Source: Methanosarcina sp. 2.H.T.1A.6
GTDB taxonomy: Archaea > Halobacteriota > Methanosarcinia > Methanosarcinales > Methanosarcinaceae
Length of the DNA: 64,000 bases
Direction: 5' to 3'
NCBI RefSeq assembly: GCF_000979455.1
Contig: NZ_JJOY01000049.1
Span: 62,001-126,000, forward strand
Shown here: piece after piece, positions 1 to 64,000 of the stretch
Layout: the number at the start of each line of letters is the position of its first letter
How positions within the stretch are numbered: position 1 is the stretch's first letter
Notes under the pieces: generated by a model
What the model was told of the DNA's origin: nothing
Seen by the model: the letters and a program-made list of their open reading frames with translations, nothing else
The model's database searches: none
Program-made: the position numbers and the translations under genes

Positions 1-153
1 GCACTGGTGGAGAACTATTCACCTTCCATTTCCAGTCTGATCCAGGTAGCTCTGACCTTTGTGGGGATCTCCACGGGGCTGTTAATCGGTGCTGTGATTG
101 CCGATCCTTTAAAAATAGGGTCGTATCCTCAGGTTATTGAAAAGGAAATCTAA
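1..153 (+). CDS. C-terminal end of a membrane protein (partial)
   Basis: Frame 1 is open from the window edge to a TAA at 151-153, giving the last 50 residues of a protein. The segment contains one strongly hydrophobic stretch (residues about 13-35, ending [12 protein letters not shown]) followed by a short polar tail ending in EKEI. This is what the end of a multi-spanning membrane protein looks like. The family cannot be named because the start and the rest of the protein lie outside the window. Confidence 0.6.
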
Positions 154-326
154 ACATTAATGATTCCTTTAAACTCCATATGTGACCAGTTATTCCTTCT
201 GCCATCTGGAGATCTAAGCCCATAAAGTACAGACCAATCTTAACATATTCCTATTTATATACATATATGTAAATATTACTTTTCTAGTGTTTTTGAGGCT
301 TCTACCTGAGGGTAGAACTCTTTGGA

Positions 327-539
327 ATGTGGGAAGAAGTCATGGAAGATATCTCGAGAAAAGCTCAGACTTATGATTTGATAAGCAACAACGGCCGTGA
401 AGCTTGCCTGGCCTTTAAAGGTGTTTTTGGTGGGCTGCTGGAAGATGGTGACGGGGAATTAAACTGCTGTACATGCAGCACCGCATCTTCTTCCGGGAAC
501 GCGCATGAACCCCTTAAAGGAAAAAATAAACCTCAGTAA
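327..539 (+). CDS. Small hypothetical protein, doubtful
   Basis: A 70-codon open frame with no recognised family. It is acidic in the middle and carries a CCTC cysteine cluster near residue 48. In its favour is a good archaeal TATA-like stretch at about 254-269, some 55-70 bases ahead of the start, and no competing gene on either strand. Against it are the lack of a clear ribosome site before the ATG at 327 (a second ATG at 342 follows a weak GGGAAG) and the low-complexity tail. It may be noise or a short species-specific protein. Confidence 0.3.
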   Translation: MWEEVMEDISRKAQTYDLISNNGREACLAFKGVFGGLLEDGDGELNCCTCSTASSSGNAHEPLKGKNKPQ

Positions 540-727
540 AGGTTAGTCTGGAGTATAATGTTGCAAACCAGGAACATGCATTTATGATTTGCCAGTGCCC
601 GATCATTTAAATATCGTAAACTGCATATTGCTGCGGGTCTGAAGAGTTATGTTCTCTTTTCAAGAGCAGCTCTCTTTTCAGGAAAAAATAATTTCTTCAA
701 ATCCTTAAAAACGATCTTCCACCGATT

Positions 728-1582
728 ATGCCCCCTGAAATCACCCCAATCCTGAACGAGCCCGCCCTCACCGTCACGAACACCGAAACCGCGCTGTTAA
801 TTGCCGATGTCCACCTCGGGATCGAATGGGATCTCTACCGGAGCGGAATTAATCTGCCGAGCCGGATAAAAGACCGGCTGGACCGGGTTCTGGGCTATAT
901 ACAAACATATTCTCCTGATCGGATAGTTCTCCCTGGGGATGTGAAGCATAATGTTCCTCAGATCTCCTGGCAGGAGAAGGACGAGATCCCTCATTTTCTT
1001 GAAACGCTTGCAGAATACGCACATATAGATATTCTTCCGGGAAATCATGATGGAGGAATCGAATCTCTTTTTAGCGGACAGAAGGATATCAAGGTCCATT
1101 CGGTCCGCGGTGCGGTCATTGACGGAGTGGGGTATTTCCACGGGCATACCTGGCCTGCACCTGAACTTCTGGCTGCATCCCACGTAATTACTGCCCATAA
1201 CCATCCGACAGTCCGTTTTACCGATGCCTTTGGTTATTCTATAGTTGAACCTGCCTGGATCAGGACAAAATTCAATGTTGAAGTCCTGAAAGGGCGTTTT
1301 GGAAACCTTGATTTTGAAAACAGGAGAGATTGGGCGGACCCTGAGGTCTTTATCATGCCCGCTTTTAATGAGCTCTGCGGAGGCGTCCCATTTAATGAAT
1401 CAACACAGGAAGACCTTCTGGGTCCGATTTTCTCCTCAGGGGGGATTGAACTTGAAAATTCTGAAATGTATCTACTGGATGGGACAAGGCTCGGGCTGCT
1501 TAAAAATATCCGGAAACTGCAGCATACCAGGGTTAGAAGCAGGATCGGAAGCAGGAAACGTAATTCTAAAAGTCCATTGTGA
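728..1582 (+). CDS. Metallophosphoesterase (archaeal calcineurin-like)
   Basis: A 284-residue calcineurin-like phosphoesterase. The metal-binding motifs appear in order: ADVHLG (about residues 26-31), GDVKHN (70-75), GNHDG (105-109), GHTWP (138-142) and a final HNHP (157-160). This order fits the archaeal ICC-like/TIGR00024-type family of two-metal phosphodiesterases. The residues after about 190 are less conserved in appearance. The natural substrate is not known from sequence. The gene stands alone, with a strong hairpin 40 bases after the stop. Confidence 0.85.
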   Translation: MPPEITPILNEPALTVTNTETALLIADVHLGIEWDLYRSGINLPSRIKDRLDRVLGYIQTYSPDRIVLPGDVKHNVPQISWQEKDEIPHFLETLAEYAHIDILPGNHDGGIESLFSGQKDIKVHSVRGAVIDGVGYFHGHTWPAPELLAASHVITAHNHPTVRFTDAFGYSIVEPAWIRTKFNVEVLKGRFGNLDFENRRDWADPEVFIMPAFNELCGGVPFNESTQEDLLGPIFSSGGIELENSEMYLLDGTRLGLLKNIRKLQHTRVRSRIGSRKRNSKSPL

Positions 1583-1622
1583 GATGACCGAATAGGTAAC
1601 CAGTGGATTCATCTTTAATTAG

Positions 1623-1650
1623 AGAGCTATTTTGCTGCAAAAATAGCTCT
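1623..1650 (+). terminator. Hairpin after the phosphoesterase gene
   Basis: AGAGCTATTTT and AAAATAGCTCT form a perfect 11-bp stem around a GCTGCA loop, 40 bases after the phosphoesterase stop, followed by a short T-containing run. It is terminator-like; archaea mostly use U-tracts, so its role is inferred. Confidence 0.4.
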
Positions 1651-2047
1651 TTCGCTTAAATTTTGCAACATGCCCTGGTTTTCAAGGAAAATCGATATGT
1701 TCTCGTTTTGACTTTTAAGCTTCTGATCAAAAAAGACACGTTACTCCGTTTTTTTGTTCTAACTTTTCTTTTGAAACCCGTTCGCAGTAACATTTTTCTG
1801 TAATACCCAAATATCTTTATGAAATATAAAGATCTATTACCGACACAAATTTCCGAGTGATTTTTAGAGATTATCTGAAGCCTGGAGACTAATAACAGAG
1901 TCCTATAAAATAATTATATAAATATCATTCTTCTATTTATTTAATTGATTATATATTATTAAAATTATCAGGCAGATTTCTTCTGTTCTTCCAAAAAGCG
2001 CCATATAATCTGTTTAATATGACAAAGGTTTCAGAAAATTCCCTGGT

Positions 2048-2133
2048 CTCTAAATGATACTCTGATACTCTAAATGATATCTAAATGATATCTAAATGAC
2101 AATTACCCGCAGACATGATAATTACCCACAGAC
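2048..2133 (+). repeat. Short tandem repeats ahead of the sensor kinase
   Basis: Two repeat blocks lie side by side in the otherwise empty 600-base space upstream of the kinase. The first is four copies of a TCTAAATGATA-like unit (2048-2100). The second is a 19-bp unit ending in ATTACCC(G/A)CAGAC, present twice with two differences (2096-2114 and 2115-2133). They end about 50 bases before the kinase start, so they could fall in its promoter or leader. I see no gene in 1651-2181. Confidence 0.6.
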
Positions 2134-2181
2134 GATTAAATCGAAATTTTAAAATTATTTTTGTGATTGGAGAAGAGTGGA

Positions 2182-5100
2182 ATGGGAGGAAACTTGAGAA
2201 AGTCTGGGATTGAGGTTCTCGGAAATGTGCCCTGGAGGACACACTTCTGCCAGTTCTACCAGACAAAAGAAGATTTGACGGATATACTTATCCCATATTT
2301 CAAATCAGGGCTGGAAAATAATGAATTTTGTTTCTGGGTCACATCACAACCTTCTGGAGCAGAGGAGGCAAAAGACGCCCTCAGAATGGCTGTTCCAGAT
2401 ATTGATGATTATCTTGAAAAAGGGCAAATAGAAATTACTTCCTGCAACCAGGGACATGCAAATGAAGGTGCTTTTGATTCTGAGAAAGTCATTTCTGAAA
2501 AAGTCATAAATGATTGGGTTATAAAATTAAATCGGGCTCTAACAAATGGCTTTTCAGGGCTGAGAGCAGCAGTGAATATTTCCTGGTTGAAGGAAGGACA
2601 TAGGGATAATTTTGCTAACTATGAGAACAAAGTGAATTCTGTTATTGGAAAATACCAGACAATAACTCTGTATCCGTATTTTCTCAAAAAGGCCAGTACA
2701 GCAGATATTATTGATGCAGCCCCAAGCCATCAATTTATTTTGACCAGAAAGGACGGAAAATGGGGACGAATAGAGAACTCCAGGTGGAAAAATATAACCG
2801 GGGGTAAAAGGACAGGGGAAACTCAACAGAAGAACTGGCAAGATCTGGAGTCCCGTATCACCTCGGAAAGTGAAATCAGGTGGATATGCGAAAAAGCAGA
2901 CCTGATACTTGATAACAACGTTACGCTTCACGGCGATTTTTATACTGCTCAGGATATTGCCGTGGGCAGGAAGGCAGAAGAGGAGGTTCCGAGCCGGACC
3001 GAGCGGTTTATCAGACCTGAACTGGATAGCATTTTCTCTTCTGATAGGGAGATGGTAAACCTGGAACTTGCTGATATTATTGATACCCTGGAGATCCAGT
3101 CCCTCATGGATGATTTCTACAGGTTCGCTCACATTTCCATGGCTCTGGTCGACCTCAAAGGCAATGTTTTGGTTGGTGTCGGATGGCAGGAGATCTGCAC
3201 GAGATTCCACAGGGTCCACCCTGAGACCTTTAGGCACTGTGTGGAAAGCGATACAAGGCTATCAGCGGGGGTTCTTCCTGGAGAGTTTAAATTGTACAGG
3301 TGCAGGAACAATATGTGGGACATAGCGACTCCGATTATGGTGGGGGGTCAGCATATCGGTAATATCTTTTCAGGGCAGTTCTTTTTTGAAACCGAGACTC
3401 TAAACTACGAACTTTTCCGAGCCCAGGCCAGAAAATACGGTTTCAACGAAGAGGAATACATAGCAGCGCTTGAGAAAGTCCCGCGGCTGAAAAGGGAAAC
3501 CGTGAATGCGGGCATGAACTTCTTAATCAGGCTTGCCAACATGATCTCGCAGCTAAGTTACAGCAACATCAAGCTGTCCCGGTCGCTGGTTGAGCGTGAT
3601 GCTCTGGTGAATTCGCTAAGGGAGAGCAAGGAAAAATATCGCAGTGTTGTGGAAACAGCAAATGAAGGCATATGGATTATTGATGCTGAAGACAGGACTA
3701 TTTACGTAAATAAAAAAATGGCGGATATGCTGGGGTATGCTCAGCACGAAATGATTGGCAGATCTGAGTGGGACTTCACCGATGAAAAAGATGAGGCTGT
3801 TTCCAGAATAAATCTGGAAAAAAGGAAGCAGGGCATTGATGTAAGTCATGAATTTAAATTTATACGCAAGGATGGTTCATCTTTATGGACACTTGTAAAC
3901 ACTAAATCTTTCTTTGACAAAGATGGAAAGTTCACCGGTTCTATGGGCATGCTCACCGACATTACAGAGCGTAAACGGGTCGAGGAGGCTCTGGCTTTCG
4001 AGCGATCGCAGCTCCTGTCCATTTTTGATGGCATCGACGATGTGGTGTACGTGTCTGATCCTTATACCCATGAGGTGCTGTACGCGAACAAGGCGATGAA
4101 GGAGAAGTTTGGCATCGAATTCGTGGGAGGGCTTTGCTACCAGAAGTTCCAGAGGAGGGATTCCCCCTGTGATTTCTGTACCAATCATATTATTTTAAAG
4201 GAGAAAGGTAAGCCCTACCATTGGGAGTATCACAATACCGCGGCGGATCGGTATTTCATGATCATGGACCGGATTATCAAGTGGCCTGACGGCCGGGATG
4301 TGCGGTTCGAGATCGCAAAGGATATTACTGAACGCAAAAAAACGGAGGAAGCTCTTAAAAAAGCATACGACTATTTAGAAGAAAAAATTGAAGAACGAAC
4401 TGTCCAGCTTGAGAAGGCTTACAAATCATTGAAAGAAAGCGAGGAAGGTCTTTCAGAAGCTCAAAAATTGGCCCATATCGGAAACTGGGAATGGGATATT
4501 GCAGCTGATAAAGCTTACTGGTCCGAGGAAATGTATCGTATTTTCGGACGAGATCCCGAAAAACCAGCACCATCTTACAATGAATATTTTAATTACATAC
4601 ATCCCGATGATCGAGATTTCTATTGTGCCGCTATTAAAAAAGCTGAAAAAGGAAAACCATTTGGTATTGATTACAGGATTGTCCAGGATAATGGAGAAGA
4701 AAGCATAGTCCACCTGAAATCGGAATTTGTTATGAATGATAAAAATATCTCTGTTCGAATTAAAGGAATAGTTCAGGATATCACTGAGCGTAAAAAATCA
4801 GAAGAGAAAATTCAGGTCCTGGCGAATATTGTAGAATCATCAAATGATGCTATTGGAACTTTATCCCTTGACGGAATTATTACAAGCTGGAATAAAGGGG
4901 CAGAGCAGGTTTATGGTTATTCAGCTAAAGAAATTCTTGGAAAGGCCGGGTCCACCCTGTCTCCGCCCCATTTAAGTGAAGAAATGAAAAAATTAAGTGA
5001 ACTTATTAAACAGGGGAAAAAGATCCACTACCATGAGACTTTACGGTTAAGAAAGGATGGGAAGATAATACATGCTTCAATAACTCTTTCTCCGGTTTTT

Positions 5101-6210
5101 GATAGCCATGGAAAGCTTACTGCGATTTCTTTCATTTCTAGGGATATAACCGAAAGGAAAAGAGTAGAAGAAAAACTTCGGGAAAGTGAGGAAAAGTACC
5201 GCAACATTGTGGAGACAGCCAATGAAGGTATATTCATAATTGATGCTGAAAACATAGTCACTTACGCTAATAAGAAAATGACGGATATGCTTGGATACAC
5301 TCTGGAAGAAGTTATTGGCAGAGAGATATGGGACTTCGTCAGTGAAAAAGGTAAAGATATTGTCAAATTGAATCAGGAAAGGAGAAAGCAGGGTATCAAT
5401 GAGAGCTACGAACTGAAATTAATATGTAAGGGTGTTTCATCCTTATGGGCGCTCGTAAGTGCTAAATCCCTTTTTGATAAGGATAGCAGGTTTATGGGCT
5501 CAATTAGTATGCTAACTGACATCACCAAGAGAAAAGAGGCTGAAGAAGCTCTGGCTAATATCGAAATTGCCCGAAAAAAGGAAATCCACCACAGAATTAA
5601 GAATAATCTGCAGGTAATCTCTTCTCTGCTGGACCTTCAGGCTGAAAAGTTCAATAACAAAGAGGATATTAAGGACTCGGAAGTTCTGGAAGCCTTCAGG
5701 GAAAGTCAGGACAGAGTTATATCAATGGCTCTTATCCATGAAGAACTGTACAAAGGGGGAGGGCTCGACACACTGAACTTTTCATCGTATATCGAGGAAC
5801 TCGCAGAGAACCTTTTCCAGACATACAGACTTGGAAATGCTGATATTCAGTTAAACATGGAACTTGAAGAAAACATCTTCTTTGACATGGATGTTGCTGT
5901 CCCGTTAGGAATAATTGTTAACGAACTCGTTTCCAATTCCCTCAAACATGCATTTACTGAAAATGTAGGGGAAATTCGAATCCAGTTTTACAGAAAAGAA
6001 AAGAGCGATAAAACAAATGAATCCCTTTTCAGCTTGATAATTTCAGATAACGGGCAGGGAATTCCTGAAAATATAAAACTGGAAAATATTGAAACACTGG
6101 GACTGAAGCTTGTAAGCATCCTTGTTGATCAGCTAAATGGAAATCTGAAGCTTAAACGAGAGCATGGGACTGGATTCAGGATTTTTTTTAAGGTGGTGGA
6201 AAGCTCATAA
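2182..6210 (+). CDS. Multi-PAS sensor histidine kinase with MEDS and PocR domains
   Basis: Domain order by eye: MEDS (DcmR-type sensory domain, about 15-190), PocR ligand-binding domain (290-465), PAS1 (477-600), PAS2 (607-720, with a cysteine set ending in CDFC), coiled coil (725-760), PAS3 (760-875), PAS4 (880-990), PAS5 (1000-1120), HisKA_2 with the phospho-acceptor in EIHHRIKNN (about 1137), and a HATPase domain with NELVSNSLKHAF and DNGQGIPE (1230-1340). There is no membrane segment, so it is a cytosolic sensor. PAS1 and PAS5 are clearly an internal duplication. I prefer the ATG at 2182 because GGAG lies nine bases upstream; an in-frame TTG at 2167 has no ribosome site. No response regulator lies beside it. 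MEDS and PocR are known for sensing small organic or hydrocarbon-like ligands; the ligand here is unknown. Confidence 0.9.
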   Translation: MGGNLRKSGIEVLGNVPWRTHFCQFYQTKEDLTDILIPYFKSGLENNEFCFWVTSQPSGAEEAKDALRMAVPDIDDYLEKGQIEITSCNQGHANEGAFDSEKVISEKVINDWVIKLNRALTNGFSGLRAAVNISWLKEGHRDNFANYENKVNSVIGKYQTITLYPYFLKKASTADIIDAAPSHQFILTRKDGKWGRIENSRWKNITGGKRTGETQQKNWQDLESRITSESEIRWICEKADLILDNNVTLHGDFYTAQDIAVGRKAEEEVPSRTERFIRPELDSIFSSDREMVNLELADIIDTLEIQSLMDDFYRFAHISMALVDLKGNVLVGVGWQEICTRFHRVHPETFRHCVESDTRLSAGVLPGEFKLYRCRNNMWDIATPIMVGGQHIGNIFSGQFFFETETLNYELFRAQARKYGFNEEEYIAALEKVPRLKRETVNAGMNFLIRLANMISQLSYSNIKLSRSLVERDALVNSLRESKEKYRSVVETANEGIWIIDAEDRTIYVNKKMADMLGYAQHEMIGRSEWDFTDEKDEAVSRINLEKRKQGIDVSHEFKFIRKDGSSLWTLVNTKSFFDKDGKFTGSMGMLTDITERKRVEEALAFERSQLLSIFDGIDDVVYVSDPYTHEVLYANKAMKEKFGIEFVGGLCYQKFQRRDSPCDFCTNHIILKEKGKPYHWEYHNTAADRYFMIMDRIIKWPDGRDVRFEIAKDITERKKTEEALKKAYDYLEEKIEERTVQLEKAYKSLKESEEGLSEAQKLAHIGNWEWDIAADKAYWSEEMYRIFGRDPEKPAPSYNEYFNYIHPDDRDFYCAAIKKAEKGKPFGIDYRIVQDNGEESIVHLKSEFVMNDKNISVRIKGIVQDITERKKSEEKIQVLANIVESSNDAIGTLSLDGIITSWNKGAEQVYGYSAKEILGKAGSTLSPPHLSEEMKKLSELIKQGKKIHYHETLRLRKDGKIIHASITLSPVFDSHGKLTAISFISRDITERKRVEEKLRESEEKYRNIVETANEGIFIIDAENIVTYANKKMTDMLGYTLEEVIGREIWDFVSEKGKDIVKLNQERRKQGINESYELKLICKGVSSLWALVSAKSLFDKDSRFMGSISMLTDITKRKEAEEALANIEIARKKEIHHRIKNNLQVISSLLDLQAEKFNNKEDIKDSEVLEAFRESQDRVISMALIHEELYKGGGLDTLNFSSYIEELAENLFQTYRLGNADIQLNMELEENIFFDMDVAVPLGIIVNELVSNSLKHAFTENVGEIRIQFYRKEKSDKTNESLFSLIISDNGQGIPENIKLENIETLGLKLVSILVDQLNGNLKLKREHGTGFRIFFKVVESS

Positions 6211-6264
6211 CTCCTGTAAATTAGCTCATAACTCCTGTAAATTAGCTCATAAATCCTGTAAATT
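6202..6264 (+). repeat. 21-bp tandem repeat (3 copies) spanning the kinase stop codon
   Basis: The unit AGCTCATAACTCCTGTAAATT occurs at 6202-6222, 6223-6243 and 6244-6264, the third with one change. The first copy contains the kinase stop codon (TAA at 6208-6210), so the array starts inside the end of the gene. Confidence 0.9.
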
Positions 6265-6269
6265 AATAA

Positions 6270-6277
6270 ATTGAGTG
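6270..6277 (+). repeat. Target-site duplication, left (ATTGAGTG)
   Basis: ATTGAGTG lies directly against the outer IS256-type end that starts at 6278. The same eight bases lie directly against the opposite end at 11880-11887. An 8-bp duplication is the size expected for IS256-family insertion. Confidence 0.7.
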
Positions 6278-6335
6278 GCAGTGCGCCAATTTTTCTGTAA
6301 AATTTCCTCTATACCCTTTTAGTTTTCCTTTTTGC

Positions 6336-6488
6336 TTACTGTTCCATTAGTATATGCCTGTTTCCAGTAATCCATTCTTCATTTATATCAATCAGTATTG
6401 AGACTGTTAGTCTCAATACTGATTCCTGGTTCGGGAATGCTCCCACAACTTTGCTTCTTCTTTTGATCTCCTTGTTAGTTCTCTCCAT
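6336..6488 (-). pseudogene. IS256-family transposase, C-terminal fragment
   Basis: Reading the minus strand from 6488 gives 50 residues including EIKRRSKVVGAFPNQESVLR and INEEW, then a stop (6336-6338). This is the conserved C-terminus of IS256/mutator-type transposases. The 350 or so residues expected before it are missing. The fragment is joined almost directly to a copy of the upstream IS end (6491-6519), so most of the gene was deleted. Confidence 0.8.
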
Positions 6489-6490
6489 TA

Positions 6491-6519
6491 TATTTTACAG
6501 AACTTTCGGTACGCTACCC
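6491..6519 (+). repeat. Internal copy of the IS256-type right end
   Basis: These 29 bases (TATTTTACAGAACTTTCGGT and then ACGCTACCC) are identical, in the same direction, to 11851-11879. Here the end sits against the transposase C-terminal fragment, making 6278-6519 a MITE-like deletion derivative about 240 bp long. Confidence 0.85.
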
Positions 6520-6565
6520 GGCGTTCTCTCGAGCGCCGCTAATCACATCTTTAATAATACCTTAT

Positions 6566-9500
6566 TTATTTCTGTTCTTCCTGTCTTCTTTTGTACATAA
6601 ACACAATAAGCAGACAAGCTATCAACAGAAAAGCTATTCTGTAAATCATTTTCATTACAGGGGCTATTTTGCTTTTAATTTCTTCATTTGTCTGTGGTTT
6701 TGCAGTTTCATTTCCAGTTTCTTTTTCAACATATTCAGTCTCTTCTTCAAACTGAATCTGAGTCTCATTTTCTTCCGTCGAAGTTCTGTTCACGTCAACG
6801 TTTTCAGAAGTATCCGAAACAATACGTGCACTGCCAGTTCCACTTCCGTGACCGCTCCTGCCTCCTGAGATCTCGGCAGCAGGAAGAAGCACTTTTACGC
6901 TGCTATTCTTATTTGAAAGCTCATTGCAGCTCACAGTTGCAGTGTTGTCGATATATCCGTCACCGCCACCATTACTGTTTATGTCTTCCTGAGTTACAGT
7001 ATAGTTTCCAGTGCAAGTCCAGTTCTCTCCTACTTCAAGAACTCTATCAGCAGCTTTTGACTCCAAAGGACCTTCCAGAGTAATCATCTGGTCATTTACT
7101 GAAACTCCTGTCAGGTCAACGTTGCCTTCGTTCTTTACGAGGATCCTGTATCGAATGACATCACCGGCATTGTCGGCTACCCCATCTTTTCCATTCTCTA
7201 CTTCGATTACGGACTTGTAGATTGAATAATCCGGATTCTGTTCAATCCGGATTCCTGAACTTTCATTCTCGCTTTCATTACCGCTTTCATCAACGTAATG
7301 GATGGTAGTTTCGTTTATAGGCTCGGTCTCAGAACTGTCAAATGTCACAGTACTGTTGAGGAAACCATCTCCTCCGCCGTTATTGTTCAGATCCTCCTGA
7401 GTGACAGTGTAATTTCCAAGGTAATACCAGGCTTCTCCAACTGAGAGAATACCATCACCACCATTCGTATACCGGGTTAGAGAGGACTGATACAGCCCAA
7501 CCAAGCCAGTGTCCCCATATGGGCCGCGAAGGTTAAGCATGGAATCCCTGACACTTATATTTTTAAGGTCGATGTTTCCGTTATTTGTTACATTAACCTG
7601 GAAGCTGACAACATCTCCTGCAGAGCATATACGGCCTTCTGGACCATTTCCAGCAACATCAATCACAATTTTATTAATCTTGCAAGCAGGTTTCTGTTCT
7701 ATTGAGACTGCAGCACTATCGCTTTTTGGATTCAGTTCAGCGCAGTCAACAGTTGCTGCGTTGTTTATGAAACCGTCTCCTCCGCCATTATTGTTCAGAT
7801 CTTCCTGATTAACCGTGTAAGTTCCACAGTAAATCCAGCTTTCTCTTACTTCGAGAATTCCATCAGAATTCAGACATTCCAGAGGGCCAGTAAGATCTCC
7901 AAGAAGAGGGTCATTAACACTTACATTGGTAAGGTCAACATTACCAGTATTGTTGACTCTTATCTGGTAGCTGATGACATCTCCAGCAGAGTTTACATTA
8001 GCTGAAGGCCCGCTTCCACACAAATCGGTTACGGTTTTGTCAATGGTGTAAGCAGGGTTATATTCTAAAACAGTTATCGTGGCAAAAGTCGAATTAGTAC
8101 CATTTCCATTGCTTACTGTAAGATTTACAGTATAACTTCCTGCCTTATAAAAAGTGTGTGAAGGATGCTGCTCTGTCGAGTTCGTGCCGTCTCCAAAGTC
8201 CCAGAACCATGTGGTAGGTTCGCCTGTAGACCTGTCCGCGAAAGTGACGGTCAGGGGTTCAGTACCTGATATAGGAGTTCCATTGAACGCGGCAGTCGGA
8301 GAAGATTGTGTTACAGTTACATATCCTGTCTTACAAGTGCTGTTGTATCCACCGGCATTAAATGCCTGCAATGTGACCTTATAGGTTCCCGGAGCTGTAT
8401 AGGTGTGCGTGGGGTTAGGATCGTTTGATCCTGTGGGCTGTAGACGCCAGGTGTCGTTCAGGAGTGTGGTATCGTCAAGACCGCCCATAAGGACGATACT
8501 ACCGTCAGAAAGCGCAACGACGTTGTGATAGTACCTTCCCGACCACCCGGCATCTGCTACTTTCGTCCAGGTCCTGCCCTTATCAGTCGACCGCCAAATG
8601 TCGTGTAGGGGAGTGTTGTCAATGCCCAGACCGCCCATAAGGAGGACACTACCATCAGGCATAGCGACACTGCTGTGAGAAGTTCTTCCCATCCACCCCG
8701 AACTCCCGTTAATTAGAGTCCAGGTAGCGCCTTTGTCTTCCGACAGCCAGGTGTCATTCAGGCGGGCAGTGCCGTCAAGCCCTCCTGTGAGGATGATGCT
8801 ACCGTCAGGCAGTGAGGCACTGCTGTGGAATATCCTTCCAGTCCACCCGGCACTTTCGTTCATCCGTTTCCAGGTAGCGCCTTTATCTTCCGACCGCCAT
8901 GTGTCGTTCCTCCAGGTGGCGTCGTCAGAACCACCCATAAGGACAATACTGCCGTCAGGAAGCGCGACGCTGCTGTGATAATACCTTCCAGTCCACCCTG
9001 AACTCGCGTTCACCAGCGTCCACGTTATGCCTTTATCAGTGGACTGCCATGTGTCGTTCCTGCTGCTGGTACTGTCAGAACCACCCATGAGGACGATACT
9101 ACCATCAGGCAGCACGACGCTTGAATGATGGGCACGTGCCGACCACCCGGCATTCGATACTTTCGTCCAGGTTGCACCTTTATTTGTCGACCGCCAAACG
9201 TCATTCAATTTGTTAGTTCCATCCCAACCACCCATTAGGACGATGCTGCCGTCGGGAAGTACAACGCTGCTGTAACAGATTCTTGCCGGCCACCCGGAAC
9301 TCGCATTCATCTGTGTCCACGTTTGCGTGTATGGCTCATCGCCAAAGAACCATGCCCACCCGGTTGGATTGCCGGTAGAAAGGTCGGTGAAGGTGATGTT
9401 CATCGGAACTGTGCCCGACGTTGGGGTGCCGTTGAACGCAGCAGTCGGTACAGGGGGTGAGACCAGAATGTACCCAGCCCTTGAGGACGTGTTAGTTCTT

Positions 9501-10714
9501 GCTGTATTCGTAACAGTCAGGTTGACTGTGTAGCTCCCTGAGGACACGTAGACGTGTGACGGGTTCTGTTCTGTTGAGTTAAAGCCATCTCCAAAGTCCC
9601 AGTCCCATCCGGTTGCGTTTAAGGAACTGTCAGTAAACTGAACTGATAGAGGAGCAGAACCGCTGGTCACATTGCTACTGAAATTGGCAACAGGAAGAAC
9701 GGGTTCTTGTACAGGAACAGAACCTATAAACTGCCCGAAGGCAATAGGTCTGGATCCTACAGATACGGTGGCTGTAACAGTGTTTGTGGAAGTGTCAATG
9801 ACATAGACACTGTTGCTGAAGTAGTTCGCCACATATACTTTTTTTCCATCTGGGGTGACTGCAACTCCAAAAGGAGTTAATCCTACAGTCACATTGTCTG
9901 TAACAGTGTTTGTGGAAGTGTCAATGACAGAGATAGTGTTACTGTTCTGGTTCGCAACATATGCCTTTGTTCCATCGGGGGTGACTGCAACTCCAACAGG
10001 TTCAGATCCTACAGACACACTGTCTGTAACAGTGTTTGTGGAGGTGTCAATTACAGAGACAGTGTTGTCATTGTAGTTTGCCACATATACCTTTGTTCCA
10101 GCCGGGTTGACTGCAACTCCAACAGGTTCAGATCCTACAGACACACTGTCTGTAACAGTGTTTGTGGAGGTGTCAATTACAGAGACAGTGTTGTCATTGT
10201 AGTTTGCCACATATACTTTTGTTCCCGTCGGGTTGACTGCAACTCCCATAGGTCTGGATCCTACAGATACGGTGGCTGTAACAGTGTTTGTGGAAGTGTC
10301 AATGACAGAGACACTGTTGCTGAAGTAGTTCGTCACATATACATTTGTTCCCGTTGGGTTGACTGCAACTCCCCTAGGATTGTTTCCTGCAGACACAGTG
10401 GCTGTTACAGCATTTGTGGAGGTGTCAATGACAGAGATTGAGTTGTCATTGTAGTTTGCCACATATACTTTTGTTCCCGTTGGGTTGACTGCAACTCCCA
10501 TAGGATAGTCTCCTACAGGCACAGTGGCTGTAACAGTGTTTGTGGAGGTGTCAATTACAGAGACAGTGTTGTCGTTGTTGTTCGTAATATACGCAAATTG
10601 CCTACCTAGAGTTTCGGCATGTGTAACATAAGCGCTCATCAATATTAAAAAAAATAAAATCAAACATAAAAGCACTTTATTGGAAATATTAACGCGTTGG
10701 TATTTCATATTCAA
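6566..10714 (-). CDS. Large surface protein: YVTN propeller, PKD, Kelch-like and DUF11-type repeats
   Basis: A 1382-residue exported protein. Order: signal peptide (1-33, cut near THA-ET); seven YVTN beta-propeller repeats of about 42 residues (38-335), highly alike at DNA level (about 9760-10600, 126-bp period); PKD1 (338-415); PKD2 (418-805) interrupted after WAWFFGDEP by six Kelch-like repeats of about 49 residues, each with PDGSIVLMGG and NDTW; PKD3 (805-883); three DUF11/TIGR01451-type repeats with NNNGGGDGF (885-1275); a low-complexity acidic stretch; and a C-terminal membrane anchor (about 1355-1377) followed by KRRQEEQK. It should stand outside the cell, anchored in the membrane, probably in adhesion or the cell envelope. 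It is the only intact gene inside the IS256-bounded unit. The ATG at 10714 is followed by a second ATG two codons later (10708). Confidence 0.9.
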   Translation of the reverse strand: MNMKYQRVNISNKVLLCLILFFLILMSAYVTHAETLGRQFAYITNNNDNTVSVIDTSTNTVTATVPVGDYPMGVAVNPTGTKVYVANYNDNSISVIDTSTNAVTATVSAGNNPRGVAVNPTGTNVYVTNYFSNSVSVIDTSTNTVTATVSVGSRPMGVAVNPTGTKVYVANYNDNTVSVIDTSTNTVTDSVSVGSEPVGVAVNPAGTKVYVANYNDNTVSVIDTSTNTVTDSVSVGSEPVGVAVTPDGTKAYVANQNSNTISVIDTSTNTVTDNVTVGLTPFGVAVTPDGKKVYVANYFSNSVYVIDTSTNTVTATVSVGSRPIAFGQFIGSVPVQEPVLPVANFSSNVTSGSAPLSVQFTDSSLNATGWDWDFGDGFNSTEQNPSHVYVSSGSYTVNLTVTNTARTNTSSRAGYILVSPPVPTAAFNGTPTSGTVPMNITFTDLSTGNPTGWAWFFGDEPYTQTWTQMNASSGWPARICYSSVVLPDGSIVLMGGWDGTNKLNDVWRSTNKGATWTKVSNAGWSARAHHSSVVLPDGSIVLMGGSDSTSSRNDTWQSTDKGITWTLVNASSGWTGRYYHSSVALPDGSIVLMGGSDDATWRNDTWRSEDKGATWKRMNESAGWTGRIFHSSASLPDGSIILTGGLDGTARLNDTWLSEDKGATWTLINGSSGWMGRTSHSSVAMPDGSVLLMGGLGIDNTPLHDIWRSTDKGRTWTKVADAGWSGRYYHNVVALSDGSIVLMGGLDDTTLLNDTWRLQPTGSNDPNPTHTYTAPGTYKVTLQAFNAGGYNSTCKTGYVTVTQSSPTAAFNGTPISGTEPLTVTFADRSTGEPTTWFWDFGDGTNSTEQHPSHTFYKAGSYTVNLTVSNGNGTNSTFATITVLEYNPAYTIDKTVTDLCGSGPSANVNSAGDVISYQIRVNNTGNVDLTNVSVNDPLLGDLTGPLECLNSDGILEVRESWIYCGTYTVNQEDLNNNGGGDGFINNAATVDCAELNPKSDSAAVSIEQKPACKINKIVIDVAGNGPEGRICSAGDVVSFQVNVTNNGNIDLKNISVRDSMLNLRGPYGDTGLVGLYQSSLTRYTNGGDGILSVGEAWYYLGNYTVTQEDLNNNGGGDGFLNSTVTFDSSETEPINETTIHYVDESGNESENESSGIRIEQNPDYSIYKSVIEVENGKDGVADNAGDVIRYRILVKNEGNVDLTGVSVNDQMITLEGPLESKAADRVLEVGENWTCTGNYTVTQEDINSNGGGDGYIDNTATVSCNELSNKNSSVKVLLPAAEISGGRSGHGSGTGSARIVSDTSENVDVNRTSTEENETQIQFEEETEYVEKETGNETAKPQTNEEIKSKIAPVMKMIYRIAFLLIACLLIVFMYKRRQEEQK

Positions 10715-11419
10715 GCGCTCCTCATCTATCTGAAAATGTCATTGTTTTTCTCATCCCAAATCCTCGTACACAACTTAATAATTATTTTTATTGCCTCTGC
10801 TGAATTTTACGGGATTTAATAACTGATTTTTTGTATTTCATTTGTTTTTTATATTATTAATATTAAAAATTATTAATTATGTTTTTAATGTGTCAGCAAG
10901 CTTTTCATTTTTTATTCATCTATCCACTTCGTATCACGAACAGCATCATTATACCCGAAAGATAGCATAAGCTAAACAAGCACAGATGCTTAATCTCTCA
11001 TTAACGGAAATTTGTATTCTCTTAAATTGGAGTGACTAAAAAGCAAAAATTATTTTTAATGTATGACGTTATTAAGTAGAAGATGTTTTGGGAGTTTATT
11101 TCAAGATCTGGCTCGTTTTAGAACCTTTAAGTAGCTATATGATATTTATTTCACTCTTCCGAATATAGAGACTACAAGCTGGTTATCCATTGCACTTTTT
11201 ATATTAAATAAGATATAACTTAAGTAATATTCTAAATAAGAAAATAAAACAATATATACATTACCGTTGGAAAAAATTCAGAAAAAAGCTATTTGATTTG
11301 TTTTTCCATTTATTGATCGATTCGGAAAAGTTCATACATTCAAGAGTTATCTCGAAAACTTATTTCATTGGTGTATATTGTTTTTCTGAGATTTTGTGGA
11401 GAAGTTTCAATATATATTT
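10715..11419. other. AT-rich space upstream of the surface-protein gene
   Basis: About 700 bases, very AT-rich, with no convincing frame on either strand. The promoter of the minus-strand surface-protein gene should lie near its left edge; AT-only blocks at about 10780-10880 are candidates, but no single TATA box stands out. The right edge merges with the broken transposase. Confidence 0.5.
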
Positions 11420-11793
11420 CGAGACTCCTTCTACTCCTAAAGCAGTCATTATCTTTTCCACCCTTCGGTGGAAACACCTTGAAGGTAGGATTCACTAACT
11501 GCAGTTAAAATGGCCTTTTCAACTCTGGAATACTTCTCAAAAACCTCTGTTTCAAAGGGAAACTCACGGAATTGAGGCTTTAATAAGTCAAGTTCCCCAT
11601 ATTTAGTCAGGAGAGTTCGAGGTTTGTAACCGTTTCTACTGGCTTTACGTGAATCAGTACGCTCATAACGGTGCGCCCCAGCTTGGAGGAGGACTTCCTC
11701 CTCCATTACGAGGTTTAAAAACCAGGTAATTAGCTGGCGAATTCCAGCTTCCTGATCGAAAAGATAACCTTTTATAAATGAGACTATATTAAA
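11420..11793 (-). pseudogene. IS256-family transposase, N-terminal fragment (frameshifted)
   Basis: Translation from ATG 11793 gives MFNIVSFIKGYLFDQEAG, then ASRNGYKPRTLLTKYGELDL and ESYLQGVST, typical of the N-terminal third of IS256-type transposases. After VST the frame breaks (stop near 11449). Shifting frame recovers about 15 more residues (EKIMTALGVEGVSK) before similarity ends near 11420. The middle of the gene is lost and its C-terminus lies 4.9 kb away at 6336-6488. An earlier TTG at 11847 also keeps the frame open but has no family-like residues. Confidence 0.8.
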
Positions 11794-11850
11794 CATTGAC
11801 TCTGCATCCTGTTTTTTTGTGGTGAAAGAAAAAGGATACAGAGTCAATCA

Positions 11851-11879
11851 TATTTTACAGAACTTTCGGTACGCTACCC
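11851..11879 (+). repeat. IS256-type outer right end
   Basis: Terminal repeat just upstream of the transposase N-terminal fragment. Read on the minus strand it begins GGGTAGCGTACCGAAAG. It pairs imperfectly with the left end at 6278-6304 and is identical to 6491-6519. Confidence 0.75.
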
Positions 11880-11887
11880 ATTGAGTG
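11880..11887 (+). repeat. Target-site duplication, right (ATTGAGTG)
   Basis: Second copy of the eight bases found at 6270-6277, directly against the outer right end of the IS256-bounded unit. Confidence 0.7.
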
Positions 11888-12320
11888 AATATACAGATTG
11901 TATTTCTGCAACAAAACCTCCGGGAACAATTTTTCTGGGGAAACAATATTATTTTTCTTTAATATGTACACTATTTTCTTAATGTTTATATAAGATGCAT
12001 GGATGTATGGAAAAAAAATAAATGTCAAGAATCAGGCTAATAAACAGTTATTATTCTTGATAATTCAGGCTTGCAGCTTTCAGCCGCAGAAGTGAACTTA
12101 AAGTTCACAGGTCCATGGCAGATTCTTTAAAATTCCCTTCTGCTCCGGGCTTTAACTGATTTATTTATTTATTTATTATCAACTCATTTATGGTTAACCT
12201 TTTCCGGTTTACTGATTGATTATTGATCGGTTTAATAATTTAGCACTGATCGGTTACAGTTGATTTATTCGTATCATTAATTGATTAATTCGTATCACTT
12301 GATGAGGATGTACTGATTTA
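11888..12320. other. Leader region of lysS with a short palindrome
   Basis: No gene seen. GTGAACTT-A-AAGTTCAC at 12092-12108 is a perfect 8-bp palindrome with one central base and could be a protein site or hairpin. The last 150 bases are TGAT/TTTATT-rich and contain the direct repeat ATTCGTATCA (about 12269 and 12289). The lysS promoter probably lies here. Confidence 0.4.
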
Positions 12321-13856
12321 ATGACTATGGAAATTAACAACACGGACCTGTCTGAAGAAATGCCCCTGTCTGATGAAACTGATTTATCGGGCTCCAGGGC
12401 TTTTGACGACTCTAAAATTGTAAAATTAAACGGTATCATAAGCCAGGGGCTCAACCCCTATCCCTATAAGTTCGAAAAGAATGGGGATATCTGCGATATC
12501 CTGAAAAAGTTCGAGGACTTTGAAAAGAACGAGGGCTTATCTGTCAGGACCGCAGGAAGGCTCTATAACATCAGAAAGCACGGTAAAATGATATTTGCCG
12601 ACCTTGGGGACCAGACCGGCAGGATTCAGGTGCTTGTAAGGAAAGGAAACCTTCCGGACGAAGAGTTCGAGACTTTTAAGAACCTTGTGGACTCCGGAGA
12701 TATCGTAGGGTTCCAGGGTGAAATTTTCAGGACAAAGAGAGGAGAAGATTCCATCAGTGTGTCCGAATTTGTCCTGCTTTCCAAGTCCCTTTGCGCCCTC
12801 CCCGAAAAATTCCACGGCTTAAAAGATGTTGAGACCAGGTACAGGAAAAGGTATCTTGACCTCATAGTCAACGCCGAAAAGAGGGAAATTTTCGTCATGA
12901 GGAGCAAACTCATCTCCGAGATCAGAAGGTTCCTTGCCGAAAGGGAATTTCTCGAGTTTGAAACCCCTGTACTCCAGACTGTATATGGAGGCGCAAATGC
13001 AAGGCCTTTCACGACTTTCCACAACTGTCTCGGACAGAACCTCTTTTTGAGAATTGCCCCTGAACTCTACCTCAAGAGGCTTGTTGTTGGCGGGTATGAG
13101 AAGGTCTTTGAGATTGCCAAAAACTTCAGGAATGAAGACATTGACACGACCCACAACCCTGAGTTTACGATGATCGAGGTCTACGAGGCCTACCGGGACT
13201 ATAATGACATGATGGACTTAACTGAAGGTATGGTCTCGGAACTCGTGTTCAAGCTGACAGGCAGCTATGAGGTGCAGATGGGTGAAAACACGATCAACCT
13301 CCGTTCTCCATGGAGGAGGCTTTCCATGGAAGACGCCTTAAAAGAATATGCCGGACTTGATGTCTTTGCCCACTCTATTGAAGAGTTGAAGAAAATCGCA
13401 ATTGAGAACCGGATTGAAGATTACGAAAAGGCAAAGAGCCACGGTGAATTCCTTGCCCTGCTTTTTGAAGGTCTGGTAGAGGACAAGCTGATAAACCCGA
13501 CTTTCATATACGATTTCCCTGTAGAAAACTCCCCTCTTGCCAAAAATCACAGGGAGAAAGCAGGTTTTGTCGAGCGCTTCGAGCTTTTCCTCAACGGCTG
13601 GGAACTGGCAAACGGCTATTCCGAATTAAACGACCCGCTTGAACAGGAGAAGAGGTTCGAAGATCAGGACAAGAAAAGGAAGCTGGGAGACCTTGAAGCC
13701 CAGACCATCGATTATGATTTCATTACAGCCCTTGGATACGGCTTGCCCCCAACCGGCGGCATGGGGCTCGGAATCGACCGCCTTACCATGATCCTTGCGG
13801 GTCTCGAATCCATCAAGGAAGTAATCCTTTTCCCGCAGATGAAAAGGGGAGACTGA
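12321..13856 (+). CDS. lysS: Lysyl-tRNA synthetase, class II
   Basis: 511 residues. Charges tRNA-Lys with lysine in the cytosol. An OB-fold anticodon-binding domain (about 60-160, with RTAGRLYNIRKHGKM) is followed by the class II catalytic core: motif 1 region around EFETPVLQ, motif 2 FEIAKNFRNEDID and motif 3 GMGLGIDRLTM near the C-terminus. The N-terminal 30 residues are acidic and outside the core. Methanosarcina is known to hold both class I and class II LysRS; this is the class II copy, thought to be bacterial in origin. ATG 12321 follows GATGAGG about a dozen bases upstream; an ATG two codons later is equally possible. Confidence 0.95.
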   Translation: MTMEINNTDLSEEMPLSDETDLSGSRAFDDSKIVKLNGIISQGLNPYPYKFEKNGDICDILKKFEDFEKNEGLSVRTAGRLYNIRKHGKMIFADLGDQTGRIQVLVRKGNLPDEEFETFKNLVDSGDIVGFQGEIFRTKRGEDSISVSEFVLLSKSLCALPEKFHGLKDVETRYRKRYLDLIVNAEKREIFVMRSKLISEIRRFLAEREFLEFETPVLQTVYGGANARPFTTFHNCLGQNLFLRIAPELYLKRLVVGGYEKVFEIAKNFRNEDIDTTHNPEFTMIEVYEAYRDYNDMMDLTEGMVSELVFKLTGSYEVQMGENTINLRSPWRRLSMEDALKEYAGLDVFAHSIEELKKIAIENRIEDYEKAKSHGEFLALLFEGLVEDKLINPTFIYDFPVENSPLAKNHREKAGFVERFELFLNGWELANGYSELNDPLEQEKRFEDQDKKRKLGDLEAQTIDYDFITALGYGLPPTGGMGLGIDRLTMILAGLESIKEVILFPQMKRGD

Positions 13857-14093
13857 TTGATTTCAGATTTCATTTTGTTCTGCAGGTTCGAGTTTGTCCT
13901 GCCAAGCGGACAGACCAGTCGGGGAGAAAATCCCCTTCTTTTTTATTTCGGAGAAGCCTGAAAGGCATCTTCCTCGGGCAGCATAGAACTTGATTCGGCT
14001 GAAGTCTACCTGCCGGATGGAACGAAAAAACCGGATAATATATTGAAAGATAGTACCACCAAAGTTGGGGTAGCTGTTGATTTTTCAGGATGA
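13857..14093 (+). pseudogene. Possible decayed coding remnant after lysS
   Basis: Directly after the lysS stop, the same frame reads protein-like for about 78 codons with one in-frame TGA. The parts are FVLPSGQTSRGENPLLFY, the TGA, then IELDSAEVYLPDGTKKPDN and VGVAVDFSG before a second TGA (14091-14093). Residue use and codons look real, but there is no start and no family I can name. GGGGAGAAAATCCCC (13921-13935), followed by a T-rich run, lies inside it and could act as a terminator for lysS. The remaining 14094-14349 shows nothing. Confidence 0.3.
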
Positions 14094-14349
14094 ATAACTC
14101 CAGATTTTAATGCGGTATAGTTACAGGAAGGTCGTTCCCGGTCCCGGCGGTGAATAGTGCATCATTTATCTCCGCAGGTGGGAAGACCCCTTTCTCGGAA
14201 GCTGCAGGCTGACAGGGAGGGATATTTCACAGTATTGTAACCTATTTAAGGTTGAACGTTCTTTCCTAGATGCTAAAGACTCAGAGGTTTCCTGTTGAGG
14301 TTTTAAGGCAGCATCAGCTACAACAGCATCAAAAATGAGCTTTTGAAAA

Positions 14350-17232
14350 ATGACGTTCAACAACACCTTCGACTCCTTCCATCCGAAAATTCGAGAAGCC
14401 CTTAAGACTCTGGGTTTCACCAAACCCACCGAACCGCAGGAAAGGGCTTTTCCCCTCATCCTTGACGGAAAGCACACTCTTCTGATCGCTCCAACCGGTT
14501 CCGGGAAAACAGAATCAGCTGTTCTGCCGGTCTTCCACGCTATCCTTAAGAAAAAGCAGGAGAAGCGGAGTGGGATATCTGCCCTCTACATCACTCCCCT
14601 GCGTGCGCTCAACAGGGATATGCTCTCCAGAATTGAGCTTATGGGGAAGCTGCTGGACATAAAGGTTCAGGTCCGGCATGGGGACACTCCGCAAAGCGAA
14701 AGGCAACGCCAGTCCAAAAACCCTCCTGATGTGCTGATCACAACACCTGAGACCTTGCAGGCAATGTTTACGGGCTCCCGCCTTCGGCAGAACCTCGAGA
14801 CTGTAACACATGTGGTGGTTGACGAAATCCATGAGCTTGCAGGCTCGAAACGCGGAGCCCAGCTGGCTGTCGGGCTTGAGCGGCTTGTGGAAATTTCAGG
14901 GGAATTCCAGCGGATAGGGCTTTCAGCAACAGTCGGGAACCCCTGGGAGATTGCAAAATTCCTTGCAGGGGCAAACCGGGACTTTACGGTTATTGAAGTG
15001 GCTCTTCTGAAACTGCTGGAGTTCGATATAGTCAGCTCTCATCTTTCCGGAGGGATCGAAGGAGATGCAGCCGGCGAAACAGAAGTCCTGGAGATTGCAA
15101 GTACAGTGGGCTGTGAGCCCGAATTTGCTTCTCACCTTTTCCGAATCCGGAAAATCGTTGAAGAAAGCCAGTCCACCCTTATTTTTGTGAATACCCGGCA
15201 GAGTGCGGAAGCTCTTGCAGCGGGTTTCCGGAAACTGGGCTCATCCATCGGCGTTCACCACGGTTCCCTTTCCTTTGAAGCCCGCGTTGAAGCCGAGGAG
15301 GCTTTCAAGTCCGGAGCCCTCAGGGGCCTTATCTGCACGTCTTCAATGGAACTCGGGATCGATATAGGAAATGTTGACCGGGTGGTTCAGTACGGATCCC
15401 CGCGCCAGGTCTCAAGGCTGCTCCAGAGGGTAGGGAGGGCAGGACACAGGCTGCATGAGGTTTCCCGGGGTACGATCATCTCCATGGAAGCAGATGACAT
15501 TGCCGAGAGCATGGCAATTACAAAGGCTGCACTGGAAGGCAGGGTTGAAGAGATTTCCCCGCACAGGAATTCCCTTGACGTTGTGGCAAACCAGATTGCA
15601 GGTATGGTCATGGACTTCGGGGAGGTCGGAATTGACAGGATTTTCAGGATCCTCGGGCGGACCTACACATTCAAGGACCTGCGGATTGAAGATCTGCAGC
15701 GGGTGGTGGACCAGATAGGGGACTACAGGCTGGTCTGGCACGAGAAAGGCTCAAATGTTGTGAAAAAACGCAGGAAGAGCTGGGAATATTATTACGACAA
15801 CCTCTCCATGATCCCGGACGAGAAGAAGTACGAGATCTATGACATCGTGAGTGGAAAGTCCATCGGGGTGCTGGACGAAGCCTTTGTGGTAAATTTCGCC
15901 CAGCCCGGAGCCGTTTTCATAACTAAAGGGGATATGTGGCGGGTCATTGAGATGCCTGACCGTGAACGGGAGCCGGGCCGGGACAGGATCAAGGTCGAGC
16001 CGGTCGAAGGCATGGGAGAAGTCCCGAGCTGGACCGGAGAAGAGATCCCTGTGCCCTTTGAGGTAGCCCAGGGTGTGGGAAAGCTCAGAGCTGAGATTGC
16101 AGCCCTCATCCGCGAAGGGCTTGATGACGAGGCAGTTGCCGAAAAATTGCAGTTGAAATATCCGGTAGCAAGGACAGCCGTGCTAGAAGTTATCCGCCTG
16201 CTGCGGGACCACGTTGAAGGAGGCTTCCCGCTTCCGGATGCGGATACAATCGTAATCGAAGACGGAGGAGACGCTGTGACCCTGAACGCCTGTTTCGGGC
16301 ACAACACCAACGGCACCCTTGCCCGAGTCCTCACCTCCCTTCTATCGGCCCGCTTCGGGAGCAGTGTTGCCCAGGAGGTGGACCCGTACAGGATCAGGCT
16401 GACTCTCCCCCGCCGGGTGGGTCCCGCCCAGATCCGGGACATGCTCACCTCCCTCCGCCCGGAACACGTTGAGCCCATCATCGAAATGACCCTGAAGAAC
16501 ACAACCCTGATGAAATGGAAAATGGTCCACGTAGCCCGCAAGTTCGGAGCCCTCTCCCGGGACATCGACTACGACAGGATCAGCATGAAAAAGCTCCTTG
16601 AAATTTACGAGGGTTCTTCCATGTACGATGAGGTGGTCCGCGAGATCTTCCACGATATGCTGGACGTCCCAAGGGCAAAAGAAGTCCTGACAAAACTTGC
16701 AGCCGGCCAGATTGCAGTCGAGGTCTCGGGCCCGACCCCTATCGGCTCAGCCGGCTTTGCCATGAAAAGAGACCTCGTAGCCCCGGAAAAAGCCGACCGT
16801 TCAATCGTCCTTGCCTTAAAGGAACGCATCATGAACGACAACATAATCCTCTTCTGCACGACCTGCAAGAAATGGACCTCCCGCCGCCAGGTCAAAAACG
16901 TCCCCGAAGAAATCATCTGCCCGGTCTGCGACTCAAGAATGGTTGCAGCCCTCAAGCCCTGGGAAGATGAGGAAATCAAACTGGTCAGGAAACAGGGAAA
17001 GGGCGTCCCGGTCTCAGCTGAGGAGAAGAAACGCATCCAGAGAGTCTACCGAAACGCCAGCATCGTGAACTCGCAGGGGAAAAAAGCCGTTATTGCGCTT
17101 GCGAGCAGGGGGGTCGGGCCTGAAACCGCATCAAGGGTGATTGAAAAGTTGAGGGTGGATGAAGAGGCGTTTTACAGGGATATCCTGATTGCGGAGAGGA
17201 ATTATGTGAAGACGAAGAAGTTCTGGGAATAA
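14350..17232 (+). CDS. Lhr-type ATP-dependent helicase
   Basis: 960 residues of the superfamily 2 Lhr (large helicase-related) family. Motifs: Q-like [10 protein letters not shown] (about 27-36), Walker [10 protein letters not shown] (48-56), DEIH (158-161), LSATVGN (192-198), [13 protein letters not shown] and QRVGRAGH (about 358-365). After the helicase core comes the Lhr-specific winged-helix/beta-barrel region (DEAD/H-associated domain). Near the C-terminus there is a four-cysteine zinc motif, CTTCKKW ... CPVC (about 836-860). Members unwind DNA and RNA-DNA hybrids and are linked to repair and replication-fork upkeep. Base composition is GC-rich compared with the cassette that follows. 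Confidence 0.9.
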
Positions 17233-17281
17233 AGAAGTTTCATTGAGCTATTTAATAATGGAATAATTAAGTGTGATTCAA

Positions 17282-17412
17282 TGCACATTTCGAACCCCTG
17301 CCAATATAGGACAATAATGTTTGACGATTGGATATTTTATTGACATTATATCAACAAAATGACATTTTAGTATAGCATAGTGGCACAAGAGTGCCAGGGT
17401 TCGAAATGTGCA
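17282..17412. mobile_element. 131-bp MITE with 16-bp inverted ends and ATTCAA duplication
   Basis: TGCACATTTCGAACCC (17282-17297) and GGGTTCGAAATGTGCA (17397-17412) are perfect inverted repeats. ATTCAA flanks both ends exactly (17276-17281 and 17413-17418). The inside is AT-rich and has no coding capacity. This is the structure of a miniature inverted-repeat element. It lies between the helicase and the convergent TIR-Mrr gene, and the stop codon of that gene (17415-17417) is within the right duplication. Confidence 0.75.
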
Positions 17413-17414
17413 AT

Positions 17415-18278
17415 TCAATGTAAATTTTTTATTATTTCTTCTATATCCCACAATTCTATTTTAGGCCCATTCAATGCTTTTGCGAAATTAATAGCAGATT
17501 TCGTATATCCAGAAGAACTAATAAATATACCATGATCTGCTTCACAAAAATAAATCGCTCCTAAAAACTGTTGTATTTTTCCTACAGAAACTTTGGAATT
17601 AGAATTATATTTTTTCACTTCTACTAATGTTTTTTTGTAGTGGTAATAATCAGTCAGCAAAAAGTCATAATCTACATCTACACTATTCTCATTTCTATAA
17701 CTGTTTATACCCTGTTTTTTGAACCATTCGTAAATAAAGTCTTCAAATTCGTTCGGTTCAATTTGATCAAGAACGTTTTGATCATTTACATACAGCGTTA
17801 ATAGTCGCTTGAAATCCTCATAATCGTTTATTTTATTATTTTCTTGAATATCTTCTACACTTTCGATGTAGTTTATGATATCATATATCAAATTATCATT
17901 ATATTTTGACCGTATATACCGAACGTTTTCTAAAGCGTTGGGTATTTTTACATTCTCATCGCTGACCAACAATATTTTTTTTCCTTTTCCTAATGCATAT
18001 CCTAGTTCAAAAATAACGTTGTAATTGGTATCGGTCAAAAAAGCTATCAATAAATCACATTTATTTATTAGATTCTGCATTGAGTTCGCTAAATCTGCGT
18101 TAGTTGAATCTATTTGAAAGTTATCTTTATAGATATTATAGTGATCTACGTAGTAATCTGAATTAAAGACTTCTCTGTTCAGCACTTGAATTTCATAACA
18201 TTTCAACTCATTTTCAAGGGATTTTAGGAATGTTGGATTAATTTTCCCTAAACTATATGAGAAATAAACTTTTTTCAT
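17415..18278 (-). CDS. TIR/deoxyribosyltransferase-like domain fused to Mrr-type nuclease
   Basis: 287 residues in two parts. Residues 1-140 look like the TIR-like/nucleoside 2-deoxyribosyltransferase superfamily: VYFSYSLG at the start, then CDLLIAFLTD and NVIFELGYALGKGKKILLV, where the Glu of FELG is the expected catalytic residue for NAD or nucleotide cleavage. Residues about 185-285 match the Mrr restriction-endonuclease fold: FEDFIYEWFKKQGI, DYDFLL, LVEVKKY (the E-x-K of PD-(D/E)xK), then KIQQFLGA and GIFISSSGYT. Its ATG follows the TGA of the methyltransferase gene with no gap, so the two are coupled. AT-rich codon use differs from the helicase to the left. Most likely an anti-phage effector; target and trigger are unknown. 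Confidence 0.75.
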   Translation of the reverse strand: MKKVYFSYSLGKINPTFLKSLENELKCYEIQVLNREVFNSDYYVDHYNIYKDNFQIDSTNADLANSMQNLINKCDLLIAFLTDTNYNVIFELGYALGKGKKILLVSDENVKIPNALENVRYIRSKYNDNLIYDIINYIESVEDIQENNKINDYEDFKRLLTLYVNDQNVLDQIEPNEFEDFIYEWFKKQGINSYRNENSVDVDYDFLLTDYYHYKKTLVEVKKYNSNSKVSVGKIQQFLGAIYFCEADHGIFISSSGYTKSAINFAKALNGPKIELWDIEEIIKNLH

Positions 18279-19124
18279 TCACATACTCCCTTTTGCTCTA
18301 GATAGAGCCCAGAATTCGTATAATTTTTCTATTTTTTCTTTTTCTTCTTCTCTAACTTCTGATCCATAAATTGTTAAGGTCTCTAATGCTACTTTGCATA
18401 GATCTTGTTTTCTGTTAATTATTTCGATGATTTTTTGGTTAGTTTTGGATAATATATCAGCTTTTCTAGCTTCTATCTCTGAAAGATTTATAGCAAGATG
18501 TTTCAAATATAACGTAATATTCCAGCCCATGCATGAACTATGTTTCCATCTGCTTGCCGGGGGTGAATAACTAGTTCCGAGGTTATTTAGAAAATATCTT
18601 ACAATTTCTTCAAATTCTTCTTTAGTCCAAGTAATAGCTCCTAATTCTTGCTGTGGTAGTTTTTCCATATCATATATGAATATAAATCCATCTTGGCTTA
18701 ATCTATAAAGTGATTCAAATAATAACAACGAAATAATTTTTGGATCAATTTCATGGATAGTATTTGTTAAAGTTATTAAATCGAACTTTTCTTCTTTATT
18801 GTATATTTTATGAAAATTTGATAATTTCCCAGTTTCCGTTTTTACACATTTTAGGTTAAAAGATCTAGTCATTTTTTCGACAAATTTTAAATAATCATTT
18901 TCAATGTCATACCCGTAATATTCAATCTTTTCTCTAAGGTCTCCATTGAAGTTTTCATCTATATTTGCTATAATTTGTCCCTTTCCACAAGCTAAATCTA
19001 ACCATCTGAAGCTTGTTAAATGGGGGTTACTTAGAGATTGCTGAATTAATGTTAATACAGCTTGGTGTTGAGTTAATTGTCTTTCTTTATCATAAAAAGC
19101 ATCTGAATCAGCAATTGAACTCAT
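18279..19124 (-). CDS. Class I SAM-dependent methyltransferase
   Basis: 281 residues. Motif I is WLDLACGKGQII (about 42-53) and an acidic motif II follows in YYGYDIEND. Motif IV reads LITLTNTIHEID, not the (N/D)PP(Y/F) of DNA adenine or N4-cytosine methylases, so a small-molecule or protein substrate is likelier than DNA. The N-terminus (YDKERQLTQHQ) is similar in feel to methyltransferases that travel with defence genes, but I cannot name the family. It is the first gene of a two-gene unit with the TIR-Mrr fusion and is transcribed away from the 986-residue protein, 200 bases apart. Confidence 0.75.
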   Translation of the reverse strand: MSSIADSDAFYDKERQLTQHQAVLTLIQQSLSNPHLTSFRWLDLACGKGQIIANIDENFNGDLREKIEYYGYDIENDYLKFVEKMTRSFNLKCVKTETGKLSNFHKIYNKEEKFDLITLTNTIHEIDPKIISLLLFESLYRLSQDGFIFIYDMEKLPQQELGAITWTKEEFEEIVRYFLNNLGTSYSPPASRWKHSSCMGWNITLYLKHLAINLSEIEARKADILSKTNQKIIEIINRKQDLCKVALETLTIYGSEVREEEKEKIEKLYEFWALSRAKGSM

Positions 19125-19324
19125 TTTACCGTTTCTACTATTTTTGGTGGTTATAAATTAACATTTTTGACAGTCTTCAAATTAACGATTTTTCTTTTAA
19201 TACTTAGTGTTATCTATTTTGTGCAAATCTTTTTGTCCTTTGAGTTTAACTACTTAAATGAATTATTATACTTTGCATTGTTTAGTTATCCATGGAATAT
19301 TTTCAAGTTACATTTATATGAGAT

Positions 19325-22285
19325 GTGAACATGTCGAATCTAGAACAGGTCAAAGCACAAATCCGTTTTGGATTGTCACAACTCGCAGAAACAAATTCCC
19401 ATCATGAATTTGAACATTTATGCCGTCACTTAGCACGTGCAAGGATTTGTAGCAATATAATCCCTGCAACAGGACCGGTTTCTAGTGGTGGAGATCAAGG
19501 TCGTGATTTTGAAACTTTTAAATCATATATAAGTCCTGATCCATCTGAAGGAACAACATTTGTAGGGTTAATTTCTGATAAGTCAATCGTTTTTGCATGT
19601 TCGATGCAAAAAGAAAATATTCAAAATAAAATCAAATCCGATCTCAAAAAAATTATTGACTCTGGCTCTCAAGTTGAGTCAATTTACTTTTTCTTAACTT
19701 CTGGTATTCCTATATCTCAAAACCACAAACTGAAGGATTGGGCAAAGGAAAATTATTCAATATCTTTCGAAATTGTTGATGGTCAAGCTATTTCTGAATT
19801 ACTTGCAGACAGAGAAGTGTTCTGGATTGCAGAACAATATCTAGGCATTCCCAGCGAAATTTTCCCTCGAGCGCTCGATGAGAAAGATTGGTACCAAAAG
19901 TCTCTAAATAAATGGAAATCTCTTGAATCTCCTAATTATAACTTTGCGGATTTTCATGAAGTAAAGACTGCTACACGTCATGCAACATTTTCAAAAGATT
20001 CAAATCAAGATATACTTTTCTGGATAGGTACTTTAGAAAAATTCAGGAAAAAGGAGTTTTCGGGATTATGGAGAAAATCTGTTTATGAGATTTCGGTGGC
20101 TAAATTAAGAGGCCTTGGAACTTTAGAAAAAGAAGAAAATTATATTCGGGAATATTTTAGTGAAATCTCGAATTTAGATAGATCTGTTGATTTGGAAGAT
20201 GCCAATAATTTGCTAACTTACTGTATTACAGCATATTTCAGGAACTTAGTCATGTTGAAGCCTGAGGAACTGGATAGTTGGCATAATGAATTGACTCAAA
20301 AAGTTGATGAGCTATTATCTAATACTGAGAAACCTGGATATAAATGCTCACTTTTAGAAATCAGAGGAAGCATTTCTCTTTATATCATCAATCCAATTAC
20401 AGGAAATCCATTTACACAATTTGATATTGAAAATGCTATTGAATGGTGGATGGAATTAGCTGATAATGTAAAAGATGCTCCTTTATTTCCATTAAAAAGA
20501 TTTGCTGATCGTCTAACAGATCTAATATATTTAATTGGGTATAGTCCGAAATATGATCAGGTTTCCCAGAAAATAGACATTGTTCTATCTGAAAGATATG
20601 GGAATTTTGTTGCAGCTGAGAAATGTAGAGATAGAGCTATACAATATTATAAGATTAAAAATATTATTAAAGCAATAAATCAAGTTCATCAATCAAAAGT
20701 TAAATGGTTTTCAGAGGAGACATTAAAAGGTTCAATTATTTCAATTTTGCAGATTTCAGAATGGTATAAAGAATTAAATCTCGTGTTTGCTGCTAAGTAT
20801 TATTCTTTAGCAGCTGCTTTTATTTCATCTAATTCTTCTGACCCTCTTATTATTTCCTATTTGCCAAAAGCTTTAGTTCAAGCTGCTGAATGTGACTATT
20901 TACAGGGTTCATGGCTAAGTTATTTACATTTGTCGGATATAGGTTTTAGAAGTCATTGTGTTTTTTCTCCTGATGTGGGAGACTTGGAAAAAGATGAAGT
21001 TTTTGAAAGGATTTTATTCCATACAACCACACTCATTTCGATAACTAAACAAATAGATCCTCAACTGTTTGAATTCGTAATGACATTTGTGGCAAGGTGG
21101 AATATAGACGATTGTCTCGAAGAAAATATTCTTATCTCACAAAAATACTGGTCAGAAAAAAGTCTATCTGAAGTTTGGGAAATTCTTGAAGATAATTTAT
21201 TAGGAAGACCTTTTGAAGACGTTGGAAATCTTCGTGAAGTGATGTGGTCTGAACTTGGGATTATATGGAGAGTAAAATGGGATAATGATTACTCTACAAC
21301 ATCACTCTGTGAGCAATTTATCGCAGTTTTACAAATTTTACTTGCAGATTTGGCAGAAATTGATTTGTGTTTGATGAAAACGGAAGTTAATATTGTTATA
21401 GTGTTTAATGAGGTTCCATCTCCAAATATCAAGTCCAAAGCGTCAAACTCAATAAGATATTGGGAAATAACATTGCCTCTATATACAACTAAAAGTATGA
21501 ATGCTTACGAAACACTCGAACATTATATCGTTTCTTTTGCTTCTCATATCTTGTTTGAAGTTTCTTTATTGCCTGAAGCTAAGTTTCATGAAGTAATAGA
21601 AAGCTCCTTTAAGAATGGTCTTTCGATGAAGCTCTTTGTGGGTCAAACATATGAATTTTTATATCGTTACTTTATCGATGAAAATTTTTTTAATAAAACG
21701 CTATTAAATGGCCTACAGGTTTCTCTACCTTCACATAAATTTAGTTTCAAAAACAGTGAAAAACTTCCATGGTTCAACGGTCCTATTCCAGGATATAGTA
21801 AAGAAATAGCTGAAGAGTACCTACGCACTAGGTATTCAAATGTGATTCTTCCTATTGAGTTTACTTTAAAAAGGCTGGTGAAAAATCAACAGTTTATATC
21901 AACATTAAATAAACTACGTTCTGATGGTTGGCTGGATTGGCATATTCTAGCTGCGATCTGTATGATTACTGTAAATTATCGTGTAAATTCACAAACCAAA
22001 CCGTACATAGATGTAGTTGAAATCAATAAATTATTTAAATACTATTTGTTCAAACCTGAAAGTGAGTTTGATTCCAATGTTCCAATTTCTGAGTTTGCAG
22101 AAGAAAATATTCAAAGGTCTCTTAAGGTAAATATGTTATCAACAATAAAATTTCTTGGTTTGGAATGTCACCAAGTGACTCCTAATTTTGATGGTATTGA
22201 ACATTTTTTGCGTCATAGATGCAATTATTGGGATGATGACATAGAGCATGATGATCCATTTGACATTGATTTAAAGATTGAATAA
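19325..22285 (+). CDS. Large protein with nuclease-like N-terminus and helical body
   Basis: 986 residues. The first 170 resemble a PD-(D/E)xK nuclease: FEHLCRHLARARI, then GPVSSGGDQGRDFETF and IVFACSMQKENI, with the Asp of GRD and Gln-Lys of SMQK in catalytic-like places. The remaining 800 residues are mostly alpha-helical by composition, without a nucleotide-binding P-loop that I can see, and could be a TPR-like sensor or scaffold. The gene is AT-rich like its divergent neighbours, which suggests shared acquisition. Start is GTG 19325 or ATG 19331; no strong ribosome site decides. It could be a defence protein that senses phage and cuts nucleic acid, but this is inference. Confidence 0.65.
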   Translation: MNMSNLEQVKAQIRFGLSQLAETNSHHEFEHLCRHLARARICSNIIPATGPVSSGGDQGRDFETFKSYISPDPSEGTTFVGLISDKSIVFACSMQKENIQNKIKSDLKKIIDSGSQVESIYFFLTSGIPISQNHKLKDWAKENYSISFEIVDGQAISELLADREVFWIAEQYLGIPSEIFPRALDEKDWYQKSLNKWKSLESPNYNFADFHEVKTATRHATFSKDSNQDILFWIGTLEKFRKKEFSGLWRKSVYEISVAKLRGLGTLEKEENYIREYFSEISNLDRSVDLEDANNLLTYCITAYFRNLVMLKPEELDSWHNELTQKVDELLSNTEKPGYKCSLLEIRGSISLYIINPITGNPFTQFDIENAIEWWMELADNVKDAPLFPLKRFADRLTDLIYLIGYSPKYDQVSQKIDIVLSERYGNFVAAEKCRDRAIQYYKIKNIIKAINQVHQSKVKWFSEETLKGSIISILQISEWYKELNLVFAAKYYSLAAAFISSNSSDPLIISYLPKALVQAAECDYLQGSWLSYLHLSDIGFRSHCVFSPDVGDLEKDEVFERILFHTTTLISITKQIDPQLFEFVMTFVARWNIDDCLEENILISQKYWSEKSLSEVWEILEDNLLGRPFEDVGNLREVMWSELGIIWRVKWDNDYSTTSLCEQFIAVLQILLADLAEIDLCLMKTEVNIVIVFNEVPSPNIKSKASNSIRYWEITLPLYTTKSMNAYETLEHYIVSFASHILFEVSLLPEAKFHEVIESSFKNGLSMKLFVGQTYEFLYRYFIDENFFNKTLLNGLQVSLPSHKFSFKNSEKLPWFNGPIPGYSKEIAEEYLRTRYSNVILPIEFTLKRLVKNQQFISTLNKLRSDGWLDWHILAAICMITVNYRVNSQTKPYIDVVEINKLFKYYLFKPESEFDSNVPISEFAEENIQRSLKVNMLSTIKFLGLECHQVTPNFDGIEHFLRHRCNYWDDDIEHDDPFDIDLKIE

Positions 22286-22390
22286 AGTGGATTTAGAGAA
22301 GTTGAGTTCTAGCTTCTCTTCTTGACGATTTAGAGTTGGCGATTGGCTGACAGAAAATATAATCAAAAAGTTATTTCAGGAACCATATTA

Positions 22391-22486
22391 ACTTCAATCC
22401 AGCGGCGCAATCTTCGGATTTTCGGTCGAAGGATTTGAGGGGGGCCGGGGTGGAAATATAATACAAAAGTTATATTGCTTCGGCTT
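22391..22486 (+). repeat. Dispersed G-rich intergenic repeat, copy 1
   Basis: Carries ACTTCAAT, GCGGCGCAATC, TCGAAGGATTTGAGGGGGG and a GGAAATATAAT...AAAGTTATAT...GCTTCGGCTT tail. It lies just after (3' of) the minus-strand gene at 22498-23289. Related copies occur at 23401, 26041, 27051, 27775 and 28591, all in the same direction. Confidence 0.85.
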
Positions 22487-22497
22487 ATAATCATAAT

Positions 22498-23289
22498 TTA
22501 AAGTCTAGGGTCCTTTCCTTTAACTTCTGAATTTGCGAAAGGCTCCATGTAATTGAGATAATTTTTCTTTGTTTCAATATTTAAGTATCCACAGTAATTG
22601 CATTTGTAATACCTGATTTCAGTACTGTTACTTCCTACAAGATAATCCTCTCTTTTCATATCTGGATTTCTGCACTCCGAACTCAATGACGTCTTTCCGC
22701 ATTTTTCGCATGTCATCTCGATGGGTTTCTTCTTTTTAGTTTTAGAGCACTTTGTGTTTTCCGAGCTTTCACTACTGTCAAGATATCCACAGTACTTACA
22801 CTTCCAGTATCGAGTAATTGAGATAGTATACAAATTTTCAGTTGAATCCTCCCTGATATCTGGCTTTTCTCTCTCTTCATAAGCATTTTTTCTACCACAC
22901 CTTTTACATTTGAGAAATCTTACAAACCTTGCATTGGATTGTGCGGAAATTCCATCAAGAACCAGATATAAAGGCACAAAAAAACTAACTAAAACAACTG
23001 CACACACTAAATATTCTTTTAAGCCTTTCAGATCTTCCGGCATCTCTCCTAATACGATAAAAAATATGCGTGCACCTATAATTCCCAGGATTATCTCCAG
23101 AATTCCAAAAAACCGGATCGCATATTCCCCAAAGGGGTTTACTAAAGGTACCCATTTAAAGGGTTTTCGGTATCTTATTTCCCCTTTATATTTAATTACA
23201 CATGCATTTTGTTCGTACTTTATCGAGTAATCTTTATCCTTTTCTCCGCTATTTTTTGTCCTGGATTTTCCTTCAGTTTCTGTCAACAA
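22498..23289 (-). CDS. Membrane protein with two zinc-ribbon modules (paralogue A)
   Basis: 263 residues, no named family. A polar N-terminus (1-50) is followed by two membrane segments (about 58-80 and 90-112). A cytosolic or surface part then holds cysteine pairs CKRCG, CKYCG, CEKCG and CNYCG, each pair a likely zinc-ribbon knuckle. It is a clear paralogue of the protein at 23520-24263, sharing KWVP, YAYEER or NAYEER, and ITRYWKCKYCG. Both genes are minus-strand and each is followed by a copy of the G-rich repeat, so gene plus repeat may have been duplicated together. Confidence 0.7.
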   Translation of the reverse strand: MLTETEGKSRTKNSGEKDKDYSIKYEQNACVIKYKGEIRYRKPFKWVPLVNPFGEYAIRFFGILEIILGIIGARIFFIVLGEMPEDLKGLKEYLVCAVVLVSFFVPLYLVLDGISAQSNARFVRFLKCKRCGRKNAYEEREKPDIREDSTENLYTISITRYWKCKYCGYLDSSESSENTKCSKTKKKKPIEMTCEKCGKTSLSSECRNPDMKREDYLVGSNSTEIRYYKCNYCGYLNIETKKNYLNYMEPFANSEVKGKDPRL

Positions 23290-23400
23290 AGTGCCTTCTT
23301 ACTTTTAATCAAATTAAACGAATATTTAGTAAGTATTGTTCTCACGTATATTTTTCGTTTTCTATTTGAGAATCGTAAGCTGGAAAGTTTTCATATTGGA

Positions 23401-23485
23401 ATCTTCAAAACACCGCGCAATCGAAGAATTTCCAATCGAAGGATTTGAGGGGGGCCGGGGCGGAAATATAATAAAAAAGTAATTT
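23401..23485 (+). repeat. Dispersed G-rich intergenic repeat, copy 2
   Basis: Same element as at 22391, with the fullest internal direct repeat (CAATCGAAGAATTT and CAATCGAAGGATTT) and GAGGGGGGCCGGGG. It lies 35 bases after the stop of paralogue B. Confidence 0.85.
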
Positions 23486-23519
23486 GCATTGTGTTTGTCG
23501 AGGTCTTAATTCTCTTTAT

Positions 23520-24263
23520 TTATCGAGCCGATGGCAAATCGAAAGCAGAGAATTCATCCCTTTCCACTTTAATATTTACATGTCTACAGTATTTACACCT
23601 GTAATATCTAGTTGTTATAAGAGTAGCTGACGCTGTAAAATTCTCCACTTTTATATCAGGATTTCTACATTCGGGACTGATTTCCTGTCTTCTACATTTT
23701 TCACACTTTATTTTTTCCGGTTTTTTCTTTTCTCCTTTGTAGGCTTTTATATTTTCTGAACTCTTGCTGCTATCTCTATGTCCACAGTATTTACATTTCC
23801 AGTATCGAGTTATTGTGACCGTGTAAGAATCTTCAGTGCTTAATTCTTTTATATCTGGTTCTTCTCTTTCTTCATAGGCATACTCTCTATGGCATTTTTT
23901 GCACTTTGTAGCTTCTACATACTTTTCATCTGATAATATTCCCATTCCACTCAAAAGAAGCAACATGAATACAATAAATGATGGAAAAAATAGTAGATAT
24001 AATATCCATTCTTCAAAAAATGATCCTATCAGGAATAAAAGCGCTAAAGGCACCAAGCAAAAAGCTATAATTAGGCGCAACCCTCCGGCGATGTGAACAG
24101 CAGCCTCCCCATAGGTTTCAATCGAAGGTATCCATTTAAGAGTTCTTCTGCTTTTTATTTTTCCTTTATAAGTAGTTGTGTAAATCTTCTGTGTGCAATC
24201 TGTTGAATAATCCTCTGTTTCTCCTTCGTTTTTTGTCTGGAGCTTTTCTTCAATCACTATCAA
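23520..24263 (-). CDS. Membrane protein with two zinc-ribbon modules (paralogue B)
   Basis: 247 residues with the same plan as the neighbouring paralogue: polar N-terminus, two adjacent hydrophobic segments (about 55-105), then CKKCH, CKYCG, CEKCR and CKYCR knuckles around YAYEERE and ITRYWKCKYCGH. The cysteine positions match the neighbour throughout. Function unknown. The hydrophobic segments are kept in both proteins, while the linkers between knuckles differ, which suggests an old duplication. Confidence 0.7.
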   Translation of the reverse strand: MIVIEEKLQTKNEGETEDYSTDCTQKIYTTTYKGKIKSRRTLKWIPSIETYGEAAVHIAGGLRLIIAFCLVPLALLFLIGSFFEEWILYLLFFPSFIVFMLLLLSGMGILSDEKYVEATKCKKCHREYAYEEREEPDIKELSTEDSYTVTITRYWKCKYCGHRDSSKSSENIKAYKGEKKKPEKIKCEKCRRQEISPECRNPDIKVENFTASATLITTRYYRCKYCRHVNIKVERDEFSAFDLPSAR

Positions 24264-24617
24264 TTAGCTACCTTCTAATTTTGAAAAACATATTATAAAT
24301 AATTATTATGTTTTATACTAGCATATATTTTTCGTTTTTGTTCAGGTTAAAGGTCGATTTGCTGACTGAAGAATCGATTAGTACGTACCTTATTGATGGG
24401 ATTAAAAAAGAGGCAAAAGTTATCCTGAACGAAAGATGAGGCTACTTTTGTTTGAAACTAGGGTTTGAAGAAATTGAGTCCCTCAATTTTGTTTATAATT
24501 ACGTTTTTATAATTTCCAGTCGATTTTACCTGTGCATAGTAAAGGGTATTTTTTAAACCCGGCGCTATCTTGAAAACAAGAACGATCATCACTTTTGATG
24601 TTAGGTGGGGTTAATGA
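24264..24617. other. Space between divergent genes, with a hairpin
   Basis: No gene seen. AAATTGAG-TCC-CTCAATTT (24471-24489) is an 8-bp hairpin followed by a T-rich stretch. It may be a terminator remnant or part of the leader of the gene at 24618. A GTTAGGTGGGG stretch just before 24618 is the likely ribosome site of that gene. Confidence 0.35.
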
Positions 24618-25868
24618 ATGAAAACTAAAGAAATACTGAAACCGATACTTGCTGGAATTTTTTTGATTCTGTTTGTTTCGAGTGGGGGTCTTGCAGCCCC
24701 GAACAGTTCGCTGATCGAAGAACTCTCTGAGGCAGATGCATTCCATCCGCCCGGGGAGGGGGATCCTGTAAACCTTTACAACGAATGGCACTATTTCAAC
24801 GTCATCGATGAGGAACAGAACCTTTCAGTGGTATGCACTTTCAAATTGAACGGTGGTACTAATTCCTCGGTAGTTCTTCTGGGCTATTATATAAATGACA
24901 CATTGGCTTCTTTTTATGAGGCACATCCTCTAACTCCGGAGTTTGTGAATTATTCATCTCAATCTCCTGATGTCAGGATATCTAATAATACGGTAACATT
25001 GACTGACGAGGGATATCGTGTGCATATAGGATCCGGGAATGGGATAAGCGTTTTTGATGCCCTGTTAATACCGGAAGCTGAGCCTGCTCCTGTCTTTAAT
25101 GCCTCTAATCTTTCCATGCCGGGAATGGGTATCAACTGGCTGGTAGCTTCACCGAAAATGGAGGTTTCCGGAAACCTCTCTTTTGCCGGACAAACTTATT
25201 CGCTGAATAACTCAAGAGCTTACCACGACCATAACTGGGGCTACTGGTCATGGGGAGACGATCTTGGATGGGACTGGGGTCAGGTCTCCCAGGCCGGAAA
25301 TTACTCAAACGAGACAATTGGGGAGTATTCACTAAGTTTTGGGAATATCACCAATGCCAACCATTCACAATCAGTAAATTCAGTTCTTAATGTTTGGAAG
25401 GACGGGGAAATTATTGCCAATTTTAGCGGGAAAGAAATACAAATTGAGCATTCCAATCTGAGTACAACAGATATTGGAATCCCTCCCGCAGAAGTGGCCC
25501 AGCAATATATTCTACCTCAGGGTTCTTTCTATTTCCCTCAAAATACCCTCCTGAACGCTTCTTCGGGTTCTGATACTCTCAAAATAGAGTTCACCACTCA
25601 GAACCCTGTTCCGCTTCCGGTAATGATACCGGATGGACGTGAAATTGGAAGCGAATCTATGAATGAATCTGTAAATGAATCTATGAATGAATCTGTAAAT
25701 GAATCTGGAGGTGGAATTAAATACAGAATAATCTGGGAAATGATCGGGACATATCAGGTCAACGGGGTAATAGACGGAAAACCAATTTCATATACTGCTG
25801 ATGGGTTTATGGAATACGTTGCTGGGGGGCCTGTTTCTCCAGTACCTTTCGCATCCTCGAATCCCTGA
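24618..25868 (+). CDS. Secreted CrtC/AttH-like (lipocalin-fold) protein
   Basis: 416 residues. A signal peptide (1-26, ending GGLAA) leads a mature protein rich in Asn-x-Ser/Thr sites. NEWHYFNV (about 55) and AYHDHNWGYWSWGDDLGWDW (about 198) are the two signature stretches of the CrtC/AttH family, beta-barrel proteins that include carotenoid 1,2-hydratases. The His and Asp of YHDHNWG are the likely active-site residues. Archaeal members lie outside known carotenoid routes, so the substrate is open. Residues about 347-362 contain a small repeat (SMNESVNE). The protein has no C-terminal anchor, so it is free or loosely bound. Confidence 0.7.
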   Translation: MKTKEILKPILAGIFLILFVSSGGLAAPNSSLIEELSEADAFHPPGEGDPVNLYNEWHYFNVIDEEQNLSVVCTFKLNGGTNSSVVLLGYYINDTLASFYEAHPLTPEFVNYSSQSPDVRISNNTVTLTDEGYRVHIGSGNGISVFDALLIPEAEPAPVFNASNLSMPGMGINWLVASPKMEVSGNLSFAGQTYSLNNSRAYHDHNWGYWSWGDDLGWDWGQVSQAGNYSNETIGEYSLSFGNITNANHSQSVNSVLNVWKDGEIIANFSGKEIQIEHSNLSTTDIGIPPAEVAQQYILPQGSFYFPQNTLLNASSGSDTLKIEFTTQNPVPLPVMIPDGREIGSESMNESVNESMNESVNESGGGIKYRIIWEMIGTYQVNGVIDGKPISYTADGFMEYVAGGPVSPVPFASSNP

Positions 25869-26040
25869 ACGAATCAGCTTTTAACAGATACAAATTGAAA
25901 AATTATAAAGATCCTTAAAAAGGGATTTTTAAATTTTTAACTTTTTTCCTCAGTTGCATTCGTCCACTTTGATGTTATACGTCTTCAGACCTTCAGACTC
26001 TTAAAAACTTAATTCTTTGTTGTATTTTTCAATAACTGAG

Positions 26041-26128
26041 CTATCTTCAAATTAGCGGCGCAATCGTAGAATTCCTCACTCGAAGGATTTGAGGGGGGCT
26101 GGGGTGGAAATATAACAATAAAATATTC
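26041..26128 (+). repeat. Dispersed G-rich intergenic repeat, copy 3
   Basis: TATCTTCAAATTAGCGGCGCAATC start, then TCGAAGGATTTGAGGGGGG and GGAAATATAA. It lies between two plus-strand secreted-protein genes (25868 and 26286). The rest of 25869-26285 is AT-rich with no gene. Confidence 0.85.
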
Positions 26129-26285
26129 AATACAAGCTGATTTCTGATTTAGAAGTCCCTATATATTCGCTTTCTCAAAACGATTTTTTCATACTTTATA
26201 TCGAATATAGAAAATGTAAAGGTAATCTTATAATACATCTCCTCTAAACTTGTATAGTCATAAAGGGATTTTTAGGGGAATGTAT

Positions 26286-26792
26286 ATGAAAAAATACATC
26301 TACTTCGCGTTGCTTCTTTTGCTATTTGCACTGATTGGCTGGGGTGTTACCGGGTCAAAAAACGATGAAAATACATCTCTATCGGATTCACCGCTAAATA
26401 CTCTCCAGTCGACCCACCAGGATATTGCATGGGGAATTAATGTTCAGAAAAATTTGAAGATACTTAAAGCAGATTTGGACGGTGTATCCAACGCTGCAAA
26501 CAATTCTGATTATACCACTCTCGCGGTGTATGCACAGCAAACAGTAAATGATACTCAGAACGCCATTCAGGAAAATGATCAATACACCGTATCTTCCAAG
26601 CTTCAGGATGCACAGAATGAATGGAGGATGGCTCTTCAGGAATATAACTCTGCAGGTCAGTTTTTGCTGCAGGGAGCAAATGAAGCGAAAAATGGTACTG
26701 GAGGAGCTGAATATTTTCAAAAGGCCAAAATATCTCAAAATTCTGGTACAGATCATCTTAAGAGAGCGTCTGAGTTAGCAGGAATAACATAA
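26286..26792 (+). CDS. Small secreted or membrane-anchored protein
   Basis: 168 residues from the ATG at 26286, chosen because AGGGG lies seven bases upstream; an ATG at 26280 is too close to that site and one at 26250 has none. A lysine-led hydrophobic segment (about 3-22) is a signal peptide or anchor with no lipobox cysteine. The mature part is helical and polar (LKADLDGVSNAANN, AQQTVNDTQNAIQEND), resembling small four-helix periplasmic-type proteins. No family recognised. Confidence 0.6.
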   Translation: MKKYIYFALLLLLFALIGWGVTGSKNDENTSLSDSPLNTLQSTHQDIAWGINVQKNLKILKADLDGVSNAANNSDYTTLAVYAQQTVNDTQNAIQENDQYTVSSKLQDAQNEWRMALQEYNSAGQFLLQGANEAKNGTGGAEYFQKAKISQNSGTDHLKRASELAGIT

Positions 26793-26922
26793 ACCTGTTT
26801 CTTTTTTGAAGTAGGGAAGATGTATCGATAAACAGTTGCTCTTAAGCGGGGTTGATAAAATCGAAGCGCTCTTACTCTGTGTTAATTAATAGAAAGCTCG
26901 CAGTTGTATATTCTTATAGATA

Positions 26923-27040
26923 TAGGACTTACGCGGTTGAACTGAGAAATCATTAGCATTAAACCCCTAACTATCTAAAACACTAATTTTATCCCACCGT
27001 CTGTTGCATTTGATTTTGTACCTCAAGTGTGTAAGTCCTA
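26923..27040. mobile_element. 118-bp MITE with TAGGACTTAC ends and AGATA duplication
   Basis: TAGGACTTAC (26923-26932) and GTAAGTCCTA (27031-27040) are perfect inverted ends, and the similarity continues inward (TTGA with interruptions). AGATA flanks both sides exactly (26918-26922 and 27041-27045). It is non-coding. The end sequence resembles ends seen in IS5-type elements. It lies next to copy 4 of the G-rich repeat. Confidence 0.7.
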
Positions 27041-27050
27041 AGATAAATAA

Positions 27051-27135
27051 ACTTCAAAATGGCGGCGCAATAGGAAGATTTTGATGGGGCTGGAATTGAA
27101 ATATAATAAAAAAGTTATATCGCTTCTGCTCACAG
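27051..27135 (+). repeat. Dispersed G-rich intergenic repeat, copy 4
   Basis: ACTTCAAAATGGCGGCGCAAT start, shortened middle (GATTTTGATGGGGCTGG), then GAAATATAATAAAAAAGTTA and TATCGCTTCTGC. It lies 30 bases after the stop of the minus-strand gene at 27165. Confidence 0.8.
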
Positions 27136-27164
27136 GTAGATATACAAGTATGAACAGGCTCACT

Positions 27165-27545
27165 TTAAATTAACGACGTGGAAAATCCATGGATTTTCCT
27201 GATTGCTATTCTGACAGTCCCTGAATCCAGTGGTTTTGCGTGCATCTGGTAAGTACCGTTTTCCCTCACTGTGAAATCTGGATGATAAGGAAGATAATCT
27301 CCTTCAGGGTGCATTAACATAAATGTATCTTCAAATGCAGTGTAAGAATCCTTTCTTATTGATACATCGATCTTTTCGGGCCCATTAAGATCCACAACCC
27401 AGAGTTCATATTTCGTATCGTTTGTAAGGTAAACCTGAAACTCGGATTCTTCTGATATGGAAACTGCGAAAATAGTTTCACTTCTTTTAATTACATCTTC
27501 TGTAATAAAACTAGTAACCTCCATAATAAGTATGACGATTAACAC
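27165..27545 (-). CDS. Small membrane-anchored protein, possibly broken at its 5' end
   Basis: 126 residues from a GTG at 27545: one hydrophobic anchor (1-18), then a beta-rich exposed part (FQVYLTNDTKYELWVVDLNG). No family recognised and no ribosome site before the GTG. The frame stays protein-like upstream: from ATG 27707 it reads MSKETAEVPEFTFLG, a TAG (27660-27662), a TGA (27630-27632), then KLKENLSSEESSVWEKVKEY running straight into the anchor. This suggests either an inactivated longer gene of about 181 codons or a genuine internal start. Confidence 0.45.
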   Translation of the reverse strand: MLIVILIMEVTSFITEDVIKRSETIFAVSISEESEFQVYLTNDTKYELWVVDLNGPEKIDVSIRKDSYTAFEDTFMLMHPEGDYLPYHPDFTVRENGTYQMHAKPLDSGTVRIAIRKIHGFSTSLI

Positions 27546-27774
27546 AAATTTTATGTATTCTTTAACCTTCTCCCAGACACTGCTCTCCTCGGAGCTTAAG
27601 TTTTCTTTAAGTTTATTTGGCGTACTATATCATCTTCTGATCTTCATTGAACTTTCCTGCTATCCCAAAAAAGTAAACTCAGGAACTTCGGCAGTCTCCT
27701 TACTCATTTTCTTAATATATTTATCCAGAGTCCGGCTATTAAATGTATTGACCATACAATGCCAGACGTGAGAG

Positions 27775-27870
27775 GTCTGAAAGGCAGCGCAATCGGAGGA
27801 TTTTCAGCCCAAGGATTTTGAGGGGGGCTGGGGCGGAAAATATTATAAAAAAGTTATATCGCTCCGGCTT
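27775..27870 (+). repeat. Dispersed G-rich intergenic repeat, copy 5
   Basis: GTCTGAAAGGCAGCGCAATCGG start, then AAGGATTTTGAGGGGGGCTG and AAAAAGTTATATCGCTCCGG. It lies 85 bases after the stop of the DUF1232 gene and beside the broken 5' end of the gene at 27165. Confidence 0.85.
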
Positions 27871-27954
27871 CTGCTGGCTTTCAGCTAACTTTTGTCTTCA
27901 ATTTTTCCTTCTATTACGGAAAAGCTGCGCTTTAGCACGGAAACAAACTCGCTA

Positions 27955-28347
27955 TCAGTAATTCATTTTCCATACTCTGTAATTTTTCAGGTCATCTTTT
28001 ATAAGGTTAAATGCAAAAGCAAGCACAGCGACATCATCCACAAGTCCGATTAAAGGAAGGATATCTGGGAAGAAGTCAACCGGACTTATGAGATACAGGA
28101 GAGCGAATGTAATCACGAATACTGTTTTCTTTGGGACCGGGTATTTCCCGTTGAAGGAATCAGCTAACATTGAAAACAATAATTCCAAATCATCCCAGAT
28201 TTTCCTGGGATCTGCTCGGCGGTGATGACCACCTCTTAGTTCTTCAGTAAAAACCGTGCTGGTATCAGAAGCTTGATCCGGATTTTCTTTAAATTGGTCT
28301 AAATTTGATCCAACTTTTTTCCTTCCAAAATTATGGATTTTGTCCAT
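27955..28347 (-). CDS. DUF1232 (YkvA-type) membrane protein
   Basis: 130 residues. The DUF1232 signature YLISPVDFFPDILPLIGLVD lies at about residues 86-105 within a hydrophobic C-terminal half. The N-terminal 50 residues are polar and His-rich (GGHHRRAD). Members are small membrane proteins of unknown role. The gene is alone; ATG 28347 follows a GGAGGATTATC ribosome site. Confidence 0.85.
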   Translation of the reverse strand: MDKIHNFGRKKVGSNLDQFKENPDQASDTSTVFTEELRGGHHRRADPRKIWDDLELLFSMLADSFNGKYPVPKKTVFVITFALLYLISPVDFFPDILPLIGLVDDVAVLAFAFNLIKDDLKNYRVWKMNY

Positions 28348-28590
28348 GATAATCCTCCAATCTTATATTGGATTGTATATCGGGGCTCTTAAACTAAATC
28401 TCAAATTGGATATTTTTTCCTTTTTGTATCAAAATCGATTTTAAATTAGGTGTCCTTTCCAGTTTGTGTCAAAAAATATATCGGCACTAAAATAATAGGG
28501 TACAAATAAAAACGGTGATAATAGGATATTAAGTTTGTCTCAAGAATTTCCTCCCCATTCTTCAATTTGATTTTGGTCTAAAATAATCTA

Positions 28591-28645
28591 AATAATCTTC
28601 ATACAGAGGCGTAATAGAAGAATTTGAGGGGAGCTTGAGTAAGGT
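28591..28645 (+). repeat. Dispersed G-rich intergenic repeat, copy 6 (degenerate)
   Basis: AATCTTCATACAGAGGCGTAAT and GAATTTGAGGGGAGCTTGAG recall the first half of the repeat; the AT-rich tail is gone. The rest of 28348-28851 is AT-rich and shows no gene. Confidence 0.55.
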
Positions 28646-28851
28646 ATCGATTTTCGGTAAATCTGATAAAATTTGAAGCAGCTGTCTGGTACAAAATCTA
28701 TAGCCCTCAGGCTAGAAAATTAACCGATGACCAATAAAATAGTCTCTAAAATATTACAAAAAAATGGTAAAGTTTCCGAACAGATACAGAGGAGATTAAA
28801 ATGGTTCGGAACTAAAAAAATTAAATTTGATTTGGTAAAATCAGTAAGATA

Positions 28852-29091
28852 TTAGATTTGCTGAACCATTTTTTCTACCTTAATTCCGGTTTCGGTCAGG
28901 AAGTAAACCTCTTCTTTTTTTGCGATCAGCTCTTTTTCGTCCAGTTCCTCGAGGGTCTTTGCTATGGTAGGATATACTACCCGAAGTGTTTTAGCGATAC
29001 GTTTTCCTTCCATTTCCCCTTTTGAGGCGAGCAGAGAGAGTACTTTTTGCCTTACGTTGTTTCCGTTCACAAAACCTATTAACTCATTCAT
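28852..29091 (-). CDS. Small winged-helix DNA-binding protein
   Basis: 79 residues from ATG 29091, chosen because GGGAGGTACC sits just ahead of it; an in-frame ATG 12 codons upstream lacks a site. The fold reads as a single winged helix: VRQKVLSLLASKG, MEGKRIAKTLRV, PTIAKTLEELDEKELI and a beta wing with EVYFLTETG. A likely transcription regulator working as a dimer. A 9-bp inverted repeat (29139-29169) overlaps its TATA box, so it may control itself. Confidence 0.75.
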   Translation of the reverse strand: MNELIGFVNGNNVRQKVLSLLASKGEMEGKRIAKTLRVVYPTIAKTLEELDEKELIAKKEEVYFLTETGIKVEKMVQQI

Positions 29092-29138
29092 AGGGTACCT
29101 CCCGGATATGTTGGATTTCCCTGGCATTATTATATCGG

Positions 29139-29169
29139 CACATTTATATATCTTAAGTACATAAATGTG
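29139..29169. promoter_or_regulatory. Probable operator over the promoter of the winged-helix gene
   Basis: CACATTTAT (29139-29147) and ATAAATGTG (29161-29169) form a perfect inverted repeat with a 13-base spacer. On the minus strand it contains a TATATAAA-type TATA box. The site lies 48-78 bases ahead of the winged-helix start. Nothing else is seen in 29170-29640 apart from AT-rich sequence. Confidence 0.5.
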
Positions 29170-29659
29170 TGGTTATATATGTAACATAAAAAGATGGGGT
29201 TCAAGATATATTTAGCTTTTTGCTGGCTGAAAAATGCTTTTTCAGGCAAAAACACAAATTTTCGGGGTTTTATTCTTCAAGGTACGAATCCGGTTTTCCG
29301 GAGTTTCTGTTTCGTGAAGCTACATGCGCCCGAATTTTTAGATTTTTTCGTATACTGCCCCCATTTTTCATGCAAACATGTTAATTCTATTAATTCCAGA
29401 ATTTATTCCAGACTGTGAGATTTATTATGTCTCGATGAGATTATTTACTTAAAATACAAATAATAAAAAAAATACAAAGCTCTGGTTGGCTTTTTATATA
29501 ATTGAGAATTTTTGTTTATGACCGAAATTCAGTATAAAGTGCCTTAAAAACACCATTAGGCTTTAATATCATCATTGATAAGTACTTTATATCTAATCAG
29601 TTATTTTCGGATGTAAATTACATATACAATGATTACAAATTTGGAGGACATACCAACAA

Positions 29660-29968
29660 ATGAGCAGCGGAATGTGCCCGGTATGCGGGCTTCCTAAAGA
29701 ACTTTGCATCTGCGAAGAGGTTGCTAAAGAGCAACAGAGAATTACTGTGAAAGTAAACAGAAGGAGATATGGGAAAGAAGTCACTGTTGTAGAAGGTTTC
29801 GATGCAAGTGAAATTGACCTTCATGAACTATCTACCTATCTTAAATCTAAATTTGCATGCGGCGGTACAGTAAAAGGAAACACTGTAGAACTCCAGGGCA
29901 ACCACCTGACCCGCATGAAAGAAGTCCTCATGGAAAAGGGTTTCTCTGCTGAACAAATTAAGAATTAA
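29660..29968 (+). CDS. Translation initiation factor aIF1 (SUI1)
   Basis: 102 residues. A short N-terminal zinc-like knuckle ([13 protein letters not shown]) precedes the SUI1 fold, with [27 protein letters not shown] and VELQGNH. aIF1 binds the small ribosomal subunit and controls start-codon choice. GGAGGACATACC gives a strong ribosome site before the ATG. A CCGAACCT/AGGTTCGG hairpin follows the gene. It is transcribed alone. Confidence 0.95.
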
Positions 29969-29996
29969 ACTCTGAATCCGTCCCCCAACGGAACAA

Positions 29997-30034
29997 CCGA
30001 ACCTGAGAACCGGAATGTCAGTTTATAGGTTCGG
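29997..30034 (+). terminator. Hairpin after the aIF1 gene
   Basis: CCGAACCT (29997-30004) and AGGTTCGG (30027-30034) make a perfect 8-bp stem with a 22-base loop, about 30 bases after the stop. Terminator or 3' stabiliser; no long T-run follows. Confidence 0.35.
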
Positions 30035-30217
30035 GATTGTACGTATCTTTTTGCCAGTTTTTCGATAGCCTGTGCTTTCTTCTCGGGGCATTGAAAGGAA
30101 CATGAGTTCCTGCTCGGAAAACTATACAAAAAGTGCGTTGTTGTATATTTTAAAAATTCGTATTACATATATTGAAAACCAATTGTTTAATTTGATCTGT
30201 GCAAGTGTTGGTCTCCA

Positions 30218-30577
30218 ATGAAAACAACATGCGAAATTATGGTACAGAAAGTTTTGCCTGCAATCAGGGCTGAACTTTCAAGGGCAATGATTTTCGAGCA
30301 TGGATGCACGCAGCAGGATGTAGCAGATATCCTTGAGCTTTCAAGAGCTGCGGTATCCCAGTACGTGAGCGAAAAACGCGGGGCAGAAGTTGATTTTTCT
30401 GAAGAGACCCAGAAAGAAATCCGTAAATTTGCATCGGTGCTCTTAAATGGTGGTTTATCCTCTCAGGAGAAGGTAGAGGGTATGTGTAGCATATGCTGTT
30501 TTGTTCAAAAATCTGGCTGGCTGTACAGGACTGTTCCTGAAGCTAAAGCCTGCATCATCTGTAAGGATATGAATTAA
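30218..30577 (+). CDS. HTH regulator with a C-terminal cysteine cluster
   Basis: 119 residues of the archaeal COG2522-type regulator family. A helix-turn-helix reads TQQDVADILELSRAAVSQYV (about 31-50). The C-terminus holds CSICC and CIIC separated by about 24 residues, a likely metal or Fe-S site. It ends two bases before the GTG of nreA, so the two genes form one unit. The cysteines suggest redox or metal control; the regulon is not visible from sequence. Confidence 0.8.
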   Translation: MKTTCEIMVQKVLPAIRAELSRAMIFEHGCTQQDVADILELSRAAVSQYVSEKRGAEVDFSEETQKEIRKFASVLLNGGLSSQEKVEGMCSICCFVQKSGWLYRTVPEAKACIICKDMN

Positions 30578-30579
30578 AG

Positions 30580-31806
30580 GTGAAAGACCCACTGTGTATC
30601 AAGTGCAAGGGAAAAGGACTTTGTGGGCGCCCCCGCTGCCCAATTCTTGAAAAATTTAAATCCTTGCAATCAATTTCACCTGTAATCTCAGGAGATTCTG
30701 TATTTGGAGCTTCTCCCCCGGCTCTTTTTGTCGGAAGCCACGGTTACCCCAGGGTTTCGGCGGGCCCCCTGATCCCTCCCTTAGCAACGGAAAACGAAGC
30801 TTTGCTTTTCGAAGACCCTTCAGCCTGGGGAAACATGCAGATCGAAGATATCATCTCCATGCGCTCCCGTATGGTCAGGGCAAACACGAGCCTGCATATA
30901 AAAGATGCACGGAGCAAAGAAAATCCTCTTCTGGTGAAGGCTCAGGAACTGGCGCTTTCCAGTAAGCCAGTAGATACTGAAGCCTGGTTTTTTAAAGCCC
31001 CAAAACAGGAACTCAAGTTCGATGCAGTCCTTACGCCTATGGGCCCTTCCGGGCTTATGAAAAACTTTGAGCTTGCCGAAAACCCGGATGTCCCTAAAAA
31101 AGTGGACTACCTGGTCTATGATACCGATGCCCTTGCAAAAGACGCTGTTACCGAACTTTTAAACAGTGATGTTTCTACTGAACATATCACGCGCCTTTTT
31201 TCGATAGGCCTGCTCGGGAAAGAACGTAAAATAGTGCCTACCCGCTGGTCTATCACAGCTGTGGACGATATGGCAGGAAAGGAACTTGCAGACCGCATAA
31301 GGGACTTTCCGTGGGTTTCTGACATTAAGCTTTTCAGCGGAACACATTTCGGAAACCATTTTGAGGTCCTCATCCTTCCGCGGGCTTATTCTTTCGAACT
31401 GATTGAAATCTGGCTCCCAAAAACAGTCTGGTCCGGGGAATCAAGCTGGATAGGAGAGGACAGCGAAAGCCTTGACGGAAAAAAAGGCTATTCTCCTCTT
31501 GCAGGGGGTTATTATGCATCAAGGCTTCCTGTGCTTGAGTACCTGACTGAAATCAAAAGACAGGCTGCGGTCTTTGTGCTGAGGGAAATAACTCCTGATT
31601 ACTGGGCTCCTCTCGGGGTCTGGGTGGTCAGGGAGGGCATGAGAAAAGCTCTTCAAAATCCTCCTAAAACCTTTGATTCCCTGGAAGCGGCAGTTTCGGA
31701 CCTTGCGGAAAGGGTAAAAACCCCAAAATCAGAGTGGATGCCGCAGGCAAAGATGCTTTCTGACTTCCGGTTCCAGACCACGCTTGATTTCTTTTTAAAA
31801 ACATGA
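30580..31806 (+). CDS. nreA: DNA repair protein NreA
   Basis: 408 residues of the archaeal NreA family. An N-terminal zinc motif reads CIKCKGKGLCGRPRCPI. The conserved core includes FVGSHGYPRV and GPLIPP. The very C-terminus is QTTLDFFLKT, a PCNA-interacting peptide (Q-x-x-L-x-x-F-F). NreA is linked to repair of DNA damage in haloarchaea and works with the sliding clamp. It starts with GTG 30580, two bases after the regulator stop, with AAGGAT a dozen bases upstream. Confidence 0.9.
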   Translation: MKDPLCIKCKGKGLCGRPRCPILEKFKSLQSISPVISGDSVFGASPPALFVGSHGYPRVSAGPLIPPLATENEALLFEDPSAWGNMQIEDIISMRSRMVRANTSLHIKDARSKENPLLVKAQELALSSKPVDTEAWFFKAPKQELKFDAVLTPMGPSGLMKNFELAENPDVPKKVDYLVYDTDALAKDAVTELLNSDVSTEHITRLFSIGLLGKERKIVPTRWSITAVDDMAGKELADRIRDFPWVSDIKLFSGTHFGNHFEVLILPRAYSFELIEIWLPKTVWSGESSWIGEDSESLDGKKGYSPLAGGYYASRLPVLEYLTEIKRQAAVFVLREITPDYWAPLGVWVVREGMRKALQNPPKTFDSLEAAVSDLAERVKTPKSEWMPQAKMLSDFRFQTTLDFFLKT

Positions 31807-31988
31807 TTAAGTTAAAAAAAGAATATTCTAATCATTCGGAAGCCGTAAGGGACTCCACCAGGATGTATATTTCCGATTACAGGTGGATAATCTCACCTTA
31901 TAATGTTTTTCGTTTTTATTTCTTTGTCGCAAAGAGCTTGAAAAATATGCAAAAACCTCAGGGACAGGGTTTCCTGAATAATTTGTAA
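31803..31988 (+). pseudogene. NikR-like gene fragment
   Basis: The frame that starts in the nreA stop (ATG 31803) reads KKEYSNHSEAVRDSTRMYIS and then DYRW. This matches residues 26-49 of the NikR protein at 44380 ([20 protein letters not shown]), and the DNA is alike too. The N-terminal strand and the entire metal-binding half are missing; the rest of the frame is unrelated. It is a scrap of a second NikR-type gene stuck to the end of nreA. Confidence 0.5.
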
Positions 31989-32002
31989 TTTAAAAAATTC
32001 GC

Positions 32003-32092
32003 AATGTGTTGTAAAATTAATGTGTTGTAAAATAAAATTAAGTGTGGATAGGTCCACAAAGCCAAAAGTAATATTCCAAAAGTAATATTCCA
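32003..32092 (+). repeat. Two short tandem duplications
   Basis: AATGTGTTGTAAAATT occurs twice in a row (32003-32018 and 32019-32034, last base differing), and CAAAAGTAATATTC twice (about 32063-32091). Both look like recent slippage products in the space between nreA and purC. Confidence 0.7.
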
Positions 32093-32151
32093 AAAGAAGG
32101 ATTTGAAAGCCTTTTCAGGCTTCTTCAAACCTTCAATCTTTCCCAGGCTTA

Positions 32152-32862
32152 TTAAAAGATCTCGGGCACAATGCGCCGGGCAACTTCTTCATAAGCTTTG
32201 GAAATGTCGCCTTTGTCAAATCTGAAGACATCTTTGTCCATGGACTGGCCGGTTTTCTTATCCCAGAAACGGCAGGTGTCGCAGGAAATTTCATCGGCAA
32301 GGATTATTTCCCCGTCCCTTCTTCCAAACTCAAGCTTGAAGTCGGGAAGCAGGATTCCTTTCTCGTCAAGGTAGGGCACAAGCAGCTCGTTGATCCTGAG
32401 CGCAAGCTTCCGGAGTGCAGCAAGTTCTTCGCGTGTTGCAACACCAAGCGCAACAGCGATGTCATCATTCAGCATTGGATCTCCGTACTCGTCGCTTTTG
32501 AAATCAAAAACGATAACCGGGAACTCGAAAATAGTACCTTCTTTCAGAGGGTATTTCTTTGTAATAGAACCCGCGGCAATGTTTCTAACAATAACCTCGA
32601 TCTTTATGATTTCTACTTTCTTTACAAGCATATCGATGTCAGAAAGCATGCTGACAAAATGTGTTTTCATCCCGCTGGCTTCCAGCATCTCAAATATCTT
32701 TTTTGAGATCTGGGCATTGTAGTAACCCTTCCTTTCCATCTCGCCTTTCTTTTCTCCGTTGAACGCGGTCAGGCTGTTTCGGAATTCGGCGATAAAGGTG
32801 TCGGGATTATCTGTCGCATAGATAGTCTTTGCTTTCCCTGAATAGAGTTGTTCTCTTTTCAT
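32152..32862 (-). CDS. purC: SAICAR synthetase
   Basis: 236 residues, the usual length for PurC. Joins CAIR and aspartate with ATP in purine synthesis. Signatures: [13 protein letters not shown] at the start (about 6-18), [21 protein letters not shown], and LPDFKLEFG followed by [21 protein letters not shown] eight bases before ATG 32862 is the ribosome site. A strong inverted repeat lies in the leader. The gene stands alone, away from purL at 52867. Confidence 0.95.
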
Positions 32863-32878
32863 GCAGTGGTCCTCTCTA

Positions 32879-32930
32879 GGGATAATTTTTGATTTCCTTA
32901 GATAGAGAGATTTTCCGGAAAAATTATCCC
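32879..32930 (-). promoter_or_regulatory. 12-bp inverted repeat in the purC leader or promoter
   Basis: GGGATAATTTTT (32879-32890) and AAAAATTATCCC (32919-32930) are a perfect inverted repeat with a 28-base spacer, 17-68 bases ahead of purC. The spacer, read with the gene, contains CTCTCTA, which can pair with the TAGAGAG of the purC ribosome site immediately after the repeat. A CATATATTAAA TATA box at about 32945-32955 puts transcription start near the outer arm, so it may instead be a protein operator. Confidence 0.55.
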
Positions 32931-32955
32931 GGAATAACAGTAACTTTAATATATG

Positions 32956-33351
32956 AGCTCTTTAATAACGCTTTGAGCATTTCAGAAGCGGATATGGAAT
33001 ATGTACCGGAACTGGATGCCTTATGGTAGTGATTGAATCACTTCCTGAACTCACAAAGATACTCCCTGAAACTCGAGATGGTTGCAGATTTGCAGAGATT
33101 TTTTCCTGAAATATACTCTCGGTTTCATGAAGAGACGGAGTAAATGATAAAGTCTTTCTGCTAGATAAAGTTATCATCTCCTGCCGGTTTTCTGTCCTTC
33201 CGCAGAGTCTGTCTCCTGCTTCGTAAATTATATCATTGAAGAAAATCAATTAATAGTTTTAACGACTTACTCAAAGAATTAAGAACTTACATCACTTGAG
33301 CGCCCACCACCTAATTAAAGACCCATCTCAATATGCAACGGATAAAAAAAC
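32956..33351. other. Space between purC and the AAA ATPase gene
   Basis: About 400 bases. A 95-codon minus-strand frame at 32962-33249 has no family features and no ribosome site, and is probably chance. The AAA ATPase start at 33352 has no clear ribosome site. Confidence 0.4.
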
Positions 33352-34638
33352 ATGTCAGGAATTATACTAGACATAGTAGAGCTACTGCTGACCGCAGAGA
33401 TCTATAACCGCTATCCAGAACTGGATGTAAATGACCTTCCCAAAAATATCCGGAAAAGTTACTGGAACAGCACAGAAAAAACGGTTCCCAAACCCATTAT
33501 AGCTTCATTTGTCAGGATCGAAAAACTATATGGGATCAAAGATATCGAAAAAAGTGTACGGAATGTACCTTTCATATCCATTGACAGGGCTCACTTTGAA
33601 CTCCGCCTGAGCGCATTTGAACTTGCCGCGGAATGGCTTGAAAAACAGGAAGGATCTCTGGAGAGAATAGATAACAATCCAGTCCTTGCTTATTATTTTG
33701 GAGAAATCAGGAAGGATGAAGTTGCAAACTATGCAGCTGCAAAAGCAAAGATCAGGCCAAAGGAAGTCGACAGGGAATGGATCGAATCTCTGATAGCTGA
33801 AATCAGGAAAGAAGACAAGAGCGAAGAAATGCTCAAGCTCGTTGTCATTATCGCTCCTGAAGACGTCAAACAGAAAGTCAAGGACCTTGTGCTCACCGAA
33901 GAACAGGAAGACGAAATTGAAAAAATTATGAAAGCCATCAAGCACAGGGAATACCTGCGGGAGATAGGGCTGCATGATATTGGAAAACTCCTGTTTGTCG
34001 GGCCTCCGGGCACCGGAAAAACCTCAGTTGCCCGTGCACTTTCAGAACAGCTCTCCATTCCCTTTGTTGAGGTCAAACTCTCAATGATTACGGATCAGTA
34101 CCTTGGCGAGACTGCAAAAAACATAGATCGTGTTTTCCTGCTTGCAAAAAAGCTGAATCCCTGCATCCTTTTCATAGACGAGCTGGACTTTGTTGCAAAA
34201 GCCAGGACTTCAGACGAAAATGCTGCAATCAAGAGGGCGGTCAATACTCTCCTGAAAGCTATAGATGAAATCAGCCTGGTAGAGCATGGAGTCCTTCTGA
34301 TTGCTGCAACAAACCACCCTCGGATGCTTGACAGTGCAGCGTGGAGGCGTTTTGACGAAATCGTCCATTTCCCTCTGCCTGACCTTGGTATGCGTAAAAA
34401 TATCCTGGACATTGTGACCCGGCACATAGAGGGAGACTTTGATACCGGAGAGATTGCGTCACTGACAGAGAATTATTCGGGTTCTGACCTGCGCATGGTT
34501 ATCAGGGAAGCTGTCCTGAGTGCTCTTCTGGAAGAACGCAAGGTACTTACCCAGCAGGACCTGCTGGAAGCAGTAAAGTCCTTTGATGAAAGGGCAAATC
34601 TCAAATCCGATGAATATAAAGGGAAGAGTTCTTCATGA
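33352..34638 (+). CDS. AAA-family ATPase
   Basis: 428 residues. A 180-residue N-terminal part rich in charged helices precedes one AAA module: Walker A GPPGTGKTS (about 222-230), Walker B ILFIDELDF (about 278-286), sensor 1 LLIAATNH, arginine finger region AWRRFDE and sensor 2 GSDLRMVIREA. Such ATPases remodel or unfold proteins. It is not a proteasomal ATPase: no HbYX end and no OB coiled coil. Its stop overlaps the ATG of the MBL hydrolase (ATGA), so the two are coupled and may share a task. Confidence 0.85.
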   Translation: MSGIILDIVELLLTAEIYNRYPELDVNDLPKNIRKSYWNSTEKTVPKPIIASFVRIEKLYGIKDIEKSVRNVPFISIDRAHFELRLSAFELAAEWLEKQEGSLERIDNNPVLAYYFGEIRKDEVANYAAAKAKIRPKEVDREWIESLIAEIRKEDKSEEMLKLVVIIAPEDVKQKVKDLVLTEEQEDEIEKIMKAIKHREYLREIGLHDIGKLLFVGPPGTGKTSVARALSEQLSIPFVEVKLSMITDQYLGETAKNIDRVFLLAKKLNPCILFIDELDFVAKARTSDENAAIKRAVNTLLKAIDEISLVEHGVLLIAATNHPRMLDSAAWRRFDEIVHFPLPDLGMRKNILDIVTRHIEGDFDTGEIASLTENYSGSDLRMVIREAVLSALLEERKVLTQQDLLEAVKSFDERANLKSDEYKGKSSS

Positions 34639-35375
34639 AACTAACTCTGCTCGGGACCGGTGATGCTGTTGGGACTCCTAAAATCGGCTGTAACTGCCCG
34701 GCATGCACTGATGCCCTTGAAGGTGGAAAAAGCCAACGCCTTCGTTTTTCTATCCTTGTGGAGTCTGATCAGGGTAAAATTCTTATTGATACCAGTCCTG
34801 ATCTCAGGCAGCAGTTTCTCAAGCAAAAGCTTTCGGGCATAGACGGGGTAATCTGGACACATGGTCACTACGACCACTACGCAGGTTTCGGGGAGTTTTA
34901 TCGGGTCCAAAATAAAGTTGCTGTCTATGGAGTTAGAGAAACTCTGGACTACATAGACCAGTACGTTTCTTTCCTGAAACCCAGGTACCACTACGTAAAT
35001 TTCTATGAACCCTTCGAATTAATCGGGCTTCAGTTCACCCTTTTTAAGGTTTCCCACCCTCCGGTAGAAACCCCTGCAGGCGTTGTTATCCAGGAGGGGA
35101 ATACCAGGGTTGTGGTCACCAGTGATACGAACCCGGAGATTCCTGAAAAAAGCCTGGAGTTTATGAAGGAGCCGGATCTTCTTATTGCAGATGCTATAGT
35201 TCCTCCGCAAATCCATATCAAGAAACACATGAACTCGGAAGAAGCTCTGGCACTTGCACAAAAACTCAATGCAAAAGAAGTGGTCCTGACCCACCTCAGC
35301 CATCTCTACCGCCCGCACCATATCGAATCGATGTTTTTGCCCCTGGGGTATGACGGGCAGGTCTTTGAGTTTTAA
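34635..35375 (+). CDS. MBL-fold metal hydrolase (PhnP/RNase Z-like)
   Basis: 246 residues. The metallo-beta-lactamase signature is THGHYDHYAG (about 75-84), with later ligands in SHPP, TSDTN and LTHLSH. The N-terminal GTPKIGCNCPACTDA with its cysteines is typical of the PhnP-like branch of phosphodiesterases. Two-metal hydrolysis of a phosphodiester is the expected chemistry, but the substrate is unknown. It overlaps the AAA ATPase gene by four bases. Confidence 0.85.
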   Translation: MKLTLLGTGDAVGTPKIGCNCPACTDALEGGKSQRLRFSILVESDQGKILIDTSPDLRQQFLKQKLSGIDGVIWTHGHYDHYAGFGEFYRVQNKVAVYGVRETLDYIDQYVSFLKPRYHYVNFYEPFELIGLQFTLFKVSHPPVETPAGVVIQEGNTRVVVTSDTNPEIPEKSLEFMKEPDLLIADAIVPPQIHIKKHMNSEEALALAQKLNAKEVVLTHLSHLYRPHHIESMFLPLGYDGQVFEF

Positions 35376-35468
35376 TCTTTTTTAAAACCGGAACTTCTTT
35401 TTAAACGCAATTTCCATTTTTATTATTTGGATGTTAGTTCTATATATCCCGGAACTCCAAAACTGGGT

Positions 35469-36857
35469 ATGAACCCTAAACGCATCAGGACTCTTAAACC
35501 GGGGAAATCAGGGGAAGGGCCTGTTGTTTACTGGATGAGCCGTGACCAGAGGGTTGAAGACAACTGGGCTCTACTGTTTTCCCGGGCAATAGCACAGGAG
35601 GCTGATGTACCGGTAGCCGTGGTTTTCTGCCTGACAGAAGAGTTTTTGGGGGCTGGAAGAAGGCATTATGAATTCATGCTCAAAGGGCTGCAGGAACTTG
35701 AGGTTGCCCTTTCCCGGAAAAAGATTCCCTTCTTCTTCCTGGAAGGAGACCCCGGGCAAAGAATTCCTCATTTTGTAAATAAATGCGGAGCAGGGACTCT
35801 TGTTACTGATTTCAGCCCACTTCGTGTAAAGGCTGAGTGGATTGAAAAAATTATTTCTGCTATCAAAATTCCATTTTTTGAGGTCGATGCCCACAATGTT
35901 GTCCCATGCTGGGAAGCTTCTCCAAAACAGGAGTATGCTGCACATACTTTTCGCCCTAAACTCTATGGGCACCTCTCTGAGTTTCTGGAGGAATTTCCAG
36001 AACTTGAGCCGAACTCCGAATATTCTGAAATTTCATCCGGCATCGGTATGCAGGAAATTTTATCCAACATACAGGAAACCGGAATTAAAGCTCTTCTCCC
36101 CTGGAAACTCTCTGGCAAAGATAATGATTCCCTCTTTGAGCCTGAGCATTTCAAGCCCGGGGAAAAAGCTGCAAGAAAGGTAATGGAGAGTTTTCTTGCA
36201 GAGAGGCTTGACTCTTACAATGCCCTGAGGAATGATCCAACAAGGAATGGGGTATCGGGACTCTCCCCTTACCTGCACTTCGGACAGATTTCGGCTCAGA
36301 GAGTTGCACTTGAGGTTGAAAAGGCAAAAACAGACCCAGAGTCTAAGAAAGCCTTCCTGGATGAGCTTCTTATCTGGAAAGAGATTGCGGACAATTTTTG
36401 CTATTACAATCCCAGGTATGAAAGCTTTGAAAGTTTTCCTAACTGGGCAAAGGAATCCCTGAATGCGCACAGGCAGGATAGGAGGAAATACCTCTACACT
36501 CCGGAAGAATTCGAAGCCGGGAAGACGCATGATCCCCTCTGGAACGCAAGCCAGATGGAACTTCTCCGTACCGGAAAAATGCATGGTTACATGCGCATGT
36601 ACTGGGCAAAAAAAATTCTGGAATGGAGCGAATCTCCCGAAAAAGCCCTTGAAATTGCAATCTGCCTGAATGACAGATATGAACTGGACGGAAGAGACCC
36701 CAATGGCTATGCTGGAATTGCCTGGAGCATCGGGGGAGTCCATGACCGGGCCTGGAAGGAGAGAGAAGTAATAGGAAAAATCAGATATATGAGTTATGAG
36801 GGCTGTAAAAGGAAATTCGACGTTAAATCATATATTGCAAAATATTCAGCTCTGTAG
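35469..36857 (+). CDS. Class II CPD DNA photolyase
   Basis: 462 residues from ATG 35469. Splits cyclobutane pyrimidine dimers using light and FAD. Class II marks: [10 protein letters not shown] near the N-terminus, [52 protein letters not shown] and the tail [17 protein letters not shown]. The sequence closely follows the M. mazei enzyme, which as I recall begins MNPKRIR at the same place. An in-frame TTG at 35427 would add 14 residues but has no ribosome site. With the glycosylase homologue at 40078 it gives the window two dimer-repair routes. Confidence 0.93.
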
Positions 36858-37153
36858 AAATCCTCAATTTTATCTATATAACTTCTTCCAGTTTTTTATT
36901 TATGTTGTATACTATGATTTTAACTTTTACCGATATGCATACAGGCATATTAAAGCTTCAATTTGCGTTTTTCCCCGATAATTGTAGTGTTTCGCCTGCT
37001 ACCATAAACTGGGATTAAAATTGATTTATTTCTTTAGATAGACTGGCCTTTAAACCTGCAATCAGCAGGTAAACATAATTCGCATTGAAGCATTAAGTTA
37101 ATATTTATCCTACCATTTTTATTTTATAAAACGAATTTATACGGTGTACAGGC

Positions 37154-37480
37154 GTGAATCAGCATTACTTTTCTTTGGCTAATTATTATAAGTATTTCAT
37201 AGGTCTTGACGGCATTATACTTACTTTCTTAATAATAAAGAGCTATCCAGCTGTTTTTAATTTAGAAACAAAAGCTAGCTTTTTTATTATGTTAGTAGGA
37301 GCATTTTGTGTGTTTATTGATAATTGGAACCGAAAATCAATAGCTTACAGATTATATGTTGAACTATATGAAAATGAATCTCAAGCTAATTCTGACTACA
37401 AAGCTGGTAAAATATTTATAAACTTAATTTTTTATGTGATCTCTATCTATTTAATATCTGGTATATTTGGTGCTCTCTGA
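37154..37480 (+). CDS. Small membrane protein of unknown function
   Basis: 108 residues from GTG 37154, no family recognised. Three hydrophobic segments (about 16-32, 38-55 and 88-106) are separated by a polar helix (DNWNRKSIAYRLYVELYENE). AT-rich codon use differs from the photolyase upstream. A GC-rich hairpin lies 40 bases after the stop. The frame is plausible, but no clear ribosome site is present. Confidence 0.5.
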   Translation: MNQHYFSLANYYKYFIGLDGIILTFLIIKSYPAVFNLETKASFFIMLVGAFCVFIDNWNRKSIAYRLYVELYENESQANSDYKAGKIFINLIFYVISIYLISGIFGAL

Positions 37481-37519
37481 CACTCACCCATAGGCTTTCA
37501 TGAAGGGATTATTTAACCT

Positions 37520-37543
37520 GGGCGGGAGGTGAAAAACCCGCCC
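37520..37543 (+). terminator. Strong GC hairpin
   Basis: GGGCGGG (37520-37526) and CCCGCCC (37537-37543) form a perfect 7-bp GC stem with loop AGGTGAAAAA, in otherwise AT-rich DNA after the gene ending at 37480. Terminator-like; no T-run follows directly. Confidence 0.4.
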
Positions 37544-37794
37544 GCCGGATTCGACGAAAGGACAGGCTTATTATACATTATTTTTTAATACAATATTTAA
37601 CATCCAACCCTGCTTTTTATAATAAATCTTTGAGAAATTTGAATAGAATATTCGAATTTAAAGGCTTATTACATTCCCCCCTTTTTTAGATTAGTCACAT
37701 ATAAATACAAGTACACCCAATTTTAATACAGGGATTTTTATATTTATCCCCGTTATAGAAAACCGAAATATAAAGTAAAAAGGGAGTGATACTT

Positions 37795-38028
37795 ATGGCA
37801 GTAAGAAATCCTGTAGACCTGATCGCCCTTATACTTGTTATAGTGGGCGGATTAAACTGGGGGCTTGTAGGACTCTTTGATTTTAACCTCGTAACTGCTA
37901 TCTTTGGGGAAGGAAGCACTCTTTCGAGAATTATCTACATACTTGTTGGGCTTGCAGCGCTTTATATGGTCTATTTCACTGTAAGAGCTGAAACATACCA
38001 GACTCATGAGACCCCAGTACGTCACTAA
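37795..38028 (+). CDS. DUF378 small membrane protein
   Basis: 77 residues from ATG 37795 with GGGAG eight bases ahead. DUF378 signature: PVDLIALILVIVGGLNWGLV, then GLFDFNLV and a second hydrophobic segment RIIYILVGLAALYMVYF. Two membrane helices and a short His-containing tail. Role unknown. A palindromic hairpin (38040-38057) follows the stop. Confidence 0.88.
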   Translation: MAVRNPVDLIALILVIVGGLNWGLVGLFDFNLVTAIFGEGSTLSRIIYILVGLAALYMVYFTVRAETYQTHETPVRH

Positions 38029-38039
38029 GTAAAAAAGAT

Positions 38040-38057
38040 TGGAAAAGCTCTTTTCCA
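38040..38057 (+). terminator. Hairpin after the DUF378 gene
   Basis: TGGAAAAG-CT-CTTTTCCA is a perfect 8-bp stem, 12 bases after the stop codon. Terminator-like. Confidence 0.45.
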
Positions 38058-38273
38058 GTGTAATACTGTGAAAGGGCCTTAACCAGCTATATTTTTTTAT
38101 GGAAGGCTGGATATAAAATTAAGATAAGGTTATTTTTTTAGAAATTCTATTCTTATTTCTTTTATCTTTATTTTTATCTAATTTTTCGATTATACTAAAT
38201 CTCAGGTTTTACACGTATTAACAAATTTTGATACATGTAATTTTACTGATATTTATTATAACTTCTTCTCATT

Positions 38274-38756
38274 TCACTTCTCTTTCCATTTTTTCAATTC
38301 CGAAAGCACTTTCTCGGCGTGCCCTGCGGATTTAACGTTATCCCATACCCTTACAATTTTTCCTTCTGGGTTGATAAGGAAAGTTGTCCGGACAGCGCTT
38401 ATGACATCCTTGCCCCTAAAGTGTTTGGGGTGCAGGACATCATATTTTCCATGGACTTCCGCCTGCTCGTCGGAAAGCAGTTTTATTTTAAGTTCTTTTA
38501 TTTCTATAAATTTCCTGTGAGATTCCTCACTATCCCTGCTGACTCCCAGAACAACTGCGTTTTCAGCTTCGAAATCTTTTCTCAGGCAGCTGAAATTTTT
38601 GGCTTCCAGGCTGCAGCCCGGAGTGTTGTCCCTCGGATAAAAGTACAGGACTACCCATTTTCCCCTGAGGTTCTCAAGGCATGTCCGATTTCCTTCCTGA
38701 TCAGGAAGACAAAAATCAGGTGCAATTTGTCCTGATTCCAGTGATGTCTTTGCCAT
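38274..38756 (-). CDS. Peroxiredoxin (BCP/PrxQ type)
   Basis: 160 residues. Thiol peroxidase that reduces hydroperoxides. The peroxidatic cysteine lies in YPRDNTPGCSLEAKNF (about residue 48), preceded by APDFCLPDQEG and LRGKWVVLYFYP. The usual PrxQ resolving cysteine five residues on is Ala here; other cysteines (about 18, 25 and 57) might resolve the disulfide. TTFLINPEGKI and the C-terminal helix match the family length. Transcribed alone, minus strand. Confidence 0.92.
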   Translation of the reverse strand: MAKTSLESGQIAPDFCLPDQEGNRTCLENLRGKWVVLYFYPRDNTPGCSLEAKNFSCLRKDFEAENAVVLGVSRDSEESHRKFIEIKELKIKLLSDEQAEVHGKYDVLHPKHFRGKDVISAVRTTFLINPEGKIVRVWDNVKSAGHAEKVLSELKKWKEK

Positions 38757-38912
38757 ATTTTTCCCCCTGGTAAGTCCGTGCCGCTTATATGCGGTTACTA
38801 AATAAATATTTAAAAATCATAGAACTTAATCTTATCATACAAGTTATATTTTTAACGTATTATTATTCTTACTCTGGTTCTCTTATATCTTTTGTTTGCC
38901 CCTGCTCGCAGC

Positions 38913-39938
38913 TCATCTTTTTCTCCTCCAGGGCAGGACTGCCGCTTCAAACGCCAGAATCGGTCCTATGAACCAGCCTGCCCAGAGTAAAAGCCCTGCA
39001 AGCCCGAGCCCGAAAAAGTAAAACTGTTTTCGTGTCGATTTTATGCCATATCCTTCATTCTTCAGACTAAGAATAAGAGCTGTAATTCCAAGCCCAATGC
39101 TGGCAAGAGCCAGAAAGACAGTAATGATTACTTCGGGAGAATACGAGCTTCTGCTCAGTGAAACCAGCATCTGGAATATAAAAGACAAACCTGTGCCCAG
39201 AAAGAAAAGGCCTGCAAAAATCCCTGCCCAGCGCGCCGGATTGAACCCGGCGGCAGCTTCCTTTTTAAGTGAAATTGCAAGAATTCCGGTTGCAAGAGTT
39301 ACTCCCAGCGGGAAGAAGATAAAAGGCAGGCTCTGTCCTTCCCAGCGGTAGGTCCTTATCTGGTTCAGAGGAATTAACAGCCACTCGATAAGGGAAAAAA
39401 TTTCCCTGTATCCCAGAATAACCCCATAATTGCCTCCCCCCTCAATAGAACTCACTGCTGCATAGTATGTGCCGCTTTCCGGGGCCTGGAGGTCTGCCCG
39501 GGCAAGGGAGTAAAAGGCGCTCGGTGTAAATCCTTCATATGTTGCGCTTTCAGGTATCTTTCCCGAAAAGACCTTTGCTCCATATCCTTCAGGCACTTCT
39601 GCGGTTTCTGGCACTTCTCCTTCGTTAGCAAGCCCGGGTCCCATAAGGATCAGGTCCGGAGTATAAATCTGGCCCTCCTTCCCGGCAGGGACAATAAGTC
39701 CAAGTACGATCCTCTCCCCTTTTTCCATCTTAAAACTGTAGTACTGAACATCTGCGCCTGAAAGCTGTCCGTAAAGGACTCTGGATTTTGTAGGATTTTC
39801 TACGGAAGTTGCGGTTTCAGGGCTTTTGCCTCCCTCTCCGAAGGTCGGAACATGAGCAATCACAGGAGTGAGCAAAAAATACATTCCCGCCACTAAAATA
39901 ACCATTAAGGCATAATATCTTAATCTCCATCGTTTCAT
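38913..39938 (-). CDS. Membrane protein with an extracellular beta domain
   Basis: 341 residues, no named family. A signal or anchor helix (9-29) is followed by a beta-rich exposed domain (about 30-190; GADVQYYSFKMEKGERIVLG and ESGTYYAAVSS recall pre-peptidase-like domains). Four further membrane helices come at about 205-225, 240-264, 272-293 and 305-330, and a basic tail PWRRKR ends the protein. Likely a membrane-bound sensor, or a partner of an exported protein. Confidence 0.7.
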   Translation of the reverse strand: MKRWRLRYYALMVILVAGMYFLLTPVIAHVPTFGEGGKSPETATSVENPTKSRVLYGQLSGADVQYYSFKMEKGERIVLGLIVPAGKEGQIYTPDLILMGPGLANEGEVPETAEVPEGYGAKVFSGKIPESATYEGFTPSAFYSLARADLQAPESGTYYAAVSSIEGGGNYGVILGYREIFSLIEWLLIPLNQIRTYRWEGQSLPFIFFPLGVTLATGILAISLKKEAAAGFNPARWAGIFAGLFFLGTGLSFIFQMLVSLSRSSYSPEVIITVFLALASIGLGITALILSLKNEGYGIKSTRKQFYFFGLGLAGLLLWAGWFIGPILAFEAAVLPWRRKR

Positions 39939-40077
39939 AGACTATATTCTCACATGCTGTCAGTAAATAGGTATCAGAATCTGGAATAAGAACCAAACCC
40001 CCGGACTTAAGTTCAGGCTTAAAAGCTTAAAATTTCCTGCCGAAAGCCCTTTTTAAAATGCATTCAAAGTTCATCAT

Positions 40078-40407
40078 ATGAGAATCTGGGACATCCCTCC
40101 TGAAAATATGTGCAGGCAGCATCTTCTCGGGGAACACCGTGAATTGCACGCCCTGTGGTCCATAATTACCAATAACAAAAAAGCTTATGCCCACCATCCC
40201 GAGACCCTGCGCTGGAAGGGAAAACTAAAAGCTCTCTACCTGAGACATGAAGCCCTTGTGGAAGAAATGCTGAGGAGGGGGTATAAGCATCATACCCCTC
40301 TTGACCCTGCTCTTGCGACAGGAAACGCTTTCCAGGATGAGTTTGTGAATACCTATGAGGAACAGGTCAGGATCCTGAAAGAAAGAGGGTGCGAGTGCAG
40401 GGTCTGA
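40078..40407 (+). CDS. Pyrimidine-dimer DNA glycosylase homologue (T4 endonuclease V family)
   Basis: 109 residues of the DenV/Pyr_excise (TIGR02328-like) family. Signatures: MRIWDIPPE, LCRQHLLGEHREL-type start (here MCRQHLLGEHREL), HPETLRWKGKLKALYLRHEA and GYKHHTPLD. In T4 endonuclease V the amino group of residue 2 and a glutamate (position 23) drive cleavage; the family here has a different N-terminus (Arg2), so true dimer cleavage is not certain. Starts at ATG 40078 without an evident ribosome site. Confidence 0.85.
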   Translation: MRIWDIPPENMCRQHLLGEHRELHALWSIITNNKKAYAHHPETLRWKGKLKALYLRHEALVEEMLRRGYKHHTPLDPALATGNAFQDEFVNTYEEQVRILKERGCECRV

Positions 40408-40608
40408 CTGTAAGCTTCAGAAAACTCGCAGGTCCCTTCCCATAAAACACGTAAATCCCGGATTTTCGTCGAGTTTTATCTCAACTTTATTTGAGGATTT
40501 CTATTCTTTTTTCTCTAAACCACTGATAATGCCACGTTTTTTCTATCCATAACTGCATATATAGTTATCGACAATTTTTTATACTATTAACTCATAAGTA
40601 TAGAGAGA

Positions 40609-40678
40609 CAACACCTGTCCTGAGAAGGGCTGTTCGAGAACTCATGAAGAAGTGAGATCGTGAAAAAGTCAGGTGTTG
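40609..40678. promoter_or_regulatory. Inverted repeat upstream of the HTH/AhpD/HTH operon
   Basis: CAACACCTG (40609-40617) and CAGGTGTTG (40670-40678) are a perfect 9-bp inverted repeat 52 bases apart, just ahead of the preferred start at 40736. ACTATTAACTCATAAGTATAG before it could hold a TATA box. Possible operator pair or leader stem. Nothing else is seen in 40408-40608. Confidence 0.4.
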
Positions 40679-40735
40679 AAGCAGTTCACATTAAAAATGC
40701 TAATTCTGGATCATATGGGGATCGAAGGAACTTCA

Positions 40736-41332
40736 ATGACTCTTGTGCTGAATGAAGAGGAAATATGGGTTCTTGAATGTATAAAAGAGGCCCATATAGA
40801 CCGGGGCTTTCATATTCGGGATGTTATCAAAAAAGCAAAAGCCGGATATGGGTTATCAAGGTCAACAGTTTACGAAATAGTGGGCTATCTGGAGTTTCAC
40901 GGCCTTATAAAGACAAATAAAGCCGGGAACAGGGAACTTGACAAGTCCATAGCTTATTTTGTAACGTGCCCGGGGTGCGGGAAGGAAATTCCGGGAAGTG
41001 AATACATCAAAGAGAATGGAGGAGCAATCTGTGAGGACTGTTATCTGGAAGGGCACCAGAAAATAAAGTTTGCAGATCCTATGGCAGTGCGTTCCAAAAA
41101 GCTTTTCAGAAAACAGCACGGGTTTGAAGGATCCGACGGACTGACCGAACTGCAAAAAGAAATCTATAATTTTATCCTGGAGGAAGGGGGGGCTACCCCC
41201 GAAAAGATCTCGAAGCTTTTCGAGCTCACCTTACAGGAAACCAGGAACCAGTTTGCAATACTGCGGCACTGTGAGCTTTTGAAGTGGAGAAAAATGGGGG
41301 AAGAAATGTACATGGTGCCTTTTGATTCTTAA
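40736..41332 (+). CDS. Regulator: winged helix, zinc ribbon, winged helix
   Basis: 198 residues from ATG 40736, chosen because GAAGGA lies seven bases upstream; in-frame GTG 40673 would add 21 residues but falls in the inverted repeat. An N-terminal winged helix (IRDVIKKAKAGYGLSRSTVY) precedes a zinc ribbon (CPGCGKEI ... CEDC), then a C-terminal winged helix (GLTELQKEIYNFILEEGG, QFAILRHCELL). The second half is a paralogue of the protein at 41733. Together they flank an AhpD-like enzyme on one strand with short gaps (51 and 19 bases). Confidence 0.75.
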   Translation: MTLVLNEEEIWVLECIKEAHIDRGFHIRDVIKKAKAGYGLSRSTVYEIVGYLEFHGLIKTNKAGNRELDKSIAYFVTCPGCGKEIPGSEYIKENGGAICEDCYLEGHQKIKFADPMAVRSKKLFRKQHGFEGSDGLTELQKEIYNFILEEGGATPEKISKLFELTLQETRNQFAILRHCELLKWRKMGEEMYMVPFDS

Positions 41333-41383
41333 ATTTTTTCATATGATTTATATCTACGATCTGAAGTACTCAGAGGTGAGAGG

Positions 41384-41713
41384 TTGACAGAAAAAATCGA
41401 TATGAACGAAAGGCTGGAATCAATGGCCGGGCAACTTCCTGAAGTAATGAACGCCCTTATGGGGCTTCATTCCGAAGTCGTCAAAGACGGGGCTTTAAGC
41501 GCCAGAACAAAAGAGCTGATGATGGTAGGGATTGCAGTTGCCCTGCGCTGTGAGTACTGCCTCTGGAAACACGTTCCTGAGGCTGTAAGACTTGGAGCGA
41601 CCCGTGAAGAGGTTCTTGAGGCTGTGAGCACTGCAATAGTGATGGCTGGAGGACCTGCCGTAGCTTACGGGTCAGTAGTTGTCCTCAAAATTCTGGATGA
41701 ACTGGATGTCTGA
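41384..41713 (+). CDS. Carboxymuconolactone decarboxylase/AhpD-like protein
   Basis: 109 residues from TTG 41384; GAGGTGAGAGG just upstream is a strong ribosome site. The CMD/AhpD fold shows LSARTKELMMVGIAVALRCE and then YCLWKH, giving a CxxC redox pair with the following His. Such proteins are peroxidase-linked disulfide reductases or decarboxylases. The CxxC favours a redox role. It sits between two zinc-ribbon regulators in one operon. Confidence 0.9.
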   Translation: MTEKIDMNERLESMAGQLPEVMNALMGLHSEVVKDGALSARTKELMMVGIAVALRCEYCLWKHVPEAVRLGATREEVLEAVSTAIVMAGGPAVAYGSVVVLKILDELDV

Positions 41714-41732
41714 AACTCCGGAGGGATAAAAG

Positions 41733-42131
41733 ATGGCAGAAGAAATAACCTGTCCTGCCGCGTGTGCGGTCTGCGGGCGTGAACTGGCAGGAGAAGACAG
41801 TATCAAAGAAGGAGATCAGGTTTTTTGTGAGGATTGCTATATAGAGGGTCACCATAAAATTCAGGCATGTAATCCCTGGGCAGTCCGTTCTAAAAAAATC
41901 TTCAGGGAAGAAGCCGGGCTTGAAGGTACTGATGGTCTTACAGACCTGCAAAAAGCCATTTATGAATTCATTGTTTCCAGGGGTGGGGTAAAAAAGGAAG
42001 AAATTGCAGAAAAATTTGGGATGTCTCCCCGGGAAACCGAAAACCAGTTTGCTCTCCTGAGGCACTGCGAGCTGTTAAAAGGACAAAAAAGGGCAGATGG
42101 CGTATATCTTGTGCCTTTTGGGGACAAATAA
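41733..42131 (+). CDS. Zinc-ribbon winged-helix protein
   Basis: 132 residues. Zinc ribbon CAVCGREL ... CEDC (about 11-39), the linker CNPWAVRSKKIFREEAGLEG, then a winged helix (LTDLQKAIYEFIVSRGG, QFALLRHCELLKGQ). It matches the second half of the regulator at 40736 almost domain for domain, down to RSKK-FR and the tail YLVPFG. It lacks the first winged helix. The gene follows the AhpD-like gene by 19 bases. Confidence 0.75.
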   Translation: MAEEITCPAACAVCGRELAGEDSIKEGDQVFCEDCYIEGHHKIQACNPWAVRSKKIFREEAGLEGTDGLTDLQKAIYEFIVSRGGVKKEEIAEKFGMSPRETENQFALLRHCELLKGQKRADGVYLVPFGDK

Positions 42132-42374
42132 TTTAAAAAATGTGTGAATTATTTATTTTTTCTTTTTAAATATACCGGGATCCTTATTGATTTATTCCAA
42201 CTGCTCTCCCATATTCATGGCTGTGTGCCTGTCCAAAACTGTTTCATAATTGAAGATCAAATTCATATTTGGAGCCAATAAATAACAGGTTTTTACGGGT
42301 CATAAGGTAAAAAACTCCGATGTTTATCGCGGGGCAGTTCACATGGCGAAAGGCTCCAATAGGGGTGTTTTATA

Positions 42375-43733
42375 TTGGATAGCTCAAAACCTTACTTTAA
42401 TCCGGAAATCGAGATCATGGGGAGGGGAGAACTCGATGCTCTCATTGAGGAACGAGTGCGATACACGGTAAAGTATGCGGCTGAAAATTCTCCTTTTTAC
42501 AGAAAATGGTTTGAAAAACACAGAGTAAGTCCCGGGGATATCAAAACCCATGAGGACCTCCTTGAACTTCCAATCATATCCGGAAAGACTATCCGGGAAA
42601 ACCAGCCTCCTGATATGAAGGATTTTATGTTCAGGAGTGTAGGCTGGGGAGATGTTTTTACCATTCATGAGACCAGCGGCACGAGTGGGACCCCAAAGAG
42701 TTTTTTCCTTACCTGGGAGGACTGGGAACGCTATGCAGAAAAATACGCCCGGATTTTCAGGTCTCAGGGTTTCGGGCCTGGAGACAGGGTCGTTGTCTGT
42801 GCTGCCTACGGCATGAATGTGGGGGCAAACACCATGACCCTTGCTGCCAGGCAGCTGGGTATGAGCATTATCCCTGAGGGCAAGTGCACTTTTCCTCTGC
42901 GTGTTATTGAAGCCTACAGGCCGACAGGCATAGTAGGCAGCGTATTCAAGCTCCTTAACCTCGCACGCAGAATGAATGCTGAGGGAATCGATCCCCGGCA
43001 GTCAGGTATTAACAAACTGGTTGTGGGAGGTGAAGCCTTCGCTGATGAATCAAGAAATTATCTCTCGGAAATCTGGGGTTGTCCTGTGTATAATACCTAC
43101 GGAAGTACGGAAGGGACGATGTGTGGGGAATGCAGTGAAATTACAGGGCTGCATGTTCCTGAGGATTTTGTCCATCTTGATGTTTACGACCCGCACCTGG
43201 AGAATTTCGTGCCTGACGGTGAATGTGGGAGAGTCATCTTGAGTACACTTCTGCCTGTTGGAGCAAAAGCGGGCAACCTTCTCTTAAATTATGATACTGA
43301 AGACACTACTGTCGTCCTTACGCGCAAAACATGCTCCTGCGGAAGGACTCACATGAAAATACTCACCCCCCAGAGAGAGGCAGAAACAGTATGGGTTGAA
43401 GGAACTCCTTTTAACCGCGTTGATGTCGAAAGGGGTGTATTCCAGAGTGGGAACATGGACTACCTGACAGGAGAGTATGAGGCTTTTCTTTACGGCGGAG
43501 AAGATGAGGGAGAAACCGTACTGAGGGTCAGTATGGAATGCGAAAACCCCGATACCTGTGACAGAGACCTTATAATGGAAAACTTCATCCACTCTTTCCT
43601 TAAATATAAACATCCCCTCTCCAGGGCTTATGAAGACGGTACTTTCAAGATCCTTTTCAACTTCACGGATCCCCGCGGGCTTGAGCTGTACAAAATTAAG
43701 GGAAGACCGAAGAGGCTTGTGGACAGACGATAA
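42375..43733 (+). CDS. Coenzyme F390 synthetase / phenylacetate-CoA ligase-like enzyme
   Basis: 452 residues of the ANL adenylate-forming superfamily, PaaK branch. HETSGTSGTPKSF (about 97-109) is the ATP-binding loop; YNTYGSTEGTMCGEC (about 238-252) and NYDTEDTT are the later core motifs; LYKIKGRPKRL ends it. In methanogens this group includes F390 synthetase, which adenylates coenzyme F420 when cells meet oxygen; aryl-CoA ligation is the alternative. TTG 42375 is supported by AGGGGTG upstream. It follows the redox-like operon but is 240 bases away and may have its own promoter. Confidence 0.8.
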   Translation: MDSSKPYFNPEIEIMGRGELDALIEERVRYTVKYAAENSPFYRKWFEKHRVSPGDIKTHEDLLELPIISGKTIRENQPPDMKDFMFRSVGWGDVFTIHETSGTSGTPKSFFLTWEDWERYAEKYARIFRSQGFGPGDRVVVCAAYGMNVGANTMTLAARQLGMSIIPEGKCTFPLRVIEAYRPTGIVGSVFKLLNLARRMNAEGIDPRQSGINKLVVGGEAFADESRNYLSEIWGCPVYNTYGSTEGTMCGECSEITGLHVPEDFVHLDVYDPHLENFVPDGECGRVILSTLLPVGAKAGNLLLNYDTEDTTVVLTRKTCSCGRTHMKILTPQREAETVWVEGTPFNRVDVERGVFQSGNMDYLTGEYEAFLYGGEDEGETVLRVSMECENPDTCDRDLIMENFIHSFLKYKHPLSRAYEDGTFKILFNFTDPRGLELYKIKGRPKRLVDRR

Positions 43734-43832
43734 CTGGAAAGAGCGAGCAGTGTAATAAGTAAAAAGGATGATGACTAACTGGAAGTATAGGGGATGACTG
43801 ATATCGATAGTTAAAAGGAAAATAGAACTGTT

Positions 43833-44012
43833 TATTCAATGACTCTCTATTCAATGACTCTCTATTCAATGACTCTCTATTCAATGACTCTCTATTCAAT
43901 GACTCTCTATTCAATGACTCTCTATTCAATGACTCTCTATTCAATGACTCTCTATTCAATGACTCTCTATTCAATGATTCTCTATTCAATGATTCTCTAT
44001 TCAATGATTCTC
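43833..44012 (+). repeat. 15-bp tandem repeat, 12 copies
   Basis: The unit TATTCAATGACTCTC repeats twelve times without a break: nine copies identical, then three with GATTCTC. Because 15 is a multiple of three, both strands stay open across it, which makes false frames. It is the main content of 43734-44379, after the F390-like gene and before nikR. The rest of that space is T-rich. Confidence 0.97.
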
Positions 44013-44379
44013 TTGTTTCTTTTAATTTATTTGTTTTGATTGGTTTATTTAGTTTATTGGTTTGATTGGTTTATTTGTTATTTCGTCTGAACTCCCAAAT
44101 CTCCTTTTAACAGATTCGGTTATTTATTTTTTTTGAATTCTTTTCCTTTTGTTTTTATTTTTTATTTATTTTTGTCTCTTTTATTTTTGTATGGACGCTT
44201 TACCCCTTTCATATATGCTAAGTTTTATAGTTCCCAAACATTAATATACTGAGGGATGAATTAACATATGAGCACAACTCTTTTATATTAATGGACAAGT
44301 GAATAAAACATATATAGTAATACTTACAATAACTTGATGTATTATCTTTCGGATAAATTGCAAATTACTTGGTGATACG

Positions 44380-44802
44380 ATGGAAACAGAACTTATGAGG
44401 ATAGGGGTCTCCCTGCCCGACACCCTTCTTAGTAAATTTGATGAGATTATTGAAAAAAGAGGTTACTCTTCCCGTTCGGAAGGCATAAGGGACGCCATCA
44501 GGAGTTACATTTCTTACTACGAGTGGATGGGCGACATTAAAGGTCATCGCGTCGGGACTGTTGCTGTTATATATGACCATACAAAGCGCGGGCTTTCAAA
44601 CGCCCTTGCAGATATCCAGCACCACTACTCTCCCCTGATTAAGTCCTCCGTACACATCCACCTGGATCACGATAACTGTTTTGAAGTAATCGTTCTGGAT
44701 GGGGATGGCGAAGAAATTAAAGAGCTTGCTGAAGCTATAATGTCTCTTAAAGGAGTGAAATTCTCAAAGCTAACTACGGTATCCTCAAACGAAAAAATCT
44801 AA
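44380..44802 (+). CDS. nikR: Nickel-responsive regulator NikR
   Basis: 140 residues. A ribbon-helix-helix N-terminus ([31 protein letters not shown]) binds DNA and an ACT-like C-terminal domain binds nickel. The four nickel ligands of NikR line up exactly in spacing: His81, His92, His94 and Cys100. It should repress nickel uptake, important in a methanogen with many nickel enzymes. No nickel transporter lies beside it. AACATATATAGTAA at about 44307 is a possible TATA box. Confidence 0.95.
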
Positions 44803-44905
44803 TTTTATCCTTCCGGGATACGAATCCACATACAGATAGTATTAATTGTGAGTGTTGAGGGTCTCCAGACTTATTAAATGGTAAAAAGTCCCTCAATTCC
44901 TTCAG

Positions 44906-45271
44906 TTAACTTTTTTCAAAGTGTTTTTCAATGTGCTTCAGGAGCAGGGTTCCAAATTCCGTAAGGTCGTAGATCTGGAAACTGCGTTCTCTCCTTGAAT
45001 CCACGAGCCCTGCTTCCTTTAAGAGCTTGAGGTGGTAAGAAAGGGCAGAGTGCTTCTGGTCCGTAGCTTCAACAAGGACACAGACGCAGAGGCTCTGGAC
45101 TTCGAGAGCTTTAAGAATTCTCAGGCGGGTCGGATCTGCAAGAACCTTGAACAGACTTACGATTTCTTCTACGTCTTCATTCAGTGCCGTGTGAACAGCC
45201 TCGAGCACATCTTCCGGAAGGGAATAAGCATCCCGGACTTCGATTATTTTTTTCTCAGACATTTCTTCCAC
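44906..45271 (-). CDS. ArsR-family metal-sensing repressor
   Basis: 121 residues. The ArsR/SmtB winged helix includes LADPTRLRILKALE and HSALSYHLKLLKEAGLV. LCVCVL at the alpha-3 place carries the Cys-x-Cys metal site of the ArsR group. The N-terminal 35 residues are an extra acidic helix. Start may be GTG 45271 or ATG 45262 (MSEKK). It ends convergently to nikR across about 100 bases. Metal and targets unknown. Confidence 0.88.
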   Translation of the reverse strand: MEEMSEKKIIEVRDAYSLPEDVLEAVHTALNEDVEEIVSLFKVLADPTRLRILKALEVQSLCVCVLVEATDQKHSALSYHLKLLKEAGLVDSRRERSFQIYDLTEFGTLLLKHIEKHFEKS

Positions 45272-45347
45272 TCAGACATTTTTACGCTTTTTTCAATCTT
45301 GAAGAATTTTACCGGCCACTTTTTTGCTGATTTTTCTTTTCAGGCTG

Positions 45348-47099
45348 TCACATCCCTTTCAGCGTATCGGTACTTGTTGAAAGGACCTCTCTCCACCTGA
45401 GCCCGAGTCCCGATAGGGCGAACCCGCCTCCAATCAATGTGATCGAGTTCTTTATTATGTGATCAAGTACAGCGACCGTAAACCCGAGTTCCGGCCTGAT
45501 TCCTCCAAGCCCGAACACTGCAGTAAGGGCAACCTCATATGTCCCTATAGCTCCGGGAGTAATAGGGAACGTTTTTGCAATGTTTCCGAGGGCTACTGCC
45601 AGGAAGATCAGAGATATGGTGAATGCTGAAGACATATCTACCCCGGCTGTCGGAAAGGCTTTCAGGACCAGAAAGCAGGTAAGGATATCCATACCCCATA
45701 TCAGAAGAGAAGAGGCAACCACTGCAAGAAACGCTCCGGGCCGGACAGCAACTACGCTCATCTGGTGGATAAAAGTGGATGCGAATTCCTTTATTTTATT
45801 AACATGTTCGCTGGAATAACTTACCGAAGCCTTTTCCTTAACTCCCTTTTTCATGCGGCTTTCCCTGAAAGATAATGCAAAGAGGGCTGCAAAGAAAAGG
45901 AGAACTGCAATCCCTGAAAACTTAATAAGGGACTCCATCCAGGAAGCAAGTTCAAACCTGGCAGCAACACCTGAAGAAGCAAGTGCGGCAATGAATGTAA
46001 TTGCAATTATGTCAAAGACCCTTTCTACGGTCAGGGAGGAAAGGCTCGTTGTAAAGGCAAGGTCCTTACTTTTTTTCAGGATATACATCCTGCTCAGGTC
46101 TCCTATCCTTGCAGGAAGGATCACATTTGCAGACTGACTGATGAATATACTACCTGTAAGAAATCCAAGCCCATAATGGTTGCCGAGTCTTTTAAGGATC
46201 TGCTGGAACCGGATTCCCCGGAGAGGCCAGGAAACACAGTAAACAAGAGAAGCAAGAGCCAGGGTACCCGGAGACACCTGTTTGATATTTTCCAGAACAT
46301 CGGAAGCTCCCAGAAAGGTTGTAGCAAGTGCGAGAATTATAAGTGCAAGAGAGGCTGTTAAAATAATTTTTCCTTTCCCTGAAAAAAACCCCGGTAAAAA
46401 GAGTTCCCACCAGAGGCGGAAAATCTCAGACCCCATTCCAAGAATATCCTTTGCGAAATTTACCTTGCTTGATCCTCCGTGCCTCCAGTAGACAGGGAAC
46501 TCCAGAACCCTGTATCCCCGGTGCTGAGCTCTTACCAGCAATTCGGTGTCCCAGAACCAGTGCTGATTCTCAATTTCGTCGAGCAACTCAAAGAGAGCAC
46601 CTCTCCTGAAAGCCTTAAAACCGCACTGGTGGTCATAGAGTTTTGAATGCAAAAATAGCCGTACAAGGGAGTTGTATCCTCTGCTTGCAAACTCCCGCTT
46701 GAAAGGTCTTTTTGCATCGCTTTCGGGCATTATTCTCGAACCGGTGGCAAAATCATAGCCATCCGTACTTACGGCTCTGACCAGTTTTTCCAGATGACTT
46801 ATATCTGTTGCAAGGTCCACGTCAATATAGCAGAGCACCTCTCCTGAGGCTGCCTTAAAAGCTCTGTTCAGGGCTCTCCCTCTGCCCTGTCGCTCATCGG
46901 AATGCAGGTGTTTGACATAAGAGTACTGTCCCGAAAGCCTTGAAGCTATCCGGTCCGTACCGTCCGTGCTCCCATCCTCTGCTATGATGATCTCAAAAGA
47001 ATCCGTTATCTTTGAAAGAGTCTCTGCTGTTATCGAGACCGTATTTTCTATTCTGGCGGCTTCATTGTAAGCGGGCAGAACTACCGAGACGCTGGTTAT
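45348..47099 (-). CDS. Dolichyl-phosphate mannose synthase-like glycosyltransferase fused to flippase-like membrane domain
   Basis: 583 residues if read from 47099. The N-terminal GT2 domain (about 1-240) shows VVLPAYNEAARIENT, AEDGSTDGTDRI, ERQGRGRALNRAF and CYIDVDLATD. The C-terminal half (about 255-570) is a multi-helix UPF0104/LPG-synthase-TM-like domain. The 87 codons before the first ordinary start (GTG 46838) encode the essential GT2 nucleotide-binding strands, so the true start must be upstream. The frame has no ATG, GTG or TTG there back to a TAA. The best place is ATA 47097-47099 (reading I/M-TSVSVVLPAYN), with GAGGT eight bases ahead. Likely role: glycosyl transfer to a polyprenol carrier for N-glycans or envelope sugars. 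Confidence 0.8.
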   Translation of the reverse strand: MTSVSVVLPAYNEAARIENTVSITAETLSKITDSFEIIIAEDGSTDGTDRIASRLSGQYSYVKHLHSDERQGRGRALNRAFKAASGEVLCYIDVDLATDISHLEKLVRAVSTDGYDFATGSRIMPESDAKRPFKREFASRGYNSLVRLFLHSKLYDHQCGFKAFRRGALFELLDEIENQHWFWDTELLVRAQHRGYRVLEFPVYWRHGGSSKVNFAKDILGMGSEIFRLWWELFLPGFFSGKGKIILTASLALIILALATTFLGASDVLENIKQVSPGTLALASLVYCVSWPLRGIRFQQILKRLGNHYGLGFLTGSIFISQSANVILPARIGDLSRMYILKKSKDLAFTTSLSSLTVERVFDIIAITFIAALASSGVAARFELASWMESLIKFSGIAVLLFFAALFALSFRESRMKKGVKEKASVSYSSEHVNKIKEFASTFIHQMSVVAVRPGAFLAVVASSLLIWGMDILTCFLVLKAFPTAGVDMSSAFTISLIFLAVALGNIAKTFPITPGAIGTYEVALTAVFGLGGIRPELGFTVAVLDHIIKNSITLIGGGFALSGLGLRWREVLSTSTDTLKGM

Positions 47100-47188
47100 A
47101 CGAACAACCTCTTGATGTTTATGATAAATTAATAGGCTTTTATGCTTACTGAATTCACATGTATTTCCACATATTTGAATAAATTCGA

Positions 47189-47240
47189 TTTATAAAACGT
47201 ATTTATAAAACGTATTTATAAAACGTATTTATAAAACCTG
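47189..47240 (+). repeat. 13-bp tandem repeat (TTTATAAAACGTA)
   Basis: Three perfect copies and a fourth diverging copy lie upstream (minus sense) of the glycosyltransferase start. The AT content means it could overlap its promoter. Confidence 0.85.
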
Positions 47241-47364
47241 TTTTGAAGCATATTTATGAAAAGTATTTATGAAACAATGTTTAGAATACTGAAATAAATG
47301 ATATATTTGGTCTAAATAGCAATTTTTTTGCCTGAGCCAGTTTTTCTCTGAAATCAGACAACTA

Positions 47365-47474
47365 TAATAACGGACAAATAATAACGGACAAATAACAACG
47401 GAAAAGTAATAACCGACAAATAACAACGGAAAAGTAATAACCGACAAGTAATAACCGACAAGTAATAACCGACA
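47365..47474 (+). repeat. 14-bp tandem repeat, about eight copies
   Basis: Units of AGTAATAACCGACA and AATAACAACGGAAA alternate, then end in three identical copies. The array lies between the DUF2298 gene and the glycosyltransferase gene. It keeps minus-strand frames open and makes a false small frame. Confidence 0.85.
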
Positions 47475-47490
47475 ACTATAAGATCCTTTT

Positions 47491-49656
47491 TTATGGGCTC
47501 TTCTTTAATTTATATATTGTGACTGTATCCCGGTAAACCGGTTCAAAATATGTTTCATTCTCAAATTTATCCAGTTTTATGGAATACATCTGCCGTTCAA
47601 GCTTACCGATATACACATAGCTTACGTTATATTTATCCATAAGCTCCAGGGTTTTCTTTTCATCGCCAGTGGAATAAATCGAACGAACATCTGTGATTCT
47701 CTTTCCCACTTCTTTGTGGTTTCTTCCCCAGAACCGCTCGTGCCTTGCCCACCCGATAACTGTAGGGAGCCCGGTATTTGCAGAGACTCTGGACGTATAA
47801 CTGTAACTGCTATCATCTTCAGAAGCTTCAAGAACTACCGGAGATCCTTCAATATTTTCCTGCATCCATTTTATAGCATTGTAATCTCCCCGGTCCAGTT
47901 CCTTCATATATTCCATTCCGTCAAGGGCAGGTTCGGCATTCATATCAATTATTCTTGTAATGGTTGATACTACAGGAAAAAAGGCACAGGAAATAACCAG
48001 TAGCAAAAGTACAGATGCCCATACTTTTTTTACATAGGCTCCTTTCAAAAGCATTCTATTTCCGGGCTTGCCCCCGTAAAAGGAACGAAGTTCATAGTAC
48101 GAATAAGAGGCTGCAATAGCAAGGAAAATCCATAAATGCATATAAAATTTGAAAACAGTGTTCATGCGGGCAAAATCGCCTGAAATGGGATCATCAAGGT
48201 AAATAATTTCGCAGAGAAGGGCAATGAAGGCAGCTGTTGCTATTAGAAGAAATACAAATCCTGTCGCGCTTCTTTCCTGAAGATCCTTCAGGAATAAAAA
48301 CAGAGACAGGGCAAGCAGGGGAAAAAGAACTGCAAGCAGGGGAATAGACCATGCCGCAGAAAGCAGTGTTGAGGCTCCAGCAAAAAGGATGAAAAATCCG
48401 ATTTTTCGCCTGGAATCAAGGCGAGTTACAAGGAAAGAGAAGATCAAAAACAGGAAAAGTCCGAAAAGGATCAGGAATTTATCAATCGTTGTCCTGAGTT
48501 CCGGCACAACAAAATCAAATCCTCCTGCCGCCTGAGGGCTAAAGGACAGGTAAAAGGGCAAATATGGCAGAAAGCTGAAGGCCGAAACAAGAATGACTGA
48601 TTTGGAAAATTCAGCAACAGAACCGAATAAATTTCTATTATGAATATAACGCCCGTAATAAAATGCAAAGATAATAAAAAGTGCCAGGCCGAAGTACACC
48701 GGAAAGTCCCAGGAATTGGATGGGAATAAAAAACCCAGAGATATTGAAAATGTAATAAATGCCAGGCTATTTTCAAAGATTGAGTTCTCACTTCTCCTGA
48801 AATATATATTCAGGAGAAATACAATCACAAGCAACTGAAACGGGATTGCAAGCATATGAGAGTGCAGGTCCCCATGTATGAAACTGAAATACGGAAACTC
48901 GTTTATCGTAAAAGGAATAACCCTCGAACTGCTCCAGTAGTATCCCCTTGTAACCTGCTCCTTGAGGACATACATGGATACGAATTCTATAAGTCCCTGT
49001 AAATTTCCAAGCAGCATCCCGAATCCAGCAGTAAGGAGTCCATACCTTATTTTCCCATGAGTCAGGTTATACCCGATGCCGAAAAAGATGTTGAAGGAAA
49101 GAGCAAAAGTAAGTGCAACTGCCAGGTTAAAAAGTATGGTAGGTTTGACAGCACTGAGTTTTCCCAGAGCACCCACGGAAAGATACCCGAAATAATAGTA
49201 AAAATCCAGAAACCCGCCCGCAAACCAGGGATCTGCCGGAGGAAAAGAGGAAGTCTTTATTACTGCATTTAAAAAAGCAAAGTCCATAAATTTCTCGTGC
49301 ATGTATATTTCCGGAAGGTGCACGCGTACAAGTAAGAAAAAAAAGAACCCTGTGAGGAACACGAGTTCATTGACGAGCAGAACCTTTCTTTCGGGAAAAA
49401 TCTTCTGTTTCCGATAAAGGCCAATTGACAGCAGGCAAAGAACAAGGAATGAGATCAGGATTGTGTTACGGTTAAAGCCCCATATGTAAGAAAAGATCCA
49501 GGAAAAATAGGCGACAAGTATAATTCCCAGAGGTTTTGCTGCCGAAATGCCCCTGTCAGCCAGCCTGTTTCCAGCATTTCCAGCAAGTGGAATCGCAATC
49601 AAGCCCAGGATCTCTATAAGAAAAAACCATAGAATTACTTGAAGGTAATCTGACAC
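47491..49656 (-). CDS. DUF2298 (YYY) polytopic membrane protein
   Basis: 721 residues with about 14-16 membrane helices. DUF2298 signatures: HEKFMDFAFLNAV, DPWFAGGFLDFYYYFGY and INEFPYFSFIHGDLHSHMLA. This Chlor_Arch_YYY family resembles GT39/OST-like membrane glycosyltransferases; the HGDLHSHM motif may bind metal or a sugar carrier. The soluble C-terminus (about 590-721) contains WMQENIEGSPVVLEA and NTGLPTVIGWARHE. It precedes the glycosyltransferase-flippase gene on the same strand, which fits a shared role in envelope glycans. Confidence 0.9.
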   Translation of the reverse strand: MSDYLQVILWFFLIEILGLIAIPLAGNAGNRLADRGISAAKPLGIILVAYFSWIFSYIWGFNRNTILISFLVLCLLSIGLYRKQKIFPERKVLLVNELVFLTGFFFFLLVRVHLPEIYMHEKFMDFAFLNAVIKTSSFPPADPWFAGGFLDFYYYFGYLSVGALGKLSAVKPTILFNLAVALTFALSFNIFFGIGYNLTHGKIRYGLLTAGFGMLLGNLQGLIEFVSMYVLKEQVTRGYYWSSSRVIPFTINEFPYFSFIHGDLHSHMLAIPFQLLVIVFLLNIYFRRSENSIFENSLAFITFSISLGFLFPSNSWDFPVYFGLALFIIFAFYYGRYIHNRNLFGSVAEFSKSVILVSAFSFLPYLPFYLSFSPQAAGGFDFVVPELRTTIDKFLILFGLFLFLIFSFLVTRLDSRRKIGFFILFAGASTLLSAAWSIPLLAVLFPLLALSLFLFLKDLQERSATGFVFLLIATAAFIALLCEIIYLDDPISGDFARMNTVFKFYMHLWIFLAIAASYSYYELRSFYGGKPGNRMLLKGAYVKKVWASVLLLLVISCAFFPVVSTITRIIDMNAEPALDGMEYMKELDRGDYNAIKWMQENIEGSPVVLEASEDDSSYSYTSRVSANTGLPTVIGWARHERFWGRNHKEVGKRITDVRSIYSTGDEKKTLELMDKYNVSYVYIGKLERQMYSIKLDKFENETYFEPVYRDTVTIYKLKKSP

Positions 49657-50044
49657 TGTTCTCTGTACCTGCCTGTGATATTCATTCTTTTAGCTACTGA
49701 AAAATTGCAGTTCGTAAAGTAAACTCACACGTTATATCCTGGAAAATGCCGTTTCTGAAGTATCTTTATCCCCATAAAAGCCCATCTGGAGTCCCACTTC
49801 TATTCTCCAGAAGAGTCTCAAAATACGCCAAAACTTTTATACTAAGTGATCAACAAATCCCGTTTTTTGAGTCTGCCAGACGATCCTGTATTGATACTAT
49901 GCAATTCGTAAATATACTTATATTTCTGTCGAACGGGAATTTGTTTTTCGTTTAACTCTCACTATATTCTTTGCATTACACTCCCAAACTATTAATTTAC
50001 AGATATAAAACTCTTTGTTAGCTTAAAATAGGTCTTTGCAAATA
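49657..50044. other. Divergent promoter region
   Basis: Lies between the minus-strand DUF2298 gene and the plus-strand aldehyde dehydrogenase. A 69-codon plus-strand frame at 49746 has no family traits and is probably chance. No repeats or hairpins stand out. Confidence 0.4.
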
Positions 50045-51484
50045 ATGGTAGCTATGAAAATGCAGATCAACGGAAAAGCTGTAGAAGCATGTGGCAGCGA
50101 GTTTTTTGATGTGAAAAATCCTGCAACAGGTGAACTTCTAGAACAGGTTCCCCGGGGCACAGAAGAGGACGTAGCTGCGGCGGTTGAAGCTGCTTCATCA
50201 GCTTCCGCAGGCTGGGCTTCCGCATCTCCGCAGCAGAGGGGAGGAGTTCTTTACAGGGCTGCAGGAATTGTCCGGCAGAGGAAGGATGAGCTTGCTGCCC
50301 TGCTTACGCAGGAACAGGGAAAGCCTCTTGCAGAAGCCAGAAACGAAATAGAAGGGTTTGCCAGCGTCCTTGAATATTACTGCGGACTTGCAGGCAGTCT
50401 ACGAGGGGACTTCATTCCGGTCCCGGGAAATGGGTATGCTTTTACCGTAAAAAACCCTCTTGGGGTCTGTGCAGCCATAATTCCCTGGAACATGCCTGCT
50501 CTGATTATGGGCTGGAAAATTGCCCCTGCTCTGATTTCCGGGAATACTCTTGTGCTGAAGCCGGCAAGTAACACTCCCCTTACAAACCTTACTCTAGCTT
50601 CGATCCTTAGTGAAGCCGGGCTGCCTGCAGGTGTGCTGAATGTGGTTACAGGGCCGGGGGAGACAGTAGGAGAAAGTCTTGTTCGCAGTCCGGATGTAAG
50701 AAAAATATCTTTTACAGGAGAATCCAGAACCGGAAAACGAGTAGCTGAACTTGCAGCCAGCAGGATGAAAAGGGTTACTCTTGAGCTGGGGGGAAGTGAC
50801 CCTATGCTTGTGTGTGACGATGCCGATCTCGAAAGTGCTGCTGCCGGAGCCCTGAGAGGGAGGTTTTACAACTGTGGTCAGACCTGTACTGCTGTCAAGA
50901 GGCTGTATGTTTTTGAATCCATAGCTGAAGAATTCATAAAAAAGCTTGAAACCGGCGTCAGGAACTTAAAAATCGGAAATGGGCTGGACAAAAATACCAG
51001 TATAGGACCTCTTAACAATCGCCATCAATGGGAATATATAAAAGAGCTTGCAGCCGAAATCGAGGAGAAGGATGCAGGCAGGATAATTACCGGAGGAAAA
51101 GTACCTGCATTCAAGGGTTCTGAGAAAGGGTATTTCTTTGAACCCACCCTTGTTTCAGACGTACCCGGAGACTCCAGACTTTTGAAAGAAGAGGTTTTTG
51201 GTCCTTTACTGCCCGTGGTGACGGTAAAAGATCTGGATGAGGCAATAGAGGAGGCAAACCGTACCAGTTACGGGCTTGGTGCGTCTATCTGGACAAAAGA
51301 TTTAGACCGGGCACGAGCAGGGTGTGAACAGTTAAATGCAGGGATTATATGGGTCAACCAGCACATGAAGGTAGCCTCCGAAGTTCCTTTCGGGGGAGTT
51401 AAGGAGAGTGGTTTTGGAAGAGAAAACGGACCTGATGCTCTTTCTGAATATATGGAGACAAAAACAGTACTGTTAAAAACCTGA
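50045..51484 (+). CDS. NAD(P)-dependent aldehyde dehydrogenase
   Basis: 479 residues from ATG 50045 (AGGT eleven bases upstream; ATG 50054 and TTG 50036 are alternatives). Oxidises an aldehyde to the acid. ALDH marks: PWNMPALIMGWKIAPAL, the cofactor loop FTGESRTGKRV, the catalytic Glu in LELGGSDP (about 256) and the catalytic Cys in FYNCGQTCTA (about 290), then KEEVFGPLLPV. The closest groups by look are succinate-semialdehyde and lactaldehyde dehydrogenases. A 13-bp repeat array begins within its stop codon region. Confidence 0.93.
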   Translation: MVAMKMQINGKAVEACGSEFFDVKNPATGELLEQVPRGTEEDVAAAVEAASSASAGWASASPQQRGGVLYRAAGIVRQRKDELAALLTQEQGKPLAEARNEIEGFASVLEYYCGLAGSLRGDFIPVPGNGYAFTVKNPLGVCAAIIPWNMPALIMGWKIAPALISGNTLVLKPASNTPLTNLTLASILSEAGLPAGVLNVVTGPGETVGESLVRSPDVRKISFTGESRTGKRVAELAASRMKRVTLELGGSDPMLVCDDADLESAAAGALRGRFYNCGQTCTAVKRLYVFESIAEEFIKKLETGVRNLKIGNGLDKNTSIGPLNNRHQWEYIKELAAEIEEKDAGRIITGGKVPAFKGSEKGYFFEPTLVSDVPGDSRLLKEEVFGPLLPVVTVKDLDEAIEEANRTSYGLGASIWTKDLDRARAGCEQLNAGIIWVNQHMKVASEVPFGGVKESGFGRENGPDALSEYMETKTVLLKT

Positions 51485-51558
51485 ATGTTAAAGCTGAATG
51501 TTAAAGCTGAATGTTAAAGCTGAATGTTAAAGCTGAATGTTAAAGCTGAATGTTAAAG
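51481..51558 (+). repeat. 13-bp tandem repeat (CTGAATGTTAAAG), six copies, over the ALDH stop
   Basis: Six perfect copies start at 51481, so the first holds the TGA of the dehydrogenase (51482-51484). A seventh, degenerate copy follows (CTGAACGTTGAG). The space to 51733 holds no gene. Confidence 0.95.
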
Positions 51559-51733
51559 CTGAACGTTGAGTGTTAAAAGGTCCGGTGTTAAAGATTTTAA
51601 GGTTAAAAGGTTGAAAACTAAAGACCTGACTGACGAAGCAAAAACAGAAACCATAAAATAAAGATTTTCGATGAGCCTTAATCAGCTGGCTCACCGAGTT
51701 CCTTTAAGTAAACTGATGTATAATCTTTGCAGC

Positions 51734-52003
51734 TTATTTTTTGTACTTGGGCAGAAGCTGCATGAATTCGGAAGCTTCCATTACAGGGACACTGTCAATC
51801 ATGCAGATATCGGACCAGGGCAGATTGAAGGCTCCGTAAGCCTCGGAACTTTCTGCTTCATAAAGAATGTAATAGCGGTTTCCGGAAAGGTCAACCCACT
51901 GGTTGATAACATCAATTCCGTCAGGAATTTCCAGTTTCTTAAAGTGTTCAAGGATCTTATCGCGATCCGAAGGGTCCCAGGTACTAACGTCCATGAATAA
52001 CAT
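51734..52003 (-). CDS. DUF3303 small protein
   Basis: 89 residues resembling the DUF3303 family of ferredoxin-like alpha/beta proteins: MLFMDVSTWDPSDRDKILEH at the start, VINQWVDLSGNRYYILYEA in the middle and a short acidic C-terminal helix. A clear AGGAGTGGT ribosome site precedes ATG 52003. Function unknown; possibly a small-molecule or monooxygenase-like fold. Confidence 0.75.
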   Translation of the reverse strand: MLFMDVSTWDPSDRDKILEHFKKLEIPDGIDVINQWVDLSGNRYYILYEAESSEAYGAFNLPWSDICMIDSVPVMEASEFMQLLPKYKK

Positions 52004-52174
52004 CTTTTACCACTCCTTTTATTTTATGCCGCCCATACCCCTTCCCGGAAGCTCAGGCAGCTTCTGTTCAGCATCCGGGTTCTTTTTTGAGAGCTCAGCC
52101 TTAAGGAAAACATTTGTATGGTCCCCTCTGCCATCCCCTTACGGGTATGACCTGTGTGCCCCCAAAAAACCGGT

Positions 52175-52525
52175 TTACGGCAGAAATTCAGAACGTTTTT
52201 TAAGTTTTCTCTGCCTCTCCTTAATCTGCCACTCCCAAATCCCCATGAGTGACAAATCCGGTAAGGCAGGCAGCCATGCAGAAAGAAGTTCTGCAGGTAC
52301 AGACAGTATAATATCATCCCTTAGGCTATATAATAGTTCGTCCGAAGGGATTGTTTTGACAGAAGGATCGCAAATTAGCTCTTAAAATCCCTTATCTAAT
52401 TTGACACCTATTTCTTTAAAAGTATCTCCCAAATGAATTCTTATTTCCAACTTTATTTTGCATTTCTGTCAGTACCAGCAGTCGATAAAAGACTCGTCTC
52501 TGATGTTCTGGTTTCTCAGGGACAT
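52175..52525 (-). pseudogene. Possible inactivated gene with two in-frame stops
   Basis: A 117-codon minus-strand frame starts at ATG 52525 (GAGGAAAG upstream) and ends at TAA 52175-52177. It reads MSLRNQNIRDESFIDCWY, a TGA, KLEIRIHLGDTFKEIGVKL, a TAA, then TIPSDELLYSLRDDIILSVP and MGIWEWQIKERQRKLKKRSE. The last 68 residues look most like real protein. No family recognised. The first part could be chance. Confidence 0.35.
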
Positions 52526-52866
52526 TCTACCTGTTCTTTCCTCTCATTCTCATATGAAATTTGAGTTTGTTTTCCATTGGGGCATGAACATTTCCGCCGA
52601 TTCTCCACTTTTTATTTACCCGGGGATTGATTCTTTCCTCTTCATCTCAATACTTTACAGTGTTTATGGCTGACAGCTACTTATTTTGCAGAACCTTTTT
52701 CCTCTCCGGCTTAAAGAAATATTTATCTAATCCCTGTCCCTTTATGTCCGCATAGTCTATTAACGCTACATTAACGCTACATTGAAACCCCTGATATTTC
52801 GGGGAAATTATAAGAGAAACTAAAGCTTCGGCATCCAAATGAGGCTTAAGAATCAGAGGCAAGGCA
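52526..52866. other. Space ahead of purL
   Basis: No gene seen. ATTAACGCTAC occurs twice in a row at about 52759-52781. GAGGCAAGGCA before 52867 provides the purL ribosome site. Confidence 0.4.
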
Positions 52867-55014
52867 ATGTTACCTGAAGAAGACCTGAAGATCATTAAAA
52901 AAGAACTTGGGAGAGAGCCTACCCTGGTAGAGCAGGGCTGTTTTTTGAATATGTGGAGTGAACACTGTTCCTACCGCTCAAGCGCCCATCTCCTGAAAAC
53001 CTTCACAACCACGGGCGAAAACGTTCTTATCGGTCCCGGAGATGATGCTGCAATCATTAAATTCGATGACGGATATGTGCTTGCCATAGGCATGGAAAGC
53101 CACAACCATCCTTCATATGTAGATCCATATAACGGGGCAGCTACCGGTGTGGGAGGGATCGTGAGGGATATTATATCCATGGGAGCCCGTCCGATAGCCC
53201 TTATGGACCCGCTTTATTTCGGGCCTCTGGACACTCCGAAAAACCTCTTCCTTTTCGAGCAGATCATTAAAGGAATCGCAGGGTACGGGAACTGCATAGG
53301 AGTGCCCGTTATCAATGGCGAGACGTTTTTTGACCGAAGATACAGCGGAAACCCGCTGGTAAATGTTGTTGCAGTCGGGCTCTGTAAGGAAGAAGAAGTA
53401 ATGACCGCCCGCTCCCAGAAAGCCGGAAACAAGCTCGTGCTTGCAGGTTCTGGCACTGGAAAAGATGGACTTGGTGGAGCTTCCTTTGCTTCCAGAGACC
53501 TTTCCGAATCAGCTGAAGCCGACGACCGCCCGAGCGTTCAGGTCGGGGACCCATACACCGAAAAGCTTGTCATGGAAATGACCCTGGAAGCCATAAGAAA
53601 AGGATATGTAAAATCCTGCAAAGACCTTGGTGCTGCCGGTCTTGGGGGAGCAAGCTCGGAACTGGCTGTAAAGGGCGGACTGGGAGCACGCATTATTGCA
53701 GATGCGGTTCCGCAGCGCGAACCTAACATGAATGCATATGAAATCCTGCTTGCCGAGTCCCAGGAGCGCATGCTCTTCGAAGTAGCTCCTGAAGATGTCG
53801 ATGCAATACTTGCCCTGGTCCAGAAATATGACCTGAATGGGGCTGTGATCGGACACCTTACAGAAGAGCCCACATATACAGTTGAGTTCAGAGGGGAAAT
53901 CGTTGCCGACATTCCAATTGGTTTTCTGACCGGAGGAGCTCCGACCTGCGCGAGTCTCGTAGAAGCCCCCACACGAAGGGAAGAAGGCAAAAAACCGGAA
54001 ACTCCAGAAGACCTTAAAGCGGTTTTCCTGAAGGTCCTGTCTTCCTACAACATTGCCTCAAAGGAATGGATCTACAGGCAGTATGACCACGAGGTCCAGC
54101 TAAGAACCGTTGTCAAGCCCGGAGAAGATTCCGGAGTGCTCAGGATTACCGATACAAAAGGAATTGCACTTTCCTGTGGTTGCCAGCCCAGAGCCACTCT
54201 TCTTGACCCCTATACCGGAGGAAAGACTGCAATTCTTGAAAACGCCATGAATCTTGCAGTAAAAGGTGCAGAGGGCCTGGCTATTGTAAACTGCCTTAAC
54301 TTTGGAAATCCGGAGCGCCCTGAAATCTACTGGCAGTTCAAAAACGCCGTACTCGGGCTTGGAGACGAAGCCAGAAGGTTTTCAATCCCGGTGGTCGGAG
54401 GGAACGTTTCTCTCTATAACGAGAGCGATGAGTTCAAAACTGCAATACCTCCTACTCCCTCGATAGGTATGATAGGGAAAGTGGATCTCGAAACGCCTCT
54501 CCCTTCAAGTTTCTTTGCGAAGACCGGAGACAGCATTATCCTTGTAGGAGAGACAACCCCTGAAATGGGAGGCTCCGAATACTATGCCTGCATGGGGTCT
54601 GAAAATGCCGGAAAGGTCCCTGCAGTCCCGGAGAACGCCCCTGACGTTATAAAAGCCATAATCGAAACTGTTAAAAGCGGAAAACTAAGTTCTGCACATG
54701 ACCTTTCCCTTGGAGGGATCGGTGCAGGGCTTGCAAAGATGTGCAGAAATCTGGGCGGAAAAGTAGACCTCAGCGAAGCTGCAGGAGAAACGCAGGCGGA
54801 AGAATTCCTGTTCTCAGAAGCTCCCGCAAGGGCACTGCTTGCAACGCCTGAACCTGAAGCTGTACAGGAACTTCTTAAAGGCGTGCCCCACGCAGTAATC
54901 GGCAAAGTGGGAGGCGAAACCCTTGAAATCAAAGGCAAGAATTTCGAGCTTTCCCTTTCCTTAAATGAAATCGCAGAAGCTTACGGCAGCCTTACCAGAT
55001 TCATGATGGGATGA
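52867..55014 (+). CDS. purL: Phosphoribosylformylglycinamidine synthase, large subunit
   Basis: 715 residues, the short archaeal/Gram-positive PurL. It makes FGAM from FGAR and ATP, with ammonia delivered by the separate PurQ and PurS. Motifs: [10 protein letters not shown] (about 31-40), GPGDDAA (about 57-63), [23 protein letters not shown]-like region (the His is the catalytic base; only part quoted in motif form), and [15 protein letters not shown]-like region (about 251-265). purQ and purS are not in the window. Confidence 0.96.
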
Positions 55015-55367
55015 TTACTTCATCCCCTCTTTCTTTTTAGTCCGGTGCTTTTATTGATTTGTTTTATGCTGTTTTTAGCCTATTGTCTGTATATTGCTAC
55101 GATCTACGCAGGAATTCCTTCAATATACCATCTCTCTTAATTGCTTTACTGGCTTGTAAGTTGTTTTTTATCTGGTTGGCAGGCAGGCCCTAACCCCCGT
55201 ACGGCGCAGGAAGAGAAAACTGAGAAATTCCTTCTCCGGGTTCCGGCTTAGATCCCCCAATTAACCAGGAATCAGCTTTTTTGAATCTGATCAATAATTC
55301 CGTTATTAGGCAAAAGACTGAAAGAAACAATAGTTTTTAGTAGGTTTCCGCACAAGATTCTTTTGTT
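55015..55367. other. Space between purL and the glucan operon
   Basis: About 350 bases with no gene, repeat or strong hairpin seen. The promoter of the four-gene glucan operon should lie in its last third. Confidence 0.4.
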
Positions 55368-56504
55368 ATGAAAGCCGTGTGCATGTGTCTGGGAGTACAT
55401 CTGCCTTACAGTCCCAAATGGTACTGGCCTGTGGAGGGTTTTTCCGGAGTGCCTGAAATGGACAGGTATTTTGACCGAAATCAAATTTTTTCAAGGCTCT
55501 TGAAAACAGGGAGAGAATTTCTGCGCCTTAATGATTTTTTTCTAGAATCCATTGAAAGGGGGGGAAGCTATGCCTTTGACCTTTCAGGTCCTTTCCTGGA
55601 ACAGTGCAGGTGGGACCCTGAACTTCTTGAATCTTTAAGGGAACTTTCGGAGAGTAGAAGGGTAGAGTTTACAGGAAGCTGCAGTTACCATTCCCTGAGT
55701 GCCCTTTATCCTGACCTTTCCTGGTTTAAAGAGGAAGTAATGAGTTACAGGGAAATGCTCAGGGAACTGTTAGGAGTAAACCCCAGGACTTTCGTGAACA
55801 CAGAACTTCTGTACACGGAAAGAGTAGGAAGTATACTTGCAGATATGGGTTTCAGGTGCCTTATTGCCGAAGGGTCGAGAAACATTCTGGATGGATGTGA
55901 TCCTGTCCGTGTTTTTGAAAAACACCTTCCGACTCTTCTCAGGCATATAAACCTCAGTGAAGACCTTGAACTGCGCTTTTCTGAACAAAACTGGGAAGGT
56001 TATCCTCTGATCCCGGAAAAGTTCGCAGACTGGATTGCAGGCATGGAAGGGGATGTCCTTACCCTTTATTTAAATTACACAAGCCTCTGCCTTCACCACA
56101 GGAGCAAGAGCATGATAGCCGATTTTATACGGGCTTTTCCGGAAGCTCTGAAGAGCCGGGGCATTGAAATGATTACACCTTCGGAAGCAGTAAGCAGGTT
56201 CAGTCCTTTGAGACTTTCTACTCTTGGGACCGAACAGACAATCCGTTACGGAATGCACAATGCTGTCGGAAACCATGCGCAGCAACTCTACCTGAGAGAA
56301 CTGGTAAGGGTAGGGGAAGAACTTGCAGAAATTAAAGAAAAACCGAATTATCAAAAGCTGAAGCATCTTTTCGGCTACCTCCAGCAGAGTGAAATCCTTT
56401 TTTCAATGAATGCGGGAAACGCCCGGGAAGGGTCTGAAAGGGCTGTGAACTATTTTTCCATTCTCTCGGATTTAAGAAGAGCCGTTCTGGAGGAAGGGGC
56501 ATGA
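55368..56504 (+). CDS. GH57-family protein, probably inactive
   Basis: 378 residues, clearly a paralogue of the next protein and of GH57 alpha-amylases. The nucleophile region FVNTELLYTER is kept (Glu). Other active-site regions are changed: region 1 reads VHLPY where GH57 has HQP; region 2 is GSRNILDGCD where the neighbour has GADHMLEGR; and region 4 reads YLNYTSLCLHH where the neighbour has MDYETFGEHQ, losing the acid/base Asp and the next Glu. It may bind glucan without cutting it, or regulate its partner. It overlaps the next gene by four bases (ATGA). Confidence 0.85.
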   Translation: MKAVCMCLGVHLPYSPKWYWPVEGFSGVPEMDRYFDRNQIFSRLLKTGREFLRLNDFFLESIERGGSYAFDLSGPFLEQCRWDPELLESLRELSESRRVEFTGSCSYHSLSALYPDLSWFKEEVMSYREMLRELLGVNPRTFVNTELLYTERVGSILADMGFRCLIAEGSRNILDGCDPVRVFEKHLPTLLRHINLSEDLELRFSEQNWEGYPLIPEKFADWIAGMEGDVLTLYLNYTSLCLHHRSKSMIADFIRAFPEALKSRGIEMITPSEAVSRFSPLRLSTLGTEQTIRYGMHNAVGNHAQQLYLRELVRVGEELAEIKEKPNYQKLKHLFGYLQQSEILFSMNAGNAREGSERAVNYFSILSDLRRAVLEEGA

Positions 56505-57691
56505 CCTCTCTCTGCATGTACTTTCAGGTGCATCAGCCTTTCAGGCTGCGCAGGTTCTGGCCTGATGACAGGTCTGGCTTTTTCCGCTACTTTGATGAAA
56601 GAAGCAACAGGGAGATTTTTGAAAGAGTGGCCCATAAATGCTACATCCCTACAAACAGGGCTCTTCTGGATTCTCTCGACGAGCATAAAGGGGAGTTCAG
56701 GTTTTCCCTTTCGATTACTGGCACACTGCTCGAACAATGCGAACTCTGGGGAAAGGAGGTGCTTGAGAGTTTCCGGCAAATGGCAGAAACAGGGGCTGTG
56801 GAGTTTCTGGATGAGACCTGTTATCATTCTCTCTCAAGCCTTTTTGATGACAAAACCGAATTTATTGAAGAAGTGAAGGAACACCGAAAAATGGTTTTCG
56901 ACCTCCTTGGGGTTAAACCTCAGGTATTCCGCAACACAGAACTTCTTTACAATAACACCATAGCAAAGGTAGCTTCCGAGCTGGGTTATAAGGCAATTCT
57001 TACGGAAGGTGCGGACCATATGCTTGAGGGGAGGTCTCCTAACGTACTTTATAAGGCAAAAGACTCAGGGTTACCCATTCTCTTCAGGAACTACAAGCTG
57101 AGTGACGATATAGGGTACCGTTTTTCGGCAAGGTGGTGGGAAGGATATCCACTTACTGCGGAGAAATGGGCATCGTGGGCTTCAGGGGTTAAGGAGGATT
57201 GTATCAATGTTTTTATGGACTACGAGACGTTCGGAGAACACCAGTGGGAAGAAACCGGAATTTTTAATTTCCTGGAAAAACTGCCTGCAGAAGTCCTCAA
57301 AAACGGTCTGGAATTCAGCACTCCTGTAGAGGTTGCCAGAAAATATTCCCCTGTAGCCGAGATCGATATTGGAGACTTTTCGACGATTTCCTGGGCTGAT
57401 ATGGAACGCGATACCAGCGCATGGCTTGGAAACGATATGCAAAGGCGTTGTTTTGAAGAGATGAAACTGCTTGAGCCTTTTGTGAAAAAAACAGGAGACC
57501 CCGAAATCCTGCGTATATGGAAGCACCTGTTGACTTCGGATCACTATTACTATATGTGCACCAAGTGGTTAGGGGATGGAGACGTGCATTCTTATTTCAG
57601 TGTTCACTCCACACCTTTCGAGGCAGCAGTAAACTTTATGGCAGTACTTATGGACTTTAAGGCTCGTGTATTCAGGAGCTTAACGCAATAA
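56501..57691 (+). CDS. GH57 alpha-amylase
   Basis: 396 residues. Hydrolyses alpha-1,4-glucan inside the cell (no signal peptide). GH57 regions: FQVHQPFRL (about 7-15), the nucleophile Glu in FRNTELLYNN (about 146), TEGADHMLEGR (about 168-178) and the acid/base Asp in FMDYETFGEHQWEE (about 237-250). Start ATG 56501 overlaps the stop of the upstream GH57 paralogue. The usual C-terminal helical part of GH57 is present, ending DHYYYMCTKWLGDGDVHSYF. Confidence 0.92.
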   Translation: MTSLCMYFQVHQPFRLRRFWPDDRSGFFRYFDERSNREIFERVAHKCYIPTNRALLDSLDEHKGEFRFSLSITGTLLEQCELWGKEVLESFRQMAETGAVEFLDETCYHSLSSLFDDKTEFIEEVKEHRKMVFDLLGVKPQVFRNTELLYNNTIAKVASELGYKAILTEGADHMLEGRSPNVLYKAKDSGLPILFRNYKLSDDIGYRFSARWWEGYPLTAEKWASWASGVKEDCINVFMDYETFGEHQWEETGIFNFLEKLPAEVLKNGLEFSTPVEVARKYSPVAEIDIGDFSTISWADMERDTSAWLGNDMQRRCFEEMKLLEPFVKKTGDPEILRIWKHLLTSDHYYYMCTKWLGDGDVHSYFSVHSTPFEAAVNFMAVLMDFKARVFRSLTQ

Positions 57692-57735
57692 CTTAATGAA
57701 ATGTATACATATAGGTTCATGGGAGTTTGAGTCAC

Positions 57736-58542
57736 ATGGTTAGGGACTTATGCATGTTTGCAGGATTTAATGAAGATTCGCAGATTGTATGGTTCAAGGT
57801 TACTTATTCGAAAGAGCCTGGTTCTTTATCTATAATAACTGATTTTTTTGAAAAAGAGAATGCCTTCATTATGTTCGGGCATATTGACAATATTACACAG
57901 ACGACCGGAGAATACTCCATATTTACAGAGCTTAAGAAAGATGTGGATATGGCGAATCTTGCTCAAAAAATAGGAGAATTGGAGGTTGTAAATGCAGTTG
58001 AATTTGGGATTTCAGAATTTGGGATGATTTACTCTGTTGATTTCCCCCTGAATGTCATAGGTGTCAGGGGAGTTATGGCAAGGGCACTCACAATTGTTGA
58101 TATCATCAAAACTCTTAATCAGAGTGTGCCACATGCAGAAGGGCTTCTTACCCTATCCGGACTGCGGGGAGGAAGTCATGCTGCAAAATATTTCAAGAGT
58201 ATAATGCCTATTAATAACAGCAATTTCGCAAGCATGCTTGCAGAGTTGTACAGAGCTGTGGGCTGGGGAATCCTGGAAATTGACTGTAACCCCGAAACCT
58301 ACGAAGGAAAAATCATTGTAAAAGACTCGTTTATAGCCGATGTTTACGGAGCTTCGGACCAGCCGGTATGTGCCTTCATGAGCGGCTACTTTGCGGGTTA
58401 CCTGACCGAGTATTTTGGGAAGAACATAAGTGTGAGGGAAGTCAGCTGTAAAGCCACAGGCAAGAATTTCTGCGAACATGTAATCTCACTGGCTCCCTCC
58501 AGCGCAAGCCAGGAATACCAGCTCAGAGGGGACACACGGTGA
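57736..58542 (+). CDS. ACT-like and V4R domain protein
   Basis: 268 residues from ATG 57736 (GGGAG ten bases ahead; TTG 57727 is too close to that site). Residues 10-90 form an ACT-like regulatory fold (TYSKEPGSLSIITDFFEKEN). The C-terminal 150 residues match V4R, a small-molecule-binding domain: GWGILEI, DSFIADVYG, ACPVC-type FMSGYFAGYLTEYFG and CKATGKNFCEHVI with two conserved cysteines. It is placed between the amylase and glucoamylase and overlaps the latter by four bases (GTGA). It probably senses a product or cofactor and tunes glucan use; there is no DNA-binding domain. Confidence 0.8.
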   Translation: MVRDLCMFAGFNEDSQIVWFKVTYSKEPGSLSIITDFFEKENAFIMFGHIDNITQTTGEYSIFTELKKDVDMANLAQKIGELEVVNAVEFGISEFGMIYSVDFPLNVIGVRGVMARALTIVDIIKTLNQSVPHAEGLLTLSGLRGGSHAAKYFKSIMPINNSNFASMLAELYRAVGWGILEIDCNPETYEGKIIVKDSFIADVYGASDQPVCAFMSGYFAGYLTEYFGKNISVREVSCKATGKNFCEHVISLAPSSASQEYQLRGDTR

Positions 58543-60515
58543 TCAGACAACCGAATGTCATTCTCGGAAATGACGAACTGCTTGTGACAATGGGCAGAAA
58601 GGGAGATATTTTAGGCTTATTTTATCCCCGCAGAGACCATGCCCAGCACGTAGAAGAATCCCTTGCCTGTATCCATACAGGAGAAAGGCTTCTCTGGACA
58701 AACGATAACGACTGGCATTCTATTCAGAACTATATCGAGGACACCAATATCGTATCCACGAAACTCTATCACGACTCAGGGATAAGGATCTCGATTCTTG
58801 ATCTTGTGCATCCTGAAGTGCCTGTCCTTATCCGCAGGTTTAAGGTTCAGTCCCAGCAAAAGATGTCTGGAAAATTCTTTTACTATTCTAATTTTAACGT
58901 AGGGGAAACCTCCAAGAAAAACTCCGCATTTTGCGATACGGAAGCTCGCCTGCTTGCACAGTACTGGCAAAATTACTATATAGGAATCTACGCCCTGCCG
59001 GAGTTTACGGAATGGCAGATCGGAAAGGCAATGGATACCATATGGTGGACAAATTCCAAATACGATATGGAAGACGGAAAGCTGCAGCGTAACAAGGAAG
59101 ATATAGGGAATATCAACAACGCTGTTGGCTGGGACCTTGAACTGGAAGCTGACGGGGCAAATGAGTTTGTAATCTTTATTGGAGCTGCATCTTCCCGGAG
59201 CCTCCTGTATAAGAGGATGCATGAGTTATCCAAAATGCCCCTGGAACACATCTTTGAAAAGACGCGGGAACACTGGGTGATGTGGCTATCAAAAAAACAC
59301 GTGCTCAAGATGCCAGGACTTGAAGGGCATAATAACCTGCGCCAGGAGTTATTCAATGCATATAACCGGGCTCTTCTCATGCTTTATCTCCTGAACGACC
59401 GTGAATATGGGTCTTTCGTGGCTGCTCCGGAGTTTGACTCCAATTTCGAGAAATGCGGAGGATACGGGTTTTGCTGGAACAGGGATACCTCGGAGGTTGT
59501 GCTTGCTCTCAAGCATTCCGGATATCCCGAGTATTGTGATAGATTTTTCAAGTGGTGTATCCGGGCCCAGCTCCCCGATGGTTCATGGTTCCAGCGTTAC
59601 TGGCTCAACGGAGACATAGCTCCTTCCTGGGGTAATTTTGACTATTCAACCCAGATAGACGAGACCGGGTCCACACTTCATGCCATGGATGTGTATTACA
59701 GGATTCTCGAAGGCCTCAAAAAGGTTGAATTTCTGGAAGAGGTCTGGGTCTCCGTGCTCAGGGCTGCCGAATACCTGATGAAGAGGACCAAGTCCGGGCT
59801 GCATGAAAGCTGTATGGACCTGTGGGAGACTTATTACGGAGTTTTCACCTATACCAATGCCTCGATCTATGCAGGGCTCATGGGCGCCTCTCACCTTGCG
59901 GAAGAAAACGGTGAGTCTGGCATGGCAAGACGCTGGAAGAAAAGGGCGGAGTTCATCAAGCAGGCTACAATTGACCGGTTCTGGCTTCAGGAAGGCTATT
60001 TTGCAAAAGGAATCATTAATGAAAAACTGGATAAAACGATTGATGCAAGCGTCCTTGGAGCTTATATGCCCTTTGGAATGCTCTCCCCGAAAGACCCTGT
60101 GGAAAGGGATATGATTCTTTTCCTGATAGAAAATATCCAGAAAAAGCTCTCAATTCCTATCAATGCGGGTAATGGAATCAAACGTTACGAAAATGACAGT
60201 TACATCGACGGAAATCCCTGGATAATAACCACTCTCTGGCTTTCGGAGGCTATGTTTGCCTTTGTCCTCGATCTCCCCAATGGAAAAGAGGGACCTTATG
60301 CCGAAGATGTGAAAAAATTGACCGATGAAGGGGTTAAATGCCTGAGATGGGCTCTGGCCGGAGCAACAAGCACAGGGCTTCTCCCTGAACAGGTGGACAA
60401 GTCTACAGGAAAACCAGCATGGGCAATTCCTCTTGGCTGGAGCGGTTCTCTCATGCTTGACAATATCCTTCTCCTTGATAAGATTTGCAGAAGAAACGCA
60501 GGAAATCATGAATAA
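58539..60515 (+). CDS. GH15 glucoamylase-like enzyme
   Basis: 658 residues. Removes glucose from the ends of alpha-glucans. A beta-sandwich N-terminal domain (1-250; MGRKGDILGLFYPRRDHAQH) is followed by the alpha/alpha barrel of GH15, with FCWNRDTSEVVLAL (about 313-326), QIDETGSTLHAM (about 373-384) and the second catalytic Glu probably in GLLPEQVDKSTG (about 610). GTG 58539 overlaps the V4R stop. No signal peptide, so the target is likely cellular glycogen. Confidence 0.9.
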   Translation: MIRQPNVILGNDELLVTMGRKGDILGLFYPRRDHAQHVEESLACIHTGERLLWTNDNDWHSIQNYIEDTNIVSTKLYHDSGIRISILDLVHPEVPVLIRRFKVQSQQKMSGKFFYYSNFNVGETSKKNSAFCDTEARLLAQYWQNYYIGIYALPEFTEWQIGKAMDTIWWTNSKYDMEDGKLQRNKEDIGNINNAVGWDLELEADGANEFVIFIGAASSRSLLYKRMHELSKMPLEHIFEKTREHWVMWLSKKHVLKMPGLEGHNNLRQELFNAYNRALLMLYLLNDREYGSFVAAPEFDSNFEKCGGYGFCWNRDTSEVVLALKHSGYPEYCDRFFKWCIRAQLPDGSWFQRYWLNGDIAPSWGNFDYSTQIDETGSTLHAMDVYYRILEGLKKVEFLEEVWVSVLRAAEYLMKRTKSGLHESCMDLWETYYGVFTYTNASIYAGLMGASHLAEENGESGMARRWKKRAEFIKQATIDRFWLQEGYFAKGIINEKLDKTIDASVLGAYMPFGMLSPKDPVERDMILFLIENIQKKLSIPINAGNGIKRYENDSYIDGNPWIITTLWLSEAMFAFVLDLPNGKEGPYAEDVKKLTDEGVKCLRWALAGATSTGLLPEQVDKSTGKPAWAIPLGWSGSLMLDNILLLDKICRRNAGNHE

Positions 60516-60572
60516 GGCTGAATATATGAAAAAATAAGTACTGGAAAAAAAGAAAGTAAGGGAGCCCGTTAA

Positions 60573-60650
60573 TTACTTTATACAGGCAAGGATTTGCTCA
60601 TAAGAGCGTTCCTCAAAGTAATTGACGAGCTGCCGGCTTTCTCATCGAAT
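60573..60650 (-). pseudogene. 3' fragment of a second sppA
   Basis: The minus strand reads SRQLVNYFEERSYEQILACI and K before TAA (60573-60575), matching the end of the SppA protein at 62093 (RQLVNYFEKSPYGKILACTS). The match continues past the stop codons (AATTA-CGG...CCCT...TTTCTTTTTTTCC in both), so DNA including the 3' flank was duplicated. Upstream of this the reading is lost. Confidence 0.7.
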
Positions 60651-60687
60651 TCCGGATTATATGGTTTTTTAAAAGTAATCCACAAGT

Positions 60688-61977
<1,290 letters not shown>

Positions 61978-62092
61978 TTAGCTAATATATATTTTGCTAT
62001 TTTCAGGGTGTAAACCTGTCTAAAAAACAGAAAACTGAATTAATTAAGAAAAATGAATAACGGAAAAAAAGGAAATAGAGGGAATCCGATAA

Positions 62093-63337
62093 TTAACTTG
62101 TACAGGCAAGAATCTTCCCATAAGGGCTTTTCTCAAAGTAATTGACAAGTTGCCTGGTTTCCTCATTGGAATCCCTGGACTCCGAACCGAGAAGTAACCT
62201 TGAAATGCTTGCCCTGTTCATATATACAACTCTTGGTTCACCCTGAATGCCTCCAAGTTCCGCAGCTTTATCAATTGCGTCATAGAGGTTTCCAAAGTCG
62301 TCCACAAGCCCAAGTTCCTTTGCTCTGGATCCGGTATATACGCGTCCGTCGGCAAGGTCTTTTACTTCACCCCGGCTCATATTACGCCCTTCCGCGACCT
62401 GAGTTACAAAGTTTTCATAACTCTCCATGACAACGGTATCAGCGTATTCTTTTTCGTCGTCCGTAAGCCCTCTCCAGGACCCTCCCATATCTTTGAACTC
62501 TCCGGACTTTGAAATGTAATAATCTATACCTTCCTTTTCGTTGAAAGAAGACATATTCTCAAAGACCCAGATAACTCCTATGGATCCCGTACTTGTGGAG
62601 GGATTTGCAAATATGTAATCTGCAGGCGCAGAGATATAATATGCAGCGCTGGCCGCAAGATCTCCCATGGAAACAATAACAGGGATGCCCTGTTCCTGAG
62701 CTTTCTCAATCTCTATTGCAATCTCCTGGGCGGCTGCAGGAGACCCTCCAGGACTGTTTATCCTGAGCACGATTGCCCTGACGTTTTCATCTGCTACAGC
62801 GGTGTGGATGTTTTCAGAAATCTCTTCTGAGGTTGCATAGCCGAACCCTGAGGGAACGTTTCCAGTGAGCATGGAGCCCTGTACATAAATTACCGCTATC
62901 TTCTCGGAGGTCCCTAAATTTCCTCCGAAACCGAGGCCGTAGAATATAGCAGCCATACTGACTGCAATAACAGTAATCAGAGCCAGTAAGACCACAACAT
63001 AGGACGTACCGCTGCGTTTCTTTTTATGTACGGAAGGAGAAGAGCCTGAATTCATGCTTAAACTCTCATTTTTAATTATTTTTTTCTCAGGAATTTTCTT
63101 CTCAGGGTCCCGGGGAGGAAGTCCCTGATCATCCGTTTTTGCCGATCCCTGTTTTTCAGGAGCAGAATCGGAATCTGAGGAATTTTCCTTGATGGTAATA
63201 TCTGAAATATCCTCCTCAGGGATAATAGTCTCTTTTTTATTGAATGTACTACTTCCCGAAAGGTCGTCTCCGGATGCCTCTTCCGGATTCATGCTTTCTG
63301 AATCCGTACCTTCTGAGTTTACATTTTCATCATTCAT
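62093..63337 (-). CDS. sppA: Signal peptide peptidase SppA (S49 protease)
   Basis: 414 residues. A 110-residue acidic, Ser- and Glu-rich cytosolic tail is followed by one membrane helix (about 113-137, VVVLLALITVIAVSMAAIFY) and the S49 protease domain. The catalytic Ser is in MGDLAASAAYYIS (about 238) and the general-base Lys in DYYISKSGEFKDMGGSWRG (about 290). SppA degrades cleaved signal peptides at the membrane. The tail is longer and more low-complexity than in most family members. The 3' end of this gene has a duplicate at 60573-60650. Confidence 0.92.
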   Translation of the reverse strand: MNDENVNSEGTDSESMNPEEASGDDLSGSSTFNKKETIIPEEDISDITIKENSSDSDSAPEKQGSAKTDDQGLPPRDPEKKIPEKKIIKNESLSMNSGSSPSVHKKKRSGTSYVVVLLALITVIAVSMAAIFYGLGFGGNLGTSEKIAVIYVQGSMLTGNVPSGFGYATSEEISENIHTAVADENVRAIVLRINSPGGSPAAAQEIAIEIEKAQEQGIPVIVSMGDLAASAAYYISAPADYIFANPSTSTGSIGVIWVFENMSSFNEKEGIDYYISKSGEFKDMGGSWRGLTDDEKEYADTVVMESYENFVTQVAEGRNMSRGEVKDLADGRVYTGSRAKELGLVDDFGNLYDAIDKAAELGGIQGEPRVVYMNRASISRLLLGSESRDSNEETRQLVNYFEKSPYGKILACTS

Positions 63338-63671
63338 ATCTGACAGGACCGCACTTCCTGGATTTGTTTCTTTAATTTCCGGTCTATGTTTATTTTCTGC
63401 TGAAAACTCCAGTTAAGGGGACAGGCAAATTCTCCTGGTAGGGGGAACTGCCAGAAACATCTTTTTCAAAAGCCCGCAAATAAAAGGGTCAATTCAACAG
63501 GTCTGAATTGTCAGAGCAACTATTTATGTTTCTCTGCGTTCCACCCCTCTTTTATATATGATTATCAACTATCCCTCAAATAAGTTCCCTTGTAAATACA
63601 ATAAGCGAAATATATTTCAGAATTGCAGTCATCCAGAAGAGATACACTTATAAAAATATATGGAGATAAGA
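63338..63671. other. Divergent promoter region of sppA and metG
   Basis: About 330 bases with no gene. TTTTATATATG (about 63549-63559) and CTTATAAAAATATATGG (about 63647-63663) are TATA-like; GGAGATAAG just before 63672 is the metG ribosome site. Confidence 0.4.
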
Positions 63672-64000
63672 ATGTCAAAATCATCCAGTAAACCCGTACT
63701 TGTCACCTGTGGCTTACCTTATGCCAACGGCAAGGCACATGTCGGGCATCTCCGGACCTATGTGCCCGCTGATATTTTTGCCCGCTCCTTGCGGAAGGAA
63801 GGAAGGGAGGTTACCTTTGTTTGTGGTTCGGATACCCACGGTACCCCAATTGTCGTAAACGCCGAGGAGCTCGGAATCACCCCTAAAGAACTTGTAGAGG
63901 TCTATCATAAACACTTTGATGAAACTTTCAAGCAGCTTGGTGTTTACTTTGATGCTTTTGGGACAACCGATGACCCTGAAAATCATAACCGGACCCTTAA
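63672..64000 (+). CDS. metG: Methionyl-tRNA synthetase, N-terminal part (runs off the window)
   Basis: 109 codons visible. The class I start signature [19 protein letters not shown] contains the HIGH-type motif (HVGH), and [10 protein letters not shown] follows as in MetRS. GGAGATAAG supports ATG 63672. The KMSKS motif and anticodon-binding domain lie beyond the window. Confidence 0.93.

What the first reader, a model, noticed from the sequence alone, without database searches (positions are those of the whole stretch)
6270..11887. A 4.1 kb surface-protein gene appears to be cargo of an IS256-type composite transposon
Seen: the two outer IS256-like ends (6278 and 11879) point outward and are flanked exactly by the same eight bases, ATTGAGTG. 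The transposase C-terminal piece lies at the left end and the N-terminal piece at the right, both minus-strand. An extra copy of the right end (6491-6519) inside the unit is not flanked by the duplication. Known: IS256-family insertion duplicates 8-9 bp. Inference: the 5.6 kb unit moved as one, or one IS insertion was later split by the surface gene. Mobile adhesin cassettes would help explain how surface repertoires differ between methanogen strains.
Basis: partly seen in the sequence, partly recalled or inferred. Interest (0 to 1): 0.8.

Follow-up and report, generated by a model that had tools for sequence, protein, structure and literature searches.

The report
IS256-bracketed surface gene in Methanosarcina
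In one Methanosarcina genome an intact cell-surface protein gene sits between two decayed pieces of a common jumping element, at a spot where related species have nothing, so it probably arrived with that element, but nothing shows that it still moves or recurs as a mobile cassette.

Summary
Window 6277-11878 starts with the left end and stops with the right end of one IS256/Mutator-family element (full copies in other Methanosarcina species: about 1,268 bp, about 391-aa transposase, 8-bp target duplications). The left piece is a 243-bp internally deleted copy with both ends (6277-6519); the right piece is the transposase-N-terminal end (11421-11878). The middle 591 bp is missing. In at least seven other Methanosarcina genomes the flanking kinase and lysS genes are adjacent, so the 5.6 kb is a lineage-specific insertion. 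The cargo is an intact 1,382-aa YVTN/PKD/Kelch/DUF7507 surface protein. Its closest homologue, in another species, sits at a different locus, is also a lineage-specific insertion, and has no such IS. No second copy of the unit, no intact transposase of this IS in the assembly, and no similar cargo unit in nine other genomes were found. Best reading: a decayed IS256 composite-type insertion. An in-situ alternative (one IS later opened by recombination with another IS copy next to the gene) is not excluded. Ordinary mechanism, modest interest.

The parts
6277..6519 (-). 243-bp internally deleted IS256-family element: IS bases 1-218 (transposase C-terminus, minus strand) fused to the last 30 bases of the right end
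6490..6519 (.). inner copy of the right end, identical over 30 bp to the outer right end, no target duplication beside it
6566..10714 (-). intact surface-protein gene, 1,382 aa: signal peptide, 7 YVTN repeats, PKD, Kelch repeats, PKD, three DUF7507/DUF11-type domains, C-terminal membrane anchor
10715..11420 (.). non-coding upstream region of the surface gene; parts similar to the region upstream of the G007 homologue (to 10789, and 11194-11264)
11421..11878 (-). right piece of the IS256-family element (IS bases 810-1268), with transposase N-terminal 132-aa ORF 11449-11847

Best explanation
A surface-protein gene with its own upstream region became enclosed between two same-orientation copies of one IS256/Mutator-family element. 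The outermost left end of one copy and the outermost right end of the other were then used as the ends of a composite-type transposon, and the 5.6 kb unit inserted between a histidine kinase gene and lysS, copying 8 bp of target. Each IS copy is now decayed: the left one is a 243-bp internal-deletion derivative that keeps both ends, the right one keeps only its right 459 bp. The unit cannot move by itself. Shown: IS identity, ends, duplication, absence at the same site in relatives, intact cargo. Inferred: that the 5.6 kb moved in one step, and the order in which the two IS copies decayed.
For: Outer left and right ends of the same IS family share a 7/8 (8/8 if slid by one) flanking repeat, as expected only if both came in together. 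Kinase and lysS are adjacent in relatives, with nothing between. Two right ends in the same orientation, identical over 30 bp with a derived terminus, show that two IS copies of one sublineage bracket the gene. The gene and its upstream region are absent from this place in every relative seen and its homologue lies elsewhere in G007. Left and right pieces have different nearest relatives (left G009 90%, right G007 92%), as two IS copies could.
Against: No second copy of the unit and no donor locus. No such cargo unit in nine other genomes. The difference in affinity between the two pieces is not significant (AU p 0.125). Recombination between IS copies seems common in this family: five of eleven full copies lack a duplication, so an in-situ history is quite possible.
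Confidence: 0.52

Rival explanations
1. A single IS inserted between kinase and lysS and made the duplication. Later, homologous recombination between this IS and a second IS copy lying next to the surface gene (on a circle or elsewhere in the chromosome) brought the gene into the IS and left an extra right end. The left copy then lost its middle by a microhomology deletion.
For: Gives the same final anatomy and the same duplication. Swapped flanks are frequent in this IS family (5 of 11 copies), and internal-deletion derivatives are common in other genomes.
Against: Needs a gene-plus-IS donor, which is seen nowhere, and more steps than one composite insertion.
Confidence: 0.36
2. The two IS pieces are unrelated insertions or remnants that happen to flank an older gene, and the matching octamer is chance.
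For: IS fragments are scattered through these genomes.
Against: Relatives have no gene here; the octamer occurs only at these two places in 64 kb, exactly at the two ends; full copies without duplication match at 0-4 of 8.
Confidence: 0.07
3. Assembly artefact: IS pieces misjoined.
For: The genome is a draft of 54 contigs, and IS sequences can cause misjoins.
Against: The unit lies inside contig C22, both IS pieces are truncated and effectively unique in the assembly, and the outer ends carry a matched duplication.
Confidence: 0.05

Closest known systems
IS256 family (Mutator superfamily, PF00872 / NF033543) insertion sequences, e.g. ISCth4 (PMC7780238)
   Same: Transposase family, terminal inverted repeats with subterminal TGTAAA, 8-bp duplications
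   Different: Here only decayed pieces, with 4.9 kb of other DNA between them
Composite transposons with 8-bp duplications, e.g. Tn6645, and MITE-bounded pseudo-composites such as MITE-297 structures (PMC6382973)
   Same: Host genes between two IS or MITE copies, target duplication only at the outer ends, region absent from close relatives
   Different: Archaeal; left copy an internal-deletion derivative, right copy lacks its inner end; transposition as a unit not shown
Methanosarcina YVTN/PKD surface-layer-type proteins
   Same: Domain make-up (beta-propeller, PKD, DUF11-like repeats, C-terminal anchor); matches to parts of it in all 31 genomes searched
   Different: This combination has one clear homologue (G007, 67% over the C-terminal 496 aa), longer and at another locus

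Membership tests
IS256 family insertion sequence (the two pieces) | Mutator/IS256-type transposase | tested here: met
   PF00872 E 6.7e-21; 89% identity of the N-terminal piece to the G007 transposase
IS256 family insertion sequence (the two pieces) | terminal inverted repeats with subterminal TGTAAA | tested here: met
   CTGTAAAAT near both outer ends and the inner right end; motif named as a family feature in PMC7780238
IS256 family insertion sequence (the two pieces) | 8-bp target duplication | tested here: met
   7/8 in the phase of intact copies, 8/8 slid by one; six of eleven full copies have 8/8
Composite transposon | two copies of one IS bracketing other genes | tested here: met
   two right ends in the same orientation around the gene; both copies decayed
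Composite transposon | target duplication at the outer ends only, and an empty site in relatives | tested here: met
   the undivided octamer itself is not conserved in the diverged relatives
Composite transposon | moves, or has moved, as one unit (second copy or donor site) | tested here: inconclusive
   no second copy or donor found; no other strain of the species available
Composite transposon | at least one functional transposase in the unit | tested here: not met
   both transposase genes truncated; no intact one of this IS in the assembly

The most novel reading that the evidence does not exclude
Large modular surface-protein genes of Methanosarcina relocate between sites as discrete units, by IS256-type ends here and by an unrecognised route in G007, so that surface repertoires turn over by whole-gene relocation.
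Probability: 0.12. Interest if true: 0.6.

Novelty: new member of a known kind. Interest (0 to 1): 0.3.

Why it matters
It is a fairly clear archaeal case of an intact large surface-protein gene arriving with the ends of a simple insertion sequence at a lineage-specific site. It gives one concrete route by which surface-protein gene sets differ between methanogen species. The mechanism is ordinary and no recurrence was found, so it does not by itself explain surface repertoire variation.

Tried and rejected
Second copy of the unit or a mobile MITE: none; no listed hit in the genus crosses the 243-bp deletion junction. Composite-like pairs of IS ends with kb-scale cargo in nine other, mostly complete, genomes: none on reading the match table by eye. 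Donor locus in the own genome: the site that carries the homologue in G007 is empty in G000, G020, G023, G010 and G008. Different IS lineages for the two pieces: suggestive only, AU p 0.125. Genome-contig scan with the C-terminal 491 aa of the surface protein: nothing confirmed. A first tree script timed out. Papers: no description of an IS256-type composite in Methanosarcina in the library searched.

Full report
Observation. The window is from a Methanosarcina draft genome (G000, 4.07 Mb, 54 contigs; window = C22:62001-126000). Other species of the genus carry full copies of the element in question: 1,262-1,269 bp, one transposase of about 391 aa of the Mutator/IS256 type on the minus strand, ends GGCAGTG...CACTGCC with subterminal TGTAAA, and 8-bp target duplications such as ATCTGAAC, ACAGTATA and AGATATCT. 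Against these, window 6277-6495 is IS bases 1-218, 6490-6519 is the last 30 bases or so of the IS, and 11421-11878 is bases 810-1268. Bases 219-809 are absent. The left piece is therefore a 243-bp internal-deletion derivative with both ends, formed within a short shared sequence around ATATTT, and the right piece is a lone right end.

Target duplication. In the phase set by the intact copies the duplication reads AATTGAGT / CATTGAGT, seven of eight. Full copies without a duplication match at only 0-4 of 8. Inner and outer right ends are identical over 30 bp, including a GCTACCC terminus that no full copy has, so they are copies of one IS sublineage. A fragment with GCTACC also exists in G014 (L116).

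Empty site. The left neighbour (MEDS/PocR/PAS histidine kinase) and the right neighbour (lysS) are adjacent in G020 (12 bp between the matched flanks), G023, G001, G009, G007, G011 and G027, and in further named Methanosarcina genomes; other relatives lack the kinase but also have no surface gene here. None has the surface gene without IS at this place, and none has a plain IS there. So the 5.6 kb is an insertion on the lineage leading to this genome. The flanks are too diverged to show the exact undivided octamer.

Cargo. One intact ORF of 1,382 aa: signal peptide, seven YVTN repeats, PKD, Kelch repeats, PKD, three DUF7507/DUF11-type domains, and a C-terminal membrane anchor (signal peptide and anchor read from the sequence). 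Parts of it have matches in all 31 genomes, but only G007 has a clear homologue: a 2,339-aa protein with the same leader and C-terminus, 67% identical over residues 887-1382, and with similar sequence upstream of the gene. In G007 it lies between a kinase gene and a PhoU-like gene; in G000, G020, G023, G010 and G008 these two genes are neighbours with no surface gene between them. The homologue is thus also a lineage-specific insertion, at another site, with no ends of this IS recognised there. The gene type is nomadic, but this IS is not its general vehicle.

Mechanism. The duplication shows that the two outer ends came in together. Two histories fit: (a) the 5.6 kb unit transposed as a composite whose two IS copies decayed before or after (0.52); (b) a lone IS inserted first and the gene entered it by recombination with another IS copy adjacent to the gene (0.36). 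For (b) speaks the frequency of mismatched flanks in this IS family, five of eleven copies; against it, the need for a gene-plus-IS donor that is not seen anywhere. Left and right pieces have different nearest relatives (left: G009 90%; right: G007 92%), which would fit two IS copies, but the test is not significant (AU p 0.125), and the reference copies may themselves be mosaic. No copy of the unit, no intact transposase of this IS in the assembly, and no comparable cargo-bearing pair of ends in nine other genomes were found, so present mobility and recurrence are unsupported. An intact copy hidden in an assembly gap cannot be excluded.

Comparison with the known. IS256-family copy-out/paste-in transposition with A/T-rich 8-bp duplications is established (PMC7780238). 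Composite transposons and MITE-bounded pseudo-composites are known in bacteria, for example Tn6645 and MITE-297 structures (PMC6382973). This is most likely a decayed archaeal member of that kind carrying a surface gene. No report of such a case in Methanosarcina turned up in the library searched, which is not proof of absence.

Noticed in passing
L132 (G007:C1:4113000-4124000) and L215: The G007 homologue of the surface gene is itself a lineage-specific insertion of about 7.7 kb between a PAS/histidine kinase gene and a PhoU-like gene; no IS256-type ends or target duplication were recognised there, so its route is unknown.
   Followed up: partly
kinase gene, window 2167-6210, and syntenic loci L122, L126, L158, L159, L165, L188: The large sensory kinase upstream of lysS is present in some Methanosarcina genomes and not found there in others, and its similarity between species varies strongly along the gene.
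   Followed up: no
window 6202-6264: Three tandem 21-bp copies (AGCTCATAACTCCTGTAAATT) begin at the 3' end of the kinase gene (its stop codon is in the first copy) and run up to just before the insertion; similar TCCTGTRAATTA repeats occur at the same place in relatives.
   Followed up: no
window 6390-6424: A perfect 16-bp inverted repeat with 3-bp loop inside the IS left piece, also present in the full IS copies of other species, near the transposase C-terminus.
   Followed up: no
window 11795-11848: A 24-bp inverted repeat (88%) with a 6-bp loop next to the IS right end, at the transposase start, visible in the full copies too.
   Followed up: no
G007:C1:896309-896738, G007:C1:198584-198988, G005:C2:1565592-1566147: Short internal-deletion derivatives of the same IS, with both ends, in other species: this IS readily produces MITE-like forms.
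   Followed up: partly
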